From an uncultured Clostridia bacterium (GTDB taxonomy: Bacteria; Bacillota; Clostridia; Christensenellales; Borkfalkiaceae): DNA of 64,000 nt. A program made the position numbers and the translations under genes. The first letter of the stretch is position 1. Each line of letters starts with the position of its first letter. The notes under the pieces were generated by a model. That model made no database searches. It was not told the DNA's origin and was given only the letters and a program-made list of their open reading frames with translations. The stretch lies in contig CANRAD010000006.1 of NCBI GenBank assembly GCA_947628505.1, positions 1 through 64,000 on the forward strand, in the 5' to 3' direction. Below are positions 1 through 64,000 of this stretch, piece by piece.

Positions 1-84
1 ACAAATGCGTGGCTGGCAGGCCGATTCTCCGGCGCACTTGTGCGCAGCCGGTAATGATTAGGGCTTTGCCCGAAAATATAAATC

Positions 85-105
85 CCCCCGCGCTTAGCGC
101 GGGGG
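85..105 (-). terminator. GC-rich hairpin CCCCCGCGC-TTA-GCGCGGGGG, T-rich on the minus-strand side; possible terminator for pckG beyond its 3' repeats
   Basis: Perfect 9-bp stem; minus strand continues GATTTATATTTT. Confidence 0.45.
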
Positions 106-116
106 TGTTGATTTAT

Positions 117-455
117 AAGAACGTTAAAGGTTGATATGCGGTAAAGTAAGTCAAACTTCAACGTAATTAAGATACTCCGATTAAACGGAACGTTTATTGA
201 TAAGAGATAAGGCAAGTCAACCGCTAACGCAATAAAGATACGCGATTAAACGGAACGTTTATTGATCGGAGGACAAGCAAGTCAACCGCCAACGCGATTA
301 AGATACGCGATTAAACGGAACGTTTATTGATCGGAGGACAAGCAAATCAACCGCCAACGCGATTAAGATACGCGATTAAACGGAACGTTTATTGATAAGA
401 GTAAGGCAAGTCAACCGCCAACGCAATAAAGATACAAGATTAAACGGAACGTTTA
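117..455. repeat. Tandem repeat, about 65-bp period, about 5 units, core TAAACGGAACGTTTA
   Basis: Core TAAACGGAACGTTTA at 182, 247, 312, 377 and 441 (spacing 65, 65, 65, 64); the whole unit is conserved (GTCAACCGCCAACGCGATTAAGATACGCGATTAAACGGAACGTTTATTGAT); degenerate first unit near 117. Confidence 0.9.
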
Positions 456-2270
456 GGAACGTTTACAGTTGTTTTTGAGCGTTTCGAGACAGTTCCAGAG
501 TTCTTCGGGAATTCTGTCTTTGACCGTGCCCTTATAGTAGTTTTCGATTTCCTCGGCCTCCTTGGCCCATTTTTCCTTGTCGACGGTGAGGATTTCTTTG
601 AGGCTGTCTACCGTGAAGGGTTTATCCTTAGAGATTTCGTAATCGAGTTCGGAAATATCTATGTCCTCGGGATTGGGGAGATAACCTATCGGCGTTTCGA
701 TGGCGCCGACGGGATTTTCGTCGCAACGTTTCAAAATCCATTCGAGAACGCGCATATTGTCGCCGAAGCCGGGCCATATGAAGTTGCCGTTTTCATCCTG
801 ACGGAACCAGTTGACGTTGAAAATTTTGGGGGGATTTTTGATTTTTTTGCCCATTTCAATCCAATGCGCGAAGTAATCGCCCATATGATATCCGGCGAAA
901 GGCTTCATTGCCATGGGATCGTGGCGAAGAACGCCGGTAGCGCCCGTGGCGGCCGCCGTGGTCTCCGAGGACATTGCCGAGCCTATGAACACGCCGTGAT
1001 TCCAATCTCTCGCCTCGTATACGAGGGGCGTAGTGGAAGCTCTTCTTCCGCCGAAGATTATTGCCGAAAGGGGAACGCCCGTTTTGGAATTGAATTCCGG
1101 CGAAATGCAGGGGCAGTTGACCGCGGGAGCGGTGAAACGGCTGTTGGGATGCGCGGAGCAGGTCGATTTGTCCTTTTTGTCGAATTTTGCGGGATCCCAA
1201 GGCTTGCCGGTCCAATCTATTACGTGTTCGGGAAGTTCTTTTGTCAAGCCTTCCCACCAAACGGTCATATTGTCGGTATTGAGTGCGACGTTTGTGAATA
1301 TAGTGCCGCGCTTAGTCGATTCGAGCGCGTTGTAGTTGGAGTGTTCGTTGGTTCCGGGCGCAACGCCGAAGAAGCCGTTTTCGGGATTGACCGCCCAAAG
1401 TCTGCCGTCTTCGCCGACGCGTATCCATGCTATATCGTCGCCGACGCATTCCACTTTATAGCCTTTATCGAGGTAATGTTTGGGGGGAATGAGCATTGCG
1501 AGATTGGTTTTGCCGCACGCCGAGGGGAAAGCCGCCGCAACGTATTTCTTTTCGCCGTCGGGGAAAGTTACGCCGAGGATGAGCATGTGTTCGGCCATCC
1601 AGCCCTCTTTTTTGCCGAGCCACGAGGCAATTCTCAAAGCAAAGCACTTTTTGCCGAGCAAGACGTTGCCGCCGTATGCCGAGTTGACGGAGATTATCGT
1701 ATTGTCCTCGGGGAAGTGCAGAATGTATCTCTTGTCGGCGTCGACGTTGCATTTCGCGTGGAAGCCTTTGATAAATTCGCCGTCTTTGCCGAGGGCGTCA
1801 AGGCACTGTTTGCCCACTCTCGTCATAATGTTCATGTTCAGAACGACGTAAATGGAGTCGGTAACTTCGATGCCGATTTTTGCGAAGTCGCTGCCGAGAA
1901 CGCCCATGGAGTAAGGAATGACGTACATCGTTCTGCCTTTCATGCTTCCGCGGGATATTTCGTTGGCGAGTTCGTAGGCCTCTCTGGGATCCATCCAATA
2001 GTTGATGGGGCCGGCGTCCTCTTTATTCTTTGTGCATATGAACGTTCTGTCTTCAACGCGGGCAACGTCGTTTACCTTTGTGCGGTGAAGATAGCAGTCG
2101 GGAAGAAGCGCTTCGTTGAGCTTAATGAGCTCGCCGCTTTTAACCGCCTGTTCTTTGAGTTCTTTTATCTGCGCTTCGTTGCCGTCAATCCACACGATAT
2201 TATCGGGTTGGGCGAGTTCGGCGCACTCGTTTACGAAATCCAAAACTTCTTTGTTCTTTGTAAGTATCAT
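453..2270 (-). CDS. pckG: Phosphoenolpyruvate carboxykinase (GTP)
   Basis: 605 aa; GTP-PEPCK motifs (FPSACGKTNLAM, GDDIAW, NPENGFFGVAPGT, FGGRR); SD AAAGGAG. Confidence 0.95.
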   Translation of the reverse strand: MILTKNKEVLDFVNECAELAQPDNIVWIDGNEAQIKELKEQAVKSGELIKLNEALLPDCYLHRTKVNDVARVEDRTFICTKNKEDAGPINYWMDPREAYELANEISRGSMKGRTMYVIPYSMGVLGSDFAKIGIEVTDSIYVVLNMNIMTRVGKQCLDALGKDGEFIKGFHAKCNVDADKRYILHFPEDNTIISVNSAYGGNVLLGKKCFALRIASWLGKKEGWMAEHMLILGVTFPDGEKKYVAAAFPSACGKTNLAMLIPPKHYLDKGYKVECVGDDIAWIRVGEDGRLWAVNPENGFFGVAPGTNEHSNYNALESTKRGTIFTNVALNTDNMTVWWEGLTKELPEHVIDWTGKPWDPAKFDKKDKSTCSAHPNSRFTAPAVNCPCISPEFNSKTGVPLSAIIFGGRRASTTPLVYEARDWNHGVFIGSAMSSETTAAATGATGVLRHDPMAMKPFAGYHMGDYFAHWIEMGKKIKNPPKIFNVNWFRQDENGNFIWPGFGDNMRVLEWILKRCDENPVGAIETPIGYLPNPEDIDISELDYEISKDKPFTVDSLKEILTVDKEKWAKEAEEIENYYKGTVKDRIPEELWNCLETLKNNCKRS

Positions 2271-2467
2271 TTAAAACTCCTTTGAAACCTGAAATTTTTT
2301 CCTCATACATTATATAAAAAACGCCCGGAAAATGCAAATAATTGAAAAAAACTCGGCGTATTGCGGCGAGTTGAAAAAAAAGCGCAAAAAAAGTTTATTA
2401 TTTTACAAATTATATCAAAAACAAACGCCGCAAAAAGATTATTATGTTTTCGATAAAGGAAGAAAAT

Positions 2468-3361
2468 ATGGGCGGATATACTAAAAATATTGCGGTCGTT
2501 CAAGGTCTGAAAGAAGGATTTTCCGCGGACGGCGGAAAACTTTCCGGGCTCGTCAAAGCCGAAAAATACGGCTCGGAGCTCAAAGTGGAGATAAGCCTTA
2601 TAAATTTTGCGCCGCTGACGGAGGGCAGATACGTTGCGGCGATAACCGACGGCAAGGCGACGCAACTTATAGAAAACTGCCTTTTCGAGGGGGCGTCGGA
2701 AGTGGATACGGGCGGCGGGTTCGCCGTTTTGATATGCTATGCGCACGGCGGGATTTCGCCGGTGGCGTATGCGGTGTGCGGCGCTTTTCACGGCGAAGCG
2801 CTCGGGCTCAAAGACGAAATAGCCGCCGCCGAAAAAATTTCCGAAAAACCCGTTTACGAGGACGAAGCGCTTGCGGAGGTCAATTATTATGAATACGAAC
2901 AAACTGATACGGGCGGTGGAGCTGTATGCGAGAGTGCGCCGCAAGAAAAAGCCGGGAACGAACTATCGGAAGATGAAAAGATTGCTTGCGCTGTCGAAGA
3001 AGAAGAGAGCGGCGTGAAAACGCCACTCGCCGGCGGCGAGTTCTATAAGAAGATGAAGAGGGAAATCGAGGGATTGCTCTCTGCATATCCGCCTTGCGAA
3101 CAGCTGTGCGCGGCGGTGGAGAATTCGCGCTGGGTGAAAATAGACTATAAAAAGAACAGATATTACGTCTTCGGAGTGATTTCCGACGGCGGCGAGCCGG
3201 CATATATCTGTTACGGCGTGCCCGCGGAAGGCGAGACGCCGCCGCCCGAGATGGCGGGGCTGGCCTCGTTTTTGCCCGTCAAAAGCGAACACGGCAACGG
3301 GTTTTGGGTGATGTATCAGGACGCGTCGACGGGAGCGGCCGTCAAAATCGAATCCGCATAG
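2468..3361 (+). CDS. Conserved hypothetical protein
   Basis: ORF with SD AAAGGAAG before MGGYTKNIAV; family not recognised. Confidence 0.7.
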   Translation: MGGYTKNIAVVQGLKEGFSADGGKLSGLVKAEKYGSELKVEISLINFAPLTEGRYVAAITDGKATQLIENCLFEGASEVDTGGGFAVLICYAHGGISPVAYAVCGAFHGEALGLKDEIAAAEKISEKPVYEDEALAEVNYYEYEQTDTGGGAVCESAPQEKAGNELSEDEKIACAVEEEESGVKTPLAGGEFYKKMKREIEGLLSAYPPCEQLCAAVENSRWVKIDYKKNRYYVFGVISDGGEPAYICYGVPAEGETPPPEMAGLASFLPVKSEHGNGFWVMYQDASTGAAVKIESA

Positions 3362-3362
3362 C

Positions 3363-3572
3363 TCATTTCAGACCTTTGAAAGGTTTGAATACCACGAGCG
3401 CGTAAACGGAAAAAATCGCCGCCGCAAAGCCTACGGCGAGAACGCTTTTATGGATAACGGGATTTTTAAAGCACGCAAAATAGAGGATATCGACGCCGGA
3501 AAACGCAAAAACACCCCCGCATATCCCCAAAGCAACGAGAATAAGAATACATAAATAACAAGTAAGCCTCAT
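3363..3572 (-). CDS. Small two-TM membrane protein (possibly DUF378-like)
   Basis: 69 aa, two hydrophobic segments; DUF378 likeness is only an impression. Confidence 0.45.
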   Translation of the reverse strand: MRLTCYLCILILVALGICGGVFAFSGVDILYFACFKNPVIHKSVLAVGFAAAIFSVYALVVFKPFKGLK

Positions 3573-3620
3573 ACAAACAGTATGAGGCGTTTTGTTGCGT
3601 TTTATGTTTCGGCGCGGCCG

Positions 3621-3884
3621 TTAAAGAATGATATTGTCGAGCACGAGTTTATCGAATTCTTCGGGCTTTTCGGCGAAATCCCGCGGGAGAAAACGCACGG
3701 TGTTGAATTTGGCGTAATTGAAGATGTGCGTCTTCAAAAGAATGGGCGTGGGAATGTCCAGCCCCTCGCAAATATCCGCGAGGTAGCCGAAAAACTGCGA
3801 ATAGACGAATTTATCGTCTCGTTCGTATGTAAGCTGTTTTATTATCTTTCCGTCTTTGAGGACTTTCGCCCATATTCTGAACAT
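3621..3884 (-). CDS. Conserved hypothetical protein (MFRIWAKVLKDGKIIKQ...)
   Basis: 88-aa ORF; ATG 6 nt after a minus-strand TATAAT. Confidence 0.6.
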   Translation of the reverse strand: MFRIWAKVLKDGKIIKQLTYERDDKFVYSQFFGYLADICEGLDIPTPILLKTHIFNYAKFNTVRFLPRDFAEKPEEFDKLVLDNIIL

Positions 3885-3936
3885 AACATAATTATACAAA
3901 ATCGCGGACGAATAGGCAATCGTTTTGCAAATTATA

Positions 3937-3965
3937 TTGACATCGCCGCTCAAAAAAGTTAAAAT
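3937..3965 (+). promoter_or_regulatory. Sigma-A-type promoter for the Lrp/aminotransferase operon
   Basis: TTGACA-17-TAAAAT. Confidence 0.7.
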
Positions 3966-3993
3966 TGATTAAAAAGACAAGGAAGGCATACCC

Positions 3994-4485
3994 ATGGATA
4001 AAACGGATAACGAAATAATATCTCTTCTTCAAGAGGATTCCCGAATGACGGGCGCGAAAATAGGCGCGGCGTTGGGGATAAGCGAAGAGGAGGCCCAAAA
4101 AAGGGTTACCGCTCTCGAAAAAGCCGGCGTTATAGTCAAATATACCGCCATAGTCAACGATTCCGACGCCGACGAGGAGAACGTGGAGGCGCTTATAGAA
4201 GTCAAAGTAACTCCCCAGCGCGGGCACGGATTCGATAAAATCGCGCGCGAAATCGCCGCACATTCCGAGGTGAAAAATCTCTATCTCATGAGCGGCGCTT
4301 ACGACCTCGCGGTTATAGTCCGCGGCAAGTCGCTCAGGCTTGTTTCGCGCTTTGTGTCCGAAAAAATATCGACATATGAAAGCGTTATTTCCACGGCGAC
4401 GCATTTTATTCTCAAAAAATACAAGGTCGAGGGCGCGGAGATGACGAAGGACGAGGGCTCGAACAGATTGAGCGTTCAGGCGTAA
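3994..4485 (+). CDS. Lrp/AsnC family transcriptional regulator
   Basis: N-terminal HTH (DNEIISLLQEDSRMTGAKIGAALGISEEEAQKRV) and RAM-like C-terminus. Confidence 0.88.
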   Translation: MDKTDNEIISLLQEDSRMTGAKIGAALGISEEEAQKRVTALEKAGVIVKYTAIVNDSDADEENVEALIEVKVTPQRGHGFDKIAREIAAHSEVKNLYLMSGAYDLAVIVRGKSLRLVSRFVSEKISTYESVISTATHFILKKYKVEGAEMTKDEGSNRLSVQA

Positions 4486-4497
4486 GAGGGCTTTACC

Positions 4498-5676
4498 TTG
4501 ATGAGAAAGTTCGTAAACGACAGAGCCGCTTCGTTGCAGCCGAGCGGCATAAGAAAATTTTTCGATATAGTGCAGAAGATGGACGGGGCTATTTCGCTCG
4601 GAGTGGGCGAGCCCGATTTCGTTACGCCGTGGGATATAAGAGAGGCGGCGATAAGCTCTATACGTCTCGGATACACGCAATATACCGGCAACAGAGGGCT
4701 TCCGGAACTGCGCGAGCTCGTTTCGAGATACCTAAAAGAGAGATTTGACGTGGAATATCCCCCCGAGAGGACGATAATAACCGTGGGTGCGAGCGAGGCG
4801 ATAGATCTTGCGCTGCGCGCCGTGTGCGGCGAGGGCGACGAAGTGCTCGTCCCCGAACCCTCGTACGTCAGCTACGCCCCGGCCGTAACGCTCGCCGGCG
4901 GCACGCCGATAGCGCTCAGGTGCACTGCCGACAACGATTTCGTGTTAACGCCCGAAATAATCGAGCGGGCGATAACTCCCAAAACGAAAGCGCTCATACT
5001 TCCCTATCCCAACAACCCCACGGGCGCGATTATGAAGAGAAGTCAGCTCGAAGGCGTGGCCGAAGCGGCGGAGAAGCACGATTTGCTTATTATATCCGAC
5101 GAAATTTATGCCGAACTTACATACGACGGAAAGCACGAATCCATAGCTTCGATAGGCAATATGCGCGAACGAACGGTGTATATAGGCGGTTTTTCGAAGG
5201 CGTTCGCAATGACGGGCTGGCGCGTGGGCTTCGTGAGCGCGCCCGCGGAAATCGACGAGGCGATGTTCAAGATACACCAATACACCATTCTCTGCGCGCC
5301 GCAAATGGGGCAGAGGGCGGCGGTCTGCGCCTTGAAAGAGGGCTTTGAGGACGGCTTTTCCACGGTGGAAGACATGAAAAACGAATACGCCCGCCGCGGC
5401 AGGTTCCTCGCAAATTCATTCAATTCCATGGGGCTGAGCTGTTTTTTGCCGAAGGGCGCGTTCTATATTTTCGCGAGCGTCGAAAACACCGGGCTCGACG
5501 GCGAAGAATTCGCAAACAGATTGCTTGCGGAGAAGAAAGTGGCGGTGGTTCCGGGGAGCGCCTTCGGAGAGGCCGGCAGATACTTCGTCAGATGCAGTTA
5601 CGCAACTTCAATGGCACAGCTTTCCGAGGCGGTGGACAGGATATCGGAGTTTTTGAAAGAGCTCGGCAGACGATAA
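4498..5676 (+). CDS. Class I/II PLP-dependent aminotransferase
   Basis: PNNPTG and GGFSKAFAMTGWRVG (PLP-lysine) motifs. Confidence 0.93.
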   Translation: MMRKFVNDRAASLQPSGIRKFFDIVQKMDGAISLGVGEPDFVTPWDIREAAISSIRLGYTQYTGNRGLPELRELVSRYLKERFDVEYPPERTIITVGASEAIDLALRAVCGEGDEVLVPEPSYVSYAPAVTLAGGTPIALRCTADNDFVLTPEIIERAITPKTKALILPYPNNPTGAIMKRSQLEGVAEAAEKHDLLIISDEIYAELTYDGKHESIASIGNMRERTVYIGGFSKAFAMTGWRVGFVSAPAEIDEAMFKIHQYTILCAPQMGQRAAVCALKEGFEDGFSTVEDMKNEYARRGRFLANSFNSMGLSCFLPKGAFYIFASVENTGLDGEEFANRLLAEKKVAVVPGSAFGEAGRYFVRCSYATSMAQLSEAVDRISEFLKELGRR

Positions 5677-5703
5677 AAAATTTCTCAGCGAGCGGTCAAA
5701 GCC

Positions 5704-5732
5704 TTGACAAAGCGGAAGCATGACTATATAAT
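5704..5732 (+). promoter_or_regulatory. Consensus sigma-A promoter upstream of greA
   Basis: TTGACA-17-TATAAT exact consensus. Confidence 0.85.
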
Positions 5733-5748
5733 AAAGTAGCGACGAAGC

Positions 5749-5780
5749 GTGATTCCGCCAAAACGGAATCACATTTTGTT
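5749..5780 (+). terminator. Hairpin with T-rich tail in the greA leader (attenuator-like)
   Basis: GTGATTCCG-CCAAAA-CGGAATCAC then ATTTTGTTT, between promoter and greA. Confidence 0.5.
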
Positions 5781-5828
5781 TATAATTGCGCCCGAAAGCG
5801 GGCGCGGAAAATCGAGAGGTTTTAAAAA

Positions 5829-6299
5829 ATGGCAGAACTTATTGTAATGACGCGTAAAAATTACGACGATCTCAAAAAAGAGCTTGATTATCTCGTAAAG
5901 GTAAAAAGGCCCGAAATAATCGAACGCATAGCCGAAGCTCGCAGCCACGGCGATCTTTCCGAAAACGCCGAATACGACGCGGCGAGAGAGGAACAGCGTT
6001 CCAACGAGGGCAAAATAGCCGAGATCGAATATAAAATCAAAAACGCGGACATAAGGGAAGAGGTGTCTGACACGAGTTACGTGCATCTCGGAAGCGTTGT
6101 AACCGTTTACGACGAGGATCTCGGAGAAACAGCGATATATACGATAACTTCGGTAACCGAAGTGGACGTAATGAACGGAAAAATTTCCGTCGAGTCTCCG
6201 GTCGGCGCGGCCCTTCTGAGAAAGAAAGTGGGAGAAAAGGCCGAGGTGAAGTGCCCCGACGGCTCCACGTATTTCCTCACCATAAAAGCAATCAAGTAA
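5829..6299 (+). CDS. greA: Transcription elongation factor GreA
   Basis: GreA coiled-coil N-terminus (GDLSENAEYDAAREEQ) and FKBP-like C-terminus. Confidence 0.95.
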   Translation: MAELIVMTRKNYDDLKKELDYLVKVKRPEIIERIAEARSHGDLSENAEYDAAREEQRSNEGKIAEIEYKIKNADIREEVSDTSYVHLGSVVTVYDEDLGETAIYTITSVTEVDVMNGKISVESPVGAALLRKKVGEKAEVKCPDGSTYFLTIKAIK

Positions 6300-6314
6300 T
6301 AACGGCGGTAATAT

Positions 6315-7832
6315 ATGGCAGAAAACAACACCGCGCCTTTAACCGAGGCGGAAGAGGCGGAACGTCTTGCGGAACAGGCGGTAATCCGCCGTGAAAAATT
6401 GGCAAAGCTCGTCGGAGAGGGCAACGATCCTTTCGTAAAAGTGAACTATGAACGCACGCACTCTTCGGGCGAAATACTGAACGGCTTCGAGGCGCTCGAA
6501 GGCAAAGAAGTCAGCATAGCCGGAAGGCTTATGTCCAGAAGAATAATGGGCAAAGCCTCCTTTTCGCATATCCGCGACAGGGACGGGCTCATTCAGATAT
6601 ACGTCAAAAGGGACGACGTGGGCGAAGAGGATTACGCCGCGTTCAAAAAAGATTACGACATAGGCGACATAATAGGCGTAAAGGGCTATGTGTTCAAGAC
6701 GCAGACGGGCGAGATATCGGTGCATTGCTCGCACATAGAGATGCTCACGAAATGTCTTTTGCCGTTGCCCGAAAAGCAACACGGACTGACAAATCCGGAC
6801 ATTCGCTACCGTCAGCGCGATCTCGACCTCATAGTAAATCCCGAGGTAAAGGAAACGTTTATAAAGCGGTCGGGGATATTGCGCGAGATACGCGCTTTTC
6901 TCGACGGCAAGGGCTTTCTCGAAGTCGACACTCCCGTGCTCACCACCCTCGAAATAGGCGCTTCGGCGCGGCCTTTCAAAACGCGCCATAACGCGCTCGA
7001 TATCGATATGTATCTCAGAATCGAAACCGAGCTGTATCTGAAAAGGCTCATCGTGGGCGGGCTCGAAAAAGTGTACGAAGTGGGCAGAATATTCCGCAAC
7101 GAGGGAATGGACGCATACCACAATCCGGAATTTACCACGGTTGAAGTTTACGAGGCGTACAGCGATTATTTCAAGGTTATGGAGCTCGTGGAAGAGCTGT
7201 ACGTAACGGTTGCGCGCAACGTGTGCGGCACCGAGAAGATAACATATCAGGGGCAGGAGATAGATCTCAAAGCGCCGTGGCGCAGAATGACGATGAAAGA
7301 GGCCGTAAAGGAATACTGCGGCGCCGATTACGATTCATGGGCGAGCGACGCCGAAGCGCGGGCGTGCGCCGAAAAACTCGGCGTAACTTTGGAAGAGGGC
7401 GAGAACGCAACCCGCGGGCATGTGCTCATAGCGCTTTTCGACGCGTTCGCGGAGGACAAACTCGTACAGCCCACTTTCATATACGATTATCCGGTGGAGA
7501 ATTCTCCTCTCGCTAAACGCAAGGAGGACGATAAGCTCTTCACTCAGAGATTCGAATACTTCATATGCGGACACGAGTTCGGCAACGCTTTTTCCGAACT
7601 CAACGATCCCATAGACCAGAGGGAGAGATTTGTCAGGCAGGCGGAGGAAAAGCGCGCGAAAGATCCTACTTGCAACGCGCAGGTGGACGAAGAGTTTCTC
7701 ACCGCCCTCGAATACGGTCTGCCCCCCACGGGCGGATTGGGCTTCGGCGTGGACAGACTGGTAATGCTTCTCACCGACAGCCCCACAATTCGCGACGTTC
7801 TTCTTTTCCCTACAATGAAACCCAAAAAGTGA
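6315..7832 (+). CDS. lysS: Lysyl-tRNA synthetase (class II)
   Basis: Class II motifs (RIFRNEGMDAYHNPEFT, GLPPTGGLGFGVDRLVMLLT). Confidence 0.96.
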   Translation: MAENNTAPLTEAEEAERLAEQAVIRREKLAKLVGEGNDPFVKVNYERTHSSGEILNGFEALEGKEVSIAGRLMSRRIMGKASFSHIRDRDGLIQIYVKRDDVGEEDYAAFKKDYDIGDIIGVKGYVFKTQTGEISVHCSHIEMLTKCLLPLPEKQHGLTNPDIRYRQRDLDLIVNPEVKETFIKRSGILREIRAFLDGKGFLEVDTPVLTTLEIGASARPFKTRHNALDIDMYLRIETELYLKRLIVGGLEKVYEVGRIFRNEGMDAYHNPEFTTVEVYEAYSDYFKVMELVEELYVTVARNVCGTEKITYQGQEIDLKAPWRRMTMKEAVKEYCGADYDSWASDAEARACAEKLGVTLEEGENATRGHVLIALFDAFAEDKLVQPTFIYDYPVENSPLAKRKEDDKLFTQRFEYFICGHEFGNAFSELNDPIDQRERFVRQAEEKRAKDPTCNAQVDEEFLTALEYGLPPTGGLGFGVDRLVMLLTDSPTIRDVLLFPTMKPKK

Positions 7833-7836
7833 ATAT

Positions 7837-9180
7837 ATGTACGATTATCTCATATTGAACCAACTCAATAAATACGCAAAAGCGGATAAAAGTTTCCATA
7901 TGCCGGGGCATAAAGGCCGCGGGGATTTCGCAAAGAGATTTCCGTGCGCCCATATGGACATAACCGAACTGAGCTATTCGGATAATCTCGCCGCGCCTTC
8001 CGGAGTGATCGCTTCGGCGGAGAGCGACATAGCCGAAATCCTCGGCGCCGAAAGGAGCTATATCCTCACCGACGGCTCGTCCTCGGGCATATTTACGCTC
8101 ATGTACGCCGCGTCCAAAAGAGGCGGCAAAATAATAGTGCCCCGCAACAGCCATCAGAGCGTATGGAACGCTTGCCGCATATTCGGGCTCGAACCCGTCA
8201 TCGTGCAGGGCGAGAGCAGAGAGGGCGTTATAACGCCTCCCGAGGCGGACGTCATAGAGCGGCTCGTCGTAAACGACGTGGATATCGCGGGCATGCTCGC
8301 CGTATCTCCCGATTATTACGGCAATATAAGCCCCCTCGAAGACTATGCCGACGTTCTCAGAAAGCATAAAAGGCTTCTTCTGGCCGACGGCGCGCACGGA
8401 GCGCACCTCGCTTTCAGTCCCGACAGAGCGGGCTATGCCGGCAATTTTGCCGACGCATGGGTGGACGGCGCGCATAAGTGTCTGCCGACGCTTACGCAGG
8501 GCGCCGTGCTCAACGTCAAAAACAGATCCCTCATTCCGGACATAGAAGAGGGGCTTCACATATTCCGCACCACGTCGCCGAGTTATCCCGTCATGGCGTC
8601 GGTGGAATACGGAGTAAAATTTCTCGCAAACAATCCCGGCAAAACCGAAGAGGCCATAGTCGCCGCGGAGAAGATGAGGGCGGAGAAAAACATAGCTTTT
8701 TATCCCTCCGACGATTGGGCCAAACTCGCCGTGGACTGTTCGGCATGGAAACTTTCGGCCGACGCCGTGGCCGCCGAACTCGAAAAGAAGGGCATATATC
8801 CCGAGTTTTCCGACGGCAGATACGTGCTTTTTTATCTGTCGCCCATGACGTTGCCGACGGATATGAAGACGTTGAAGAGCGCGCTTAAAAGCGTGCGCGG
8901 CAACAAAAAACTCAGAAGTTCGGTTTACGTCGCCCGTCCCCCGATACCGTCGGCGCCGAGGACGTACAGCTTTCAATACGCGCTCAAAAAGCCGAGCGAG
9001 TGGGTGGATCTGAGCGTTGCCGCGGGCAGAATGTGCGCGCAGAACGCCGGACTTACGCCGCCTTGTATACCCGTTGTGGTTACGGGAGAGATGATAACCG
9101 AAAACGCCGTGAGAATTCTCAAAAGCGGCGCCGCTTTCGGGCTCGAAAGCGGGAAAATAAAGGTGGTAAAAAAGTCGTGA
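7837..9180 (+). CDS. Orn/Lys/Arg decarboxylase family PLP enzyme (YaaO/SpeA-like)
   Basis: Aminotransferase-fold motif DGAHGAHLAF...WVDGAHKCLP; located before tmk as in the Bacillus yaaO-tmk arrangement. Confidence 0.9.
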   Translation: MYDYLILNQLNKYAKADKSFHMPGHKGRGDFAKRFPCAHMDITELSYSDNLAAPSGVIASAESDIAEILGAERSYILTDGSSSGIFTLMYAASKRGGKIIVPRNSHQSVWNACRIFGLEPVIVQGESREGVITPPEADVIERLVVNDVDIAGMLAVSPDYYGNISPLEDYADVLRKHKRLLLADGAHGAHLAFSPDRAGYAGNFADAWVDGAHKCLPTLTQGAVLNVKNRSLIPDIEEGLHIFRTTSPSYPVMASVEYGVKFLANNPGKTEEAIVAAEKMRAEKNIAFYPSDDWAKLAVDCSAWKLSADAVAAELEKKGIYPEFSDGRYVLFYLSPMTLPTDMKTLKSALKSVRGNKKLRSSVYVARPPIPSAPRTYSFQYALKKPSEWVDLSVAAGRMCAQNAGLTPPCIPVVVTGEMITENAVRILKSGAAFGLESGKIKVVKKS

Positions 9181-9800
9181 GAGGCAAATTCGTAACGTTC
9201 GAGGGCTGCGAGGGCTCGGGCAAGAGCACTCAGTTGAAACTCCTCGGCGAATATCTTTCGTCGTCGGGCGCAGACTTTATAATGACGCGCGAGCCGGGCG
9301 GCAGCGCGATAGCCGAGGATATAAGAAAGATAATCCTCAACGGCGAATACGTGAATATGTGCGCGGAATGCGAGGCGCTTTTGTACGCCGCCGCGAGAAT
9401 ACAGCATCTGAAAGAGGTGGTTGAACCCGCTCTCGCCGCCGGAAAGCTCGTCGTCTGCGACAGGTTCGTGGATTCGTCTTTCGCGTATCAGGGCGAGGCG
9501 CGAGGGCTGGGCAAAGAGTTCATCGCCGGAATAAATTCGTTCGCGCTCGAAAATTACAGCCCGGATCTGACCGTTTTCCTCGATATCCCGCCCCGCGAGG
9601 CGTTCGCGCGCAAGCACGGGGCCGATCTCAACGACAGAATGGAAAAAGCGGGAATGTCTTTTCATGAAAAAGTATATGAAGGCTACAAGAAAATAGCGGC
9701 GGAATACCCGCGCATACACGAGGTGTATTGCGGGGGAACCAAATACGAAACGGCGGAGCGCATAAAGGCTCTGCTCATAGAAAAAGGCATAATAAAATAG
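9177..9800 (+). CDS. tmk: Thymidylate kinase (GTG start overlapping upstream stop)
   Basis: P-loop FEGCEGSGKST, DRFVDSSFAYQG. Confidence 0.94.
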   Translation: MRGKFVTFEGCEGSGKSTQLKLLGEYLSSSGADFIMTREPGGSAIAEDIRKIILNGEYVNMCAECEALLYAAARIQHLKEVVEPALAAGKLVVCDRFVDSSFAYQGEARGLGKEFIAGINSFALENYSPDLTVFLDIPPREAFARKHGADLNDRMEKAGMSFHEKVYEGYKKIAAEYPRIHEVYCGGTKYETAERIKALLIEKGIIK

Positions 9801-9801
9801 C

Positions 9802-10716
9802 GTGGAAAAGCTCATAAAATCTACAACGGCATACAAGATTTTTTCGGGCGACGTAAAAAGCGGAACGCTTTCGCACGCCTATCTTCTGCATTTTCAGGAC
9901 GTCAAAAATCTCAGGGAAACGCTTCTTTTTTTCGCGGACGTGTTTTTCGGGGCCGAAAAGGGCGGACTTCTCGACGAACGCATACGTTCGGGGGCTTTCC
10001 CCGATTTTACAATATATCCCGCCGCGGACAAGAAGATTTCTGCGGAGGGGGTTGCCGGAATAGTCGAGGATACGGCGCTTCGGCCTATGGAAGGAGTTAA
10101 AAAACTGTACGTCATCGTCGGGTTCGAGCAGGCTTCGGCGCTCGTGCAGAACAAACTTCTGAAAACCTTGGAGGAGCCGCCGGAGGGAGTTCATTTTATT
10201 TTGGGCGCGGCGGCGCTTGCGCCCGTGCTCTCCACCGTCGTGTCGCGCGTCAAGCTCCTGGAAATTCCGCCGTTTTCCGAAGAGGAGATATTTTCCGCTC
10301 TCGAAAGGCGCAGGGAAAACCCTTTGAACAGAGCCGCGGCGGCAAGCGCGAACGGCGTTCTGGGAGTTGCGGAAAACATGGTTTCGGGCGGCTGGTTTGC
10401 AAATGTCGTCGCCGCCGCGAACGAGATATGTTCGGCGACGAAAGCCGAAACCGCGGGCGAACTCGCGGCCAAATACGGCGATACGCAATATAAAACGGAG
10501 CTCCTCTCCGAAATGCAGAGGATATATTTCGAAGCCCTCGGCGGAAGGGGGAAAATTGCGGGAAAGATTGAAAAACCCGCGCTCATATACGCGCTCGAAC
10601 GCATAACGCGCGCCTTTGAGGACGTCAGATTCAACGCGTATTTCAGAGCGCTTTTATACGACTTTATGCTCGGAGTCGTCAAGGAGAACGAAAAATGGCA
10701 AAAATTACAGGCGTAA
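9802..10716 (+). CDS. holB: DNA polymerase III delta' subunit
   Basis: HAYLL..., VQNKLLKTLEEPPEGVHFIL; position between tmk and ricT. Confidence 0.88.
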   Translation: MEKLIKSTTAYKIFSGDVKSGTLSHAYLLHFQDVKNLRETLLFFADVFFGAEKGGLLDERIRSGAFPDFTIYPAADKKISAEGVAGIVEDTALRPMEGVKKLYVIVGFEQASALVQNKLLKTLEEPPEGVHFILGAAALAPVLSTVVSRVKLLEIPPFSEEEIFSALERRRENPLNRAAAASANGVLGVAENMVSGGWFANVVAAANEICSATKAETAGELAAKYGDTQYKTELLSEMQRIYFEALGGRGKIAGKIEKPALIYALERITRAFEDVRFNAYFRALLYDFMLGVVKENEKWQKLQA

Positions 10717-11576
10717 CCTTCAAAGAGGGCGGAAAGGTATATTATTTCGCCCCCGGCAAGGACAGATATAAAGAGGGAATGGGCGTTATTGTGGAGACGA
10801 CGCGCGGCGTGGAATACGCTACGGTTGTCATTCCGTTTGCGGAAGTTGAGGATTCGAAGCTCATAACGCCCCTTAAACCCATATTGAGAATAGCCGGACA
10901 GAGAGACAAGGAAATTCATAGAAAAAACCTCGAAAAGCGCGCGGGGGCGATGAAGACGGTAGAGGAAAAGATAGCCGCCCGCGGGCTCGACATGAAGCTC
11001 ATTGACTGCGAATTTACGTTCGACGGCGCCAAGGCGATATTTTACTATTCGGCGCCCCAGAGAGTGGATTTCAGAGAACTCGTCAAGGAACTTTCGCAGA
11101 TATTCCGCATGCGCATAGAACTCAGACAAGTGGGCATACGCGACGAAATAAAGATGATAGGCGGGCTTTCCCCGTGCGGGAGAGAGTGCTGTTGCGCGAG
11201 CTGTATGCCGGATTTCAAAAAAGTTACGGTAAAAATGGCGAAAAATCAGGGACTTTCTTTGAACCCGAGCAAGATTTCGGGACTGTGCGGGAGATTGATG
11301 TGCTGTCTGGCGTTCGAGAACGAATATTATGCCGAGGCCTATAAGCAGATGCCCAAAATAGGCAGCGAAGTGGAAACGCCCGACGGCAAGGGCACTGCGG
11401 TAAACGTCAATATGCTCAAAATGGAAGTGCGCGTGCGCATAGACGACAAGGAAAAGGACATATTCACATATCACGATTATCCGCTCTCGGAATTGCGCTT
11501 CAAAAACCGCAAACAGCCGGAAAAGGAAGAGAAAGAGGACGAGATAGACGAAAATCTCAAAGAAATTCTCGATTAA
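10695..11576 (+). CDS. ricT: PSP1-domain protein RicT/YaaT
   Basis: GGLSPCGRECCCASCMPDF...GLCGRLMCCLAFE. Confidence 0.93.
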   Translation: MAKITGVTFKEGGKVYYFAPGKDRYKEGMGVIVETTRGVEYATVVIPFAEVEDSKLITPLKPILRIAGQRDKEIHRKNLEKRAGAMKTVEEKIAARGLDMKLIDCEFTFDGAKAIFYYSAPQRVDFRELVKELSQIFRMRIELRQVGIRDEIKMIGGLSPCGRECCCASCMPDFKKVTVKMAKNQGLSLNPSKISGLCGRLMCCLAFENEYYAEAYKQMPKIGSEVETPDGKGTAVNVNMLKMEVRVRIDDKEKDIFTYHDYPLSELRFKNRKQPEKEEKEDEIDENLKEILD

Positions 11577-11666
11577 TCGCGCTTTAAATTGTCAATTCCT
11601 CTTTACAGACGAAAAAAGGTGTGATATAATACGGATAACGTATTAAATAAAAATGGAGGAAGAATT

Positions 11667-11840
11667 ATGGCACACGCTATATCCGATGAGTGCGTAAGCT
11701 GCGGCGCATGCGCCGGAACATGCCCCGTTGAGGCAATTTCCGAGGGCCCCGATAAGTACGTCGTTAATCCCGATGTCTGCATCGACTGCGGCGCTTGCGA
11801 GGACGTTTGCCCTACCGGAGCAATTCATCCCGCGGAATAA
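11667..11840 (+). CDS. 2[4Fe-4S] ferredoxin (57 aa, absent from ORF track)
   Basis: MAHAISDECVSCGACAGTCPVEAISEGPDKYVVNPDVCIDCGACEDVCPTGAIHPAE*; two CxxCxxCxxxCP motifs; SD GGAGGAAG. Confidence 0.95.
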   Translation: MAHAISDECVSCGACAGTCPVEAISEGPDKYVVNPDVCIDCGACEDVCPTGAIHPAE

Positions 11841-11852
11841 TAAAGATATACG

Positions 11853-11879
11853 AAAAAGCGGGGCTGTCCCCGCTTTTTT
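11853..11879 (+). terminator. Intrinsic terminator after ferredoxin
   Basis: AAAAAGCGGGG-CTGT-CCCCGCTTTTTT. Confidence 0.9.
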
Positions 11880-11891
11880 GCTTGTAAAAAA

Positions 11892-12578
11892 ATGTTGAAA
11901 GACGGCGAAACGCTCGAAGAATTCTTCGGCGACAAAAAAATAATACAGAACGCGGAGCTCTATCGGTTTACTTCCGACAGTATTTTGCTTTCGCGCTTCG
12001 CGCGCGCGAAAGCGGGAGAAAAGGCGGCGGATTTCTGCGCCGGATGCGGAGTGGTGGGCTTTCATTTTCTCTGCCTCAATCCCGGAAAAACGGCGTCTCT
12101 ACATCTCTTCGAAATGCAGGAAAAGCTGTGCGATATGGCAAGGCGTTCGGCGGAGATGAACGGCTTTAAATGCACGGTGATAAACTCGCGGTTGCAGGAC
12201 ATAGGTCGGGAATACGACGACGCGTTTTCGCTGATACTCTGCAACCCGCCTTACGAGCGCGGCGGTTTCGAAAACGCGAGCTATGAGCGCGCTATATGCC
12301 GCAAGGAAATAACCCTTTCTTTGCCCGAAATTGTGGATATATCTTATAAAAAACTCAAATTCGGCGGGCGGTTGGCAATAATAAACCGCGCCGACAGAGC
12401 GGCCGAGCTCATATATCTTTTGAAAAAGCGCGGGCTCGAACCGAAGAGAATACAATTCGTCTCCGGAACACAGAACGGCAAGCCGTATCTCGTTATGGTT
12501 GAGGCCGTAAAGGGCGGCAAAGAGGGAGTCGACGTTCTGCCCGTGCTCGTAAACGCCGTTCACAAGGCAAATCCATGA
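11892..12578 (+). CDS. trmN6: tRNA1(Val) A37 N6-methyltransferase TrmN6/YabB family
   Basis: NPPY motif (CNPPYERGG), SAM-binding FCAGCGVVG. Confidence 0.85.
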   Translation: MLKDGETLEEFFGDKKIIQNAELYRFTSDSILLSRFARAKAGEKAADFCAGCGVVGFHFLCLNPGKTASLHLFEMQEKLCDMARRSAEMNGFKCTVINSRLQDIGREYDDAFSLILCNPPYERGGFENASYERAICRKEITLSLPEIVDISYKKLKFGGRLAIINRADRAAELIYLLKKRGLEPKRIQFVSGTQNGKPYLVMVEAVKGGKEGVDVLPVLVNAVHKANP

Positions 12579-13378
12579 TATATTTTGTTTCAACGCCGAT
12601 AGGCAATTTAAAAGACATAACTCTGCGCGCTTTGGAAGTTTTAAGGTCGGCGGACGTGATTTTCTGCGAGGATACCCGCCGCACGTTGAAACTTCTGAAC
12701 GCCTACGACATAAAAAAGCCCCTTAAAACCTGTCATAAGTTCAACGAACGCGAATCGGCGGAAAAAATAATCGCCGCCGCGAGAGAGGGCGGGAACGTCG
12801 CCGTTGTCTCGGACGCGGGCATGCCCGTCATTTCCGATCCCGGCAACGCCGTTTGCAGACAATTGAAAGCCGCCGGAGAGCAATACACCGTCGTTCCCGG
12901 CGCGAACGCCGCGCTTTCCGCGCTAATACTTTCGGCTTTTCCCGCGGATAAGTTCCTTTTTGTGGGGTTCTTGCCCGAAAAGGCGGGGGAAAAACGCCGT
13001 ATACTTCGCAAATTTGCGCAGACCGAGGCCACGCTCATATTCCACGTCGCTCCGCAGGACATAGCAAGCGACGTCGCCGCGATGGCGGAGGTTTTGGGCA
13101 ATCGCCGGGCTTGCGCCGTGCGCGAAATAACCAAGTTGCACGAAGAGGCGGTGGAGTTTGAGCTCGCGGAGGGCTATAAAGGCGAAGCGCGCGGCGAGTT
13201 CGTAATAATTACGGAGGGCGCCGCGGAGAAAGAGAACGAACTCAATTCTCTGTCGGTCGAGGACCATATCTTGCACTATATGTCGCAGGGAATGGATAAA
13301 AAGGAAGCGATAAAGCAGGTGGCGAAGGACAGAGGAGAGCCCAAATCCGAAATATACAAGCGGGCGTTGAACCTCTGA
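12575..13378 (+). CDS. rsmI: 16S rRNA (cytidine1402-2'-O)-methyltransferase
   Basis: FVSTPIGNLKDITLRALEVL, FCEDTRRT, VSDAGMPVISDPG. Confidence 0.95.
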   Translation: MIYFVSTPIGNLKDITLRALEVLRSADVIFCEDTRRTLKLLNAYDIKKPLKTCHKFNERESAEKIIAAAREGGNVAVVSDAGMPVISDPGNAVCRQLKAAGEQYTVVPGANAALSALILSAFPADKFLFVGFLPEKAGEKRRILRKFAQTEATLIFHVAPQDIASDVAAMAEVLGNRRACAVREITKLHEEAVEFELAEGYKGEARGEFVIITEGAAEKENELNSLSVEDHILHYMSQGMDKKEAIKQVAKDRGEPKSEIYKRALNL

Positions 13379-13473
13379 GTTGGCGCGGCGGCATATGCGA
13401 CGGGCGAGTTTTCCGTCCGAATAAAATGACATATCCGTAATGACGAGGCGCGTTTCGTACGTTGAATAATAAG

Positions 13474-13507
13474 AAAAAAAGCCGCGGCGCTTTTGCGCCG
13501 CGGCTTT
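13474..13507. terminator. Bidirectional terminator between rsmI and mnmA
   Basis: AAAGCCGCGGCGC-TTTT-GCGCCGCGGCTTT. Confidence 0.85.
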
Positions 13508-13535
13508 ATGTTTTATTTATGCGCGGATTCCGGCC

Positions 13536-14612
13536 TCAGTAAAAGACCTCGGTTATCGTTCCGCCGCCGAGGCAAGCGGTTTCGTCGTAGAAAACGGCGT
13601 ATTGGCCTTCCGTAACGGCGCGCTGGGGGACATCGAAAGTTACCGTCGCGCCGCTTTCGGTGAGCGTTACCGTTACGTTTTGTTCGGGTTGGCGATATCG
13701 GAATTTTGCGCGGCATGAAAACTTTTGCTCGGGGATATATCCTATCCAATTGAGATTTTCCACGCGGCAAGCCCGGGAATAAAGGGGGCTCTCGTCGCCG
13801 TGAGACACATACAGAACGTTGTTTTCAAGGTCTTTTTTTACTACGAACCAACGTCCGTCCTCGCCGCTTTTGCCGCCGAGGTTAAGCCCCTTTCTCTGGC
13901 CGAGAGTGTAGTACATAAGCCCGATATGCTCGCCGACGGTCTCGCCTTGCAGAGTTACTATTTTGCCGCTTTGCGCGGGCAGATATCCGCGCAGAAATTT
14001 GCGGAAATTGCGTTCGCCTATAAAACATATGCCCGTCGAATCCTTCTTGCGGGCGGTTGCGAGTCCCTCGCGTCCGGCGATTGCGCGAACATCTTTTTTT
14101 GTCATATCGCCGAGCGGAAACAAGACGCCGGAAAGCTGTTCTTCGCGCACCTGATTGAGAAAATACGTCTGGTCCTTGGCCGCGTCGGCCGCCTTTAAAA
14201 GGCGCGTTTTTCCGCATACGTCTTCGATTTTGCAATAATGACCTGTGGCGATAAAATCCGCGCCCATGTTCAGCGCATATTCGCGGAACGGCCCGAATTT
14301 TATTTCGCGGTTGCAAAGAACGTCGGGATTGGGCGTTCTTCCCGCGGCGTATTCTTGAAGAAAATACGAGAAAACGCGCTTTTTGTATTCTTCGGCGAAA
14401 TTGACGCTGTAATAGGGAATGTCGAGTGCGGAGCAAACTCTCGCCACGTCGGCGAAATCCCCGTCTGCGTTGCACGCTCCGGAGGCGTCGGTCTCCTCCC
14501 AATTCATCATAAAAAGACCTATTACGTTGTATCCGCGCTCTTTGAGAAGATAGGCGGCGACGGACGAATCAACTCCGCCGCTCATTCCGACCACTACCGT
14601 AGATTTTTGCAT
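13536..14612 (-). CDS. mnmA: tRNA-specific 2-thiouridylase MnmA
   Basis: VVVGMSGGVDSSVAAYLL, GICFIGE; start at MQKSTVVVGMSGG. Confidence 0.95.
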   Translation of the reverse strand: MQKSTVVVGMSGGVDSSVAAYLLKERGYNVIGLFMMNWEETDASGACNADGDFADVARVCSALDIPYYSVNFAEEYKKRVFSYFLQEYAAGRTPNPDVLCNREIKFGPFREYALNMGADFIATGHYCKIEDVCGKTRLLKAADAAKDQTYFLNQVREEQLSGVLFPLGDMTKKDVRAIAGREGLATARKKDSTGICFIGERNFRKFLRGYLPAQSGKIVTLQGETVGEHIGLMYYTLGQRKGLNLGGKSGEDGRWFVVKKDLENNVLYVSHGDESPLYSRACRVENLNWIGYIPEQKFSCRAKFRYRQPEQNVTVTLTESGATVTFDVPQRAVTEGQYAVFYDETACLGGGTITEVFY

Positions 14613-14663
14613 GGCTTTCCCTTCGAATATTTTCCGGAACATTATAACATAACCTTAATAAGT

Positions 14664-14691
14664 TTGCAATAATTTTAAATTGTGGTATAAT
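14664..14691 (+). promoter_or_regulatory. Promoter for DUF4250 gene/tRNA-Arg
   Basis: TTGCAA-16-TATAAT. Confidence 0.65.
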
Positions 14692-14697
14692 ATGCCT

Positions 14698-14874
14698 ATG
14701 GACATGCCTTCCGACGATTATATGCTTTTATCGGTTGTCAACACCAAGCTCAGAGACGAGTTCATATCGCTTGAAGAGCTCGCCGCCGCGGAGGGAGCGG
14801 AGGCGGAAGAGATACGCGAGCGCCTTGAAAACATAGGCTATTTTTACGACCGCGCGACGAATTCTTTCAGATAA
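14698..14874 (+). CDS. DUF4250 family small protein
   Basis: MPSDDYMLLSVVNTKLRDEFISLEELAAAEG...LENIGYFYD matches the DUF4250 pattern. Confidence 0.8.
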   Translation: MDMPSDDYMLLSVVNTKLRDEFISLEELAAAEGAEAEEIRERLENIGYFYDRATNSFR

Positions 14875-14877
14875 TAC

Positions 14878-14954
14878 GTACCCGTAGCTCAGTTGGATAG
14901 AGCAATAGCCTCCGACGCTATGTGCCGTTGGTTCGAATCCAATCGGGTACGCCA
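14878..14954 (+). tRNA. tRNA-Arg (anticodon CCG), CCA encoded
   Basis: Acceptor GTACCCG/CGGGTAC, D-arm GCTCAGTTGGATAGAGC, anticodon arm ATAGC-CTCCGAC-GCTAT, T-arm GTTGG-TTCGAAT-CCAAT, 3' GCCA. Confidence 0.96.
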
Positions 14955-14960
14955 AAATAA

Positions 14961-14993
14961 CGCAAAGCCTGTCGGGAAACGACAGGCTTTGCG
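14961..14993 (+). terminator. Perfect 14-bp hairpin just after tRNA-Arg
   Basis: CGCAAAGCCTGTCG-GGAAA-CGACAGGCTTTGCG, no long T tract. Confidence 0.6.
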
Positions 14994-15011
14994 CAAATTA
15001 CGGAGAAAATT

Positions 15012-15785
15012 ATGACATATAATAAATTATTGGAATTTGCCGGGCCGAGAATAAGGCAATTTCTGAAAGACAAGCAGTGCGAAGGCGCATTCGGGTGGAC
15101 GGATTTCAACGCCGAATGTTATAAGAAAATGTACGAGGAAAATTCGTATGACGACGTGCGCACGGTCAAGATGCTTAAAGAGGAAATACCCGAGCTGAGA
15201 GAGGTATGCAAGCGGTGCGGGCAATTTTATGTCCGGCCTCGTAACAAGAGTGTGGTTGTATACGACCTAATGTTCGGAAAATTGCTCGAAGACGTCATCA
15301 TAGATTTTCTCAACGCCGAATTCAGAATACACGCCGTCCACGGGGATATTACCGACAAAAGATATCCCGACTGCATGATACTCGGGCCGGATAAGGGAAT
15401 AGTGGCGTATTTCGAAGTCAAATATCACGGCGCGCCCTTTATAAACGCCATACATAAAATAAACAGATACTGTTACGAGGGCAGCGCCACGCTCGACTTC
15501 AAAAAAGTTGTCAGGCAGCTTGAAATAATAGATTCCGACATAGAGCGGCCGGTATTTTATCTGCATTGGATAGATTATCCGTGTCTTAAAGGCATCTTCT
15601 TTGAAACTTCCGAGCAGGTTAAGGACTATATATACGGCAACGGCGAGATGTTCGTAAGGCAAAAAAGAGAGGGGGACGAGGCAAAAACGCCGCAGTCGGT
15701 TTACCTTGAAAAGATTTATTCACCCCTTCTTACGATGGGAACTTTCGACGAGTTTATAAATATGATCAGAAATATGAGAGGTTGA
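15012..15785 (+). CDS. Putative PD-(D/E)XK restriction-type endonuclease
   Basis: E...YPDCMILGPDKGIVAYFEVK pattern (PD...ExK); operonic with TGT-like gene and next to DNA methyltransferases. Confidence 0.65.
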   Translation: MTYNKLLEFAGPRIRQFLKDKQCEGAFGWTDFNAECYKKMYEENSYDDVRTVKMLKEEIPELREVCKRCGQFYVRPRNKSVVVYDLMFGKLLEDVIIDFLNAEFRIHAVHGDITDKRYPDCMILGPDKGIVAYFEVKYHGAPFINAIHKINRYCYEGSATLDFKKVVRQLEIIDSDIERPVFYLHWIDYPCLKGIFFETSEQVKDYIYGNGEMFVRQKREGDEAKTPQSVYLEKIYSPLLTMGTFDEFINMIRNMRG

Positions 15786-15788
15786 TTT

Positions 15789-17168
15789 ATGGATAACCTT
15801 CGGTTACGCGGCAAGACGTTGCAGACGCCGTCTTTTTTCCAGATATATAACTACGGAGGCGGCTTCGGGCATAAAACGCGGGAAATGGTATACGCCGACT
15901 TGACGGGCGACACTCCCGCGCTGTTCAATTATTATTACATAAGCAACAAATTTCCGCATATGTTCGAAAGCTCCGAGTTCGACAATCTCGGCAAATATGC
16001 GGATATAGGCGAAGCGTTGACGGCCATCCGCGATCGTCTGGCGCGGGAAAATATATATTCGGGCTGCAAATATTCCCCGTTCGATTTCGGGAGCAAGGTA
16101 ATCTTTCTCGACTCGGGCGCGGCAAACATAGTAAACTATCTCGCCGAAAAAAACGGTTACGACGAGCAGGCGTTCAACGAAGAGCTCTGCTCGGCGATGA
16201 GGGACTATTACGATTTTGCGGACAGATACAAGTTCGACGTCGTCGCGGGTTTCGATTTGGGCGGCAAATATACTTTCAAGGGCGGCGAGCTTAAAAACGC
16301 CCCTTTAAACTGTTTTCTGAACCGGCTCGACGTGGACGCGACGAACAAAATGCTCTTTGACAAAACCTTGGATTATCTCAAAGAGAAAAGAGAATATTAT
16401 CCCGCCGTATTGGCCGTAGTGCACGGCAGAACGCCCGCCGATTACGCCGATTACGCGCGATATATCGTCAGGGAAGAGGAAGAAAAGGGATACAGGTTCA
16501 AAGGTTTTACCCTCGGCGGAGTGGCGAGTTGGAAGGCGCTCGACGCCTCGTGGTTCGAGGGAGGTTTCGACGACCGTTTGAGCAAGAGAACGGCGGCGCC
16601 GGCGCGGGCCGCAACGGCGGTGCGAAAAGTTGCGGGGGACAGACCTATACACGTTCTCGGCGGCGGGGGATACGAGAACATAGCGCTCAATTATTTCTGC
16701 GGAGCGACTTCTTTCGACGTGGCCACGCTTTCGAGGAGAGTGGGAGACGGCAACGGATTGTCCGCCGATTTCATGTTCTCGAAAGAGCCGTTGCCGAGAG
16801 AGGCGAAGTTCGGCAAGGCGTTCGTGGGCGGATATAACTCAGACTGCTCTTTAAGGAGAGAAGAAGCGGGATATGTTGCGATAGACAGGATCCCCGACGA
16901 TTTCGAGCTGTGCGGTTGCGCCGCGTGCAAGAGAGTAAATTCATTTTACGACATAAAAAAACTGTACTCCGAAAAGAGCAATGACGACGAGGCGTTTTAC
17001 TACGCATGTCAGCTTATGAACGCTCACGCCGTGTTGCAGCATCGGAAATTGTGCGAACTTCTTTCGGGATATGACGATATGGATACGTTCCGGAAAGAAA
17101 ACCCGACGGCTCTGAACATAGCTCTCAACAGGATATACAATAAAATAAAAGAAAAAGACGGCGAATAA
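15789..17168 (+). CDS. TGT-superfamily protein (tRNA-guanine transglycosylase/DpdA-like)
   Basis: TPSFF near the N-terminus, FLDSGAANI (DSG), VVHG..GFTLGGVA, HVLGGGGYENI...GATSFDVATLSRRVGDGNG, zinc ligands CGCAACKR...NAHAVLQH. Confidence 0.8.
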   Translation: MDNLRLRGKTLQTPSFFQIYNYGGGFGHKTREMVYADLTGDTPALFNYYYISNKFPHMFESSEFDNLGKYADIGEALTAIRDRLARENIYSGCKYSPFDFGSKVIFLDSGAANIVNYLAEKNGYDEQAFNEELCSAMRDYYDFADRYKFDVVAGFDLGGKYTFKGGELKNAPLNCFLNRLDVDATNKMLFDKTLDYLKEKREYYPAVLAVVHGRTPADYADYARYIVREEEEKGYRFKGFTLGGVASWKALDASWFEGGFDDRLSKRTAAPARAATAVRKVAGDRPIHVLGGGGYENIALNYFCGATSFDVATLSRRVGDGNGLSADFMFSKEPLPREAKFGKAFVGGYNSDCSLRREEAGYVAIDRIPDDFELCGCAACKRVNSFYDIKKLYSEKSNDDEAFYYACQLMNAHAVLQHRKLCELLSGYDDMDTFRKENPTALNIALNRIYNKIKEKDGE

Positions 17169-17180
17169 AACGCCGTCTTT

Positions 17181-17960
17181 TTAAATTTCGAGTTTCGCCT
17201 CGTTGCGCAGACGATGAAGTATTTCCCTTTCGTATTCGCCGTCTATTTCGAAGCCGACCGCTTTTCTGCCGAGTTTGAGCGCGGCCACCGCCGTAGTGCC
17301 GCTTCCCATAAAGGGATCGAGCACCAGATCTCCCGGTTGCGTCGACATCAGCACTATTCTCTCTATCATTTCGAGAGGGTAGACGGTGGGATGCGTCAAA
17401 CCGAGCGATTTTTTCGTCATGTTGTTCACGCGGTTGAAATACCATACGTCGGTGGGATTACGCCCCGGCCCGCCTTCGAGCCGCTTGTCGTTCTTTGTGA
17501 GATACGGCAAGCGTATTTCGTCGAGATTGAAAACGTAATCGTCGAGATTTTTCACCGCCCACAGAATATTTTCGTATCTTCCCGAAAGACGGTTCACGCA
17601 GTTTTGCATATTGTTGAAAGTCCAGACTATTATGTTTCTTATGTAGAACCCGGCGTCTTTGAGTATCTTGTATCCGATATAGGGCAGAGGCAGAATTTCC
17701 CTGTCCGCGCCGTAGGGAATGGGGGAGAGATTGAGGAAAAAACTGCCGTTCGGCTTCAATGCCTCGTAAACACGCCCGGAGACTTCGGAGATGAGATCTT
17801 CCCATTCGGGAAGGGGGAGCTTGTCCTTGTATTTGCCGTAGGGCTTTCCTATGTTGTACGGAGGCGAGGTGATGGCGGCCGCCACCGAACCGCGTTCGAC
17901 GCCGCCGAGAAGTCGGCGGCAATCGCCTATATCTATGTAAACGTTATCGCTTTTTATCAT
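17181..17960 (-). CDS. Beta-class DNA methyltransferase (N4-cytosine or N6-adenine)
   Basis: TSPPYNIG before DPFMGSGTTAVAA; start MIKSDNVYIDIGD overlaps upstream MTase stop. Confidence 0.9.
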   Translation of the reverse strand: MIKSDNVYIDIGDCRRLLGGVERGSVAAAITSPPYNIGKPYGKYKDKLPLPEWEDLISEVSGRVYEALKPNGSFFLNLSPIPYGADREILPLPYIGYKILKDAGFYIRNIIVWTFNNMQNCVNRLSGRYENILWAVKNLDDYVFNLDEIRLPYLTKNDKRLEGGPGRNPTDVWYFNRVNNMTKKSLGLTHPTVYPLEMIERIVLMSTQPGDLVLDPFMGSGTTAVAALKLGRKAVGFEIDGEYEREILHRLRNEAKLEI

Positions 17961-18741
17961 CTTCGGGCGCTCCTTGTCCGGAAATTCTGGCATTGGCCAT
18001 TTCAACGTATTCGGGCACTATCTCGTAGCCTATGTATCGGCGGCCGAGCCGCTTTGCAACCGCGCCCGTAGTGCCGCTACCCATAAAGGGATCGAGCACC
18101 GTGTCGCCCTTGTCGGAGGCGGCGAGGACGATGCGCTCTACCAATTTTTCGGGATATTGGGCGGGATGCCCCGTTCTCTCCAAAAAATTGCCGGATATCA
18201 TGGGGATTTTCCACACGTCGCTCGGGTTTTTCATCTGGGATTTATATCTGTCCGGGCGGTAGTTGAGCGCGGGGATCTTTACGGCGTCGAGATTGAACTT
18301 ATAGTTCGTTGCATCTTTTGTAAACCAAAAGACGAATTCGTAACGGGGAGCAAATCTCGTGTTCGTGGAACCGCCCCAATCGAAATTCCATATTATTATA
18401 TTTTTGAGAAACATGTCGGGAAAATAGTCGCATATCCAGAACGGCGGCAAAATGCGCTTTCCGTCGTAACGGCTCTTTATGTTTATCCATATGGAGCCGT
18501 CGTCCGTCAGCGCTCTCCGACATTCCGAAAACACCGCGCCGAGCATGCGCCTGTATTCTTCTTCCGGCAGATTGTCGGCATATTTTACGCCCTTGCTCTC
18601 AATCTTTCTTCCCTCGCGCGTCCTGTTGCCGTAAACGTTGTTTATGTTGTAAGGAGGAGAAGTAACCACAAGGTTTATCGATTTGTCTTCGAGTTCGTGC
18701 ATTTTTTCGCTCGAATGCATATATATAATGTCCTTTTCCAT
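17944..18741 (-). CDS. Beta-class DNA methyltransferase, second of tandem pair
   Basis: TSPPYNINNVYG ... DPFMGSGTTGAVA; SD AAAGGTGG before MEKDIIYM. Confidence 0.9.
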   Translation of the reverse strand: MEKDIIYMHSSEKMHELEDKSINLVVTSPPYNINNVYGNRTREGRKIESKGVKYADNLPEEEYRRMLGAVFSECRRALTDDGSIWINIKSRYDGKRILPPFWICDYFPDMFLKNIIIWNFDWGGSTNTRFAPRYEFVFWFTKDATNYKFNLDAVKIPALNYRPDRYKSQMKNPSDVWKIPMISGNFLERTGHPAQYPEKLVERIVLAASDKGDTVLDPFMGSGTTGAVAKRLGRRYIGYEIVPEYVEMANARISGQGAPEDDKKR

Positions 18742-18751
18742 GCGCCCACCT

Positions 18752-18952
18752 TTAAGTACGTACAATTTCCACAACGTCGCCGAGCTCGCAATTCAAGGCA
18801 ACGCATATCTTTACGAGCGATTCCAGCGGAACGTATTGCCCCTTGCCGAGTTTCGCTATCGTATTGGAGGTTACCCCCGCCAGACTTATGAGTTGCGTTC
18901 GTTTCAGCCCGCGGTCGATAAGCAGTTTCCATAACCCGTTGTAATTTAACAT
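18752..18952 (-). CDS. XRE-family HTH regulator (C-protein-like)
   Basis: HTH LKRTQLISLAGVTSNTIAKLGKGQYVPLESLVKICVAL; SD AAGGTGG; first gene of MTase operon. Confidence 0.85.
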   Translation of the reverse strand: MLNYNGLWKLLIDRGLKRTQLISLAGVTSNTIAKLGKGQYVPLESLVKICVALNCELGDVVEIVRT

Positions 18953-18973
18953 AGTCCACCTTACTATAATTGA

Positions 18974-19012
18974 ATTATACAATATTTCATTGAATATGTC
19001 AATAAAATATTG
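18974..19012 (-). promoter_or_regulatory. Consensus promoter plus near-perfect 33-bp palindromic operator for the XRE-MTase operon
   Basis: Minus strand TTGACA-17-TATAAT; CAATATTTCATTGA(18980-18993)-ATATG-TCAATAAAATATTG(18999-19012), 13/14 arm match. Confidence 0.8.
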
Positions 19013-19230
19013 ACAACGACGGATAAAATTTCATAAAACACTAAGAGGAAAGTAAACTCTTCGGAGCCCATAATCAAAAATCCGAATGTAAAGTTTTATA
19101 AAATCCGGCGAAAAGACTAAACGTCCGGTCGGCAGAGGAAAAGCGGAAAGCGTAAAAGCGCTTAAAACTCCGCCGCAAAAGGCGTGCGAAAAATTTTTTC
19201 AAAAAAAAGTAAACTTAGGTTATTTTTTAG

Positions 19231-19258
19231 TTGACAAAAGAAAAACGCGGAGTATAAT
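19231..19258 (+). promoter_or_regulatory. Promoter upstream of feoA1
   Basis: TTGACA-16-TATAAT. Confidence 0.75.
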
Positions 19259-19299
19259 ATATATTGAAAATAAACCATAACTAATTTTTGAGGTGCGCA

Positions 19300-19512
19300 A
19301 TGCCTATTGCAATTGCTCCTGCCGGCGCGGAACTTCAAATAAGGAAAGTCGCGGCGGACGACAAAGTTAAAAAACATCTTCACGAGATGGGAATATGCGA
19401 AGGAAGCAAGATAACCTTGATTTCTTCCACGGGCGGCAACGTTATAGTTATCGTAAAAGAGGGCCGGATATGTCTGGACAGAACGCTCGCCGGAAAAATT
19501 TTAGTGGCGTAA
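19300..19512 (+). CDS. feoA: FeoA family protein
   Basis: LQIRKVAADDKVKKHLHEMGICEGSKITLIS..GNVIVIVKEGRICLDRTLAGKI. Confidence 0.88.
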   Translation: MPIAIAPAGAELQIRKVAADDKVKKHLHEMGICEGSKITLISSTGGNVIVIVKEGRICLDRTLAGKILVA

Positions 19513-19579
19513 AATCCGCCGCTTTAATTTTTTGCCCAAAACATAAACCAAGGTTAATATTTATATAATAATAAGCGAA

Positions 19580-19660
19580 AGCAAGTCCTGCGCCGGGTTG
19601 TCCGGAGCGGGACGAACAGAGAAAATACGGTCCCGGCGCACGGTCGGGGCACGGAGGAAA
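19580..19660 (+). ncRNA. Structured GC-rich leader of feoA2-feoB (unassigned)
   Basis: TGCGCCGGG (19589-19597) pairs with CCCGGCGCA (19632-19640); inner TTGTCC/GGACGAA hairpin with a bulge. Confidence 0.4.
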
Positions 19661-19664
19661 ATAA

Positions 19665-19898
19665 ATGGCGATAAAATTATTGAGCGATTTTACCGTGGGA
19701 GAAAGCGGTAAGATAAAAAGCGTCGCGGGCGAAGGCAGAATACGCAGAAGACTGTTCGACATGGGCGTAACGCCCGGCGCGGAACTGACTATGCGCAAAA
19801 AGGCGCCGCTCGGAGATCCGATCGAAATTACTCTTCGCGGCTATGAGCTCACGCTCAGAAAAGCGGAGGCGGCGTGCGTGGAGGTGGAAACATTATGA
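19665..19898 (+). CDS. feoA: FeoA family protein (second copy)
   Basis: VGESGKIKSVAGEGRIRRRLFDMGVTPGAELTMRKKAPLGDPIEITLRGYELTLRKAEA. Confidence 0.92.
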   Translation: MAIKLLSDFTVGESGKIKSVAGEGRIRRRLFDMGVTPGAELTMRKKAPLGDPIEITLRGYELTLRKAEAACVEVETL

Positions 19899-22201
19899 AG
19901 ACGTTTGCGCTCGCAGGCAATCCCAACTGCGGAAAGACTACGCTGTTCAACGCCCTTACCGGCGCGACGGCGCACGTGGGCAATTGGCCGGGAGTTACGG
20001 TCGATAAGAGAGAGGGAATATATAAGGGAGGGGAGTCTCCCGTGGCGATTGTCGATTTGCCCGGCATATATTCGCTCTCGCCTTATACGCCCGAGGAAGT
20101 GATTTCCAGAAATTTCATACTCGACGAAAAGCCGGACGGCATAATAAATATCGTCGACGCTACCAACCTCGAAAGAAATCTGTATCTTACCACTCAGCTT
20201 CTCGAAATGGACGTTCCCGTGATAGTAGCGCTCAACATGATGGACGAAGTGGAAAAAGCGGGAGACAAGGTGGACGCAAAGGCGCTCGAAAAAGCGTTGG
20301 GCGTGCCCGTAGTCGCAATATCGGCGCTTAAAAGCACGGGCATAAAACAGCTCATGGCGAGAGCGGCGGCGATGCCGGCCGAGAGAAAGGGCTCAACCGT
20401 TCTCGAAGCCGCGCTCGGCAGACAGATAGAGACGGCTTGCGCATATTATAGATCGGACGGAGTTTCCTCGCCTCTTTTTCATGCAGTGAAGCTGCTCGAA
20501 AGCGACGAAATCGAGCTCGGGAGAAAAGGCGCGAAAGCTGCTCTCGACAGCGCTTCCGGCGGCGAGGATATGGAGGCCGTGATTGCCGACGAAAGATATA
20601 AATATATATCGGCAAATCTTGCTTCGGCAAAGGTTAAAGCGGGAAAAGAGACGCTCACGAAATCGGATAAGATAGACAGAGTTCTCACTCACAGGGTGTG
20701 GGCCATTCCCATCTTTGCGGTGGTGCTGTTCTTCATATTCCATCTGACGTTTTCGGAAGATCTGTTCTACATAGGCGCGATATGCAAAGCGGCGGGCAAC
20801 CCGCTTCCGGGCGTGGCCGAACTCGGGTATGTATTGGAGGACGGCGAAACGCTCACGGCGGCGGGGACGACGATATCCGTCTTTTACGACGGCGCGGTGT
20901 TCTCGCCGGGAGTGATTCTCTTCAACGCGTTCGATATCTCCACGGGCTGTATGCTCGACGAGATAGCCGCCGCCATGGAAAACGCCGGCGCGGCGCCGTG
21001 GGCTCTCGGGCTTGTGAACGACGGTATTCTCAGCGGAATTATCGCCGTGCTCGGGTTCTTGCCTCAGATACTTATGCTGTTCCTCTTCTTCTCCATTCTG
21101 GAAGATACGGGATATATGGCGAGAATAGCCTTCGTCCTCGACAGAATATTCAGAAGGTTCGGGCTCTCGGGCAGGGCGTTCATGCCCATGATAATGGGCT
21201 TCGGCTGCTCCCTTCCCGCCACGATAAACACGCGAACGCTTGCAGACGAAAAGGAGAGGACGGCCACGATACGCGTCATTCCCTTCTTCTCGTGCGGGGC
21301 GAAGCTCCCGATACTCACCGCTATGGCCGGCGGCATAGTTACGGCTTTCGGCGTGGGCAACGCGGACGTTATAACATACTCCATGTATTTGCTCGGAGTT
21401 TGTACGGCCATAGTATGCGTGCTTCTCATGCGCAATACAAGTCTGAAAGGCGAAACGCCCCCGTTTATAATGGAGCTTCCCGCATATCATCTGCCCGGTT
21501 TCAGAAATCTGATGCTCCATCTGTGGGATAAGACGAAGCACTTCGTCAAGAAGGCGTTCACGATAATCTTCATCTCAACGGTGGTTATATGGTTGCTTTC
21601 GAGCGTAACTTTCGATTGGAAGTTCATAGACGGCGAAGCGGTAAATAAATTCGGCGCCGTGCTCACTATGGAGGACAGTATTCTCGCCGGCATAGGCAAA
21701 CTCATTCAGCCGCTGTTCACGCCTCTGGGCTTCGGCTCGCAACTCGGAGAATGGGGCTGGGTGTTCGCGGTCGCCGCGATTACGGGGCTCATCGCCAAGG
21801 AGAACGTTATAGCTACTTTCGCCACTCTCGCCGCCTGCATAGTGTCCGGTTTCGAGGGCACGGAAGAGGGCGTGGAGGAAGCCGTTATAATGATAACCAA
21901 CACGGGCATAACCATTCCCGCGATAATAGCATTCATAGCTTTCAACATGACTACGATACCTTGTTTTGCGGCATGCGCAACGGCCAAGGCGGAGCTCCCG
22001 AAGGGCAAATTCAAATGGACGCTTCTCTTCTGGATATGCACTTCATACGTTGTCGGCACAATGATATACACCGTTGGAAGCTGGTGGTGGACGCTCTTTA
22101 TATGGCTCGTCGTGTTCGCCGCGGTAACGGCGCTCATAGTGCTCAGGAATTTGAACAAATTCGATATACTCTCTCTGTTCAGACGTAAAAAGAAGGATTG
22201 A
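19895..22201 (+). CDS. feoB: Ferrous iron transporter B
   Basis: G1 GNPNCGKTTLFNALTG, WPGVTVDKREG, DLPGIYSL, Gate domains. Confidence 0.97.
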   Translation: MKTFALAGNPNCGKTTLFNALTGATAHVGNWPGVTVDKREGIYKGGESPVAIVDLPGIYSLSPYTPEEVISRNFILDEKPDGIINIVDATNLERNLYLTTQLLEMDVPVIVALNMMDEVEKAGDKVDAKALEKALGVPVVAISALKSTGIKQLMARAAAMPAERKGSTVLEAALGRQIETACAYYRSDGVSSPLFHAVKLLESDEIELGRKGAKAALDSASGGEDMEAVIADERYKYISANLASAKVKAGKETLTKSDKIDRVLTHRVWAIPIFAVVLFFIFHLTFSEDLFYIGAICKAAGNPLPGVAELGYVLEDGETLTAAGTTISVFYDGAVFSPGVILFNAFDISTGCMLDEIAAAMENAGAAPWALGLVNDGILSGIIAVLGFLPQILMLFLFFSILEDTGYMARIAFVLDRIFRRFGLSGRAFMPMIMGFGCSLPATINTRTLADEKERTATIRVIPFFSCGAKLPILTAMAGGIVTAFGVGNADVITYSMYLLGVCTAIVCVLLMRNTSLKGETPPFIMELPAYHLPGFRNLMLHLWDKTKHFVKKAFTIIFISTVVIWLLSSVTFDWKFIDGEAVNKFGAVLTMEDSILAGIGKLIQPLFTPLGFGSQLGEWGWVFAVAAITGLIAKENVIATFATLAACIVSGFEGTEEGVEEAVIMITNTGITIPAIIAFIAFNMTTIPCFAACATAKAELPKGKFKWTLLFWICTSYVVGTMIYTVGSWWWTLFIWLVVFAAVTALIVLRNLNKFDILSLFRRKKKD

Positions 22202-22202
22202 T

Positions 22203-22364
22203 ATGGGAATTGTGGATATAGCGGTAATCGTCTGCGTAAGCGTTGCCTCGGCGGCAGCGATAGCCGTCGTGATATACCGTCGGATCAAGCGCAAAAAAAA
22301 TGGATCGTGCGGTTGCGGTTGCGACTGTTGCGACGGCTGCGCCTCATGCAGGAAAAAACGCTGA
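22203..22364 (+). CDS. FeoB-associated Cys-rich membrane protein (53 aa, absent from ORF track)
   Basis: MGIVDIAVIVCVSVASAAAIAVVIYRRIKRKKNGSCGCGCDCCDGCASCRKKR*: one TM plus Cys-rich tail immediately after feoB. Confidence 0.9.
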   Translation: MGIVDIAVIVCVSVASAAAIAVVIYRRIKRKKNGSCGCGCDCCDGCASCRKKR

Positions 22365-22386
22365 AAAACATTATTTAATACGTTAA

Positions 22387-22417
22387 CGCCGCGCGGCTTG
22401 TGCCGCGCGGCGTTTTT
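22387..22417 (+). terminator. Terminator after feo operon
   Basis: CGCCGCGCGGC-TTGT-GCCGCGCGGCGTTTTT. Confidence 0.9.
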
Positions 22418-22448
22418 ATGACGGCCGAAAAAATTTTCCGCAAAACGG

Positions 22449-22505
22449 TTGACATTTTCCCGAAACGCGCGTATATTATAATTAGTTGCGCACGCAACTA
22501 ATTAT
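22449..22505 (+). promoter_or_regulatory. Promoter with MarR-type palindromic operator
   Basis: TTGACA-17-TATATT followed by ATAATTAGTTGCG-CA-CGCAACTAATTAT (22478-22505, perfect 13-bp arms). Confidence 0.8.
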
Positions 22506-22551
22506 GCAAATACGGCGCGTTGCGCCGGGGGAGAGAGTTACGGCTACTTTT

Positions 22552-22974
22552 TTGAAGAATATCAACATGGTGTCGCGCGCGGCGGCGCAATATCTCGAAC
22601 AGGAGCTGTTCGGCGAATACGGACTGAGAGGTTATCAGTCGAAATATATTCTCGCGATATACAACGATGAGGGGGTTTCGCAGGACGCGCTCTCGAAGAG
22701 GCTGTTCGTCAACAAATCGAGCGTGGCAAGACAGCTTGCTCAGCTCGAAGAGGCGGGATATGTGGAGAGGCGGGCTTGCCCCACCGACAAGCGCGCGTTT
22801 GAATTGCGGCTTACGCAAAAGGGCGCCGCGCTCGTGCCGGGCATACGCGCCGTCAACGAAAAATGGCGGGAAGTCATAACCGCCGGCTTCGATGAGGGCG
22901 AGAAGGCGGAACTTCTCGCACTCACCGACAGACTGTACGAAAACGCCGTGGCGTATATGGAGAAAAAATCTTGA
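22552..22974 (+). CDS. MarR family transcriptional regulator (start uncertain; track ORF begins 22486)
   Basis: MarR wHTH: GVSQDALSKRLFVNKSSVARQLAQLEEAGYVERRACPTDKRAFELRLTQKG. Confidence 0.9.
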   Translation: MKNINMVSRAAAQYLEQELFGEYGLRGYQSKYILAIYNDEGVSQDALSKRLFVNKSSVARQLAQLEEAGYVERRACPTDKRAFELRLTQKGAALVPGIRAVNEKWREVITAGFDEGEKAELLALTDRLYENAVAYMEKKS

Positions 22975-24683
22975 AAAAGACGCTTGGATATCTGAAACCT
23001 TACGGGGGAACGGTGGCCCTCGGTCTGGTTTTGAAATTCGCGGGAGCGGTGGCGGAGCTGTTTTTGCCCCTTCTGCTCGAATACATAATAGACGACGTGG
23101 CTCAAAATAATGCGCTCGATTACGATAAAAAGATAAACATGGTGGTGATTCTGGGTTGCGCCATGCTCGGTTGCGCAATCGTCGCGCTTGCGGGAAACAT
23201 AATCGCGAACAGGCTTACCGTCAAGTCGTCGGGCAATATGACGCACGATTTGAGATACGATCTGTTCGCGCGCACTTCCTATCTCAACAGCCGGCAGGTG
23301 GACGAGTTCGGCGTGCCGTCGCTTATATCGAGGCTGACGAGCGACAGCTATTACGTCAATCAGATGGTGGCGCGCACTTTAAGGCTGGGCGTGCGCGCGC
23401 CCATTCTCATTTTAGGCGGAATAGTGCTCGCCTTTTCGCGGGACGCGGTGCTGGCTTGCGTGCTTTTGGGTTGTGTGCCGCTCGTGGGGCTCATAATTTT
23501 CATAATAACCAAAAGGAGCGTGCCGCTCTATTTCGGCGTGCAGAAAAAGCAGGACGAAATGGTCAGGCGCACGCAGGAAAACGTTACGGGCGTGCGCGTT
23601 ATAAGGGCGCTTTCGAAGAGCGCTTACGAGTGCGAAAAGTTCGACGGAACGGTGAAAGACCTTGCCGCGCAGGAGTTTAGGGCGAATAAGCTCATGTCCC
23701 TTTCGAATCCCCTCGCGACTCTCGTTTTAAACCTCGGACTTGTCGTTCTTATAGCGGTGGGCGCGGTGCGCGGCAATTCGCCGGGAATTGTGCTTGCTTT
23801 TCTTCAATATTTCGTGATAATTTTAAACGCCATGATAGCTCTTTCGAAGATATTCGTGGTAATATCGCGCGGCTCGGCCTCGTCGTCGAGAATAGAGAGC
23901 GTGCTCGCCGCCGACGTATCGGAACATACGGGCGAATATCCCGCCGACGACAGCGGCTGCAAGCTGAGATTCAAGGGCGTGAATTTCTCGTATAACGGCG
24001 TCGAGAACAACGTCAGAGATTTCGATTTCGGCATACGCCCCGGGCAGACTTTGGGAATTATCGGCGCCACGGGCAGCGGCAAATCCACGCTCGTAAATCT
24101 CCTCATGCGCTTTTACGACGTAAATTCGGGGCAGGTGTTTATAGACGGCAAGGACGTCCGCGAGTATCCGCTCGAAGAACTGCGGAAAAAATTCGGCGCG
24201 GCGTTCCAGAACGACTTCCTCATGGCGGCGTCCGTGCGCGAAAACGTCGATTACGGCAGAGGCCTCGACGACGAGGCGATAATCCGCGCGCTCGAAGACG
24301 CTCAGGCGAGCGAGTTCGTGAACGGCCTCGAAGGCGGGATATCGTTCAATCTCGCGCAGAAAGCCGCGAACCTTTCGGGCGGGCAGAAACAGCGGCTTTT
24401 AATAGCCCGCGCGCTTGCGGGCAAGCCCGAAATCATAGTGCTCGACGACAGCTCGTCCGCGCTTGACTATGCCACCGACGCCAAGCTGAGAAAGGCGCTC
24501 GCCGAGGGATATCCCGACAGTACCAAGGTCATAATAGCGCAGAGGATAAGCTCGATAAAGTCCGCCGACCTCATCATAGTGCTCGACGACGGCGAGATAA
24601 TAGGCGCGGGCACGCACGAGGAACTCAAAGAAACTTGCGGCGAATACGCGCTCATTTACGCCACGCAAATGGGAGGTGAATGA
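22971..24683 (+). CDS. ABC exporter, TM-ATPase half-transporter
   Basis: Walker A GATGSGKSTL, signature NLSGGQKQR, Walker B IIVLDD. Confidence 0.95.
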   Translation: MKKTLGYLKPYGGTVALGLVLKFAGAVAELFLPLLLEYIIDDVAQNNALDYDKKINMVVILGCAMLGCAIVALAGNIIANRLTVKSSGNMTHDLRYDLFARTSYLNSRQVDEFGVPSLISRLTSDSYYVNQMVARTLRLGVRAPILILGGIVLAFSRDAVLACVLLGCVPLVGLIIFIITKRSVPLYFGVQKKQDEMVRRTQENVTGVRVIRALSKSAYECEKFDGTVKDLAAQEFRANKLMSLSNPLATLVLNLGLVVLIAVGAVRGNSPGIVLAFLQYFVIILNAMIALSKIFVVISRGSASSSRIESVLAADVSEHTGEYPADDSGCKLRFKGVNFSYNGVENNVRDFDFGIRPGQTLGIIGATGSGKSTLVNLLMRFYDVNSGQVFIDGKDVREYPLEELRKKFGAAFQNDFLMAASVRENVDYGRGLDDEAIIRALEDAQASEFVNGLEGGISFNLAQKAANLSGGQKQRLLIARALAGKPEIIVLDDSSSALDYATDAKLRKALAEGYPDSTKVIIAQRISSIKSADLIIVLDDGEIIGAGTHEELKETCGEYALIYATQMGGE

Positions 24684-24684
24684 G

Positions 24685-26475
24685 ATGCCGGAAAGAAGAA
24701 TAAACATTCACGATACGAGAAATCTCGGCAAGAAGAAAGTCGACAAAAAGTATGTGTTCCGAAATCTTTTCAGATATCTCAAACCTTTTCTGCCTCTGCT
24801 TGCTCTGGCTTTCGCGGCTAACGTCGCGGGTACGCTTCTGAACCTCGTAGGCCCCAAGGTGTGCGGAATGGCCATAGACGAAATAAAACCGGCGGGCGGC
24901 ACGGATTTCGGGAAGATAGGCTTTTACGCCGCCATACTCGCGGGGGTTTACGGCGCTTCGGCGCTGTTCGAATATCTTTCGGCCGTCGCCATGAATTATA
25001 TTTCGCGCGGCATAGTAAAAAAGATGCGTTCGGACGTGTTCGCGCGGCTCTCCGTTCTGCCCGTGCAGTATTTCGACAACCGTCAGGCGGGCGATATAAT
25101 ATCGGTTTTGAGTTACGATATAGACACCGTGGGCGAATCCCTCGCCAACGACGTCATGATTGTGTTGAAGAGCAGCGTTTTGATAATCGGCTCGCTTGCG
25201 CTCATGCTGACGCTCGCTCCCCTTCTTGTGCTCGTGTTTGCGGTAACCGTGCCGCTGTCGGTCGTGCTTACGCGCTTTATCGTCCGGAGAGTTCAACCGC
25301 TTTTCAGAAAGCGTTCCGCAAAGCTCGGCGAGCTCAACGGCTATGTGGAGGAGATAATCACCGGCCAGAAGACGACGAGGGCGTATAACTGCGAAAAGAA
25401 AGTTATAGAGGATTTCGAGGTGAAAAACCGCGAGGCCATAGACGCATATGCCCGCGCGGAATATCTCGGAACCATCTCGGGGCCGTGCGTAGGTCTCGTA
25501 AACAATATCTCGCTTGCGCTTGTGAGCGTTTTCGGGGCGATTATGTACATAAGAGGGGGCATATCCCCGGGGCAGATTTCTTCGTTCGTGCTCTATTCGA
25601 GAAAATTCTCCGGCCCCATAAACGAAATAGCAAATATAATGGGCGAGTTCCAATCGGCGATAGCGGCGGCGGAAAGAGTGTTCAGAGTGCTGGAAGAACA
25701 ACCGGAAAAAGACGACGCGGAGGGCGCGACGGAGCTTAAAGACGTCGAGGGCAACGTGGATATCGAAGGGCTCGATTTCGGATACACGGATAAGCTCGTC
25801 GTGAAAAATTTCAATCTGCACGTCAAAAAAGGCCAGGTAGTGGCGATCGTCGGGCATACCGGCGCGGGCAAGACGACGATAATCAATCTTCTGATGCGCT
25901 TTTACGATCCCACGGCGGGCGTTATAAAGATAGACGGCCGCGACATACTCTCCTGCACGCGCTCTTCCGTGCGGCGGGCGTTCACGATGGTCTTGCAGGA
26001 CACGTGGCTGTTCGCGGGAACCGTCGCGGAGAATATAGCATACGGCAATCCCGACGTGGCAAGGGAGGACGTCGAGCGCGTCTGCAAAGCGGCGAAGATA
26101 CACTCGTTCATAACAAAACTTCCGCAGGGCTACGACACCGTGCTTACGGAGAACGCCGTAAACGTCTCCAAAGGGCAGAAACAGCTGTTGACGATTGCGA
26201 GGGCAATGTTGCTGTCGTCGCCGATGCTCATTCTCGACGAAGCCACGTCGAACGTCGACACCCGCACGGAGCAGATAATTCAGGAAGCCATGGGCAAACT
26301 TATGGAGGGCAAGACGTGTTTTGTTATCGCGCACAGGCTTTCCACAATAAAGCACGCCGACAAAATACTCGTCATGAAAGACGGGAACGTGGTGGAACAG
26401 GGCACGCACGCGGAGCTGTTGGCGGCCGGAGGACATTACTCCGAGCTCTATTATTCGCAGTTCGAGAGTTTCTGA
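24685..26475 (+). CDS. ABC exporter, TM-ATPase half-transporter (heterodimer partner)
   Basis: Walker A GHTGAGKTTI, signature-like NVSKGQKQL, Walker B MLILDEATS. Confidence 0.95.
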   Translation: MPERRINIHDTRNLGKKKVDKKYVFRNLFRYLKPFLPLLALAFAANVAGTLLNLVGPKVCGMAIDEIKPAGGTDFGKIGFYAAILAGVYGASALFEYLSAVAMNYISRGIVKKMRSDVFARLSVLPVQYFDNRQAGDIISVLSYDIDTVGESLANDVMIVLKSSVLIIGSLALMLTLAPLLVLVFAVTVPLSVVLTRFIVRRVQPLFRKRSAKLGELNGYVEEIITGQKTTRAYNCEKKVIEDFEVKNREAIDAYARAEYLGTISGPCVGLVNNISLALVSVFGAIMYIRGGISPGQISSFVLYSRKFSGPINEIANIMGEFQSAIAAAERVFRVLEEQPEKDDAEGATELKDVEGNVDIEGLDFGYTDKLVVKNFNLHVKKGQVVAIVGHTGAGKTTIINLLMRFYDPTAGVIKIDGRDILSCTRSSVRRAFTMVLQDTWLFAGTVAENIAYGNPDVAREDVERVCKAAKIHSFITKLPQGYDTVLTENAVNVSKGQKQLLTIARAMLLSSPMLILDEATSNVDTRTEQIIQEAMGKLMEGKTCFVIAHRLSTIKHADKILVMKDGNVVEQGTHAELLAAGGHYSELYYSQFESF

Positions 26476-26486
26476 GAAAAAAATTA

Positions 26487-26519
26487 TCCGCCTTTCCCTT
26501 CGGCAGGGAAAGGCGGATT
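26487..26519 (+). terminator. Hairpin after ABC operon
   Basis: ATCCGCCTTTCCCT-TCGGC-AGGGAAAGGCGGAT. Confidence 0.7.
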
Positions 26520-26636
26520 TACAATATTTACATTATTATTTTTTTGTTTTTCACGCTCTTTTTAGTTTGTGTTTTGTAAATTGTCTGTTATAATTAATCA
26601 GTATTAAAATATTTATTTGAAAATCAGGAGTTTGAA

Positions 26637-27125
26637 ATGACACAAGACATTTTTGAGGGCACCGAGGAACAGGCCGCGGCTCTTAAAAGCTGTATCGAAA
26701 GTCATCGCGGAGAAGAGGGCGCGCTCATGCCCGTTCTCCACGAAGCGCAGAATATCTACGGATATCTGCCGGCGGAAGTTCAAACCGTAATCGCGGAAGG
26801 GCTCGGAGTTCCTCTCGCGGAAGTTTACGGCGTCGCTACTTTCTACTCGCACTTTTCCCTCAAACCCAAGGGCAAGCATAAGGTGAGCGTTTGTCTCGGC
26901 ACGGCGTGCTATGTCAAAGGTTCGGACAAGATTCTCGAAGCCGTGGAAAAAGAGCTCGGCGTATCGTGCGGCGAATGTACGCCCGACAGAAAATTTTCGA
27001 TAGAAAGTTGCCGTTGCGTGGGCGCGTGCGGTCTTGCGCCCGTAATGATAGTGGACGAAGAGGTCTACGGCAAACTTACGCCGAAGGACGTTCCGGACGT
27101 CCTCGATAAATATATGGGAGATTGA
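26637..27125 (+). CDS. hydC: NuoE-like [2Fe-2S] thioredoxin-fold subunit (HydC-like)
   Basis: CLGTACYVKGSDKILE...CRCVGACGLAPVM. Confidence 0.9.
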   Translation: MTQDIFEGTEEQAAALKSCIESHRGEEGALMPVLHEAQNIYGYLPAEVQTVIAEGLGVPLAEVYGVATFYSHFSLKPKGKHKVSVCLGTACYVKGSDKILEAVEKELGVSCGECTPDRKFSIESCRCVGACGLAPVMIVDEEVYGKLTPKDVPDVLDKYMGD

Positions 27126-27136
27126 GGGAGATACGC

Positions 27137-29029
27137 ATGACTTACGAAGAACTCGAAAAAACAGCCGCCGGAAAGGCGGATCTCATAAACGTCAGAAGAA
27201 TCGTGCGCGATCAGGCCGAAAAACTTGCCGCCAATACGGGTTACAGAAAACAAGTGCTCGTATGCGGAGGCACGGGCTGCACTTCTTCTCATTCGCGTCA
27301 GGTAATAGAACAGCTCGAAAAGAGCTTTGAAGAGTTGGGCATAGACGACGTTCTGATAGTAAAGACGGGCTGTTTCGGGCTTTGCGCTCTCGGCCCCATA
27401 ATGATAGTTTATCCCGAAGGCGCGTTCTATTCGCAGATGACGCCCGAACATGCCAAAACGGTAGCCGAAAAGCACCTTATCAAAGGCGGAGAAATAGTAA
27501 AGGAACTCCTTTACGCCGACACCGTGCACGCCGACGGCTTGGTAATACCGTTCGCGGAAATACCTTTCTATAAACATCAGATGCGCATAGCGCTCCGCAA
27601 CTGCGGAGTGATAGCGGCGGAGAGCATAGAGGAGGCCATAGCCGCGGGCGACTACGCGGCGCTCGCGAAAGTGCTCAAAGAGATGACTCCCGACGAGGTT
27701 ATCGCCGAGATAAAGGCGGCGGGCTTGCGCGGCAGAGGCGGCGCGGGCTTCCCCACGGGCCTCAAATGGCAGTTTACCAAACAGGCGGAAGGAGACAAGA
27801 AATACGTATGCTGTAACGCCGACGAGGGCGATCCCGGCGCGTTCATGGACCGTTCGGTGCTCGAAGGCGATCCGCACACGGTGCTCGAAGCCATGACGAT
27901 AGCGGGCTACTGCGTGGGCGCGGACGAGGGATACATATACGTCCGCGCGGAATATCCCATAGCCGTTGAAAGGCTCAACATAGCCATATCTCAGGCGAGA
28001 AAAGTCGGGCTCCTCGGCAAGAATATTTTAGGCTCCGGCTTCGACTTCGACATTCACGTTCGTCTCGGCGCGGGAGCTTTCGTCTGCGGCGAAGAGACGG
28101 CGCTCATGGCGTCGATAGAGGGCCATCGCGGCGAACCCCGGCCCCGTCCGCCTTTTTCCGCTCAGTGCGGCGTGTTCGGCAAACCCACCGTTTTGAACAA
28201 CGTCGAAACGTGGGCGAGCGTAGCTCCTATAATCCTCAAAGGAAGCGCATGGTTCGCCTCGATAGGCACGGAGAAGAGCAAGGGCACTAAGGTGTTCGCG
28301 GTAGGCGGCAAGATAAAGAACGTAGGCCTTGTGGAAGTTCCCATGGGCACTACCCTCAAAACGATAATTTACGATATAGGCGGGGGAATACCCGGCGGCA
28401 AACAGTTCAAAGCGGCGCAGACGGGCGGCCCTTCCGGCGGCTGTATACCCGCGAAATACATAGATATAGGCATGGATTTCGATAATCTCACGTCCATAGG
28501 CTCTATGATGGGCAGCGGCGGACTTATCGTTATGGACGAGGACACTTGCATGGTGGATATCGCCAAATTCTACCTCGAATTTACCGCCGACGAGAGTTGC
28601 GGCAAATGCACTCCTTGCAGAGTAGGAACGAAGCGCATGCTCGAAATACTCACGAGGATAACCGAAGGCAAGGGCGAACCCGAAGATATCGAAAAGATAA
28701 AGGAAATAGCCGAGCATATGAAGAGCTCTTCGCTGTGCGCGCTCGGACAGTCGGCGCCCAATCCGATAATTTCCACTATGACGCACTTCGCAAGCGAATA
28801 CGAAGCGCATATATACGATAAAAAATGCCCGGCAGGCGTGTGCAAATCTCTGCTCAGCTATTATATCGAGCCGAGAAAGTGCCGCGGCTGTACCATGTGC
28901 GCGAGAACTTGCCCCGCAAACGCGATTACGGGCGTAGTCAAGAGCGTGCACGAAATAGATCCCGCAAAGTGCATAAAGTGCGGACAATGTCTTGAAAACT
29001 GCAAATTCGGCGCAGTTGTCAAAAAGTGA
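27137..29029 (+). CDS. hydB: NuoF-like NADH/FMN/Fe-S subunit (HydB-like)
   Basis: GRGGAGFPTGLKW, GAGAFVCGEETALMASIEG, SCGKCTPCRVG, C-terminal 2[4Fe-4S]. Confidence 0.93.
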   Translation: MTYEELEKTAAGKADLINVRRIVRDQAEKLAANTGYRKQVLVCGGTGCTSSHSRQVIEQLEKSFEELGIDDVLIVKTGCFGLCALGPIMIVYPEGAFYSQMTPEHAKTVAEKHLIKGGEIVKELLYADTVHADGLVIPFAEIPFYKHQMRIALRNCGVIAAESIEEAIAAGDYAALAKVLKEMTPDEVIAEIKAAGLRGRGGAGFPTGLKWQFTKQAEGDKKYVCCNADEGDPGAFMDRSVLEGDPHTVLEAMTIAGYCVGADEGYIYVRAEYPIAVERLNIAISQARKVGLLGKNILGSGFDFDIHVRLGAGAFVCGEETALMASIEGHRGEPRPRPPFSAQCGVFGKPTVLNNVETWASVAPIILKGSAWFASIGTEKSKGTKVFAVGGKIKNVGLVEVPMGTTLKTIIYDIGGGIPGGKQFKAAQTGGPSGGCIPAKYIDIGMDFDNLTSIGSMMGSGGLIVMDEDTCMVDIAKFYLEFTADESCGKCTPCRVGTKRMLEILTRITEGKGEPEDIEKIKEIAEHMKSSSLCALGQSAPNPIISTMTHFASEYEAHIYDKKCPAGVCKSLLSYYIEPRKCRGCTMCARTCPANAITGVVKSVHEIDPAKCIKCGQCLENCKFGAVVKK

Positions 29030-29039
29030 GGCGTATCAG

Positions 29040-30755
29040 ATGGTCAATCTCAAAATCAACGGCATAGCCGTAAGCGTACCCGAAGGATCAACAATTTTGC
29101 AGGCGGCTAAGCTCGCCAATATAAGAATACCCACCCTCTGCTATCTCAAAGGAGTGCAGTGCGTGGGCTCGTGCCGTATGTGCCTTGTGGAGGCAACGGG
29201 TGCAAGAGGCCTCGTCGCGGCGTGCGTATACCCCGTTTCCGAGGGAATGGAAGTGCGCACGAACACTCCCAGAGTGAGAAAATCGAGGAAAACCACCGTC
29301 GAACTCATTCTCTCCACGCACAAGAAAAAGTGTCTGAGCTGCGTGCGCTCGATGAATTGCGAGCTTCAGAAACTCGCGCTCGAATACAACGCGGAAGAGG
29401 ACAGATTCGGCACCGACCACGACCTCAAACCGATAGACGACCTCTCGCCTTCGGTGGTGAGGGATAATTCGAAGTGCGTTATGTGCACCCGCTGTGTGGC
29501 GGCGTGCAATTTGCAGACGATAGGCGTTATCGGCCCCAAGAACAGGGGATATGTCAAGGTTATCGGCTCGCCTTTCGACGTTTCGCTCGCGCATACTTCG
29601 TGCGTGAACTGCGGACAGTGCGTCGTTGCGTGCCCCGTGGGCGCGCTCTACGAGAAGAGCTCGGTTGCCGACGTATGGGGAGCGATAGTCAATCCCGAAA
29701 AACACGTGGTGTTCTTCACGGCGCCCTCTATAAAGGCGACTTTGGGCGAGGCGTTCGGATTGCCCGTGGGCACGAACGTCGAGGGCAAAATGGTCTCCGC
29801 GATAAAACAGCTCGGCGACGTAAAATGCTTCAATATGGATATAGCCGCCGACCTTACGATAATGGAGGAGGCCAACGAGCTCCTCAAAAGGCTCATGCAG
29901 GGCGGCGTAACGCCGATGTTCACGAGCTGCTGTCCCGGCTGGGTTAAGTTCTGCGAACACTATTATCCCGAATTTCTGCCCAATCTTTCGAGTTGCAAAT
30001 CCCCTCAGGAAATGTTCTCGGCCGTACTCAAAACGTACTACTGCCAGAAGACGGGCATAAAGCCGGAGGATCTGTACGTCGTTTCGGTAATACCTTGCAC
30101 GGCGAAAAAATTCGAGATATCGCGCGATGAGCTCGGACATTATACGGACGCGGCAATAACCACCCGCGAACTCGCCAAAATGATAAAAGAGGCGGGCATA
30201 GATTTCGCAAATATCCCCGAGGCCGAATACGATAAGCCTTTCGGCGTAGCCAGCGGCGCGGGCGCGATTTTCGGCGCGACGGGCGGCGTTATGGAGGCGG
30301 CGTTGAGAACGGCGGCGCACATTCTCGGCGGCGAGGGCTCGCCCATAGAGTTCAAGGAAGTGCGCGGAACGCGCGGGCTCAAAGAGGCCGAATACAATAT
30401 CGGCGGCGGCATAGTCAAAGTGGCCGTCGCGCACGGACTTGCCAACGCGAGAAAGGCCATAGAGCTTATAAAGAGCGGAGAAAAGAAGTATACTTTCGTG
30501 GAAGTTATGGCATGCCCCGGCGGCTGTATCAACGGCGGCGGCCAGCCCTATGTGCACGACGAGATACGCAACAATATCGATTTGAAAACCGTGCGCGCGC
30601 AGGCGCTTTACGATCACGACAGGGAGAGCAAATACCGCTGTTCGCACGAAACGCCCGCCGTCGATATGCTGTATAAGGAGTTCTTCGCCCAGCCGCTCTC
30701 GAAAAAGGCGCACGAATTGCTTCACACCCATTATCAACCGAGAGAAAAATATTGA
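29040..30755 (+). CDS. hydA: [FeFe] hydrogenase catalytic subunit (NADH-linked HydA-like)
   Basis: N-terminal 2Fe-2S and 4Fe-4S motifs; H-cluster motifs FTSCCPGWVKFCE, VIPCTAKKFE, EVMACPGGCINGGGQP. Confidence 0.95.
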   Translation: MVNLKINGIAVSVPEGSTILQAAKLANIRIPTLCYLKGVQCVGSCRMCLVEATGARGLVAACVYPVSEGMEVRTNTPRVRKSRKTTVELILSTHKKKCLSCVRSMNCELQKLALEYNAEEDRFGTDHDLKPIDDLSPSVVRDNSKCVMCTRCVAACNLQTIGVIGPKNRGYVKVIGSPFDVSLAHTSCVNCGQCVVACPVGALYEKSSVADVWGAIVNPEKHVVFFTAPSIKATLGEAFGLPVGTNVEGKMVSAIKQLGDVKCFNMDIAADLTIMEEANELLKRLMQGGVTPMFTSCCPGWVKFCEHYYPEFLPNLSSCKSPQEMFSAVLKTYYCQKTGIKPEDLYVVSVIPCTAKKFEISRDELGHYTDAAITTRELAKMIKEAGIDFANIPEAEYDKPFGVASGAGAIFGATGGVMEAALRTAAHILGGEGSPIEFKEVRGTRGLKEAEYNIGGGIVKVAVAHGLANARKAIELIKSGEKKYTFVEVMACPGGCINGGGQPYVHDEIRNNIDLKTVRAQALYDHDRESKYRCSHETPAVDMLYKEFFAQPLSKKAHELLHTHYQPREKY

Positions 30756-30761
30756 TTACAT

Positions 30762-30798
30762 AAAAAATCCCGAACGTATACGCGTTCGGGATTTTTTT
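30762..30798 (+). terminator. Terminator after hydA
   Basis: AAAAAATCCCGAACG-TATACG-CGTTCGGGATTTTTTT. Confidence 0.92.
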
Positions 30799-30878
30799 AT
30801 CCGCGCTTTGATTTCAAGAGACTTCCGCATACCGTAACGCCGTAAGTTTCCCCCGCGGAGCATGCCGACAGAATAAAA

Positions 30879-30907
30879 GCCGCCGCGCAAAAAATTTGCG
30901 CGGCGGC
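30879..30907 (-). terminator. Terminator of lipoprotein gene
   Basis: GCCGCCGCGCAAA-AAA-TTTGCGCGGCGGC, minus side followed by TTTTATT. Confidence 0.75.
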
Positions 30908-30923
30908 AAGTTTTTAAAAGGTT

Positions 30924-31763
30924 TTAAGCGGCGGCTTGTTCCGCACCGCATTCGCATTTTCCGTCATGATATGTGTGTTGTTCCGCCCCGGATTTGTCCT
31001 GGCAGCCCTCGGCAATGCAAGGGTTCCAATGTTCCGTATTATCGTACTTCCATTCGTCAACGTTAAAGGCATGCTCGGGCGTTGTGATTACGGTAGTGCC
31101 GTAATCGTAGAGAGTAACGATCAAAACCTTTGTTATTCCTTGGATTTGCCCGCTTACCACAATCTTGGTCAATTTTTTATCTTCAAAACTTATTTCGATT
31201 TTGCACTCTGTCGGTATGGGACCGAACGCGTTCTCAATAAGTTTTGTACCCGTATAGCAATGTTTTGATTCGTCATACGTATAAGAACTGCTGTATGCGG
31301 CATATAAAGGAATAGCATAATCTAAATATCCCACGTCGTCGCTGTAACGTCCCGATACATAGGCGCCAAAGTCAGTGTATTCATCGGGATCATAATACCA
31401 CACAGTTTCCTCCTGGTCAGACTCGCCGCTATAATGATGATTATATGAGGATACGGTGTTGTCTTCGTTTACAATATAGAACAATTCGCCCCAGCCCGTG
31501 CCATCGGTAGTTTGGTGGATACTGCCGTTTTCAAGCGTCTGCAAAGTGAGCCAGAAAACGGGATCTTCATCTGCATTATTTGCTCGCGTGTCTACGGTAA
31601 AAGTCAGATTTTTCCATTTTAAAGAAACAGCTTCTTCCCACTCGCTTTCCGTAACCGTAAAATCCGCCGAGGGGTTTTCATCTTTATCGCCGCATGCGGC
31701 AAGCCCGAGAAGGCAGCATAGCGCCGTTGCAACTACCAAAAGTAAAACTGTGAATTTTTTCAT
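30924..31763 (-). CDS. Lipoprotein of unknown function with C-terminal Cys/His motif
   Basis: Signal peptide/lipobox LAAC; C-terminus HWNPCIAEGCQDKSGAEQHTYHDGKCECGAE. Confidence 0.85.
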   Translation of the reverse strand: MKKFTVLLLVVATALCCLLGLAACGDKDENPSADFTVTESEWEEAVSLKWKNLTFTVDTRANNADEDPVFWLTLQTLENGSIHQTTDGTGWGELFYIVNEDNTVSSYNHHYSGESDQEETVWYYDPDEYTDFGAYVSGRYSDDVGYLDYAIPLYAAYSSSYTYDESKHCYTGTKLIENAFGPIPTECKIEISFEDKKLTKIVVSGQIQGITKVLIVTLYDYGTTVITTPEHAFNVDEWKYDNTEHWNPCIAEGCQDKSGAEQHTYHDGKCECGAEQAAA

Positions 31764-31803
31764 TTCAGTCTCCCGTATGACATTTATCTTAAAGATATGA
31801 CCG

Positions 31804-31868
31804 ACAGCAAATCGCTGTATTTAACAGCAAAATGCTGTATTTTTGAATATTGTACAGCAAAGTGCTGT
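31804..31868. promoter_or_regulatory. Three palindromic operators ACAGCA-N3-TGCTGT (first degenerate) in divergent promoter
   Basis: ACAGCAAATCGCTGT 31804-31818, ACAGCAAAATGCTGT 31824-31838, ACAGCAAAGTGCTGT 31854-31868. Confidence 0.85.
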
Positions 31869-31885
31869 AAAATGTCAAGTAAATT

Positions 31886-32092
31886 ATGAAAATTTTTTCG
31901 GAGAGATTGCGAGATTTGAGAAAGCTGTCGGGTTTCACGCAGAGCGAGGTTGCGGAGAAACTCAATATAAGGCAGCAATCTTATTTCCGCTATGAGAGCG
32001 GAGCGGGGGAACCGAATCTCGAAACCGTTGCGAAAATTGCCAGAATGTTCGACGTAAGCGCGGATTATTTATTGGGTTTGACTGAATTTTGA
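31886..32092 (+). CDS. XRE-family HTH regulator
   Basis: 68 aa: RLRDLRKLSGFTQSEVAEKLNIRQQSYFRYESGAGEPNLETVAKIARMFDVSADYLLG. Confidence 0.93.
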   Translation: MKIFSERLRDLRKLSGFTQSEVAEKLNIRQQSYFRYESGAGEPNLETVAKIARMFDVSADYLLGLTEF

Positions 32093-32195
32093 AGGGTACG
32101 CGGCAGCAAGAAAAGCTCCGCACCCTTTACAACTCGGAAAAAACGTGATAATATAAAGACATAGTATAATCGGCTTAGCGAAAACGGAGAAAATT

Positions 32196-33254
32196 ATGGC
32201 TGAACGTAAGAACAAGGAAGTCGGGGAAAATACGGCGGAAAATGCCGTCGGAACGCCGCCTCTCGAAAGCGGCAAGATGACGATATACGAATACGAGCAG
32301 AAATACGTGAAAAAGCAGAACGTGCGCGCGGCGAAGTTCGGCATACGTTTTGCGGCGGCGATTTTGGGGATTTTTCTGTTTGTAACGCTCTTTTTCTTCT
32401 CGCTCAGAATATACGATATCAACGAATATGCGGGCTACGGAGTGGGCGCCGCATGTCTTTTTGTGTATATATTCGCCTTTATTGTTCCGCTTGTAAAGAT
32501 ATTGAGGACGGGTTATTTCATAACCAACGTGAACAGAGAGACGGCGCGCAAAGCGCAAAAGCACAATAAGAAACTGCGCCATTCGATAGCCGACAAGATG
32601 ATAGATTTAACCGCCAAGGTCGATGGCGCGGGCTGGTACGACGCGGAGACCGTCGGCAAGCTCGCGATAGCCTTGAAAGCGGGCAGAGAAAAGGACGTAA
32701 AAAAATATCTCACCGAACTGTATTCCGGCTCGGTGAAAAAGTCTGCGAAGGATATGATATTCAAATGTTCAATGAAATCGGCCATGTATTCGGCCATTTC
32801 GCAGACGGCGAAAGTGGACGCCGCGTTAGTGGTGTTCGTCAATTTACAGCTCGTCAAGGACCTCGTGTTTTTGTACGGGTTCAGACCGTCTGACGCTAAG
32901 CTCGCGCGCATATTTTTCCGCGTTTTGCAGAACGCGTTCATAGCTTACGGGCTGGGCGGAATGGATATAGGCAAAGGCGTTATAAGGACGATGGGCGAAG
33001 CGGTGAGGGGCATACCTTTTCTCGGTTCGGCCATTGCGGCGATAGTCGATTCTTCCGTGCAGGGGCTTACGAACGGCACGCTTACCGCCGTTATCGGATA
33101 TCAGACCATAAAATATCTCAACGACGAATACAGATTGCAGAATATCCTCGACGGAGTGGAGATTACCGAAACGCAGAGCGATTTCGAGGATACTTGCGCG
33201 GAGATAGAGAGGGAACTCAAAAAAGAGAGAAAGCTCGCAAAGAAAGCCGTTTGA
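32196..33254 (+). CDS. DUF697-like membrane-associated protein
   Basis: C-terminal VVFVNLQLVKDLVFLYGFRPSDAKLARIFFRVLQNAF resembles DUF697. Confidence 0.6.
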   Translation: MAERKNKEVGENTAENAVGTPPLESGKMTIYEYEQKYVKKQNVRAAKFGIRFAAAILGIFLFVTLFFFSLRIYDINEYAGYGVGAACLFVYIFAFIVPLVKILRTGYFITNVNRETARKAQKHNKKLRHSIADKMIDLTAKVDGAGWYDAETVGKLAIALKAGREKDVKKYLTELYSGSVKKSAKDMIFKCSMKSAMYSAISQTAKVDAALVVFVNLQLVKDLVFLYGFRPSDAKLARIFFRVLQNAFIAYGLGGMDIGKGVIRTMGEAVRGIPFLGSAIAAIVDSSVQGLTNGTLTAVIGYQTIKYLNDEYRLQNILDGVEITETQSDFEDTCAEIERELKKERKLAKKAV

Positions 33255-33272
33255 ATGAAAGGTAAAAAAGTA

Positions 33273-33305
33273 AAAAAGCCGCCGCGGATTTTTCCGCGGC
33301 GGCTC
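33273..33305 (+). terminator. Hairpin
   Basis: GCCGCCGCGGA-TTTT-TCCGCGGCGGC. Confidence 0.65.
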
Positions 33306-33308
33306 ACG

Positions 33309-33794
33309 TTATCTTTTACAGCCGTTTTCAAGGCTCTGCTTTTCGTATATAAACGCGTTCATTTCTTCGTCGAAGTTCTCTGTTTTCCGATAGCCGCAAG
33401 CCGTGAAAAATTCTTCCGAGCCCTCCGCCGGCAGACAGTAGGAGCGCGAGGTCCCGCTTTCTTTCAGCTTCATTTCGGCGGTGTAGAGGAGAAATTTTCC
33501 GTTTCCCCGTTTTCTGAACGCGGGCACAATATATATCTCGCGGATATCGCCCCAGCCCTCTTTTTTGTTCCAATCGTTGGTAACGTCGTCCGTCTGATAG
33601 ATGACGAAGCCGCAAACGCTTCCGTCGTCGGACAGTAAATCGACGCGTATAAGACCGGCGAGTATGTCGGGGATAATATAATCGTCCAGAAGCCGACCGC
33701 AGTCGTCGTCGCAGCCGAGCTCGGAATAATACGCGGCGAACAGCTTGCCGAAAAGTTCTTTTTTGTCGTCTTGCAACGGGAAAACATGCAACAT
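33309..33794 (-). CDS. GNAT family N-acetyltransferase
   Basis: IREIYIVPAFRKRGNGKFLL. Confidence 0.85.
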   Translation of the reverse strand: MLHVFPLQDDKKELFGKLFAAYYSELGCDDDCGRLLDDYIIPDILAGLIRVDLLSDDGSVCGFVIYQTDDVTNDWNKKEGWGDIREIYIVPAFRKRGNGKFLLYTAEMKLKESGTSRSYCLPAEGSEEFFTACGYRKTENFDEEMNAFIYEKQSLENGCKR

Positions 33795-33849
33795 ATATTC
33801 ACCTTTTTGAAAAAATGACGAAAGCCTGAGCTTCCGTCATTTATGTTTT

Positions 33850-34143
33850 TTATTTTGCAACGGCCTTTTCGGCTGCGGGATATATGGAAACCTGCTTGCC
33901 GTCTTTGCCCACTCTCTCGAATTTTACCGTTCCGTCTATGAGCGCGAAGAGCGTGTCGTCCTTGCCGCAACCTACGTTGTTGCCCGGGCGGATTTTGGTT
34001 CCGCGCTGTCTTACGAGTATGTTGCCCGCAAGCACGTATTGTCCGTCGCTGCGCTTGACTCCGAGGCGTTTCGCCTCGCTGTCTCTGCCGTTGTGCGAGG
34101 AGCCGGTACCTTTCTTATGGGCGAATAATCTTAAAAACAACAT
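33850..34143 (-). CDS. rpmA: 50S ribosomal protein L27
   Basis: [47 protein letters not shown]. Confidence 0.97.
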
Positions 34144-34163
34144 AATTTTATTCCTCCTGAAAT

Positions 34164-34529
34164 TTACTCTGCCTTTGCTTCGGCAGCCGCTTCGGCTTTC
34201 TTCTTTGCGGGAGCCTTTTTGGCGGCCGCGCCTATCGCGGTAACTTTTATCTGAGTGTAGGGCTGTCTGTGTCCCTGCTTTTTCCTCTCGTTTTTCTTGG
34301 CCTTGTATTTGAAGACGATTATCTTCTTATCCTTGCCTTGAGAGACTACTTCGGCGCAAACTTTTACTTTTTCCACCTCCGCGCACACCTGAATACCCTT
34401 TTCATCCGCAGTGAGGATAACGGGAAATTCAACGGTTGCGCCCACGGGTGCGTCGAGCTTTTCGACTTTCAACACGTCGCCGACGCTCGCTTTGTACTGT
34501 TTGCCGCCGTTCTCAAATATAGCGTACAT
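34164..34529 (-). CDS. rplU: 50S ribosomal protein L21 with Ala/Lys-rich C-terminal extension
   Basis: [30 protein letters not shown]...[14 protein letters not shown]. Confidence 0.97.
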
Positions 34530-34640
34530 AATTTACCTCCTCTAACCAGTCTCGCCGGATACTCTATCCAAAGGATTAGGCGGCGCGAATCGCGCGCTTA
34601 AAAAAGCCCGTTCCGAGCGGCTCGGTATTTAATTTAACAT
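34530..34640 (-). promoter_or_regulatory. Possible L21-type mRNA leader
   Basis: Position directly upstream of rplU and GGATA-GAG-TATCC hairpin; not verified by a covariance model. Confidence 0.3.
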
Positions 34641-34750
34641 AAATAAAAACGGGTGTCAAGCGATTTTTCGGTTTTTTCGCGCATACTTTGGGGCAAAAGC
34701 GGCATATTAAGAAAAAACCGTTCCCGAAAAGAACGGCAAAAGGAGAAAAC

Positions 34751-35191
34751 ATGAGCGACATAAAAAAAGACAGCGAAATCCTCGCCGAAATATACAGGAA
34801 CGCGCAGCTCGCGCTCACTTCCATAGCCGACATACTCCCCGAAACGGAGGACGCGGCCGTGCGCGAGGAGATTATGCGCGAGCATGACGAATACGAAAAC
34901 GTATGCGGCGAAGCGGCGGCCCTTGCGGACAGATACGGCCTCGAATTGAAGGCGCCGGGGCCCATAAAAAAGGCGATGATGTGGTCTGCGATAAAGATGA
35001 ACACCGCCGGCGACAATTCGGCCTCAAACATAGCCGAAATGATGATAAGAGGCACGGTAACGGGCATAACATGCCTTAAAACGTCGCTCTCCGACGGCGA
35101 ACGGACTATGGACGCCGAAATAAAAGCTCTCCTCGAAAAGCTCATAGCGCTGGAAGAGGAGTTCGAGAAAAAACTCAAAACTTTTCTTTAA
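34751..35191 (+). CDS. Conserved all-helical (ferritin-like?) protein
   Basis: SD AAAGGAG; helical sequence; ferritin-like is inference. Confidence 0.55.
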   Translation: MSDIKKDSEILAEIYRNAQLALTSIADILPETEDAAVREEIMREHDEYENVCGEAAALADRYGLELKAPGPIKKAMMWSAIKMNTAGDNSASNIAEMMIRGTVTGITCLKTSLSDGERTMDAEIKALLEKLIALEEEFEKKLKTFL

Positions 35192-35203
35192 AAGGAAAGC
35201 GAA

Positions 35204-35237
35204 AAGCCCGCGGGCGCATTGCCGCCCGCGGGCTTTT
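35204..35237 (+). terminator. Terminator
   Basis: AAAAGCCCGCGGGCG-CATTG-CCGCCCGCGGGCTTTT-type hairpin. Confidence 0.8.
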
Positions 35238-35240
35238 GTT

Positions 35241-36164
35241 TCATACGGGAAAAATGTTGTCGATTTTTCCTTCCGAAATCTCCACGGCAAAGTATTTTAT
35301 GCGATATATATTGCGTTTTTGCGGATATACGAGGCCGACCGCCGTCAGGTTCGGGTGCTCGGCGGCAAACTTTCCGGTGGGCAGAGATATGCCCGTGAAA
35401 TCGCCGAGATATTCTCTCAGCAAGGCGCTTTTCGGGCGAAGCGCGTCCGAGAGATAGCGGGCGTAGTCGCCGCGCGTGAGCACGCTCTCGAAAAAGGCGC
35501 AGTGAAGTATGTCCGGTTCGGGAGCGCGCGTTTCCACCGTTCGGCCGTCAATTTGTCCGAGTTTTATGCCGTCATAGGAAAAACGACATTCCGCATAGGC
35601 CGCCGTGCACGTGGAAAACGGGATTTTCACCGCGAGCGTATCGCCGAACGTCGCCTCGGAAACTTCGTTGTGAAAGACGAGCTCGCCCGTATGCGATATT
35701 ATCAGAAGAGAGCGCCCCGAGCGGAGCGCGAGTACGGGAAAGCCCGCGAGCGTTTGCTCCTCGGCGGTTATTTCGCCCAATTCCGCATATATCGGCGTTA
35801 TTCCGTATTCGGAGCCCTCGACGGAGAGAAAAATTCCGCCTTGCCGGAAAAGGGTTACGAGATTGCCGCAAAATCTGCGTTTAAACAGCGGTTTGAAAGA
35901 GCCGTCTCTCGCGCTGAAAGCGCGCGCATATACGAGCAAATCGCTTTCCATAATATATATATCGATATTTTCGGGCGGCTGTTTCAAAAGATTTTCGTCG
36001 ATGAAAAAGTTTTCGGGCAGAAAATCGCCTTCCGGGATTATTTCCGCGAACGCGCGGCCGCCGTCGGGCAAATCGACATATCTTTCGAACATATCCGCTT
36101 TCCCGAGATAGTCGCCGTCGAGTTTGAGCGCGGCCGGGCGGCATGAAAGGAAGTACACTCTCAT
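35241..36164 (-). CDS. Conserved hypothetical protein
   Basis: 307-aa ORF, SD AAGGT; family not recognised. Confidence 0.65.
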   Translation of the reverse strand: MRVYFLSCRPAALKLDGDYLGKADMFERYVDLPDGGRAFAEIIPEGDFLPENFFIDENLLKQPPENIDIYIMESDLLVYARAFSARDGSFKPLFKRRFCGNLVTLFRQGGIFLSVEGSEYGITPIYAELGEITAEEQTLAGFPVLALRSGRSLLIISHTGELVFHNEVSEATFGDTLAVKIPFSTCTAAYAECRFSYDGIKLGQIDGRTVETRAPEPDILHCAFFESVLTRGDYARYLSDALRPKSALLREYLGDFTGISLPTGKFAAEHPNLTAVGLVYPQKRNIYRIKYFAVEISEGKIDNIFPV

Positions 36165-36238
36165 AATTTACCTTTTTTATTATTTAATGAATATCTTCTT
36201 CCGATTATGTCAATACAAACTGCAAACGGAGGTCATAC

Positions 36239-36835
36239 ATGAACAAAATCAACGGTTACACGGAAGAGGAGGCGAAGCGCCTCGTCAACTTCATAAGCGA
36301 AGGCAGAAAACGCGGGCAAACGCTCACGGGGCTGTTCGAAAGCTATGCCGCAAAGACGGGCAGAGCCAAGGGCAGCGTGAGAAATTACTACTATGCGCTT
36401 TTGAGATGCACGGGCGACAAGCGCGTTAAGGAGTTGCTTTCCGGGAAAAATCTCAAAGCCGAAAAAATTCTGCCCTTCTCCGAAGAGGAGACGGACAGGA
36501 TACTTAAAGAGATACTCATAAGAAAGAGCAAGGGCGCGTCCGTGAGAAAGGCCGTTCTGGGGCTCGCCGGCGGCGACGACAAACTTATGCTCCGCTATCA
36601 GAACAAATATCGCAACGTGCTCACGAAACAGCCCGAGAGAATAGAGAAACTTATGAAAGAATGTGGACTCGGGTACGACGACGAAGCCAAGAAAAAACTC
36701 GAAGAGGAGATAAACGGACTGTACGACAGACTGGCGTCGTCTCTTAAAGAGGAAAACAAGCGGCTCGCTTCTCTCGTCAAAAAACTTACCGACGAAAACG
36801 CCCTTTTGAAGTTGCAGATAAAGAATATACGTTGA
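36239..36835 (+). CDS. Predicted DNA-binding protein with repeated Myb/SANT-like or HTH segments and coiled-coil C-terminus
   Basis: Two similar helical segments (KGSVRNYYYALLR; KGASVRKAVLGL...RYQNKYRNVL) and Leu-rich coiled coil; SD GGAGG. Confidence 0.5.
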   Translation: MNKINGYTEEEAKRLVNFISEGRKRGQTLTGLFESYAAKTGRAKGSVRNYYYALLRCTGDKRVKELLSGKNLKAEKILPFSEEETDRILKEILIRKSKGASVRKAVLGLAGGDDKLMLRYQNKYRNVLTKQPERIEKLMKECGLGYDDEAKKKLEEEINGLYDRLASSLKEENKRLASLVKKLTDENALLKLQIKNIR

Positions 36836-36985
36836 GAAAAGCGGCGGGAGAGCGCAAATGCGCTCTCCCGCCGCACGATATTGCGCTGTTTTTGGGCGGC
36901 GGAGAGTAAAATATTTACATTCATATCCGCGGAGACTTCCGCCCATACTGTTTTCAGGGGCAACGCCCCGCACACGGGAGGAAGA

Positions 36986-37180
36986 ATGGAAAAGTTCATA
37001 CTCGGCCTTGCCATAGGTATGGCGGGCGGCGCGATAATAGTGGCTAATAACTGTAAGCTCAGAAATCTCGTGAAGAAAAATCAGGAAGATTTCATGCAGA
37101 AAGCCGAAAATTATATAGACACTAAGCTCGAGGAACTCGAAAAAAACGGCAAAAAGACCTCTTCTAAGAGTTCCGAATAA
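36986..37180 (+). CDS. Small single-TM protein
   Basis: SD GGGAGGAAG, TM segment LGLAIGMAGGAIIVANN. Confidence 0.6.
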   Translation: MEKFILGLAIGMAGGAIIVANNCKLRNLVKKNQEDFMQKAENYIDTKLEELEKNGKKTSSKSSE

Positions 37181-37182
37181 AA

Positions 37183-37221
37183 AAATATTGCCGCGGAGTA
37201 TTTCGCGGCAATATTTTTATT
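37183..37221. terminator. Terminator
   Basis: AAAAATATTGCCGCG-gagtatt-CGCGGCAATATTTTT. Confidence 0.85.
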
Positions 37222-37254
37222 GAAAGACGGGGAGTTTTGTGGTAAAATAAACGT

Positions 37255-37686
37255 ATGGAAAGATACGTTGCTTTCGATATCGGCGATAAAAGGGTGGGCG
37301 TTGCGGTCTCCGATCCGTTCAACAGCTATGCTTTGCCTTCGCTCACGTATGTGCGAAAAGGCTTTTCCGCCGACGTCGAAGCGCTTATCGCCGTCGCAAA
37401 AGAAAAAGGCGCCACGAAGATAATCTGCGGATTGCCCGTAAACGCCGACGGCTCCGAATCGGTGCAGACGGCCAAGACGGCGCGCTTTATAGAGGCGCTG
37501 CGCGAAAAGTCGCCTTGCCCCGTGGAGTGTTGCGACGAGCGCTATACCACGGAGATGGCGCATGAAACGCTGATATCGGAGGGTATGGCGCGGCAAAAGC
37601 GGAAAAATTACGTAGACGCTCTGGCCGCCGCCAACATTCTCGACGGGTATCTCGCGCAAATCAGAAAAAAGGAGATAAAAAAATGA
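37255..37686 (+). CDS. ruvX: Holliday junction resolvase-like YqgF/RuvX
   Basis: FDIGDKRVGVAVSDP, GLPVNADGSE, DERYTT, DALAAANIL. Confidence 0.95.
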   Translation: MERYVAFDIGDKRVGVAVSDPFNSYALPSLTYVRKGFSADVEALIAVAKEKGATKIICGLPVNADGSESVQTAKTARFIEALREKSPCPVECCDERYTTEMAHETLISEGMARQKRKNYVDALAAANILDGYLAQIRKKEIKK

Positions 37687-37967
37687 GCGAAGAAGAGTTT
37701 GAGGATGAGGACAACGAGATAATAGAGCTTGTGGACGACGAGGGGAAGATAGTGAAATTCAAGCTCCTCGACGTAACGGAGTACAAGGGCGAGAAATACA
37801 CGCTGCTGCTCGCCGCCGAACCGGACGACGAAATAGCCGAGGACGAAGTGCTCATATTCCGTCTCAACGAAAAAGAGGAGATCCTCGAACCGATAGAGGA
37901 CGAAGATCTCTTGCAGGAAGTTTTCGATTTTTACTGCGCCGAGGCGGACGAAGAGTCGGAAAATTGA
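37683..37967 (+). CDS. DUF1292 family protein
   Basis: Acidic; VDDEGKIVKFKLLDVTEYKGEKYTLLLAAE, downstream of ruvX as commonly seen. Confidence 0.85.
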   Translation: MSEEEFEDEDNEIIELVDDEGKIVKFKLLDVTEYKGEKYTLLLAAEPDDEIAEDEVLIFRLNEKEEILEPIEDEDLLQEVFDFYCAEADEESEN

Positions 37968-37970
37968 GAG

Positions 37971-37999
37971 TTGACAAAAATGCGTAAAAGTAATATAAT
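37971..37999 (+). promoter_or_regulatory. Consensus promoter of DtxR/MntR gene
   Basis: TTGACA-17-TATAAT. Confidence 0.88.
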
Positions 38000-38005
38000 T
38001 ACTCT

Positions 38006-38368
38006 ATGAAACGCAACAGATCGACAGAAGATTATCTTGAATGTATCCTTCTTTTGTCTCAACGCTCCGAATACGTTCATCGGGTGGACGTTGCGAGGAA
38101 AGTGGGCGTTTCTCAGCCTGCCGTGCAGAAAGCCGTTAAGATTCTGCAAGCGAGCGGGTTTGTGGAATGTGAGGGCATGCATATATACCTTACGCGAAAG
38201 GGCGAGGAGTATGCCGCGCGGGTGTACGACAGACACTGCACTTTAAAGGAGTTTTTGGAAAAACTCGGAGTGAACGCCGCCGACGCGGAAGCGGACGCAT
38301 GCGAGATGGAGCACGTCATTTCCGAAGCCGCGTTCGAGGCGATTAAAAATTTTGTAAAGAGCAATTGA
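38006..38368 (+). CDS. DtxR/MntR family metal-dependent regulator
   Basis: STEDYLECILLLSQRSEYVHRVDVARKVGVSQPAVQKAVKILQASGFVE ... H..LKEFLEKLGV. Confidence 0.9.
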   Translation: MKRNRSTEDYLECILLLSQRSEYVHRVDVARKVGVSQPAVQKAVKILQASGFVECEGMHIYLTRKGEEYAARVYDRHCTLKEFLEKLGVNAADAEADACEMEHVISEAAFEAIKNFVKSN

Positions 38369-38397
38369 AAAGCCGCGCAATACCGCGGCTTTTTTAA
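38369..38397 (+). terminator. Terminator
   Basis: AAAAGCCGCG-CAATAC-CGCGGCTTTTTT-type hairpin. Confidence 0.85.
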
Positions 38398-38485
38398 TTT
38401 GTTTTCCGTCATTCGGAAAATTCCCCTTTCCGGGAGCAACAAGGCGCCGAAGCGTTCGCAAAGAACGCTTCGGCGCCCGTAAGTT

Positions 38486-39523
38486 TTATCTTCTTATTTC
38501 ATATTCCTGATTCATGAGCTTGATTATCGACTCTTCGTCGTCGGTGATATTGAAATCGCCATGCATCGTGTGCTTGATGACGGACGACGCCACCGCAAAG
38601 TTTACGATATCGTCGGGCTTCATATGCCGCATTATGGCGTAAATCATGCCGCTTGCAAAGGCGTCGCCGCCGCCCACGCGGTCGAGGATATTGAAGCGGA
38701 AAGTGCGGCTTTCATAGGTCTCGCCGTCATACCAGAGGAAAGCTTTGAGGCTGTTTTCGCTGCCGGAATGAACATAGCGCACGTGTCTGCCGATGGCCTT
38801 TATGTCGAACCGCTTCGAAATCTCGCGGAAAATTCTGTCCTGCTCTTTATACGAAGGGTTCATTGAAAGTCCGTCTTTCATATCCTTGCCGTCGGGCCCG
38901 GGAAGATTGAGCGGCTCTATGCCGAAGAGCACGTCGACGTAAGGAAGATATTCGGTTATGCAGTCGCGCGCTTCCTGCCAGCCCCAGAGCGCGGAACGGA
39001 AGTTGCAGTCGAAGCTCACCGTCAGTCCGAGTTCCTTTGCCGCTTGCAAGGCATAGGTTATGAGGTTGCGGCAGTTCTGCGAAAGCGCGGGCGTTATGCC
39101 GGAAAGGTGAAGCCACGTGAAGCCTTCGAGCTTCTTTTTGAAATCCACCTTGGAGAAGTCGTAAGTGGCGAAGGACGAATCCTTTCTGTCGTAGGTTACT
39201 TTCGAGGAGCGCACGCCGAAGCCCTCTTCGAGGAAATATATGCCCATTCTTCCGCTGTCGGAATAGATGCAAGGCGAGCAATGCACGTCGTTGGAGCGGA
39301 GATATCTTATCGCGGCTTTGCCTATCGACGAATCGGGCACTACGGTGAAATAAGAGGAATCTACGCCGAGGTTGGCGAGCGCCGCCGCAACATTGGCTTC
39401 CGCGCCGCCGTAAGTAACTTTAAACTCGTCGGTGGTCCTTATCTTTTCGTAATTGGGGGGCGAGAGCCTGAGCAACAGCTCGCCCATGGTTATAAACTTG
39501 ATATTTTCTTTATTTTCAATCAT
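38486..39523 (-). CDS. PfkB family sugar kinase (KDG kinase-like)
   Basis: MGELLLRLSPP...YGGAEANVAAALANLG; DRVGGGDAFASGMIYA. Confidence 0.88.
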   Translation of the reverse strand: MIENKENIKFITMGELLLRLSPPNYEKIRTTDEFKVTYGGAEANVAAALANLGVDSSYFTVVPDSSIGKAAIRYLRSNDVHCSPCIYSDSGRMGIYFLEEGFGVRSSKVTYDRKDSSFATYDFSKVDFKKKLEGFTWLHLSGITPALSQNCRNLITYALQAAKELGLTVSFDCNFRSALWGWQEARDCITEYLPYVDVLFGIEPLNLPGPDGKDMKDGLSMNPSYKEQDRIFREISKRFDIKAIGRHVRYVHSGSENSLKAFLWYDGETYESRTFRFNILDRVGGGDAFASGMIYAIMRHMKPDDIVNFAVASSVIKHTMHGDFNITDDEESIIKLMNQEYEIRR

Positions 39524-39626
39524 AAAAATTCCCCCGGATTTTCATTCGGCAACATTATATCATTATTTTTTATATTTGTACATACCCAAATCGAAAAAAT
39601 AATTGCTTTTTTTATGCGGTTCTGTT

Positions 39627-39651
39627 AATATATTCATCGGATGAATATATT
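39627..39651. promoter_or_regulatory. Perfect 25-bp palindrome in kdgK-like/dehydrogenase divergent intergenic region
   Basis: AATATATTCATC-G-GATGAATATATT. Confidence 0.7.
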
Positions 39652-39671
39652 CATACGGATGTGAAAGAGAT

Positions 39672-40616
39672 ATGAAGATAGCCGTAAACGTCAGCGCGAT
39701 AACCAACGGGGATATGGATTTCTCGGAGTTCGACGCGCTCGGCGAAGTCAGATATTTCGGCGAACTCACGCGCGGGGAGTTGAAAGAATTGATAAAAGAC
39801 TGCGACGCGCTTGTAGTCAACAAAGTAGAGGTGGACGGCGAACTTATTGCCGCGTGTCCTTCTTTGAAATACGTCGGCACGTTTGCCACGGGATATAACG
39901 TCATAGACATATCCGCTTGCCGCAAACGCGGGATAACGGTGTGCAACGTTCCCGATTATTCCACGAACCCCGTTTCCCAGCACGTATTCGCCCTGCTTTT
40001 GGCGCTCTACGGCAAGCTGAGGGAATATTCGGCCTCGGTGGATAACGGCGATTGGGTGAGGAGCAAAACGTTTACCTATTTCCCCTGGCCCACGAGCGAG
40101 CTGTACGGCAAAAAGTTCGGCGTGGTGGGATACGGAAATATAGGTTCGAAAGTGGCGAAAATAGCCGAGGCGTTCGGCGCGGAGCCCCTCGTTTATACCC
40201 GCACGAAACCTTCGGACTGCCCTTACAGATTGGTAACGTTCGAAGAAATTCTGGAAGAAAGCGACGTTCTCTCTTTGCATTGTCCGTTGACGGCGCAGAC
40301 GGAGAAGATGATTAACGCCAAAACGATATCCGCAATGAAGACGGGCGCCGTGCTCATAAACACCGCCCGCGGCGGCCTCATAGACGAAGAGGCGCTGGCG
40401 TGCGCCCTCAGAACGGGCAAGCTGGCGGGCGCCGGGCTGGACGTGGTTTCCGTGGAGCCCATGCTCGCGGACAACCCCCTTCTCGGCGTCGGAAACTGTA
40501 TAATAACCCCGCATATAGGCTGGGTGGCGAGGGAGACGAGGCAGAGACTTTTGCATATCGCGGCGGACAATCTCAAATCGTTCATCGAGGGCCGGCCGAA
40601 AAACGTAGTAAGCTGA
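39672..40616 (+). CDS. D-2-hydroxyacid dehydrogenase (glycerate dehydrogenase-like)
   Basis: VVGYGNIGSKVAKIAEAFG, NTARGGLIDEEAL, NPVSQHVFALLL. Confidence 0.92.
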   Translation: MKIAVNVSAITNGDMDFSEFDALGEVRYFGELTRGELKELIKDCDALVVNKVEVDGELIAACPSLKYVGTFATGYNVIDISACRKRGITVCNVPDYSTNPVSQHVFALLLALYGKLREYSASVDNGDWVRSKTFTYFPWPTSELYGKKFGVVGYGNIGSKVAKIAEAFGAEPLVYTRTKPSDCPYRLVTFEEILEESDVLSLHCPLTAQTEKMINAKTISAMKTGAVLINTARGGLIDEEALACALRTGKLAGAGLDVVSVEPMLADNPLLGVGNCIITPHIGWVARETRQRLLHIAADNLKSFIEGRPKNVVS

Positions 40617-40673
40617 AAAAACGCGGGACGGAACAGACGCCGTCTCGCGTTTATATTTATCTCGTAAAATTCA

Positions 40674-40698
40674 AAAGGCGGCCTCGGCCGCCTTTTTA
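40674..40698. terminator. Bidirectional terminator
   Basis: AAAGGCGGCC-TC-GGCCGCCTTTTT. Confidence 0.85.
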
Positions 40699-41820
40699 TC
40701 ATTTGTTCCAGAAAGTGCTGTTTATCGTATCCAGCTTATAGTCTATGGTTCCGAGGCTGTACGGCAGAGGCGTGCTCAATCTCAAAAGCGTGGCTCTCGT
40801 TGTATTGTTGCGCTTGTTGTCTATGGCGGCGAACCAATATGTCTGCGAAACGCCGTGCAGTTCGCCGTCGTAATTGACGCTTATCGAAACGGTCTTCAAA
40901 GGCTGTTCCGTTTCGTCCTCGTTGAGCTTGGGAGTGAACAGATCGGCGGCTTTGAGTTTGTCCGCATAGTCTTTGCGCTCGTCGTCCGAAAGCGAGGCGT
41001 TGCCGCCGGAGAGCACATAGGTGTTTATGCCGGCGTTGGGAGTGTAGAAGTTGACGGCTTGCGAGAGCGAAGAGGAAAAGTTGCCCATCGCCCGCACGGC
41101 GATATCTATCTGGCACACGTCGAAGAGAGTGTTGTAAAGGCCGTCGAGATTGTCGCGCGTGCTCACCGTCTGCTTTCCGTCGGCGAGATTATCCGTCAGA
41201 ACGGTTGTGTACTTAGAACCGGAATAGTTGTAGAACGTCTCGTAAGAGCGGTCCACTTCCACATACGTCTGCGAAAGGGAGCCCGCCTGATAGTTCGCGG
41301 GCGTGGCGCATTTCACCTCTTGTTTGCTGTAAAGCGGGCGGAGATAGTTGGCCACGGGGAGGAAGTAACACTCGGTTACCATTTTCTGTTCCCCGAAAAC
41401 TTTCTCGTTGCCGTTGTATTTGAAAGTAACGGAGTCCACCGAAAATTCGGTCTTGTAATAATACGCCAGAACATCTCCCGTTGCAGAGGAGTTGGCATAG
41501 CCGCTCTTGTAGTTTTCGGGCATGCCGGGCAAGGTCGAATATTCGAAGTTTTTCGCGTAAAACTCCGTCGTGTAAGTGCCGGCGCCGTATTCCACCGAGT
41601 AGGTGGGATTGCCCGTCGAGGGCTTTCTGAACGAGACGGCGTAAGTCATCATCTCCTTGTCCGCATCGGTAAGCGTGGGCTGAATTCGGCCGAAAGTCGT
41701 ATCGGCGTACCAATTTGATGCGAGAGAGGCTCTGTTCTTGTTCGAGCCGCCGCAACCGGCCGCCGTAAGCAGGCAACCGGCCGCCGTTATTGCCGCCAGA
41801 ATTACAAAAGGTTTTTTCAT
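40699..41820 (-). CDS. Lipoprotein of unknown function
   Basis: Signal peptide with lipobox TAAGC. Confidence 0.8.
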   Translation of the reverse strand: MKKPFVILAAITAAGCLLTAAGCGGSNKNRASLASNWYADTTFGRIQPTLTDADKEMMTYAVSFRKPSTGNPTYSVEYGAGTYTTEFYAKNFEYSTLPGMPENYKSGYANSSATGDVLAYYYKTEFSVDSVTFKYNGNEKVFGEQKMVTECYFLPVANYLRPLYSKQEVKCATPANYQAGSLSQTYVEVDRSYETFYNYSGSKYTTVLTDNLADGKQTVSTRDNLDGLYNTLFDVCQIDIAVRAMGNFSSSLSQAVNFYTPNAGINTYVLSGGNASLSDDERKDYADKLKAADLFTPKLNEDETEQPLKTVSISVNYDGELHGVSQTYWFAAIDNKRNNTTRATLLRLSTPLPYSLGTIDYKLDTINSTFWNK

Positions 41821-41946
41821 AATATATCCGTAAAAATGGTTATTTTCGAAATTACAGCGCTATTATAGCATATATTTTCGCAATTGTAAAAACTTTTATG
41901 CCACAAAATCTTTAAAATTATCCCGTCTTTGTGCTATAATGAACTT

Positions 41947-44900
41947 ATGATTTCCGCATACGAATGCGCGACGTTGCCCGTCGCCCTCGAAAAACTCAGA
42001 GACATATGCCTCGAAAACGAGCGAGCCGAAGTTAAGACGATAATTTTTTGCGAGGACAGACTCACTCTCGCCGCCGAACGCGCGGTTTGTTCGGCGGTGG
42101 GGGGAACCTTTTCTTCGTCGGTTTACACCTTCGCCCGTTTTCTCGCCTCCGAACGCGGCAAAAATCCCGCCGTGCTCTCCGAACAGGGCTCGGCTATGGC
42201 CGTCAGGAGGATAATCGACGGGAACAGAGGGAGTTTGCGCCTTTTCAGAAAACTCAACGCGGTCGCGGCGGCGCAGTCCGTGTACGATACGATAGCTCTG
42301 CTCTATTCTTCGCGGGTGAGCGCGGAGGACGTCAAAAGTGCGCTCGGCAAGAATTTTTCCGGCGCGACGGCCGATAAATTGCACGATATCGCACTTATTT
42401 ACGAAAAATACGGCGAATACCTTGAAGAGAGCGGCAGAGAGGACAGAAACAGATACCTTAAACAACTTTCGGGGATAATCGGAACCAGCGGAAAAATAAA
42501 GAACAGCCGGGTTGTTTTTCTCGGATTTCAGGCGCTCACGCGCACGGTCGCCGAGTGCGTGAAAGCGGCGTTCGCCGCGGCGGCGGACGTTACGGGGCTG
42601 TTCATAGGCGGCAAGGAAGATCTGTACGTCAACGAGGCGTTGACGGATTTCAGAAACGCGGCCGCCGAATTCGGCGGGGCGCAGGTATTCCCGGAGTGCG
42701 GCAAGCTCAACGGCTCGGCGGAGAGATTGAGAAAGGGGCTGTATAACCCCGAGACGTTCTCCTCGGAGCCCGCAAACTGCGACGACGTGTTCATATTCGA
42801 GGCGGCGGACGAGGAAGAGGAGTTTGCGTATATCGCCGCAAATATCAAAAAACACGTCCTCGACAAGGGCGAGAGATACGGTGCGATATCCGTAATGCTC
42901 CCCGATACGGGAGCGGGCGCGCGAACGCTGCAAAGGGTGTTTTCGCAGTACCGTATTCCCTATTATTGCGACAGGCGAATGCCGCTTATAGAGCATCCGC
43001 TGTGCACTTTCGTGTTCGCGTATCTCAATTGCGCGGTGTACGGCTGTTTGCCTCGGGACGTGGACGTCGTCGTGGCCGCTCCGTTCTTCCCGGCGGACAA
43101 AAAAGATAAAGATATATTCAGAAATTATCTTCTGAGATTGGCAAATTACCGCGGCGGCGTGCGCCGCGTTCCCGACAGGGAAATAACGCTTTCCGCGGGT
43201 TTCGATCCGGAAGCAGTGGAGCGCGTGAGAAAAAAGTTCGAGGAAGGGCTCGCGGCGGTTTCGCCCTCCGCCGGCAAAAACGCGGCGCAGGGGATAAGGG
43301 AGTTGCTCTCGGCTTTCGGAGCCGAAGAGAAGCTCTCGTCGCTTGCAGCGGAGTTCGGAGACGACTATCCGGCCGCCTCGGCGTTCTGCGAGAGAATTTA
43401 CGCCGGTGTTTCGGACGTTCTCGACGAGGCCGAGAGCCTCGCGGGAGATTTGCCGCAAAAGGAGTTTATATCCGTTTTGAAAAGCGGATTTTCGGCGTGC
43501 GAGATATCGATAATACCCCCCAAAGCGGACGCGGTGTTCGTGGGCGATCTTGCGGCCACGGCGAATACGGGCAGCAGCGTCGTGTTTGCCGCGGGGCTTA
43601 CGGGGGACGCGCCGGGCGCGAGCGCCGACACCGCGCTTTTGACCGACAGAGAGATAAACGCGCTCGCGGATATCGGCATAAACGTCGCGCCGAAGATATT
43701 GCAAGTAAATATGCGCAGAAGGGAGACGGCCGCGCTCAACGTGTGCGCTTTTCGCGAGGCGCTGTATCTCTCGTATCCGGTGCGTTCGGGCGGAGAAGAG
43801 TGCGGCAAGAGCGAGATAATATCTTACGCCGAGGCGCTTTTCAAATCGCCTTCCGGCGGAAAACTCTCTCCCCTCAACGGCAGAAAGCTGGAAAAATCGG
43901 CAAAGGCCGTTCCCTATTATTCATGCGAACCTACGCCGGCGCTCAAACAGCTCGTTAAAAACCGCGCGCGTCCGGACGCCGTGGCGGCAATATACGAGGC
44001 GCTCTCGGAAAACGGCTTTTCGAAAGAGGCCGACGCGGCTGTCAAATTGCCGCCCGAAAAGAGATTGTCGGGGGCGAAGGAGCTGTATTTCAGCTATAAC
44101 GGCGTCTCTCCCACGGCGCTCGAAACTTATTTTTCGTGCCCGTATCTGGCGTTCATGCGCCAAGGTCTGAAAGTGCAGGAGAGGGATGAAGGCGCGGTGC
44201 GCGCTCTCGACTCGGGCAATTTCATTCACTCCGTTTTGCAGGATATAGCCGCGGAAATGGGCGCGTTTGAGGACGTGGAGGGGCTTGAAAAGCGCGCGGC
44301 GGAAATAGCCGAAGAGAAGCTCTCCAAGCCGCCTTACAAGGCGCTTGCCGACAGAAAAAGCGGGCAATATGCCGCCGCCAATTTAAAAGACGAGGCGGTC
44401 AAAGTCTGCAAGGGCGCGTATTTGCAACTGAAAAATTCCTCGTTCGCCGTGTCCGCCGTCGAAGCGCAGTGCAGAATAAATCTGCCGATGGGCGTGAACG
44501 TGTTCGGGCGCATAGACAGAGTGGACGTCTGCGGCGACATGGTGAGGATTATCGATTATAAGACGGGAACGATTGATTGTTCGCCCTCGAAATATTATAC
44601 GGGTTCGAAATTGCAGTTGCCGCTGTATCTTCTCGCCGCGGCCGAGGGCAAACGCGCGGTCGGAGCCTATTATTTCCCCGCCGCGGTGGAATACCGCGAA
44701 AAGCAGGACGGCGTTTTCAGACTGCAAGGGTTCATGGACGGCGGCGAGGACGTCGTAAGGGCCTCCGACGGCAACGTAAAGCAAGGGGAAAAGTCGGAAT
44801 ATTTCGACGCGTATCTGAACGGAAGAAAGATAGAGAGCGCCATGGGCGGCGAAGAGTTCGCGTACTTTCTCGGCTATTCGAAATTGGTGGCGGGGAAGGG

Positions 44901-45087
44901 CGCGGCCGAGATGATGTCCGGCAACATAGCGCCCTCTCCGGCGGGGGACGTTTGCAAATACTGCAAGATGGGCGGCAGTTGCGGGTTCCTTGTCGGCAGA
45001 GACGGCGACGAGCGCAGAACTCCGTCGGTGAAATGTTCGGAGATTGCAGCAATCGCCAAAGAAAGCGGAGGTAAAGTCGATGATTGA
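41947..45087 (+). CDS. addB: ATP-dependent helicase/nuclease subunit B (AddB-like)
   Basis: C-terminal RecB-like nuclease (GNFIHSVLQDIA, IDRVDVCGDMVRIIDYKTG, QLPLYLLAA) plus CPYLAF and CKYCKMGGSC cluster ligands; upstream of addA. Confidence 0.88.
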   Translation: MISAYECATLPVALEKLRDICLENERAEVKTIIFCEDRLTLAAERAVCSAVGGTFSSSVYTFARFLASERGKNPAVLSEQGSAMAVRRIIDGNRGSLRLFRKLNAVAAAQSVYDTIALLYSSRVSAEDVKSALGKNFSGATADKLHDIALIYEKYGEYLEESGREDRNRYLKQLSGIIGTSGKIKNSRVVFLGFQALTRTVAECVKAAFAAAADVTGLFIGGKEDLYVNEALTDFRNAAAEFGGAQVFPECGKLNGSAERLRKGLYNPETFSSEPANCDDVFIFEAADEEEEFAYIAANIKKHVLDKGERYGAISVMLPDTGAGARTLQRVFSQYRIPYYCDRRMPLIEHPLCTFVFAYLNCAVYGCLPRDVDVVVAAPFFPADKKDKDIFRNYLLRLANYRGGVRRVPDREITLSAGFDPEAVERVRKKFEEGLAAVSPSAGKNAAQGIRELLSAFGAEEKLSSLAAEFGDDYPAASAFCERIYAGVSDVLDEAESLAGDLPQKEFISVLKSGFSACEISIIPPKADAVFVGDLAATANTGSSVVFAAGLTGDAPGASADTALLTDREINALADIGINVAPKILQVNMRRRETAALNVCAFREALYLSYPVRSGGEECGKSEIISYAEALFKSPSGGKLSPLNGRKLEKSAKAVPYYSCEPTPALKQLVKNRARPDAVAAIYEALSENGFSKEADAAVKLPPEKRLSGAKELYFSYNGVSPTALETYFSCPYLAFMRQGLKVQERDEGAVRALDSGNFIHSVLQDIAAEMGAFEDVEGLEKRAAEIAEEKLSKPPYKALADRKSGQYAAANLKDEAVKVCKGAYLQLKNSSFAVSAVEAQCRINLPMGVNVFGRIDRVDVCGDMVRIIDYKTGTIDCSPSKYYTGSKLQLPLYLLAAAEGKRAVGAYYFPAAVEYREKQDGVFRLQGFMDGGEDVVRASDGNVKQGEKSEYFDAYLNGRKIESAMGGEEFAYFLGYSKLVAGKGAAEMMSGNIAPSPAGDVCKYCKMGGSCGFLVGRDGDERRTPSVKCSEIAAIAKESGGKVDD

Positions 45088-48000
45088 ACCCACTTCCGAA
45101 CAGCGGGCGGCGATTTCGGCCCGCGGTAAAGTAATAGTTTCCGCGTCGGCGGGCAGCGGCAAAACTTTCGTCATGATAAAAAAACTCGCCGACGAAATAG
45201 CTGGCGGGGCCGAGCTCGACGGCGTTCTCGCGGTAACGTTCACGAAAAAAGCCGCCGCGCAAATGAAAGAAAAATTGCGCGCGGAGCTCATTTCGCGCGT
45301 CGAAAAGGCGGACGGCGCATTGAAAGCGCATCTCAAAGTCCAGCTCTCCAAAATAAATTCCGCCGCCATATGCACTATCCATTCCCTCTGTTCGCGATTG
45401 TTGCGCACATATTTTTACGCGCTCGGAATAGACGGCGGGTTTACGATAATGGCGGAGGGCGACGCCGAATCCGAAGAGCTCAAAACGCGCGCCGTCGAAA
45501 ATCTGTTCGAGAGAAAATACGCTTCCGACGACGCCGGTTTTTACGATTTATTGTCGTGTTTTTCCAGAAAGAGAAGCGACGCGTCGTTCAAAAAACTCGT
45601 GCTCGCTTCATACGCTTCGGTGCGCACGGTCTGCGGCTATAAAAAACTGCTTGAAAGCGCGGAGGAGCTCTATTCCGACAACGGGTTCAAGGCCGTTTGC
45701 AAAGAGCTCTCCGATATGATTGCCGCAAAATACCGCGCGTTGCGCGCCGAGGTGGAGAATTTTGCCGAAAATTTCCCCGAAACGGCAAATAAAGCAATAT
45801 ATATGCGCATTTTCGAGGAGATGGAAACGGCTTTGAAGTGCGCCGAGCAGGGCGGCATATTCGCGCCCTTGCCGGCTCTCTCCTCTGTGAGAAAACCCGT
45901 CGACGGCGAACAAGACAAGGAAGCCGGGGAGAAATACAAGGCTTTCAGAGCGGAGATTTCGAAAAAATATTTCTCTGCGCGGGGAGATATCGCATCCGAG
46001 GCCGAAGAGGAGCGGAAGTTCTTGCAGAGCGGGCGGACGGCCGCGGAGTTTTCGAAACTGCTGTCGGAGTTCGACGACGAATATTTCTCCGTCAAAACGG
46101 ACGAAAACAAGCTCGACTACAACGACTTGGAGCATCTCACATTGAAATTGCTCGAAGACAAAGACGTGCTTGCGGAGATAAACGGAACGTATAAACGGGT
46201 GTTCGTGGACGAATATCAGGACGTCAATCCCGTGCAGGAGGCCATAATTTCGGCGTTTACGCGGGAGAGTTTTCTTGTCGGCGACGTAAAGCAGGCAATT
46301 TACGGGTTCAGGGGCAGTAAGTCGCTCTTTTTCGCCGAAAAGTATTCGAGATATCTCTCGGGCGACGGCGAGGCGTTGCGGCTCTCGGAAAATTTCAGAA
46401 GCTGCAAAAAAGTAATAGATTTCGTCAACGGGCTCTTTTCGGTAGCCATGCGCGAGAGCATATGCGGCTTCGATTTTACGAACAATTCCGAGATGACGGC
46501 GTCGGGGGCATACCCGCCCGAAAGCGGGCTCGCGCAAATAGCGGTGTTCGGCAAAGAGCGCAAAGAAGAGCGCAAAAGAGGGGTGTATTCCGTCAAAGAC
46601 GACGGCAGGAGCGTTTCGCACACGCGCGAGGGGCTCGCGGCGCTGAAAATAGTGGAAAACGAATTGAAAAGCAAGCGTTACGATCCCGCCGCGGGCGGCT
46701 ACGTCGACATTCAACCCGGCGATATATGCATACTTACGCGCAAGAACGGCGGCGGTTCGGCCGAAGGGATAACGCGCGCGTTGAAGGACGCCGGATATCA
46801 GGTTTCCGGCGTGCAGGAGACGAATATATGCCGCTTGCCCGAGGTTAAAAAAATCATAGATATTCTCTCGCTGATAGATAACGCCGAACAGGACGTGCCG
46901 TTGGTAACCGCTCTGCTTTCGCCGATAGGCGGATTGACGGAGAACGACCTCGCGACCGTCAGAGTGGCGTTGAAAAGGGAGAAAAAGCTCTCTTTCAGAG
47001 AATGTTGCGCGGCATACGCCGCGGCCGCGGACACTCCCGTCGCGGCAAAGTTGAAAGCGTTTTACGAAAAGCTCTCGGAATATGTGAAACTTGCGGAGAT
47101 TCTGACGGCGGGAGAGCTTATAGACAAGATACTTGCGGACGCGGGTTACGAGGCCGCGTATTCGGCGGGGAACGGCGAAAAGCTCGCCGCGGTTTTAAGG
47201 CTCGCCGCGGAGGGGGACAAACTTCCGCTCGCGGCCTTCCTCGCAAAGATAAAAGCGGGGGGATATAATATCCCCGCGCCGGCGGCGGCTCCCTCCGACA
47301 GTATTAAGGTAATGACCATGCACGCCGCCAAGGGACTTGAATTTCCCGTGGTGATAATTTCGGACATATGCCGCACTTTCAAGGGCGCGGACTATTCCGA
47401 ACTGCCCTTCGACGACAAGTACGGGTTTGCCGCGAAGCGATACGACAGGGAGAATATGACGTTCGGACCGACCGTTCTTTCGAGATTGTGCAAACTCAGG
47501 GCGGACAGAGAAGAGCTGAAAAACGAGTTGAATTTGTTTTACGTGGCGTGCACGCGGGCAATGAACAAGCTGTACGTGCTCGCCGAAGAGGAAGAGGAAT
47601 ATTCCGCCGCGCGCGCGGCGGAAGCGCGCGCGTACAGCCAGACTTTCGATATGTCGCGCTTGCCGCGCGCCGACATAGGCGAGCTTACGGATTTCGACGC
47701 ACATTCCGGGCCTTCCGTTTTTATAGGAGAGGCGGATAAAACCGTAAAAGCGGAGATATGTTCGCGTTTTATGCGCGAATACGCCTATTCGGCGAGCGTG
47801 GATTTGCCCGTTAAAAGCTCCGCTTCGGCAATTATGAGAATGAGAGACGGCGAGCCGTACTCCGCCGAGAAAAAACTCTTCGGCGGCGAGGGTGAAACGG
47901 GCACCGAAAGGGGCACCGCCTATCACAGATTTCTCGAACTGTGCGATTTCTCCTTAAAAGACGAAAAAGATATCGCCCGCGAACTCTCCGATTTCGTCGC

Positions 48001-48397
48001 CGAAGGACTTATGCCGGCCGGGCAGGCGGCGCTGGTCGCTCCCGCGGAAGCGGCGGCTATTCTGGCGATGCCGGCGTTCGCCTCGTTGAACGGCGCCGAG
48101 ATTTACCGCGAGCGGGAATTTTTGTGCATGCTGAGCGCGCGCGACGCGCTCGGCGAACCGGCGGAGGACGGCGTGCTCGTGCAAGGCGCGATAGATCTGC
48201 TCATAAAAACGCCGTCCGGCTGGAAAATAGTCGACTATAAATATTCCGGCAAGAGCGATGAGGAACTCATCCTGAAATATTCGCCGCAACTCGCGCTCTA
48301 TAAAAAGGCCGTGGCGGCGGCGACGGGCGCGGACGAAAAGCATATCGAAACTTCCGTCATAAACATATTCCGTCTGCGGCAGATCGATTTACCCTAA
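45080..48397 (+). CDS. addA: ATP-dependent helicase/nuclease subunit A (AddA)
   Basis: UvrD-type Walker A SASAGSGKTFVM, VDEYQDVNPVQ, GDVKQAIYGFRGS, C-terminal GAIDLLIKTPSGWKIVDYKYSG. Confidence 0.95.
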   Translation: MIEPTSEQRAAISARGKVIVSASAGSGKTFVMIKKLADEIAGGAELDGVLAVTFTKKAAAQMKEKLRAELISRVEKADGALKAHLKVQLSKINSAAICTIHSLCSRLLRTYFYALGIDGGFTIMAEGDAESEELKTRAVENLFERKYASDDAGFYDLLSCFSRKRSDASFKKLVLASYASVRTVCGYKKLLESAEELYSDNGFKAVCKELSDMIAAKYRALRAEVENFAENFPETANKAIYMRIFEEMETALKCAEQGGIFAPLPALSSVRKPVDGEQDKEAGEKYKAFRAEISKKYFSARGDIASEAEEERKFLQSGRTAAEFSKLLSEFDDEYFSVKTDENKLDYNDLEHLTLKLLEDKDVLAEINGTYKRVFVDEYQDVNPVQEAIISAFTRESFLVGDVKQAIYGFRGSKSLFFAEKYSRYLSGDGEALRLSENFRSCKKVIDFVNGLFSVAMRESICGFDFTNNSEMTASGAYPPESGLAQIAVFGKERKEERKRGVYSVKDDGRSVSHTREGLAALKIVENELKSKRYDPAAGGYVDIQPGDICILTRKNGGGSAEGITRALKDAGYQVSGVQETNICRLPEVKKIIDILSLIDNAEQDVPLVTALLSPIGGLTENDLATVRVALKREKKLSFRECCAAYAAAADTPVAAKLKAFYEKLSEYVKLAEILTAGELIDKILADAGYEAAYSAGNGEKLAAVLRLAAEGDKLPLAAFLAKIKAGGYNIPAPAAAPSDSIKVMTMHAAKGLEFPVVIISDICRTFKGADYSELPFDDKYGFAAKRYDRENMTFGPTVLSRLCKLRADREELKNELNLFYVACTRAMNKLYVLAEEEEEYSAARAAEARAYSQTFDMSRLPRADIGELTDFDAHSGPSVFIGEADKTVKAEICSRFMREYAYSASVDLPVKSSASAIMRMRDGEPYSAEKKLFGGEGETGTERGTAYHRFLELCDFSLKDEKDIARELSDFVAEGLMPAGQAALVAPAEAAAILAMPAFASLNGAEIYREREFLCMLSARDALGEPAEDGVLVQGAIDLLIKTPSGWKIVDYKYSGKSDEELILKYSPQLALYKKAVAAATGADEKHIETSVINIFRLRQIDLP

Positions 48398-48462
48398 ACG
48401 TAGTCAAAAAACGACAATATATATTAACGTTTTTTCACTTTTCGGGCTATAATCAAGTTGAA

Positions 48463-49074
48463 ATGTTCTCGTCGTTTGCGGAGAAACTCCGCTCTGTATT
48501 CGAAAAATTGCCCTTCGACGCCGTTGTATGGTTCGTGTGGGGCTCGTTTGCGGCGATATATGTCGCGGTTTTTCTGATTTTTCTCATGCGCGCGGGATTG
48601 CGGTCTGCTTCGAAACGACCGTTTTTGTACCTCGTGAACGCATATTCCGCCATCACGCTTTCCATGTTTTTGCTGGCGACGGAAACGGCGCAGGCCGTAT
48701 TTGTCGCTGCGCTTTTCTGGACGGTGGGATATATTCTTTACGGCGCGCTCTGTTTTTTCACGCGCGAGCGGCGCGAAAAGCCCGATCCGTCGGCGCAGAC
48801 GGCGGCAACTTATCTGACGCAACGCGCCCCCGTCAAGGCACAGAGAAGCGCGCTCCCGCCCGCCCGTTTGAACGTGCGGCTCGAACACGCCGTAACGGTA
48901 ACGGATAAACTCCTTGCGAAAAATCTCGGCAAAGGGGACAGACAAGAGCTCGAAAAACTGAAAAACACCCTCGCCGTGCTGAGGGTGAAGGGCACTTTGA
49001 CGCCTTCCGAGGCGGAAATTCTCAACGAAAATTTCAATACGCTTTTAAAACTTATGGCAAAATACGACGTATAG
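48463..49074 (+). CDS. Membrane protein of unknown function
   Basis: Three to four TM segments then soluble tail. Confidence 0.65.
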   Translation: MFSSFAEKLRSVFEKLPFDAVVWFVWGSFAAIYVAVFLIFLMRAGLRSASKRPFLYLVNAYSAITLSMFLLATETAQAVFVAALFWTVGYILYGALCFFTRERREKPDPSAQTAATYLTQRAPVKAQRSALPPARLNVRLEHAVTVTDKLLAKNLGKGDRQELEKLKNTLAVLRVKGTLTPSEAEILNENFNTLLKLMAKYDV

Positions 49075-49088
49075 CCTTTAACGCAAAT

Positions 49089-49122
49089 AAAAAAGCGGAG
49101 CGCAAAGGGCGCTCCGCTTTTT
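49089..49122. terminator. Terminator
   Basis: AAAAAAGCGGAGCGC-aaag-GGCGCTCCGCTTTTT. Confidence 0.88.
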
Positions 49123-49133
49123 CAACGTGTTTT

Positions 49134-49754
49134 TCAGTAGTTTTTGGCTTCGATTTCGAAGAATGCCTGCGGATGCGCGCAGACGGGGCAGACTTCCGGA
49201 GCTTTTTCGCTTACGACCACATGTCCGCAGTTGCGGCATTTCCAGACGTGGATGCCCGTCTTCTTTGCGAATACTTCGTCGTTTTCGATATTTGCGGCGA
49301 GCGCGAGATATCTTTCCTCGTGTCTCTTTTCAATCGCCGCAACGCCGCGGAATTTCTCCGCGAGTTCGTGGAAGCCCTCTTCGTCGGCCACTTTCGCGAA
49401 TTCGGCGTACATATTCGTCCATTCCTCGTGTTCGCCGGCCGCCGCCGCTTTGAGGTTTTCGAGCGTGCCGCCTATGCCGCCGAGTTCTTTGAACCAAAGT
49501 TTTGCGTGTTCCTTTTCGTTGTCGGCAGTCTCGTTGAAGAGCGCCGCTATCTGCTCGTAGCCCTCTTTTTTTGCTTTGGAAGCGAAATAGGAATACTTGT
49601 TGCGCGCTTGACTTTCGCCGGCGAAGGCATACCAGAGATTGGCCTCGGTTTTACTGCCCTTGAGAGTGGGCGCGCTCTTTTTTTCCGCCTTGGCGCCGCA
49701 AACGGGGCAGACGTCGCCCTCGAATTCCGCACCGCATACTTTACATATGTTCAT
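49134..49754 (-). CDS. Rubrerythrin with extra N-terminal zinc-ribbon/rubredoxin-like module
   Basis: N-terminal [18 protein letters not shown], ferritin-like diiron helices, C-terminal CRNCGHVV...[12 protein letters not shown]. Confidence 0.94.
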
Positions 49755-49834
49755 AATTTTCCTCCGAATTTGAGATACGTATATATTATACAATATTTTG
49801 TCGGATTGTCAATAACGGCGAGAGCTTTTTTCAT

Positions 49835-50344
49835 TCAGAACGTCTTCAAGTTGGCCTGCACGTATTCGCCGGCCTGTTGCGCCTTGATCAACGCCTCCTC
49901 GGTGAGCGGCGTGCCCTTTCTGAGAATAATCTTGCCGTCTTTTTCCACGTCGTCTTTCAAAAGCCGCATTTTCTTCACGATAACCACGTCGCCCATGGCA
50001 AGGCTTTCGGCAGGATAGCGTTTTTTGCCTATTTTCGCGCCCGTTATTCTGTCCTTCGTCAGAATAAAATCCTCCAAAACGCCGAGATATTTCCCGCTTT
50101 CGTCGAAGCACGCTCTGCCGAGTCTGAGCGGCAAAGAGTTCTTTTCGGCCGTGCCGCCGTCCTCGAAAATTATTTTCTCCTTGAAACTTATAACGCTGTT
50201 TATGTCAACGCGGAATTTTCTTTCGTTTTCGTCTGCGCATACAAGACACACGACTTTCCCCGCGCGGGCGTTGACCGATATAACGTAGCCGCGCTTTCCG
50301 GCCGTGCTTTCGATAATTTTGCCGCAGAAATCGGAAACTTTCAT
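49835..50344 (-). CDS. PRC-barrel domain protein
   Basis: MKVSDFCGKIIESTAGKRGYVISVN..., second half LGRACFDESGKYLGVLEDF. Confidence 0.7.
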   Translation of the reverse strand: MKVSDFCGKIIESTAGKRGYVISVNARAGKVVCLVCADENERKFRVDINSVISFKEKIIFEDGGTAEKNSLPLRLGRACFDESGKYLGVLEDFILTKDRITGAKIGKKRYPAESLAMGDVVIVKKMRLLKDDVEKDGKIILRKGTPLTEEALIKAQQAGEYVQANLKTF

Positions 50345-50427
50345 AAATAATTACTCCTTACGCTCTACTATATGGCCGAGGTGAGCGTTATTTTCGCGGA
50401 GTTCTTACGTTTATTTGTCGAAAACTC

Positions 50428-50634
50428 TCAATCTCTTTTGCAATACTCCTCAAAAAGGTCGTTGGGCGTACATTCGAGTATTTCGCACAGTGCCTGCAAA
50501 TTTTCAAACTTTATGCTCTTCGTCTGGTTGTATACAAGTCTGTTAAAGTTTTGAAAGCTGAGCCCGAGTTGCATATTCAACCAATACTTTGTCTTGCCTT
50601 TTTCTTTTAATATGTCAAGCACGCGCAGTTTCAT
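50428..50634 (-). CDS. XRE-family HTH regulator (YozG-like)
   Basis: 68 aa: KGKTKYWLNMQLGLSFQNFNRLVYNQTKSIKFENLQALCEILECTPNDLFEE. Confidence 0.88.
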   Translation of the reverse strand: MKLRVLDILKEKGKTKYWLNMQLGLSFQNFNRLVYNQTKSIKFENLQALCEILECTPNDLFEEYCKRD

Positions 50635-50653
50635 TATCTCACCTATACGATAT

Positions 50654-50740
50654 ATAATGCATACATTATATTTATTTATTCGCTTGACAAATAGACGTTA
50701 TTGTTATTATAATGATAACAATAGCTAATGTATACATTAG
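50654..50740. promoter_or_regulatory. Two TAATG(C/T)ATACATTA operators flanking a TTGTTAT-N7-ATAACAA palindrome in divergent XRE/lipoprotein promoter
   Basis: ATAATGCATACATTAT 50654-50669; TTGTTATTATAATGATAACAA 50701-50721; CTAATGTATACATTAG 50725-50740. Confidence 0.85.
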
Positions 50741-50760
50741 ATATAGGAGAAATTTACAAG

Positions 50761-51606
50761 ATGAAAAAATTTTTAACGGCGTTTATCTCATTGGTCATAT
50801 GTTTTGCAATGTCGCTGTGCTTTGCCGCTTGCAAGGACGACAACAGTGGTAATGCGAGCGGCACGGACGGCGGCAACAGTGATGGCGACAATACGGGCGG
50901 CAACGGCGGTACGACTCCCGAAATTTCCGCTGTACTCACAAAAGAAGAATGGAAAAGTGCGTTTGACGGCTGCGGCAATTATATATATCAAACAGACAGT
51001 TTTGAGGCAAAAGTTATCGTAAAAATAGACGGAGGAATAATATATGTATACAATGAAGTATATCCTAACCCCGCATATACCACTCCGGAGCCGACAAAAC
51101 AGATCACATATTATGCAGGTGATGGCGTATACTACAATTTTATTTATTCGCCGACTGAAGCGTTTAAGGGACAATGGGTGAGGCAGACATTTACGGAAAC
51201 CACCGCTGTCGACGGCCACATTATCGGACCGACAATGATTTCGCAATATGAATCGCAATTGTCCGCGCTTAAATTAACAATGGACATATTTGCCGACGCT
51301 TACGATTCTTTCAACGCCAATGCGCAAACAGGCGCCTATTGCTGCGCACAATTGACAACGCCGATAGAGACCTATTATGGTGAAACAAATCAGACGTTGA
51401 GAAATATTAACGTTAGATTCGACGGAAAGAGTATAGCGAACATTACATTTACAGTGGATAAGATAGATTTTGGTGCGCTACATATGGGAGATGGATATGT
51501 TCCGGCTGCTACATGCTCATATTCCGATTTCGGCAAAGTGGAAATCGACCTGCCTACGGAATTTGTGGAATGGTCAGGGCTTTTGGGTGATATCGTTGCA
51601 CCTTAA
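50761..51606 (+). CDS. Lipoprotein of unknown function
   Basis: MKKFLTAFISLVICFAMSLCFAAC lipobox, Gly/Asp/Asn-rich linker, then LTKEEWKSAF... Confidence 0.85.
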   Translation: MKKFLTAFISLVICFAMSLCFAACKDDNSGNASGTDGGNSDGDNTGGNGGTTPEISAVLTKEEWKSAFDGCGNYIYQTDSFEAKVIVKIDGGIIYVYNEVYPNPAYTTPEPTKQITYYAGDGVYYNFIYSPTEAFKGQWVRQTFTETTAVDGHIIGPTMISQYESQLSALKLTMDIFADAYDSFNANAQTGAYCCAQLTTPIETYYGETNQTLRNINVRFDGKSIANITFTVDKIDFGALHMGDGYVPAATCSYSDFGKVEIDLPTEFVEWSGLLGDIVAP

Positions 51607-51628
51607 AACCGCAAAAGTCTGATCACGG

Positions 51629-51668
51629 CGGCAGGGGCGGACGAAATTTTAGTTCGCCCCGTTTTTTA
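51629..51668 (+). terminator. Terminator
   Basis: GGGGCGGACGAAATTTTAGTTCGCCCCGTTTTTT. Confidence 0.8.
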
Positions 51669-51677
51669 TATTTTTTT

Positions 51678-51725
51678 ATAAAACTTTACATATGACTTGA
51701 CAGGTGTAAAGTTTTATTGTAAAGT
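51678..51725 (+). promoter_or_regulatory. nad operon promoter with inverted repeat (candidate NiaR operator)
   Basis: ATAAAACTTTACA (51678-51690)-14 nt-TGTAAAGTTTTAT (51705-51717); TTGACA at 51697-51702 inside; extra TGTAAAGT at 51718-51725. Confidence 0.75.
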
Positions 51726-51786
51726 AAAGTTGGCTGTGCGCGGGAACGGTATCCCGCGGCGGTATTTCCGCTTAAAGAGGCTCGGA

Positions 51787-53112
51787 TTGAAAGATTTTTA
51801 CGACGTAATCATAGTGGGCACAGGCGTGGCGGGGCTCAACTGCGCGTTGCATCTGCCCGCGGACAAAAAAATTGCGGTGATATGCAAAAACACGCCGGAC
51901 AAGAGCGACAGCTATCTCGCTCAGGGCGGTATCTGCCGTTTGCAGGGGCGCGAGGACTTCGAGAGTTACTTCGCCGATACAATGCGCGCGGGGCACTCCG
52001 AAAACAATCCCGCCGCGGTCGAGTGTATGATAGAGCACTCGGAGGAAATAACCGACGAGCTCATTTCTTTGGGAGTGGAATTTGCGCGCAATCCGGACGG
52101 CTCGCTCGCGTTCACGCGCGAGGGCGGTCATTCGCGGAACAGAATATGTTTTCACGAGGACTGCACGGGCAAGGAGATAACTTCGACGCTGATGCGGAAA
52201 ACTTCGCAACTCAAAAACGTTCGCATATTCCCCGAAACCACCATGCTCGACGTAATATCCGCCGACAACGAATGTTTCGGAATAGTCGCCATGGATAACG
52301 GCACGCGCAAAATAACCTATATGTTCGCCGATTACACCGTTATGGCGTGCGGCGGCATAGGCGGAATATTCACGCACTCCACCAATTTCAGGCTTCTGAC
52401 GGGCGACGGCGTGGCGATATGTCTCAAACACGGCGTGGCGGTGGACAATATAAACTATATTCAGATACACCCCACGACGCTTTACACCGAGAGCCGCGCG
52501 GGCAGGAGTTTTCTAATCTCCGAATCCGTGCGCGGCGAAGGCGCCGTTCTGCTCGATAAAAACTTCAAAAGATTCTGCAACGAGCTCGATCCGCGAGACG
52601 TGGTAACCGCGGCCATATATAAACAGATGAAAAAGGACGGAACGCCCTTCGTCTGGCTCGATATGCGCACCATACCGGCGGACGAAGTGCGCGCGCATTT
52701 CCCCTCCATCGTGGAGAAGTGCAAAGAGGCGGGATACGACGTCTTTTCGGAGTGTATTCCCGTCGTGCCCGCGCAACACTATTTCATGGGCGGAATAAGG
52801 AGCGATTTGCAGGGTCGGACGACTATGAAGCGGCTTTATGCGGTGGGCGAAACGTGCTGTAACGGCGTTCACGGGGCAAACAGGCTCGCCTCGAATTCGC
52901 TTTTGGAGAGCTTGCTCTTTTCGAAGCGCGCGGCGCTCGATATCGCGGAGAATTTTTCGCCCGCGGACAAAAAGACCGCGGAATATGCCGCGGATAATCT
53001 CGATAAAAAAGAATACGAACAACCGGAAAAACTTATGGAAAGCTATAAAGAAGCTATAAAAAAAGCAATAAAGGAGGCTGAAAATGCTAAACCCCATTTC
53101 GGGCGTGCTTAA
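51787..53112 (+). CDS. nadB: L-aspartate oxidase (TTG start proposed)
   Basis: DVIIVGTGVAGLNCALHL, SYLAQGGI, HEDCTGKEI, ETCCNGVHGANRLASNSLLE. Confidence 0.93.
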   Translation: MKDFYDVIIVGTGVAGLNCALHLPADKKIAVICKNTPDKSDSYLAQGGICRLQGREDFESYFADTMRAGHSENNPAAVECMIEHSEEITDELISLGVEFARNPDGSLAFTREGGHSRNRICFHEDCTGKEITSTLMRKTSQLKNVRIFPETTMLDVISADNECFGIVAMDNGTRKITYMFADYTVMACGGIGGIFTHSTNFRLLTGDGVAICLKHGVAVDNINYIQIHPTTLYTESRAGRSFLISESVRGEGAVLLDKNFKRFCNELDPRDVVTAAIYKQMKKDGTPFVWLDMRTIPADEVRAHFPSIVEKCKEAGYDVFSECIPVVPAQHYFMGGIRSDLQGRTTMKRLYAVGETCCNGVHGANRLASNSLLESLLFSKRAALDIAENFSPADKKTAEYAADNLDKKEYEQPEKLMESYKEAIKKAIKEAENAKPHFGRA

Positions 53113-53947
53113 TGCGGACGATTTGATAAAACAGGCGCTCAAAGAGGACATCTCCAACGAGGACGTGAGCACCAACGCCGTTATGCCCGATTTCAAAAAA
53201 GGCAGCGTTCAACTTATCTGCAAACAAAAAGGAATAATCTGCGGGCTCGAAGTTTTCGAGCGCACTTTTAAAATTCTCGACGCGCGCACGTGGGTGAAAC
53301 AATATGTCAAGGACGGGGAAGAGGTTGAAAAAGGTCAGCTTCTCGCCGAGGTCGTGGGCGACATAAGAGTGCTCCTTTCGGGCGAGCGCGTAGCTTTGAA
53401 TTTTTTGCAGAGAATGAGCGGTATAGCTACATATACGCACGAAATGGTCGCGCTTTTGAAGGGCAGCAGAACGCGTCTTCTCGATACGAGGAAAACCACG
53501 CCCAATATGCGGCTTTTCGAAAAATACGCCGTGAAATGCGGCGGCGGCGGCAATCATCGCTATAATCTTTCCGACGGAATACTGCTCAAAGACAACCACA
53601 TAGGCGCGGCGGGCGGCGTGAGCAACGCCGTGTACATGGCAAAAAAATACGCGTCTTTCGTGAGAAAAGTCGAAATAGAAGTGGAAAATCTCGATATGGT
53701 AAAAGAGGCCGTGGAGGCGGGCGCGGATATAATAATGCTTGACAATATGTCCAAAGAGGATATGAAAGCCGCGGTTAAACTCATCGCGGGCAGGGCAATT
53801 ACGGAGTGCAGCGGAAACATAACGCGCGAAAACATAAGGGAGATAACAGATACGGGCGTGGACTATGTTTCGTCCGGCGCGCTCACCCACTCTGCGCCGG
53901 TGCTCGATTTGTCGCTCAAAAATCTGCATCCTTTGGAGGAAGAATGA
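53084..53947 (+). CDS. nadC: Nicotinate-nucleotide pyrophosphorylase (carboxylating)
   Basis: ERVALNFLQRMSGIAT, LDTRKTTPNMRLFEKYAVKCGGGGNHRYNLSDGILLKDNH. Confidence 0.97.
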   Translation: MLNPISGVLNADDLIKQALKEDISNEDVSTNAVMPDFKKGSVQLICKQKGIICGLEVFERTFKILDARTWVKQYVKDGEEVEKGQLLAEVVGDIRVLLSGERVALNFLQRMSGIATYTHEMVALLKGSRTRLLDTRKTTPNMRLFEKYAVKCGGGGNHRYNLSDGILLKDNHIGAAGGVSNAVYMAKKYASFVRKVEIEVENLDMVKEAVEAGADIIMLDNMSKEDMKAAVKLIAGRAITECSGNITRENIREITDTGVDYVSSGALTHSAPVLDLSLKNLHPLEEE

Positions 53948-54453
53948 AAGCCGAGGAAAGAAGGGGAGAGATACTCAGCCTCATAGGCAACGTGGATAAC
54001 CCCGTGTCCGCGGGCGTGCTCGCCGGCAGGTTTGCGGTGAGCAGACAGGTCATAGTTCAGGATATTGCCATTCTCCGCGCCAACGGATACGATATAACCG
54101 CCACGAACCGCGGCTATGTTTTAAACGTAAAGGCGGCGGCCGTGCGCGTTTTCAAGTGCCGCCATACTTTCGAAGAAATAGTCGAGGAGGGCGAGATAAT
54201 CATAGGCGCGGGCGGAAAAATAGAAGATATATTCGTAAATCACCGCCTCTACGGCAGAATTTCCGCGCGCCTCGATCTCAGCACGCGGACGCACGTCGAG
54301 GAGCTTTATCGCTCGCTCAAATCGGGGGCTTCGAAGCCGCTCATGAGCGTAACCGACGGCTACCACTATCACACCGTTTCCGCCGACAGCGAGGAGACGC
54401 TCGCCGAAATAGAGCGAAAACTCCGCGACAGGGGTTTTTTAATAGAAATCTGA
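53944..54453 (+). CDS. niaR: NiaR family niacin-responsive repressor (HTH + 3H domain)
   Basis: N-terminal HTH, 3H-like C-terminal domain (RHTFEEIVEE, VNHRLYGRI, TDGYHYHTV); downstream of nadBC. Confidence 0.9.
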   Translation: MKAEERRGEILSLIGNVDNPVSAGVLAGRFAVSRQVIVQDIAILRANGYDITATNRGYVLNVKAAAVRVFKCRHTFEEIVEEGEIIIGAGGKIEDIFVNHRLYGRISARLDLSTRTHVEELYRSLKSGASKPLMSVTDGYHYHTVSADSEETLAEIERKLRDRGFLIEI

Positions 54454-54471
54454 AAATAAAAATAAAAAACG

Positions 54472-54507
54472 CGTCCCCCGCCGAACGCCGCGGGGGACGC
54501 GTTTTTG
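54472..54507. terminator. Terminator
   Basis: ACGCGTCCCCCGCC-gaacg-CCGCGGGGGACGCGTTTTT. Confidence 0.85.
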
Positions 54508-54531
54508 TTATACGTTTGAGGTTTTTCGCGC

Positions 54532-55617
54532 CTATACCGATACAAGTCCGGCGGACATCAGTATGAGCACGGTCAGGAATATGGTTATCACCGAACACAG
54601 GCTTGACCACACCACGTATTGCGTGGCGAGCTGTTCGTCGTTGTGCATAGACCCGGCCATTATCGCGCTCGACACCGCCACGGGCGTGCCGAAGAGAGCT
54701 ATAAGCGTGGGATACACGTCCGGGCCGAAGTCGAGCACGGGCGTGAATGAGCTCAACAGCACGGCAAAGCCTATTCCGATAAGCGGCGCGATTATAATGC
54801 GCCATACGGTGCCCGTTATTATCTCTTTCGTCATTCCCTTGACGGCGGAAAATTCGAATTGTCCGCCGAGCACTATCAGCGCGAGCGGCTGGGCGATATT
54901 TTTCAGATAACTAACGCCGTCATAGAGGAATTTGAGTTGATTGTCGAAGCGGAACGGCAGATTTTCTTCGGAAATGAACCCGCACGCGGCGCTCTCGATG
55001 GCGCGCGCGGCGACGAAAAGCAGCCCGACGAAAACGCCGATTATGAGGGGATTTGTTACTATACCCTTTAAAATCTTTTTGACGTTTCCGAGAAAAGCGC
55101 GCCTCTTTGAAGCGGGCGGAAGGGGATTGCCGTCCGCGTCTTTCGCCGCCTCCTCTTTGTTGACGAATACTGTGAGGGCTATGACCGCCAGAATGTTGAA
55201 AAGCGGAATACAGAAGGCGGACACGATGCTCGCCATGGCGCCGTCGCCGCCCAATCTTTCAACGAGCGACAGGCCTATTATCGCATAGTTGCTCCGGAAC
55301 GTGCATTGAAGTATCACTCCTCTTTTGTTGTTGTCCTTAGTGGCGAGAAGCGAGGTAACGAGGCCCAGGACGAATATGACGGCTATGATTGCCACTGTAT
55401 ACAGAACGACGTCCCAGCGAATGGAATAAAAGTTTTTCATTCCGTCGTATATGTTGATGAAGAGCATACACGGCAGACAGACGTTGAAAACGAGTTTGTT
55501 GCCGGCTTTGAGAAAGGGCTGATTGAAAAAGCCCGCCCGTTTCAAAACGTAACCGAGCAGAATCAAGAGAACTATGGGAAGTATGGCATTTATCGCCGTA
55601 ACGAATATATCCAGCAT
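54532..55617 (-). CDS. AEC family transporter
   Basis: About 10 TM, AINAILPIVLLILLGYVLKRAGFFN. Confidence 0.88.
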   Translation of the reverse strand: MLDIFVTAINAILPIVLLILLGYVLKRAGFFNQPFLKAGNKLVFNVCLPCMLFINIYDGMKNFYSIRWDVVLYTVAIIAVIFVLGLVTSLLATKDNNKRGVILQCTFRSNYAIIGLSLVERLGGDGAMASIVSAFCIPLFNILAVIALTVFVNKEEAAKDADGNPLPPASKRRAFLGNVKKILKGIVTNPLIIGVFVGLLFVAARAIESAACGFISEENLPFRFDNQLKFLYDGVSYLKNIAQPLALIVLGGQFEFSAVKGMTKEIITGTVWRIIIAPLIGIGFAVLLSSFTPVLDFGPDVYPTLIALFGTPVAVSSAIMAGSMHNDEQLATQYVVWSSLCSVITIFLTVLILMSAGLVSV

Positions 55618-55641
55618 ATACTTCTCCTTTCGGCGTTTGAA

Positions 55642-56754
55642 CTACTCTCTTTCCAGAGTTGCGGCGCATGCGAAATCTCCGAGCGCGGCGCAGGCTTCCT
55701 CTATAAGTTTACGGGCCTCCGCGTCGGTGAGTTCGGAGGAAAACGGTATGCCCACGTCGAATACGAGTTTGTTTTTGGCGCCACGTATAAGTCGTATGTC
55801 GTGCGCTTCGGCTTCCGGCAGAACCGCGGCGAGCGATTCTCTCAGTTTTTCCGCAAGCGCGAGAGCTTCGGAATCTTGGAGGTCCACGGGATCGAGGTGG
55901 GCCGTCAGCGACACGTTGAGTTCGTCGCATATCCGCCTTTCGAGACCGTCTATTACGGCATGGCTCGAAAGCGCGTCGGTTTTTGCGTCCATTTCTATGT
56001 GCGCGGTTGCGTAATATACGCCTTTGCCGTATCCGTAGACGTGCAAATCGTGTATTCCGAGCACTCCGTCTCCGGAGAGAATTATCGATTTTATGCTTTT
56101 GAGCAATTCGGGATCGGGCGCATGCCCGAGGAGTTCCGAGCCGGCCTCGCGCACGATTTTAAAGCCTTGCCAAAGAATGAACAGCGCCACCGCAACTCCC
56201 GCCCAGCCGTCGGCGGGAAGGCTCATATACTGCGAAAAGAGCGCGCCGGTTATAACGGCCGCCGTGGCCGCGCAGTCGCACGCGCTGTCCAGAGACGCGG
56301 CGCGCAGTTCCTCGGAATCGAGCTTTTTCGAGAAAACCGCAAAGAGCGCCGCCATAGAGCTCTTGACGGCTATCGAGGCGCCGAGAACGGCATATATTAC
56401 GGCGTTTACGTTTGAAAGCGCGCCCGAGATTATCTTTTCCACCGATTCGCGGCCGAGTTCCACCGCAAACGCGAGCACGAGAAAGCCTATCACCATCGAA
56501 AAGACGTATTCCGCCCGATGATGGCCGTAAGGGTGCTCTTTATCGGCGGGTTTTTCGGACACGCGGAACGAGACGGCCGAAACGGCGCCGCAACAGCAGT
56601 CGCCCACGTTGTTGAAGCCGTCGGCTATCACGGAAACGAGCCCGAAAAGGACGCCCGCGGTTATTTTGGCGGCGGCAAGCAACAAGTTCAGAACCATGCC
56701 CGCCGCGCTTACCGCCGCGCCCGTCCGGGCGCGGTTTGAATTCTGTGCAACCAT
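55642..56754 (-). CDS. Cation diffusion facilitator family transporter
   Basis: SVIADGFNNVGDCCC, DKEHPYGHHRAEY, C-terminal cytoplasmic domain. Confidence 0.92.
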   Translation of the reverse strand: MVAQNSNRARTGAAVSAAGMVLNLLLAAAKITAGVLFGLVSVIADGFNNVGDCCCGAVSAVSFRVSEKPADKEHPYGHHRAEYVFSMVIGFLVLAFAVELGRESVEKIISGALSNVNAVIYAVLGASIAVKSSMAALFAVFSKKLDSEELRAASLDSACDCAATAAVITGALFSQYMSLPADGWAGVAVALFILWQGFKIVREAGSELLGHAPDPELLKSIKSIILSGDGVLGIHDLHVYGYGKGVYYATAHIEMDAKTDALSSHAVIDGLERRICDELNVSLTAHLDPVDLQDSEALALAEKLRESLAAVLPEAEAHDIRLIRGAKNKLVFDVGIPFSSELTDAEARKLIEEACAALGDFACAATLERE

Positions 56755-56807
56755 AGATACATTATACTCCGCTTTGCACGCCGTTGTCAATATGCCTGAA
56801 AGCGAGG

Positions 56808-56836
56808 TTGACTTGTCGGCTTGGCAATGCTATAAT
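56808..56836 (+). promoter_or_regulatory. Promoter of NUDIX gene
   Basis: TTGACT-17-TATAAT. Confidence 0.75.
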
Positions 56837-56875
56837 TCAAATCGCAAGGCGGTTTATGCCGCCGCGGGAGTTGAG

Positions 56876-57265
56876 ATGACGGAAGTATCTGCGGCAATAA
56901 TAGAAAGAGACGGAAAATTTCTCGTATGCAGACGCCCCGCGCATAAATCCCGGCCCATGATGTGGGAATTCGCGGGAGGAAAGCGTGAGCAGGGCGAGAC
57001 GGGAGAGCAAGCGCTTGAAAGGGAATGTGCGGAGGAACTCGGCGTGAAGATAAAGGCGGGCGAAGCGTTCGCGCGCAGCGTTTATTCGTATGAGGATATC
57101 GACGTATCGATAACCTTTTACAGAGCGGAAATCGTAAGCGGCGAGCCCCGACGTCTGGAACACGCGGAACTCAGATGGGTTTCTCCGTCGGAGATGAAAA
57201 ATCTGGACTTTTGCCCGGCGGACGAGTCTGTTACGCAACTGCTCGCCGAAGAGGAAGGGGAATAA
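56876..57265 (+). CDS. NUDIX hydrolase (MutT-like)
   Basis: Nudix box GGKREQGETGEQALERECAEELGV. Confidence 0.93.
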   Translation: MTEVSAAIIERDGKFLVCRRPAHKSRPMMWEFAGGKREQGETGEQALERECAEELGVKIKAGEAFARSVYSYEDIDVSITFYRAEIVSGEPRRLEHAELRWVSPSEMKNLDFCPADESVTQLLAEEEGE

Positions 57266-57389
57266 AAGGCCGTAAAAGGGCTTGAAATTATGAAATTATG
57301 CCCGCCGCGCAAGTGTAACCTCAAAAAACTTTACTTTTCCGGCCGGGATATGTTATTATTGATTTGCGGTAATTTGCGCGCATAGTGTT

Positions 57390-58388
57390 ATGGAAAACAG
57401 AAAAATTCTCTATTCGGCCATTCAGCCGACAAACAACCTTACGATAGGCAACTATATCGGCGCCATTAAAAATTGGCTCGATTTGCAGGAACAATACGAT
57501 TGTTATTTCGCTATCGCAAACATGCACGCCATAACGGTGAGGCAGAACCCCGCCGAGCTCAGACAAAGAACTCTGGCTTTGCTCGCGCTGTATATCGCAT
57601 GCGGAATAGATCCCGAAAAGTGCGTTTTGTATCTCCAATCGCACGTGAGCGCGCACGCCGAGCTCTGCTGGGTGCTCAACACATTCACCTATGTCGGCGA
57701 GATGGAGAGAATGACGCAGTTCAAGGACAAGAGCCTCAGGCACGCCGACAACATAAATATGGGGCTCATGGATTACCCCGTTCTGATGGCGGCGGATATT
57801 CTTTTATACGGGGCGGAATACGTGCCCGTCGGCGAGGATCAGCGCCAGCATCTCGAAATAGCGAGAGATATAGCCCAGCGCTTCAACAACGCGCTTTCGC
57901 CCACTTTCACCGTTCCCGAAGGGCTATATATGAAAGTGGGGGCGAAGATAAACGATTTGCAGGATCCCTCCAAAAAGATGTCGAAATCGGCGGAAAATCC
58001 CAACGGTTCCGTCTTTCTCACCGACGACAAGGATACTATCATAAGAAAATTCAAGAGGGCGGTAACCGACAGCGGCTCGGAGATAAGATACGATCCGCAG
58101 AACAAGCCCGGCATTTCCAATCTGCTCGCCATATATTCCGCTTTCGGCGGAAAAACGGTGGAAGAGGCGGAGAGGTATTTCGCCGGAACGGGCTACGGCG
58201 ATTTCAAACTTGCCGTGGGCGAGGCGGTGGCCGACCGCATATGCCCGGTGCAGGCCGAACAGGCGCGTATTCTCGCAGACAGAGAATATCTCGACGGCGT
58301 TTTGAAATCGGGCGCGGAACGGGCGGCGCGCAAGGCCGGCAAAACGCTCTCGAAAGTGTATAAAAAAATAGGCTTTTACCAAATATAA
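57390..58388 (+). CDS. trpS: Tryptophanyl-tRNA synthetase
   Basis: IQPTNNLTIGNYIGA, KMSKSAENPNG. Confidence 0.97.
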   Translation: MENRKILYSAIQPTNNLTIGNYIGAIKNWLDLQEQYDCYFAIANMHAITVRQNPAELRQRTLALLALYIACGIDPEKCVLYLQSHVSAHAELCWVLNTFTYVGEMERMTQFKDKSLRHADNINMGLMDYPVLMAADILLYGAEYVPVGEDQRQHLEIARDIAQRFNNALSPTFTVPEGLYMKVGAKINDLQDPSKKMSKSAENPNGSVFLTDDKDTIIRKFKRAVTDSGSEIRYDPQNKPGISNLLAIYSAFGGKTVEEAERYFAGTGYGDFKLAVGEAVADRICPVQAEQARILADREYLDGVLKSGAERAARKAGKTLSKVYKKIGFYQI

Positions 58389-58403
58389 AGACGGATACAG
58401 ACG

Positions 58404-59288
58404 ATGTTCGGATATATAAATCCCGACGCTCCATATCTTTTCAAAAAGGACGAAGTGCTCTATAAGTCGCTCTATTGCGGACTTTGCAAGGCAATAGGCA
58501 AAGGCTGCGGTCAAATGGCGCGCACGGCGCTTACCTACGATATGGCGTTCATATCGGCGCTCGTTCATAATATCCTCGGCGAGGACGTAAAAATAGAAAA
58601 GAAAAGATGCGCCGTCCATTGGATAAAAAAGCGCCACGTTGCGCTCCCCGACGACACCTCCGTGGCGCTCGGATACGCAAATACGGCGCTCGCATATTAT
58701 AAGCTGTGCGACGACAAGGCGGACGGCGAGGCGAGAGGCGCGTTGAGGCATATATACAAAAAGGGCTTCAAACGCGCGCGCAAAGCGCGGCCGGATATTG
58801 TCGGAACAATAGAAAAATATTCGGATATGCAGGCCGAAACGGAAAAATCGGGCTGCGCCGTGCCGGATATGGCTGCCGAACCTACGGCGCTCATGCTGAG
58901 CGGACTTTCGGATTTGTTTTTAAAGGACGCGGCCACCGGGGATACGCGCGGGCTTTTTTATGCGATCGGCAAGTGGGTGTATCTCGTCGACGCGTTGGAC
59001 GACTACGACGAAGACGTGAAAAAAGGCAGATACAACGTATTGTACAATATGACCGGCCGAAAGACGAAAAAAGAAGCGCTCGAAGTCGCCGGCGAAGAAC
59101 TCAAATTCATATTCGATATGCTGTTCGCAGACATGAGGCGAAATTTGAGCGGCATATCGTTTAAATTCAATCACGATTTGACGGACAACATAATCTTACG
59201 CGGAATACCGCTCAAAACGCAGACGATATTCTACGGCGATTGCGGCAAAAAAAGTAAAGGAGCCGACGATGAACAGAAAAAATCTTGA
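58404..59288 (+). CDS. DUF5685 family protein
   Basis: MFGYINPDAPYLFKKDEVLYKSLYCGLCKAIGK...GKWVYLVDALDDYDEDVKKGRYN. Confidence 0.8.
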   Translation: MFGYINPDAPYLFKKDEVLYKSLYCGLCKAIGKGCGQMARTALTYDMAFISALVHNILGEDVKIEKKRCAVHWIKKRHVALPDDTSVALGYANTALAYYKLCDDKADGEARGALRHIYKKGFKRARKARPDIVGTIEKYSDMQAETEKSGCAVPDMAAEPTALMLSGLSDLFLKDAATGDTRGLFYAIGKWVYLVDALDDYDEDVKKGRYNVLYNMTGRKTKKEALEVAGEELKFIFDMLFADMRRNLSGISFKFNHDLTDNIILRGIPLKTQTIFYGDCGKKSKGADDEQKKS

Positions 59289-59886
59289 AATATTGGGACT
59301 TTCCGAGGGGGCCACTCCGGAGGAAATCAAAAACGCCTATGAAAAGTTGCGCGAAAAATACCTCGAAGACAGGTTTCTCGACGGCGAAGAGGGCAACGAA
59401 GCGGCGAAAAATCTTTCCAGAATAGAAACGGCTTATCAGGAACTTCTGAACGAGATAAGCGAGAACGCAACGGCGGAGGACGGCGGAGAATCTTTTGCGA
59501 AAGTCGAAGAAAAACTCAGAGCGGGCGACATTCAGGAGGCCCAGAGGCTCCTCGACGCGTTCAACGAGCGCAACGGACAGTGGCACTATCTGCAAAGCGT
59601 TATTTTCTACCGCAAGAATTGGATAAACGAAAGCAAGAAGCAACTCGAAATAGCCATCCAGCTCGAACCGGACAACGAAAAATACAAAGAGAGTTACAGA
59701 AAACTCAACGAAAGGCTCAATTACGACGCGAACAACGCCCCCAAAAGGGACGAAAGCGCCTATCGCGGGCAGACTATGGAGCGTCAACCGAGCGACCAGA
59801 TGGGCGATAACGTGTGCATGAACTGTATAGATTGTTGCAGCACGTATCTTTGCATGTACTGTCTTTGCGACAGCTGTTGTCGCTGA
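59269..59886 (+). CDS. J-domain-like protein with Cys-rich C-terminal tail
   Basis: N-terminal LEILGLSEGATPEEIKNAYEKLREKYLED...; C-terminal CMNCIDCCSTYLCMYCLCDSCCR; canonical HPD absent. Confidence 0.75.
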   Translation: MNRKNLEILGLSEGATPEEIKNAYEKLREKYLEDRFLDGEEGNEAAKNLSRIETAYQELLNEISENATAEDGGESFAKVEEKLRAGDIQEAQRLLDAFNERNGQWHYLQSVIFYRKNWINESKKQLEIAIQLEPDNEKYKESYRKLNERLNYDANNAPKRDESAYRGQTMERQPSDQMGDNVCMNCIDCCSTYLCMYCLCDSCCR

Positions 59887-59891
59887 AATAT

Positions 59892-60443
59892 ATGAAAAAA
59901 AACAGAAAAGCATACGAAGCGGCGCTCTCTGCCGTGGCATGTTCCGTGGCCGTGGCGTTTCTGTGGTTGGGGATTTTGAGCGGAGTTCTCACCGCCCTCG
60001 GTTATTTCGTGGGAGTAATCGCGCTTATGATGCCGCTTTCCGAAAAATTTTATCTCGGCGGGTTTCTCGCCTATGTCGGCACGTGTATTCTGACGTTATT
60101 GCTGGGCGCCGTCGCGCAGTTTTGGGATCTCGTGCCTTTTATAATGTTTTTCGGACTGCATCCGCTTGCGAACAGTCTGCAACGCAAATACAAAATCAAC
60201 GGGATTTTGGCCTTCATAATAAAAGCGATATGGTTCGACTGCACGCTGATAGCCGGATATTTCCTTGTTTTCGGCGGTATTCTCGGCGGCAAAAATCTGC
60301 CGGCGGAATTTTACGAAATAGTCAATAAATACATATATCTGTTCATTTTCACCCTTGGCACGGCGGCTTTCGCGCTGTACGACTTCCTCATTTTCAGATG
60401 TCAGGCGATAATGGACAGATTGGTTTACAGGATAACGCGATGA
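59892..60443 (+). CDS. Conserved membrane protein
   Basis: Multiple TM segments. Confidence 0.75.
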   Translation: MKKNRKAYEAALSAVACSVAVAFLWLGILSGVLTALGYFVGVIALMMPLSEKFYLGGFLAYVGTCILTLLLGAVAQFWDLVPFIMFFGLHPLANSLQRKYKINGILAFIIKAIWFDCTLIAGYFLVFGGILGGKNLPAEFYEIVNKYIYLFIFTLGTAAFALYDFLIFRCQAIMDRLVYRITR

Positions 60444-61834
60444 GCATAGAAAAAAACGACGTTCTCGAAGGCGTCGCCGAGGCCTACGGAACGGATGGAG
60501 AAGGAATAATAAAATGCGGGGGCACAACGTTTTTTGTGCCTTTTTGCATACCGGGCGAAAGAGTGCGGTTTTCGGCGGTTTCCGTTAAGGGAAAGGCGGC
60601 CTACGGCAAAGCTGCGGAAATTCTCTCGCCCTCGCCGCACAGGGTGAGCGCCCCTTGCCCCGCGTTCGGCAAATGCGGAGGCTGCGTTCTCCAACACATG
60701 GATTACGGCGAGCAGTTGAGGTTCAAAAGGGAGCTCGTGCAAAACACGCTCAGCAAATTGGGCGGGATATATGCGCCCGTCGACGAAGTCGTGTCGTGCG
60801 CGTTGCCGTATCGCTACCGCAACAAGCTCGCGTTGCCGATAGGCGTCGACCGCTTCGGCAACACCGTCGTCGGATTCTTTGCGCCGAGAAGTCATAGGAT
60901 TGTTCCCATAGCCGACTGCCTCATTCAGGCGCCGTGGGTAAAGAAGATTATTTCCGCGATAACGGCGTATATCGGCGCGAGCGGGCTCAAAGGTTACGAT
61001 TCTTTGAAGTGCACGGGCGAACTGAGACAAATAGTCGTGCGCGAGGTGGGCGGCAAATATATAATCGCGCTCGTCGCCGCGCGCAACGTCGACGTAAGTT
61101 TTCTCGAAGACAGGCTCGCGGAAGATTTCGGGGATTTTACGCTGCTTCTCAACATAAACAACTCGGATGGCAACGCCGTTTTTTCGGATAAGTGGCGGAT
61201 ATGCTGCGGCGAGGGCTTTTTCGAATCGGAAGAGAACGGCATAAAATACGCCGCGGGCGCGAATACCTTTCTGCAAGTCAATAACGACGTGCGCTCCAAA
61301 CTGTATGCGCGCGTACTCGAAGAGGCGGAGGGCGAGGCGGCCATAGACCTTTACAGCGGAGGGGGAATGCTCACCGCCATGCTCGCTTTGAAGTGCGGGA
61401 AGGCATACGGCGTCGAAGTCGTTCCAGAAGCCTCGCGTTGCGCCGAGGAGCTGAAAGAAAAGAACGGGCTGAACGGGCGAATGATAAACATATGCGGAAA
61501 AGTCGAGGATAAACTTGCGGAAGCCCTCTATGAAACGCGCGATAAGAGCAGGGTGATAGTTTGCGATCCGCCGAGAAAGGGAATGGAGCGCAGAGTTGTG
61601 GAGGCGGTGCGGGATTCCGGGGTGAAGAAGATAATTCTCGTCTCGTGCAACCCGGCCACGCTCGCAAGAGATCTCGGCGTTCTTACGGGCGCTTTGCGCG
61701 CGGACGAAAAGGGCGCGCTCGTTCGCGTCGGAGATATGTCGGCATCGCCCTACGTCATAACTTCGATAACGCCGTTCGATATGTTCCCGCAAACCCGCCA
61801 CGTCGAAACGCTGGTAGTGCTACAACGCAAATAG
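60440..61834 (+). CDS. rlmD: 23S rRNA (uracil-C5)-methyltransferase, RlmD/TrmA family
   Basis: N-terminal TRAM-like, CGGCVLQHMDYGEQLRFKRELV, DLYSGGGMLT, DPPRKGMERRV, VSCNPATLARDL. Confidence 0.93.
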   Translation: MSIEKNDVLEGVAEAYGTDGEGIIKCGGTTFFVPFCIPGERVRFSAVSVKGKAAYGKAAEILSPSPHRVSAPCPAFGKCGGCVLQHMDYGEQLRFKRELVQNTLSKLGGIYAPVDEVVSCALPYRYRNKLALPIGVDRFGNTVVGFFAPRSHRIVPIADCLIQAPWVKKIISAITAYIGASGLKGYDSLKCTGELRQIVVREVGGKYIIALVAARNVDVSFLEDRLAEDFGDFTLLLNINNSDGNAVFSDKWRICCGEGFFESEENGIKYAAGANTFLQVNNDVRSKLYARVLEEAEGEAAIDLYSGGGMLTAMLALKCGKAYGVEVVPEASRCAEELKEKNGLNGRMINICGKVEDKLAEALYETRDKSRVIVCDPPRKGMERRVVEAVRDSGVKKIILVSCNPATLARDLGVLTGALRADEKGALVRVGDMSASPYVITSITPFDMFPQTRHVETLVVLQRK

Positions 61835-61997
61835 GGCAAAGTTACACTAAAATCGTCAATTTTTCAATGTTTTCGCCCCATTTTGTGTTCACCGCCGATG
61901 AGCACAACTTCAAGCAAAAAATACTAAAGAACTACCGCACGGTAAAAATCCTAATCCAACTCGACTGTGGGAACACAGTTTAATAAAAGATTATATG

Positions 61998-62028
61998 ATA
62001 AAAAGCGCCTTTTAAAAGGTGCTTTTTG
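61998..62028 (+). terminator. Terminator
   Basis: AAAAAGCGCCTTT-TA-AAAGGTGCTTTTT. Confidence 0.8.
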
Positions 62029-62138
62029 TATAACTATGTAACATTTTGTTAGTTCAATTCGTCTAAATATTTAATTGCATAAGCAATTTTGTGCAATCAA
62101 ATATATTTAAGAAATGTGCAAAAGAGGGATGATGAACT

Positions 62139-64000
62139 ATGATGAAAAACGAAAAAAATATATATGTAAACAATACTAAAAAGTTATGGAAAGAAATTAA
62201 AAAACGTGCAAATTTTGAGGATAGTGATTATGACAAGACATTACTCAAAGACTTAAAAAATAATCTTAATATTGATGAAAATGGGGAATTTGAAACGGAA
62301 ATTGAATCAATTCAGATAGAAACATTTCTTGACGCACTGCTTTCTGCCGTTGAACCATTTTCGTTGATGATGTCCGACCTTCTTGAACTTTTTGAGCGTG
62401 TAGGCGCACAAAAAGGAGATAATAATCTACAGATCGAAATTGATTTCGGCAAGCTGAAAAACAAATTCCGTTTTGATATAAATAATTTCAGACAGAGCGT
62501 TGAAAAGTTTGAAAAAACTTATAACGCCCGTATACGTGAAAATAAGATTAAAAATCCTTTTAAAATGTCGGATATATTTGGATATAGAGTTTATTCAGAG
62601 AATGAATTTATTTCAAAGGGATTTGATAAAATTGCCGAATGGATTAGATTTTATAATGACGAAAAATGGGTTTACTGGTTTCCGCGTCAGCCATACAGCG
62701 GCATTAAAAAGCTTGATGAGCTGATCCGTATCTTCTGGGAGCTTATTTCACACACGTATTTTCGTATTGGAAAGGCATGTAATTTTGAAGGTAGTAGGAG
62801 GCAGGGGGTCGGCAGATTATTGAATAAAATTAATTCTGATGGTATAACAGATTCAATGCTGTGTGCAGAAAGTGATTGTATCATTCGCAGTATGGTCATT
62901 GGAATAACGCAAAAAATAATAGAAATAAAGTTGCCGCAATTTGAAGCAAAAATGGAGGCGGAAGAATTAACGCAGAAAATCAAAAGCTATTTAAATTCTT
63001 TAGATATACAATATTATTCTGTAAAGCAAAAAAAAGAATTGATTTTTGATTTGTTTAATTTGCCGGTATGGAATCATCGGTATGAATTGTATTCGGCGTG
63101 GGTGTTTACGCTTATAGTAAAAGCATTTGGGGATTGTAAACTTGATTTTCATTTAAAAGACGGAGTGCTTTCGTTTTCCTTTGGCGGCTCACATCTTGCA
63201 ACCTGTAAATCAACATTCCCCGAGCTTGAAATTTATGCCGAACTAAAAACTAAGGCGATTGCAAATTTGATAAGTAAAAAGCGAAAGGATAACATACAGC
63301 CTGATTACAGTATTGCATTTAATCCTGTGAACGAGCCAAACAATTCAGTTGCGGTAATTGAATGTAAGCAGTACAAAAAAAGCAGTGTATCCAATTTTTC
63401 AGAGGCGGTTATTGATTATGCAAATAATAGACCGGACGCAAAAATTTTTCTCGTTAATTACGGTAATATTTCAAAAAGAGTAAATAGCCGAATTTGTAAA
63501 CAAGTTTCAAACGGAAGATATAATTTAGTCGAATATGTCAAACCTCAGAGTGCGGAGGCTAACGGCTTTGTTTATGAGCTGAAAGAGGTTATTGAAAAAT
63601 ATCTTAATAGATTTATTGCGCCTTGCACAATAAGTCTTAAATGGGGGAATAAACCATCGGATTTGGATCTTGAATTGTTATTCACAAACGATTCAAGTTC
63701 AATTAGAGTTAATTATCAAAATACCGGTAATCAAGCATCGGAGCCATATGCTGTGCTTGACCATGACGACAGGGATGGAAATGGAAACGAGACAATAACG
63801 GTGTATCAATGGGCAGAAGGTCAATACGATATATATGTAAATAATTATTCCGGTGAAAAAACGTTAGACGGGAATATTGAGTTGACTATTTCCTCAGCGA
63901 CGTTTGAAAAAGTTTTAAAACTTTGCCTGCCTTTTACCAAAGAATATTGCTGGCACGTGCTGAAAATTAATAACGGATTCATTGAAATGGTTGACAAAAT
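62139..64000 (+). CDS. Large accessory/defence-like protein, partial (runs off window): PD-(D/E)XK-like motif plus DUF2135-like beta domain
   Basis: Continuous frame of >620 codons from ATG 62139 (SD-like GAGGG at 62124-62128); PDYSIAFNPVNEPNNSVAVIECKQYKK; LKWGNKPSDLDLELLF...LDHDDRDGNGNETITVYQWAEGQYDIYVNNYSG. Not in the ORF track because it is open at the right edge. Confidence 0.75.
   Translation, partial: MMKNEKNIYVNNTKKLWKEIKKRANFEDSDYDKTLLKDLKNNLNIDENGEFETEIESIQIETFLDALLSAVEPFSLMMSDLLELFERVGAQKGDNNLQIEIDFGKLKNKFRFDINNFRQSVEKFEKTYNARIRENKIKNPFKMSDIFGYRVYSENEFISKGFDKIAEWIRFYNDEKWVYWFPRQPYSGIKKLDELIRIFWELISHTYFRIGKACNFEGSRRQGVGRLLNKINSDGITDSMLCAESDCIIRSMVIGITQKIIEIKLPQFEAKMEAEELTQKIKSYLNSLDIQYYSVKQKKELIFDLFNLPVWNHRYELYSAWVFTLIVKAFGDCKLDFHLKDGVLSFSFGGSHLATCKSTFPELEIYAELKTKAIANLISKKRKDNIQPDYSIAFNPVNEPNNSVAVIECKQYKKSSVSNFSEAVIDYANNRPDAKIFLVNYGNISKRVNSRICKQVSNGRYNLVEYVKPQSAEANGFVYELKEVIEKYLNRFIAPCTISLKWGNKPSDLDLELLFTNDSSSIRVNYQNTGNQASEPYAVLDHDDRDGNGNETITVYQWAEGQYDIYVNNYSGEKTLDGNIELTISSATFEKVLKLCLPFTKEYCWHVLKINNGFIEMVDK

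What the first reader, a model, noticed from the sequence alone, without database searches (positions are those of the whole stretch)
15012..19012. R-M-like island pairing a PD-(D/E)XK nuclease with a TGT/DpdA-family transglycosylase
Sequence: nuclease-like ORF (PD...EVK) and TGT-superfamily ORF are 3 bp apart on +. Convergent on - are an XRE regulator and two overlapping beta-class MTases. The TGT-like ORF keeps TPxFF, DSG, VVHG/GGVA, the FDxxxxxRxxxxNG region and CxCxxC...H zinc ligands. Established: DpdA is a TGT homologue that inserts 7-deazaguanine derivatives into DNA within dpd clusters; tandem MTases are typical of asymmetric-site Type II/IIS R-M. Inference: a base-exchange enzyme combined with methylation-based self/non-self discrimination, or a TGT that guards or marks sites for the nuclease. 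The usual dpd partners are not visible here, so this is a compact layout I do not recognise as a described system.
Basis: partly seen in the sequence, partly recalled or inferred. Interest (0 to 1): 0.88.

Follow-up and report, generated by a model that had tools for sequence, protein, structure and literature searches.

The report
Restriction-modification cassette with base-swapping enzyme
In a few gut bacteria a DNA-cutting enzyme and two DNA-methylating enzymes travel as one package with a distant relative of the enzymes that swap guanine bases in tRNA and phage DNA, which suggests an undescribed kind of DNA self/non-self system that uses base exchange as well as methylation.

Summary
NUC (15012-15785+) and TGT-like (15789-17168+) converge with HTH-M1-M2 on the minus strand. 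TGT-like matches no Pfam or NCBIfam family, but its AlphaFold model has the TGT fold (Z about 26), and catalytic Asp, base-pocket and Zn-ligand residues are invariant in nine homologues. Motif details (DSGAF, His at the TGT Gln203 position) lean towards phage DpdA. NUC models as a PD-(D/E)XK nuclease (Hjc/RecU type), triad invariant in eight homologues. M1 and M2 are beta-class MTases with TSPPYN, probably N4-cytosine.

The linkage is real. A scan of 84,980 species genomes gave nine TGT-like loci; with the window they form seven lineages (44-52% identity to the window protein). Each lineage has NUC and both MTases on the same contig, in reshuffled order, and only these genes recur among unrelated loci. 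All four are under purifying selection with correlated divergence. An independent NUC search found it only beside TGT.

All ten hosts have QueA, but eight lack a clear QueC, so preQ0 is probably not made. I favour TGT acting on the restriction side (about 0.4) over a second self-mark (0.3). No description was found in the open papers searched.

The parts
15012..15785 (+). NUC: PD-(D/E)XK nuclease, Hjc/RecU-type fold, catalytic D120, E135, K137
15789..17168 (+). TGT-like: TGT/DpdA-superfamily enzyme; D108, D156, H212, D310, C375/C377/C380, H413 invariant in nine homologues
17181..18005 (-). M2: beta-class DNA methyltransferase (PF01555), TSPPYN motif
17944..18774 (-). M1: beta-class DNA methyltransferase (PF01555), TSPPYN motif; overlaps M2
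18752..18982 (-). HTH: XRE-type regulator (PF13443), likely start ATG at 18952; not part of the conserved core (a homologue was found in L008 only)
18974..19002 (-). Perfect sigma-70-type promoter TTGACA-17-TATAAT for HTH-M1-M2
   Evidence: consensus match only
17152..17182 (.). Terminator-like hairpin between the convergent TGT and M2 genes
   Evidence: consensus match only

Best explanation
A compact, horizontally mobile restriction-modification cassette of four core genes. SHOWN by comparison: NUC, TGT-like, M1 and M2 are co-inherited, are under purifying selection and keep their catalytic residues. INFERRED mechanism: M1 and M2 methylate the two strands of the system's own site (probably N4-methylcytosine, on the base that pairs with guanine). 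TGT-like belongs to the restriction side: at a site without methylation it attacks the glycosidic bond of a guanine with D310, through the covalent enzyme-nucleic acid intermediate known from TGT, and then either leaves an abasic site or puts in a salvaged base such as preQ1. NUC, which has the fold of nucleases that read DNA structure, cuts at that lesion or mark. Methylated host DNA is spared. Layered confidence: about 0.95 that the conserved four-gene cassette is real, about 0.9 that TGT-like is an active TGT/DpdA-superfamily enzyme, about 0.4 for the restriction-side mechanism (the figure given here).
For: Linkage in seven lineages with reshuffled order, and no other gene shared among unrelated loci. 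dN/dS 0.03-0.04 in all four genes between L012 and L015. Correlated divergence: TGT-M2 r 0.90 p 0.003, TGT-M1 r 0.78 p 0.008, NUC-M1 r 0.72 p 0.002, NUC-TGT r 0.43 p 0.03. NUC sought on its own occurs only in the two genomes that have TGT. TGT fold and catalytic residues. NUC or NUC2 is adjacent to or overlaps TGT in four lineages, in three of them away from the M genes. Self-marking is already covered by two MTases. Eight of ten hosts show no clear QueC while all have QueA, so a supply of preQ0 is doubtful.
Against: The known relatives, DpdA, are modification enzymes. In L008 and L009 TGT is alone on the opposite strand, and in L011 it precedes M1. NUC-TGT distance correlation is the weakest of the pairs. 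Salvaged preQ1 could feed a marking reaction. No biochemical test; no multimer model was possible.
Confidence: 0.4

Rival explanations
1. Self-marking: TGT-like is a second modification enzyme. It exchanges guanine at host sites for a salvaged 7-deazaguanine (preQ1, or preQ0 where made), M1/M2 methylation is a companion mark, and NUC cuts DNA that lacks the mark: a minimal Dpd-like system grafted on a Type II one.
For: DpdA precedent, dPreQ0 and dPreQ1 are known in phage DNA (PMC6884629). Motif leaning to phage DpdA. All hosts have QueA without, in most, a clear QueC, the pattern of preQ1/preQ0 salvage (PMC11130926).
Against: TGT is in the NUC operon and away from M1/M2 in three lineages; two MTases already mark self; no DpdB, DpdC or preQ0 genes recur beside it.
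Confidence: 0.3
2. Structural role: TGT-like serves mainly as a DNA-reading specificity subunit for NUC and does no chemistry.
For: NUC is small, and a degenerate paralogue NUC2 is present in four lineages, so assembly from several subunits is plausible.
Against: Catalytic Asp, base pocket and Zn site are invariant in nine proteins that are only 44-52% identical to the window protein.
Confidence: 0.1
3. tRNA-directed response: TGT-like changes a tRNA base and NUC or another factor acts on the changed tRNA, an abortive-infection scheme with the MTases as a separate module.
For: TGT fold is nearest to tRNA enzymes by Z; the island sits behind a tRNA-Arg gene.
Against: Co-inheritance and correlated divergence with two DNA MTases; DpdA-like motifs; NUC is nearest to DNA resolvases. 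The position behind tRNA-Arg is not shared by the other loci examined.
Confidence: 0.1

Closest known systems
Dpd system (bacterial DpdA-DpdK, 7-deazaguanine in DNA)
   Same: TGT-superfamily enzyme in a self/non-self cluster with nuclease
   Different: No recurrent DpdB, DpdC or preQ0-synthesis genes beside it; carries two DNA methyltransferases; four core genes only; no sequence match to DpdA beyond a weak profile similarity
Phage DpdA (Enterobacteria phage 9g type, PMC6884629)
   Same: DSGAF motif, His in place of TGT Gln203, GG motif; better profile match than tRNA TGT
   Different: 459 aa with a CxCxxC...H zinc site, bacterial, linked to nuclease and MTases, most hosts without clear QueC
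Type II restriction-modification with two methyltransferases
   Same: M1/M2 pair, PD-(D/E)XK nuclease, HTH regulator in some loci, mobile, patchy distribution
   Different: An obligate TGT-superfamily gene; no Type II system with one is known to me
BREX-related capture (BRC) system with TGT (PMC12839542)
   Same: TGT homologue recruited into a defence locus
   Different: BRC is built on PglZ, DUF6079, HerA/FtsK and others; none of these recurs here
PabI-type restriction glycosylases (PMC10273834)
   Same: Would work alike if TGT-like excises a base at unmethylated sites
   Different: PabI has the HALFPIPE fold and removes adenine; TGT-like has the TGT fold and would act on guanine

Membership tests
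TGT superfamily (fold level) | TGT-type TIM barrel | tested here: met
   Foldseek E 7e-7 to TGT; Z 26.5 to 1iq8, 25.8 to Zymomonas TGT
TGT superfamily (fold level) | Two catalytic Asp and Zn ligands | tested here: met
   D108, D310, C375/C377/C380 aligned with TGT and invariant in nine proteins; H413 assigned by eye
tRNA TGT family PF01702 | Score over the curated cut-off | tested here: not met
   No match at E 1; the housekeeping TGT of the same genome scores 520 bits
DpdA family | Sequence relationship to DpdA | tested here: inconclusive
   Profile match to phage DpdA E 7e-4 but probability 27%; Foldseek match to 7ui4 E 5.8e-5
Dpd system | DpdB, DpdC and preQ0 synthesis genes in the cluster | tested here: not met
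   Only M1, M2, NUC and TGT recur within 8 kb among unrelated loci; no clear QueC in eight of ten hosts
Dpd system | 7-deazaguanine in DNA | not testable with these tools
   Needs LC-MS
PD-(D/E)XK nuclease superfamily | Fold and PD...ExK residues | tested here: met
   Z 10-12 to Hjc and RecU over 114-135 residues; triad invariant in eight proteins
Type II restriction-modification | Linked DNA methyltransferase and nuclease genes, mobile | tested here: met
   patchy distribution
Type II restriction-modification | Site-specific cleavage blocked by cognate methylation | not testable with these tools
   Needs enzymes and DNA
BREX-related capture (BRC) system | PglZ, DUF6079, HerA/FtsK and DUF4007 partners | tested here: not met
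   No gene other than the four is shared among unrelated loci within 8 kb
PabI-type restriction glycosylase | HALFPIPE fold | tested here: not met
   TGT-like has the TGT fold and NUC the PD-(D/E)XK fold

The most novel reading that the evidence does not exclude
A new mechanistic class of restriction: a TGT-superfamily enzyme that makes a methylation-sensitive guanine exchange or excision in DNA at its target site, with a dedicated PD-(D/E)XK nuclease finishing the cut. It would be a guanine-directed restriction transglycosylase or glycosylase, an R-M system with a base exchange reaction on the attacking side.
Probability: 0.35. Interest if true: 0.93.

Novelty: new variant of a known kind. 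Interest (0 to 1): 0.78.

Why it matters
It joins two self/non-self chemistries that are otherwise found apart, methylation and guanine base exchange, in a four-gene cassette small enough to clone whole. If TGT acts on the attacking side, it adds a reaction to the short list of restriction chemistries (phosphodiesterases and PabI-type glycosylases). If it acts on the marking side, it is an unusually small deazaguanine system that would run on a salvaged base. Either way it makes the question of what DNA transglycosylases do in defence directly testable.

Tried and rejected
Chance neighbours: rejected by seven lineages with reshuffled order. Housekeeping tRNA TGT: rejected. Database filing: no Pfam or NCBIfam family for NUC, none of substance for TGT-like, only a weak PADLOC TGT hit E 0.0055. 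Relatives of TGT-like in phages, plasmids and viral contigs, and of NUC in plasmids and viral contigs: none. Single-sequence hhalign to own TGT and 9g DpdA was not significant; a first TGT profile was built partly from wrong-strand translations and redone. Sequence search of solved structures: nothing for TGT-like or NUC; 9g DpdA did not reach the solved DpdA by phmmer. M1/M2 relatives on plasmids did not give a target site; one lies beside a ScaI-family enzyme. A weak QueF match in the window genome (E 1.8e-7, 60 of 81 positions) is probably FolE and was not resolved.

Full report
OBSERVATION. NUC and TGT-like are 3 bp apart on the plus strand. HTH, M1 and M2 come towards them on the minus strand behind a perfect TTGACA-17-TATAAT promoter, which makes the ATG at 18952 the likely HTH start. 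A terminator-like hairpin separates the two units. The island starts directly behind tRNA-Arg(CCG). NUC has a GGAG ribosome-binding site; the scan found no promoter in the 57 bp between the tRNA and NUC, which hold a perfect 14-bp inverted repeat.

WHAT THE PROTEINS ARE. M1 and M2 match PF01555 strongly and HTH matches PF13443. NUC and TGT-like match no Pfam family; TGT-like has a weak PADLOC TGT match (E 0.0055). From the homologues below I built alignments and AlphaFold models. TGT-like (pLDDT 78, pTM 0.85) finds TGTs in the PDB: Foldseek E 7e-7, and DpdA 7ui4 at E 5.8e-5; Z 26.5 to archaeosine TGT and 25.8 to Zymomonas TGT. A profile alignment puts its invariant residues in register with tRNA TGT: D108 in DSG, D156 in FD, H212 where TGT has Gln203, G243-G244, D310 at the nucleophile and the CxCxxC; H413 as fourth zinc ligand is assigned by eye. 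DSGAF (consensus of the nine proteins; the window itself has DSGAA) and the His are shared with phage DpdA. The profile match to phage DpdA (E 7e-4, probability 27%) is better than that to TGT (E 0.056) and better than TGT and DpdA match each other (E 0.023). Sequence alone would not carry the assignment; fold and motifs together do. NUC (pLDDT 71, moderate) models as a PD-(D/E)XK nuclease nearest to Hjc and RecU resolvases, D212 and the SPARDA nuclease, with D120, E135 and K137 invariant in eight proteins.

CONSERVATION. A search of 396 genomes of the order found one clear relative of TGT-like (G235, 49%); the phylum sample of 398 found none besides the window. The scan of 84,980 species genomes gave nine loci, one of them the contig of G235. 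With the window they form seven lineages: window; L014 with L013; L008; L009 with L010; L011; L012 with L015; L016. NUC and M1 are beside TGT in all but L010, where the contig ends about 160 bp behind TGT. M2 is beside them too, except in L011, where it lies about 5 kb further along the contig. Order and strand are reshuffled, and apart from short overlapping reading frames only these four genes recur among the unrelated loci, with one further pair of ABC-type genes in L008 and L011 (the ABC reading is by eye). Four lineages carry a second nuclease-like protein NUC2 that has lost the triad. L012 and L015 differ with dN/dS 0.03-0.04 in all four genes. Protein distances of the four genes are correlated across lineages (the test has no correction for host relatedness). 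Sought on its own, NUC has a full match in two of 392 order genomes and two of 398 family genomes, the same two, both with TGT. In the genus the stretch behind tRNA-Arg is variable; one species has other genes ahead of feoA there. Most hosts are labelled gut Clostridia; the labels Bacteroides and Scatousia come from MAG binning and I do not rely on them.

SUBSTRATE. The window genome has a housekeeping TGT and all ten hosts have QueA. QueC is clear in two of ten only, QueF in two, the YhhQ transporter in two. This is the pattern of precursor salvage described for gut Bacillota (PMC11130926). So TGT-like cannot in general count on preQ0 made by the host. It may use salvaged preQ1 or need no deazaguanine at all. 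This is suggestive only: MAGs are incomplete and such salvage is common.

MECHANISM. I favour the restriction side. NUC or NUC2 is adjacent to or overlaps TGT in four lineages, in three of them away from the M genes. Self-marking is covered by M1 and M2. The TGT reaction attacks the glycosidic bond of guanine, so a methyl group on the paired cytosine is a plausible block; both MTases have TSPPYN, common in N4-cytosine enzymes (from general knowledge, not diagnostic), and a 39% relative of M2 lies beside a ScaI-family enzyme. NUC has the fold of nucleases that read DNA structure. The chief rival, a second self-mark, has the precedent of DpdA and is nearly as likely. The invariant catalytic residues speak against a merely structural role.

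KNOWN OR NEW. Dpd and phage DpdA (PMC6884629), BRC (PMC12839542) and PabI-type restriction glycosylases (PMC10273834) are the nearest described things; none has this gene set. Literature searches found no description of a TGT-nuclease-MTase cassette, but only open-licence papers were searched and REBASE was not. I file it as a new variant of a known kind, restriction-modification, with a categorically new mechanism as the open possibility.

Noticed in passing
L008 9415-9948, L009 9417-9959, L011 10922-11542, L016 7555-8004: A second, shorter NUC paralogue (NUC2) that has lost the PD-ExK residues sits next to NUC1 in four lineages and is absent from the other three.
   Followed up: partly
L014 and L013 (G235 contig C25): The four-gene cassette is nearly identical in two MAGs with different labels while the surrounding element is 88-95% identical; the element carries a REP_ORF2-G2P replication protein. 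Recent transfer of the cassette or misbinning.
   Followed up: partly
window 14961-14993: Perfect 14-bp inverted repeat with 5-nt loop between tRNA-Arg and the NUC start, with no T run on the plus strand; possible operator or RNA element of the NUC-TGT unit.
   Followed up: no
L009 5645-7620; L012 11582-16519; L008 12965-13885: Neighbours with matches to candidate defence families: PDC-M30A with a radical SAM gene, an HNH type IV-like enzyme and a helicase, PDC-S19. The cassette often lies in defence-rich surroundings.
   Followed up: partly
window 14955-19300 and relatives L055-L063: The stretch behind tRNA-Arg differs from species to species in the genus, a possible insertion hotspot.
   Followed up: partly
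window 62001-64000: G+C drops to 0.336 with strong GC skew, unlike the rest of the window.
   Followed up: no
G425, G431, G473 (second PF01702 matches): Three genomes of the phylum sample have a second, lower-scoring TGT-family gene (E 3e-89 to 5e-100).
   Followed up: no

Follow-up and report, generated by a model that had tools for sequence, protein, structure and literature searches.

What is the substrate of a guanine transglycosylase (TGT) family protein that is encoded beside a nuclease and outside a queuosine context: DNA or tRNA? The question is raised by the open reading frame at positions 15789-17168 of a stretch of 64,000 nucleotides, the whole of which we refer to as the window. 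The original prediction had placed this gene outside a queuosine context, and in the genome of the window queA (C1:7041-8045) and a canonical tgt (C1:8737-9798) do lie on another contig. It had left the choice of substrate between DNA and tRNA; the restriction-modification (RM) context of the gene, together with a pocket that looks DpdA-like, inclines us towards DNA. TGT-family proteins recur in defence, in Dpd (PMC6884629, a paper that also treats phage DpdA), in type IV CBASS with its Cap9 and Cap10 (PMC11996544) and in BRC systems (PMC12839542); among the papers found, none is inside a simple type II RM cassette. A literature search outside REBASE and most subscription papers found no TGT in a two-methyltransferase RM cassette, which is weak evidence of novelty.

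A TGT gene within a restriction-modification cassette

The features of the cassette and of its borders in the window are as follows.

14878-14954, plus strand: tRNA-Arg (CCG) gene, left border of the cassette site (ARAGORN)
15012-15785, plus strand: R1, PD-(D/E)XK nuclease of 257 aa, P119-D120 ... E135-V-K137 (motif, conservation, model)
15789-17168, plus strand: RM-associated TGT-family protein of 459 aa; D108, D156, H212, G243-G244, H288, D310; zinc residues C375/C377/C380/H413
17152-17182, no strand: inverted repeat with A and T tails, terminator-like, between the convergent operons
17181-17960, minus strand: M2, beta-class DNA methyltransferase with TSPPYN, start taken at MIKSDN (PF01555, E 1.2e-53; motif order)
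17944-18741, minus strand: M1, beta-class DNA methyltransferase with TSPPYN, start taken at MEKDII (PF01555, E 5.3e-60)
18752-18952, minus strand: small HTH_26 regulator of 66 residues, ahead of M1-M2 (PF13443, E 9.2e-16)
18974-19002, minus strand: perfect match to a sigma-70-type promoter (TTGACA-17-TATAAT) for HTH-M1-M2

The TGT open reading frame was confirmed as real, and starts 3 bp past the stop codon of the nuclease gene. The two genes are therefore joined operonically, as had been predicted, and are not fused into one protein. Taken alone, the TGT protein falls below the level of Pfam PF01702 and matches no Pfam family; single-sequence searches of Pfam, NCBIfam and the PDB returned no TGT match, and the PADLOC model 'TGT' matched it weakly (E 0.0055). 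Its identity is settled by its homologues and its fold, which match where the single sequence does not. Of the 10 aligned family members, 8 match PF01702 (best E 4.9e-6) and six match NCBIfam tgt_general (3.3e-6). When the AlphaFold model of the window protein (pLDDT 82, pTM 0.87) was compared with the PDB, the 50 best matches were all TGT structures (best E 1e-9). The motifs LDSGAANIV (residues 107-115) and FDVATLSRR (309-317) read exactly as the prediction had quoted them, and D108-S-G, D156, H212-G, G243-G244, H288, D310 and C375/C377/C380/H413 are invariant in the 10 aligned members. On this comparison the reading frame is a TGT-fold protein with an intact set of catalytic and zinc residues.

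The upstream nuclease R1 was modelled with modest confidence (pLDDT 75), and its assignment is therefore carried by the motif and by the conservation of that motif; the best PDB matches of the model are nuclease D212, a Hje-type Holliday junction resolvase and the SPARDA nuclease. The copy of R1 in the same cassette of genome G028 is 60% identical. Converging on the R1-TGT pair are the two methyltransferase genes and the HTH gene, which the prediction had missed and which complete the RM cassette. M1 and M2 are about 36% identical, and in both TSPPYN stands ahead of a C-terminal DPFMGSGT (beta class). The nearest solved structures to M1 are CcrM and DNA cytosine-N4 methyltransferases, and the SPPY motif, typical of N4-cytosine methyltransferases, marks M1 and M2 as putative members of that class. 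The HTH_26 protein resembles an RM controller protein and has a homologue ahead of M1 in locus L004. No promoter match comparable to that of HTH-M1-M2 was found near the R1-TGT operon.

A DNA methyltransferase adjoining a nuclease is a feature of type II RM, and HTH, M1, M2 and R1 beside a tRNA-Arg gene have the anatomy of a type II-like RM cassette. Among known type II systems, those of the MboII, Bpu10I or BbvCI type combine two methyltransferases with a nuclease of one or two subunits. The cassette resembles these in its two methyltransferases, its PD-(D/E)XK nuclease, sometimes present as two paralogues, and its controller-like HTH protein; it differs from them in adding a TGT and in that its second nuclease paralogue, where there is one, has lost the catalytic residues.

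Distribution and gene orders of the cassette

A scan of one genome per species recovered nine further TGT loci, L010 being on the same contig as L002. R1, M1, M2 and TGT are clustered in the window and in L002/L010, L004, L005, L008, L009, L011 and L012. In L007 the order is TGT-M1-R1-R2, with M2 about 7 kb away, and L006 stops at a contig edge, with M1, M2, R1 and R2 on another contig of its genome. At least three arrangements of the conserved cassette occur: R1-TGT convergent with M2-M1, TGT convergent with M1-M2-R1-R2, and M1-M2-R1-R2-TGT. R1 was found in all 10 TGT-carrying genomes and, among 94 genomes of the same genus as the window, only in the two that have TGT. Four loci carry beside R1 a second, shorter nuclease paralogue (R2) in which the catalytic Asp and the ExK motif are lost, and which may serve as a heterodimer partner of R1.

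L004:9418-9948, L005:9420-9947, L007:10958-11539, L012:7555-8001: R2 paralogue, without PD-ExK residues

The system is rare (2 of 151 relatives). The order mnmA - small ORF - tRNA-Arg is preserved in several genomes of the genus, and in one of these, G055, mnmA and tRNA-Arg are followed by about 1 kb and two feoA genes, with no cassette. Since the same flanks exist without it, the cassette is an accessory insertion (island). Phages, plasmids and viral contigs scanned with the TGT or the nuclease gave no matches; within these sets, the TGT gene therefore belongs to neither phages nor plasmids. One further genome, G926, has M2 and R1 adjacent (L087:4449-6031, contig C45), and no TGT, M1 or R2 on that 104-kb contig. 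This pair is possibly an ancestral or reduced two-gene system. It is a single lead from one contig; if it holds, the core of the cassette would be M2-R1 and the added unit M1 with TGT.

Some matches were set aside. That in G338 (L003, E 9e-4) covers 86 residues at 21% identity and was taken as chance. The genome labels 'Bacteroides' (L012) and 'Scatousia' (L009) would imply a wide host range, which we mistrust: mis-binning is likely, because the canonical Tgt encoded in the L012 genome clusters with its counterparts from Clostridia MAGs and because L009 is 95% identical to L010 across 12 kb. In G477 the nuclease gene has a late frameshift and the TGT is intact; a sequencing or assembly error is possible there, and the case was given no weight.

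Relationships and active-site pocket of the TGT family

We compared the family by profile, tree and alignment with its known relatives. In profile comparison (hhalign) Cap10 was closest (probability 94.6%, E 6.6e-8), against 48% for Tgt. The PADLOC TGT model matched the family at E 7e-7; this PADLOC family is here a CBASS one, its reference neighbours being a cyclase, a 2TM effector, QueC and an OGG-like protein. In the tree the RM-associated TGTs come together as a single clade (100/100) whose branch is long (2.63 changes per column), with neighbours not resolved. Clear clustering with bacterial Tgt, named beforehand as the result that would count against a separate substrate, was rejected by the AU test (p 0.0046; 0.0216 once the six most divergent rows were removed), and the family is thus separate from the tRNA-modifying Tgt. 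Grouping with Cap10 was not rejected (p 0.139; 0.23 in the reduced set), nor was grouping with DpdA (p 0.445; 0.377 in the reduced set), although the tree did not recover that grouping. The reduced tree joins the family, with low support (77/48), to Tgt and a Tgt-like outgroup, and a position just outside Tgt is possible. Because the Tgt grouping is rejected, those with Cap10 and DpdA are both compatible with the tests, and such a position is possible, we describe the family as a new deep subfamily and call it neither DpdA nor Cap10.

The pocket alignment comprised the family, the canonical Tgt of the same genomes, Cap10, phage DpdA, bacterial DpdA and the DpdA2 of phage nt-1. In this alignment, which is uncertain in places, the family has DSGAF for the DSGGFQ of tRNA Tgt, His for the Gln of VQGG, IHxxG for RYLMGVG and SFDxAS for FDCVxPTR, in agreement with the prediction that its specificity residues are unlike those of bacterial Tgt. 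The His at the Gln203 position is found also in phage DpdA and DpdA2, and SFDxAS is as in a bacterial DpdA. Judged by these motifs, the pocket looks DpdA-like and not Tgt-like, and seems to differ from tRNA Tgt at the same places as the DNA enzymes. The histidine of IHxxG is aligned with His196 of 9g DpdA, a residue noted as conserved in DpdA (PMC6884629), and is not diagnostic by itself because DpdA2, Cap10 and three otherwise canonical Tgt sequences of the alignment share it.

Each relative shares part of these features. With the DpdA and DpdA2 of phages and Dpd islands the family has in common DSGAF, IHxxG and, for phage DpdA and DpdA2, the His in the Gln203 slot; one bacterial DpdA has SFDSAS and CxCxxC as in the family, and Dpd islands likewise pair a TGT with restriction genes. 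Unlike DpdA systems, the cassette is without preQ0 synthesis genes, DpdB and DpdC, has two linked methyltransferases, and encodes a TGT of a separate deep clade. Cap10 (type IV CBASS, PDB 9ntn) shares the TGT core, DSGA/G, PIHxxG and the FD nucleophile segment, and also sits in a defence operon; its operons hold a cyclase, an effector and QueC, whereas the cassette has methyltransferases and a nuclease instead, and the zinc site and GG loop that the family keeps are missing from the Cap10 sequences compared. Bacterial Tgt of the queuosine pathway shares the fold, the catalytic Asp residues, the GG loop and the zinc site, but its DSGGFQ, VQGG and FDCVxPTR are replaced in the family, which is about 80 residues longer. 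In BRC systems with TGT and GNAT the TGT is likewise in a defence operon, with a proposed DNA-marking role, but their PglZ, DUF6079, STAND NTPase, DUF4007 and HerA/FtsK were not seen in the RM cassette (PMC12839542). The family is hence a deep branch with an intact active site, combining the zinc site of the tRNA enzyme with what looks like the pocket of a DNA enzyme, a combination relevant to the question of how TGTs came to move among RNA, DNA and protein.

Other TGT-family genes came to light. At L052 (G593:C55:29302-40186) a TIR domain is fused to a Cap10-like TGT, beside an OGG-like glycosylase and a QueC-like gene; this may be a variant of type IV CBASS, and no cyclase was identified among the neighbours checked, which were some of them only. 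At L049 (G495:C1:2223797-2234759) a type IV CBASS operon (effector, cyclase, TGT, QueC) adjoins BrxL and PglZ genes. A Monoglobus prophage-like plasmid (L039:5495-7391) has a ParB-N gene, a DpdA-like gene and a queuosine-precursor transporter in series. Three genomes of one genus (L034, L035, L036) encode a Tgt-like protein whose motifs are canonical but for LHALGIGHP in place of RYLMGVG and GFGGWP in place of GGLAVG.

Substrate and possible function

The original prediction held that the TGT would need a precursor base made elsewhere. The cassette has no base-synthesis gene and no linked dpdB or dpdC, and no full-length QueC was found in the genome of the window. Canonical Tgt and QueA are present in all 10 TGT genomes and a clear QueC in only two (G476, G480), one of them a MAG in which the contig with the cassette was probably mis-binned. 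Salvage of preQ0 or preQ1 therefore seems to be the rule in most hosts, and a salvaged 7-deazaguanine is probably available to the host of the window; its use by this TGT is a supposition.

Our best explanation, to which we give an even chance, is that the protein is a DNA-directed guanine transglycosylase of a deep TGT subfamily, recruited into a conserved type II-like RM cassette. It is supported by the co-location of R1, M1, M2 and TGT in differing orders, by the presence of R1 wherever TGT is found, by the invariant catalytic residues, by the DpdA-like pocket and by the rejection of the Tgt grouping. The full set would comprise the HTH regulator, the SPPY methyltransferases M1 and M2, R1, sometimes a catalytically degenerate R2, and TGT. 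By the usual TGT chemistry, which we infer here to act on guanine in DNA, the nucleophile D310 would attack C1', guanine would leave, and another base, probably a salvaged 7-deazaguanine, would take its place, at or near the sequence recognised by M1, M2 and R1. Foreign DNA would be recognised by its missing methylation and cut by R1. Against this explanation, protection of the host could be achieved by M1 and M2 without further help; an enzyme with a protective role would not usually lie in the operon of R1, as TGT does in the window and its nearest kin; the closest profile, Cap10, binds a modified protein N-terminus and not DNA (PMC11996544); few hosts have a clear QueC, and the cassette has no base-synthesis gene; and R1 may not need TGT, since M2-R1 occurs without it on the G926 contig.

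Within a DNA-directed role, the exchange could serve either side of restriction and modification. We tentatively and slightly favour the addition by TGT of a second mark to the host's own sites, because the DNA TGTs characterised so far, DpdA and DpdA2, all act in modification (PMC6884629) and because R1 may work without TGT. Damage by TGT to unmethylated foreign DNA is a more doubtful option, for which speak the place of TGT in the R1 operon, away from the methyltransferase promoter, the sufficiency of M1 and M2 for protection, and the joint absence of M1 and TGT from the G926 contig.

The latter can be worded as a rival account, on the whole unlikely, in which TGT attacks guanine at sites lacking M1 methylation and R1 or host enzymes turn the lesion (abasic site, incorrect base or covalent adduct) into a break, M2 being paired with R1 and M1 with TGT. 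In a gated form, which we rate as equally unlikely, M1 methylation would shield host guanine and TGT would excise or exchange foreign guanine beside M2-R1. The perfect promoter match of the methyltransferases only, the retention of M2 and R1 in G926, and the R2 paralogues, whose loss of PD-ExK residues might leave a heterodimer cutting one strand only, are in keeping with this account. G926 is a single genome read from one contig, however, and a His pocket like that of phage DpdA is suited to inserting a base; no TGT is known to act as a toxic glycosylase. Sequence-specific restriction glycosylases do exist, R.PabI being one cited in PMC12707154.

It is improbable that the TGT scaffold serves to recognise another protein of the cassette and not a nucleic acid. 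This would agree with the closeness of the Cap10 profile, Cap10 being an enzyme of the TGT family that has been reshaped for binding to a protein N-terminus with a 7-deazaguanine on it (PMC11996544). But the QueC-like (Cap9) gene and the cyclase that adjoin reference Cap10 genes are both missing from the cassette, the zinc site is kept, unlike in the Cap10 sequences of the alignment, and none of the R1, M1 and M2 proteins inspected has the Met-Gly start at which deazaguanylation occurs. For want of such starts and of QueC, deazaguanylation of a cassette protein is not favoured either.

Still less probable is a role in the modification of, or damage to, a tRNA, in which the enzyme might for instance be the toxic arm of the system when the cell is infected. 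The parent family acts on tRNA, the zinc site of tRNA Tgt is retained and a tRNA-Arg gene adjoins. Yet a canonical Tgt and a QueA are encoded separately in every host, FDCVxPTR and VQGG have given way to other motifs, and the partners are DNA enzymes. The adjacent tRNA-Arg was rejected as a substrate, being an insertion border that is retained in relatives free of the cassette. Finally, it is very improbable that TGT strips incoming DNA of its phage 7-deazaguanine and so opens it to cutting by R1: phages do protect their DNA with DpdA-made 7-deazaguanines (PMC6884629), and the Monoglobus plasmid has its DpdA-like gene beside a transporter, but the exchange of guanine for preQ1 by Tgt is taken as irreversible (PMC3660597), and nothing here supports the idea directly.

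A DNA-directed enzyme thus remains our preferred reading, and suggests that base swapping has been recruited into the otherwise ordinary restriction-modification system of a gut bacterium. With about five genes, the cassette is compact enough to be a tractable system for deciding whether the exchange of guanine in DNA marks self or destroys non-self.

Elsewhere in the window, GC content falls to 0.34 at 62001-64000, against a window average of 0.51. A long open frame that starts at 62139 and leaves the window contains an IECKQY stretch recalling PD-(D/E)XK nucleases, and is perhaps another defence or foreign gene.
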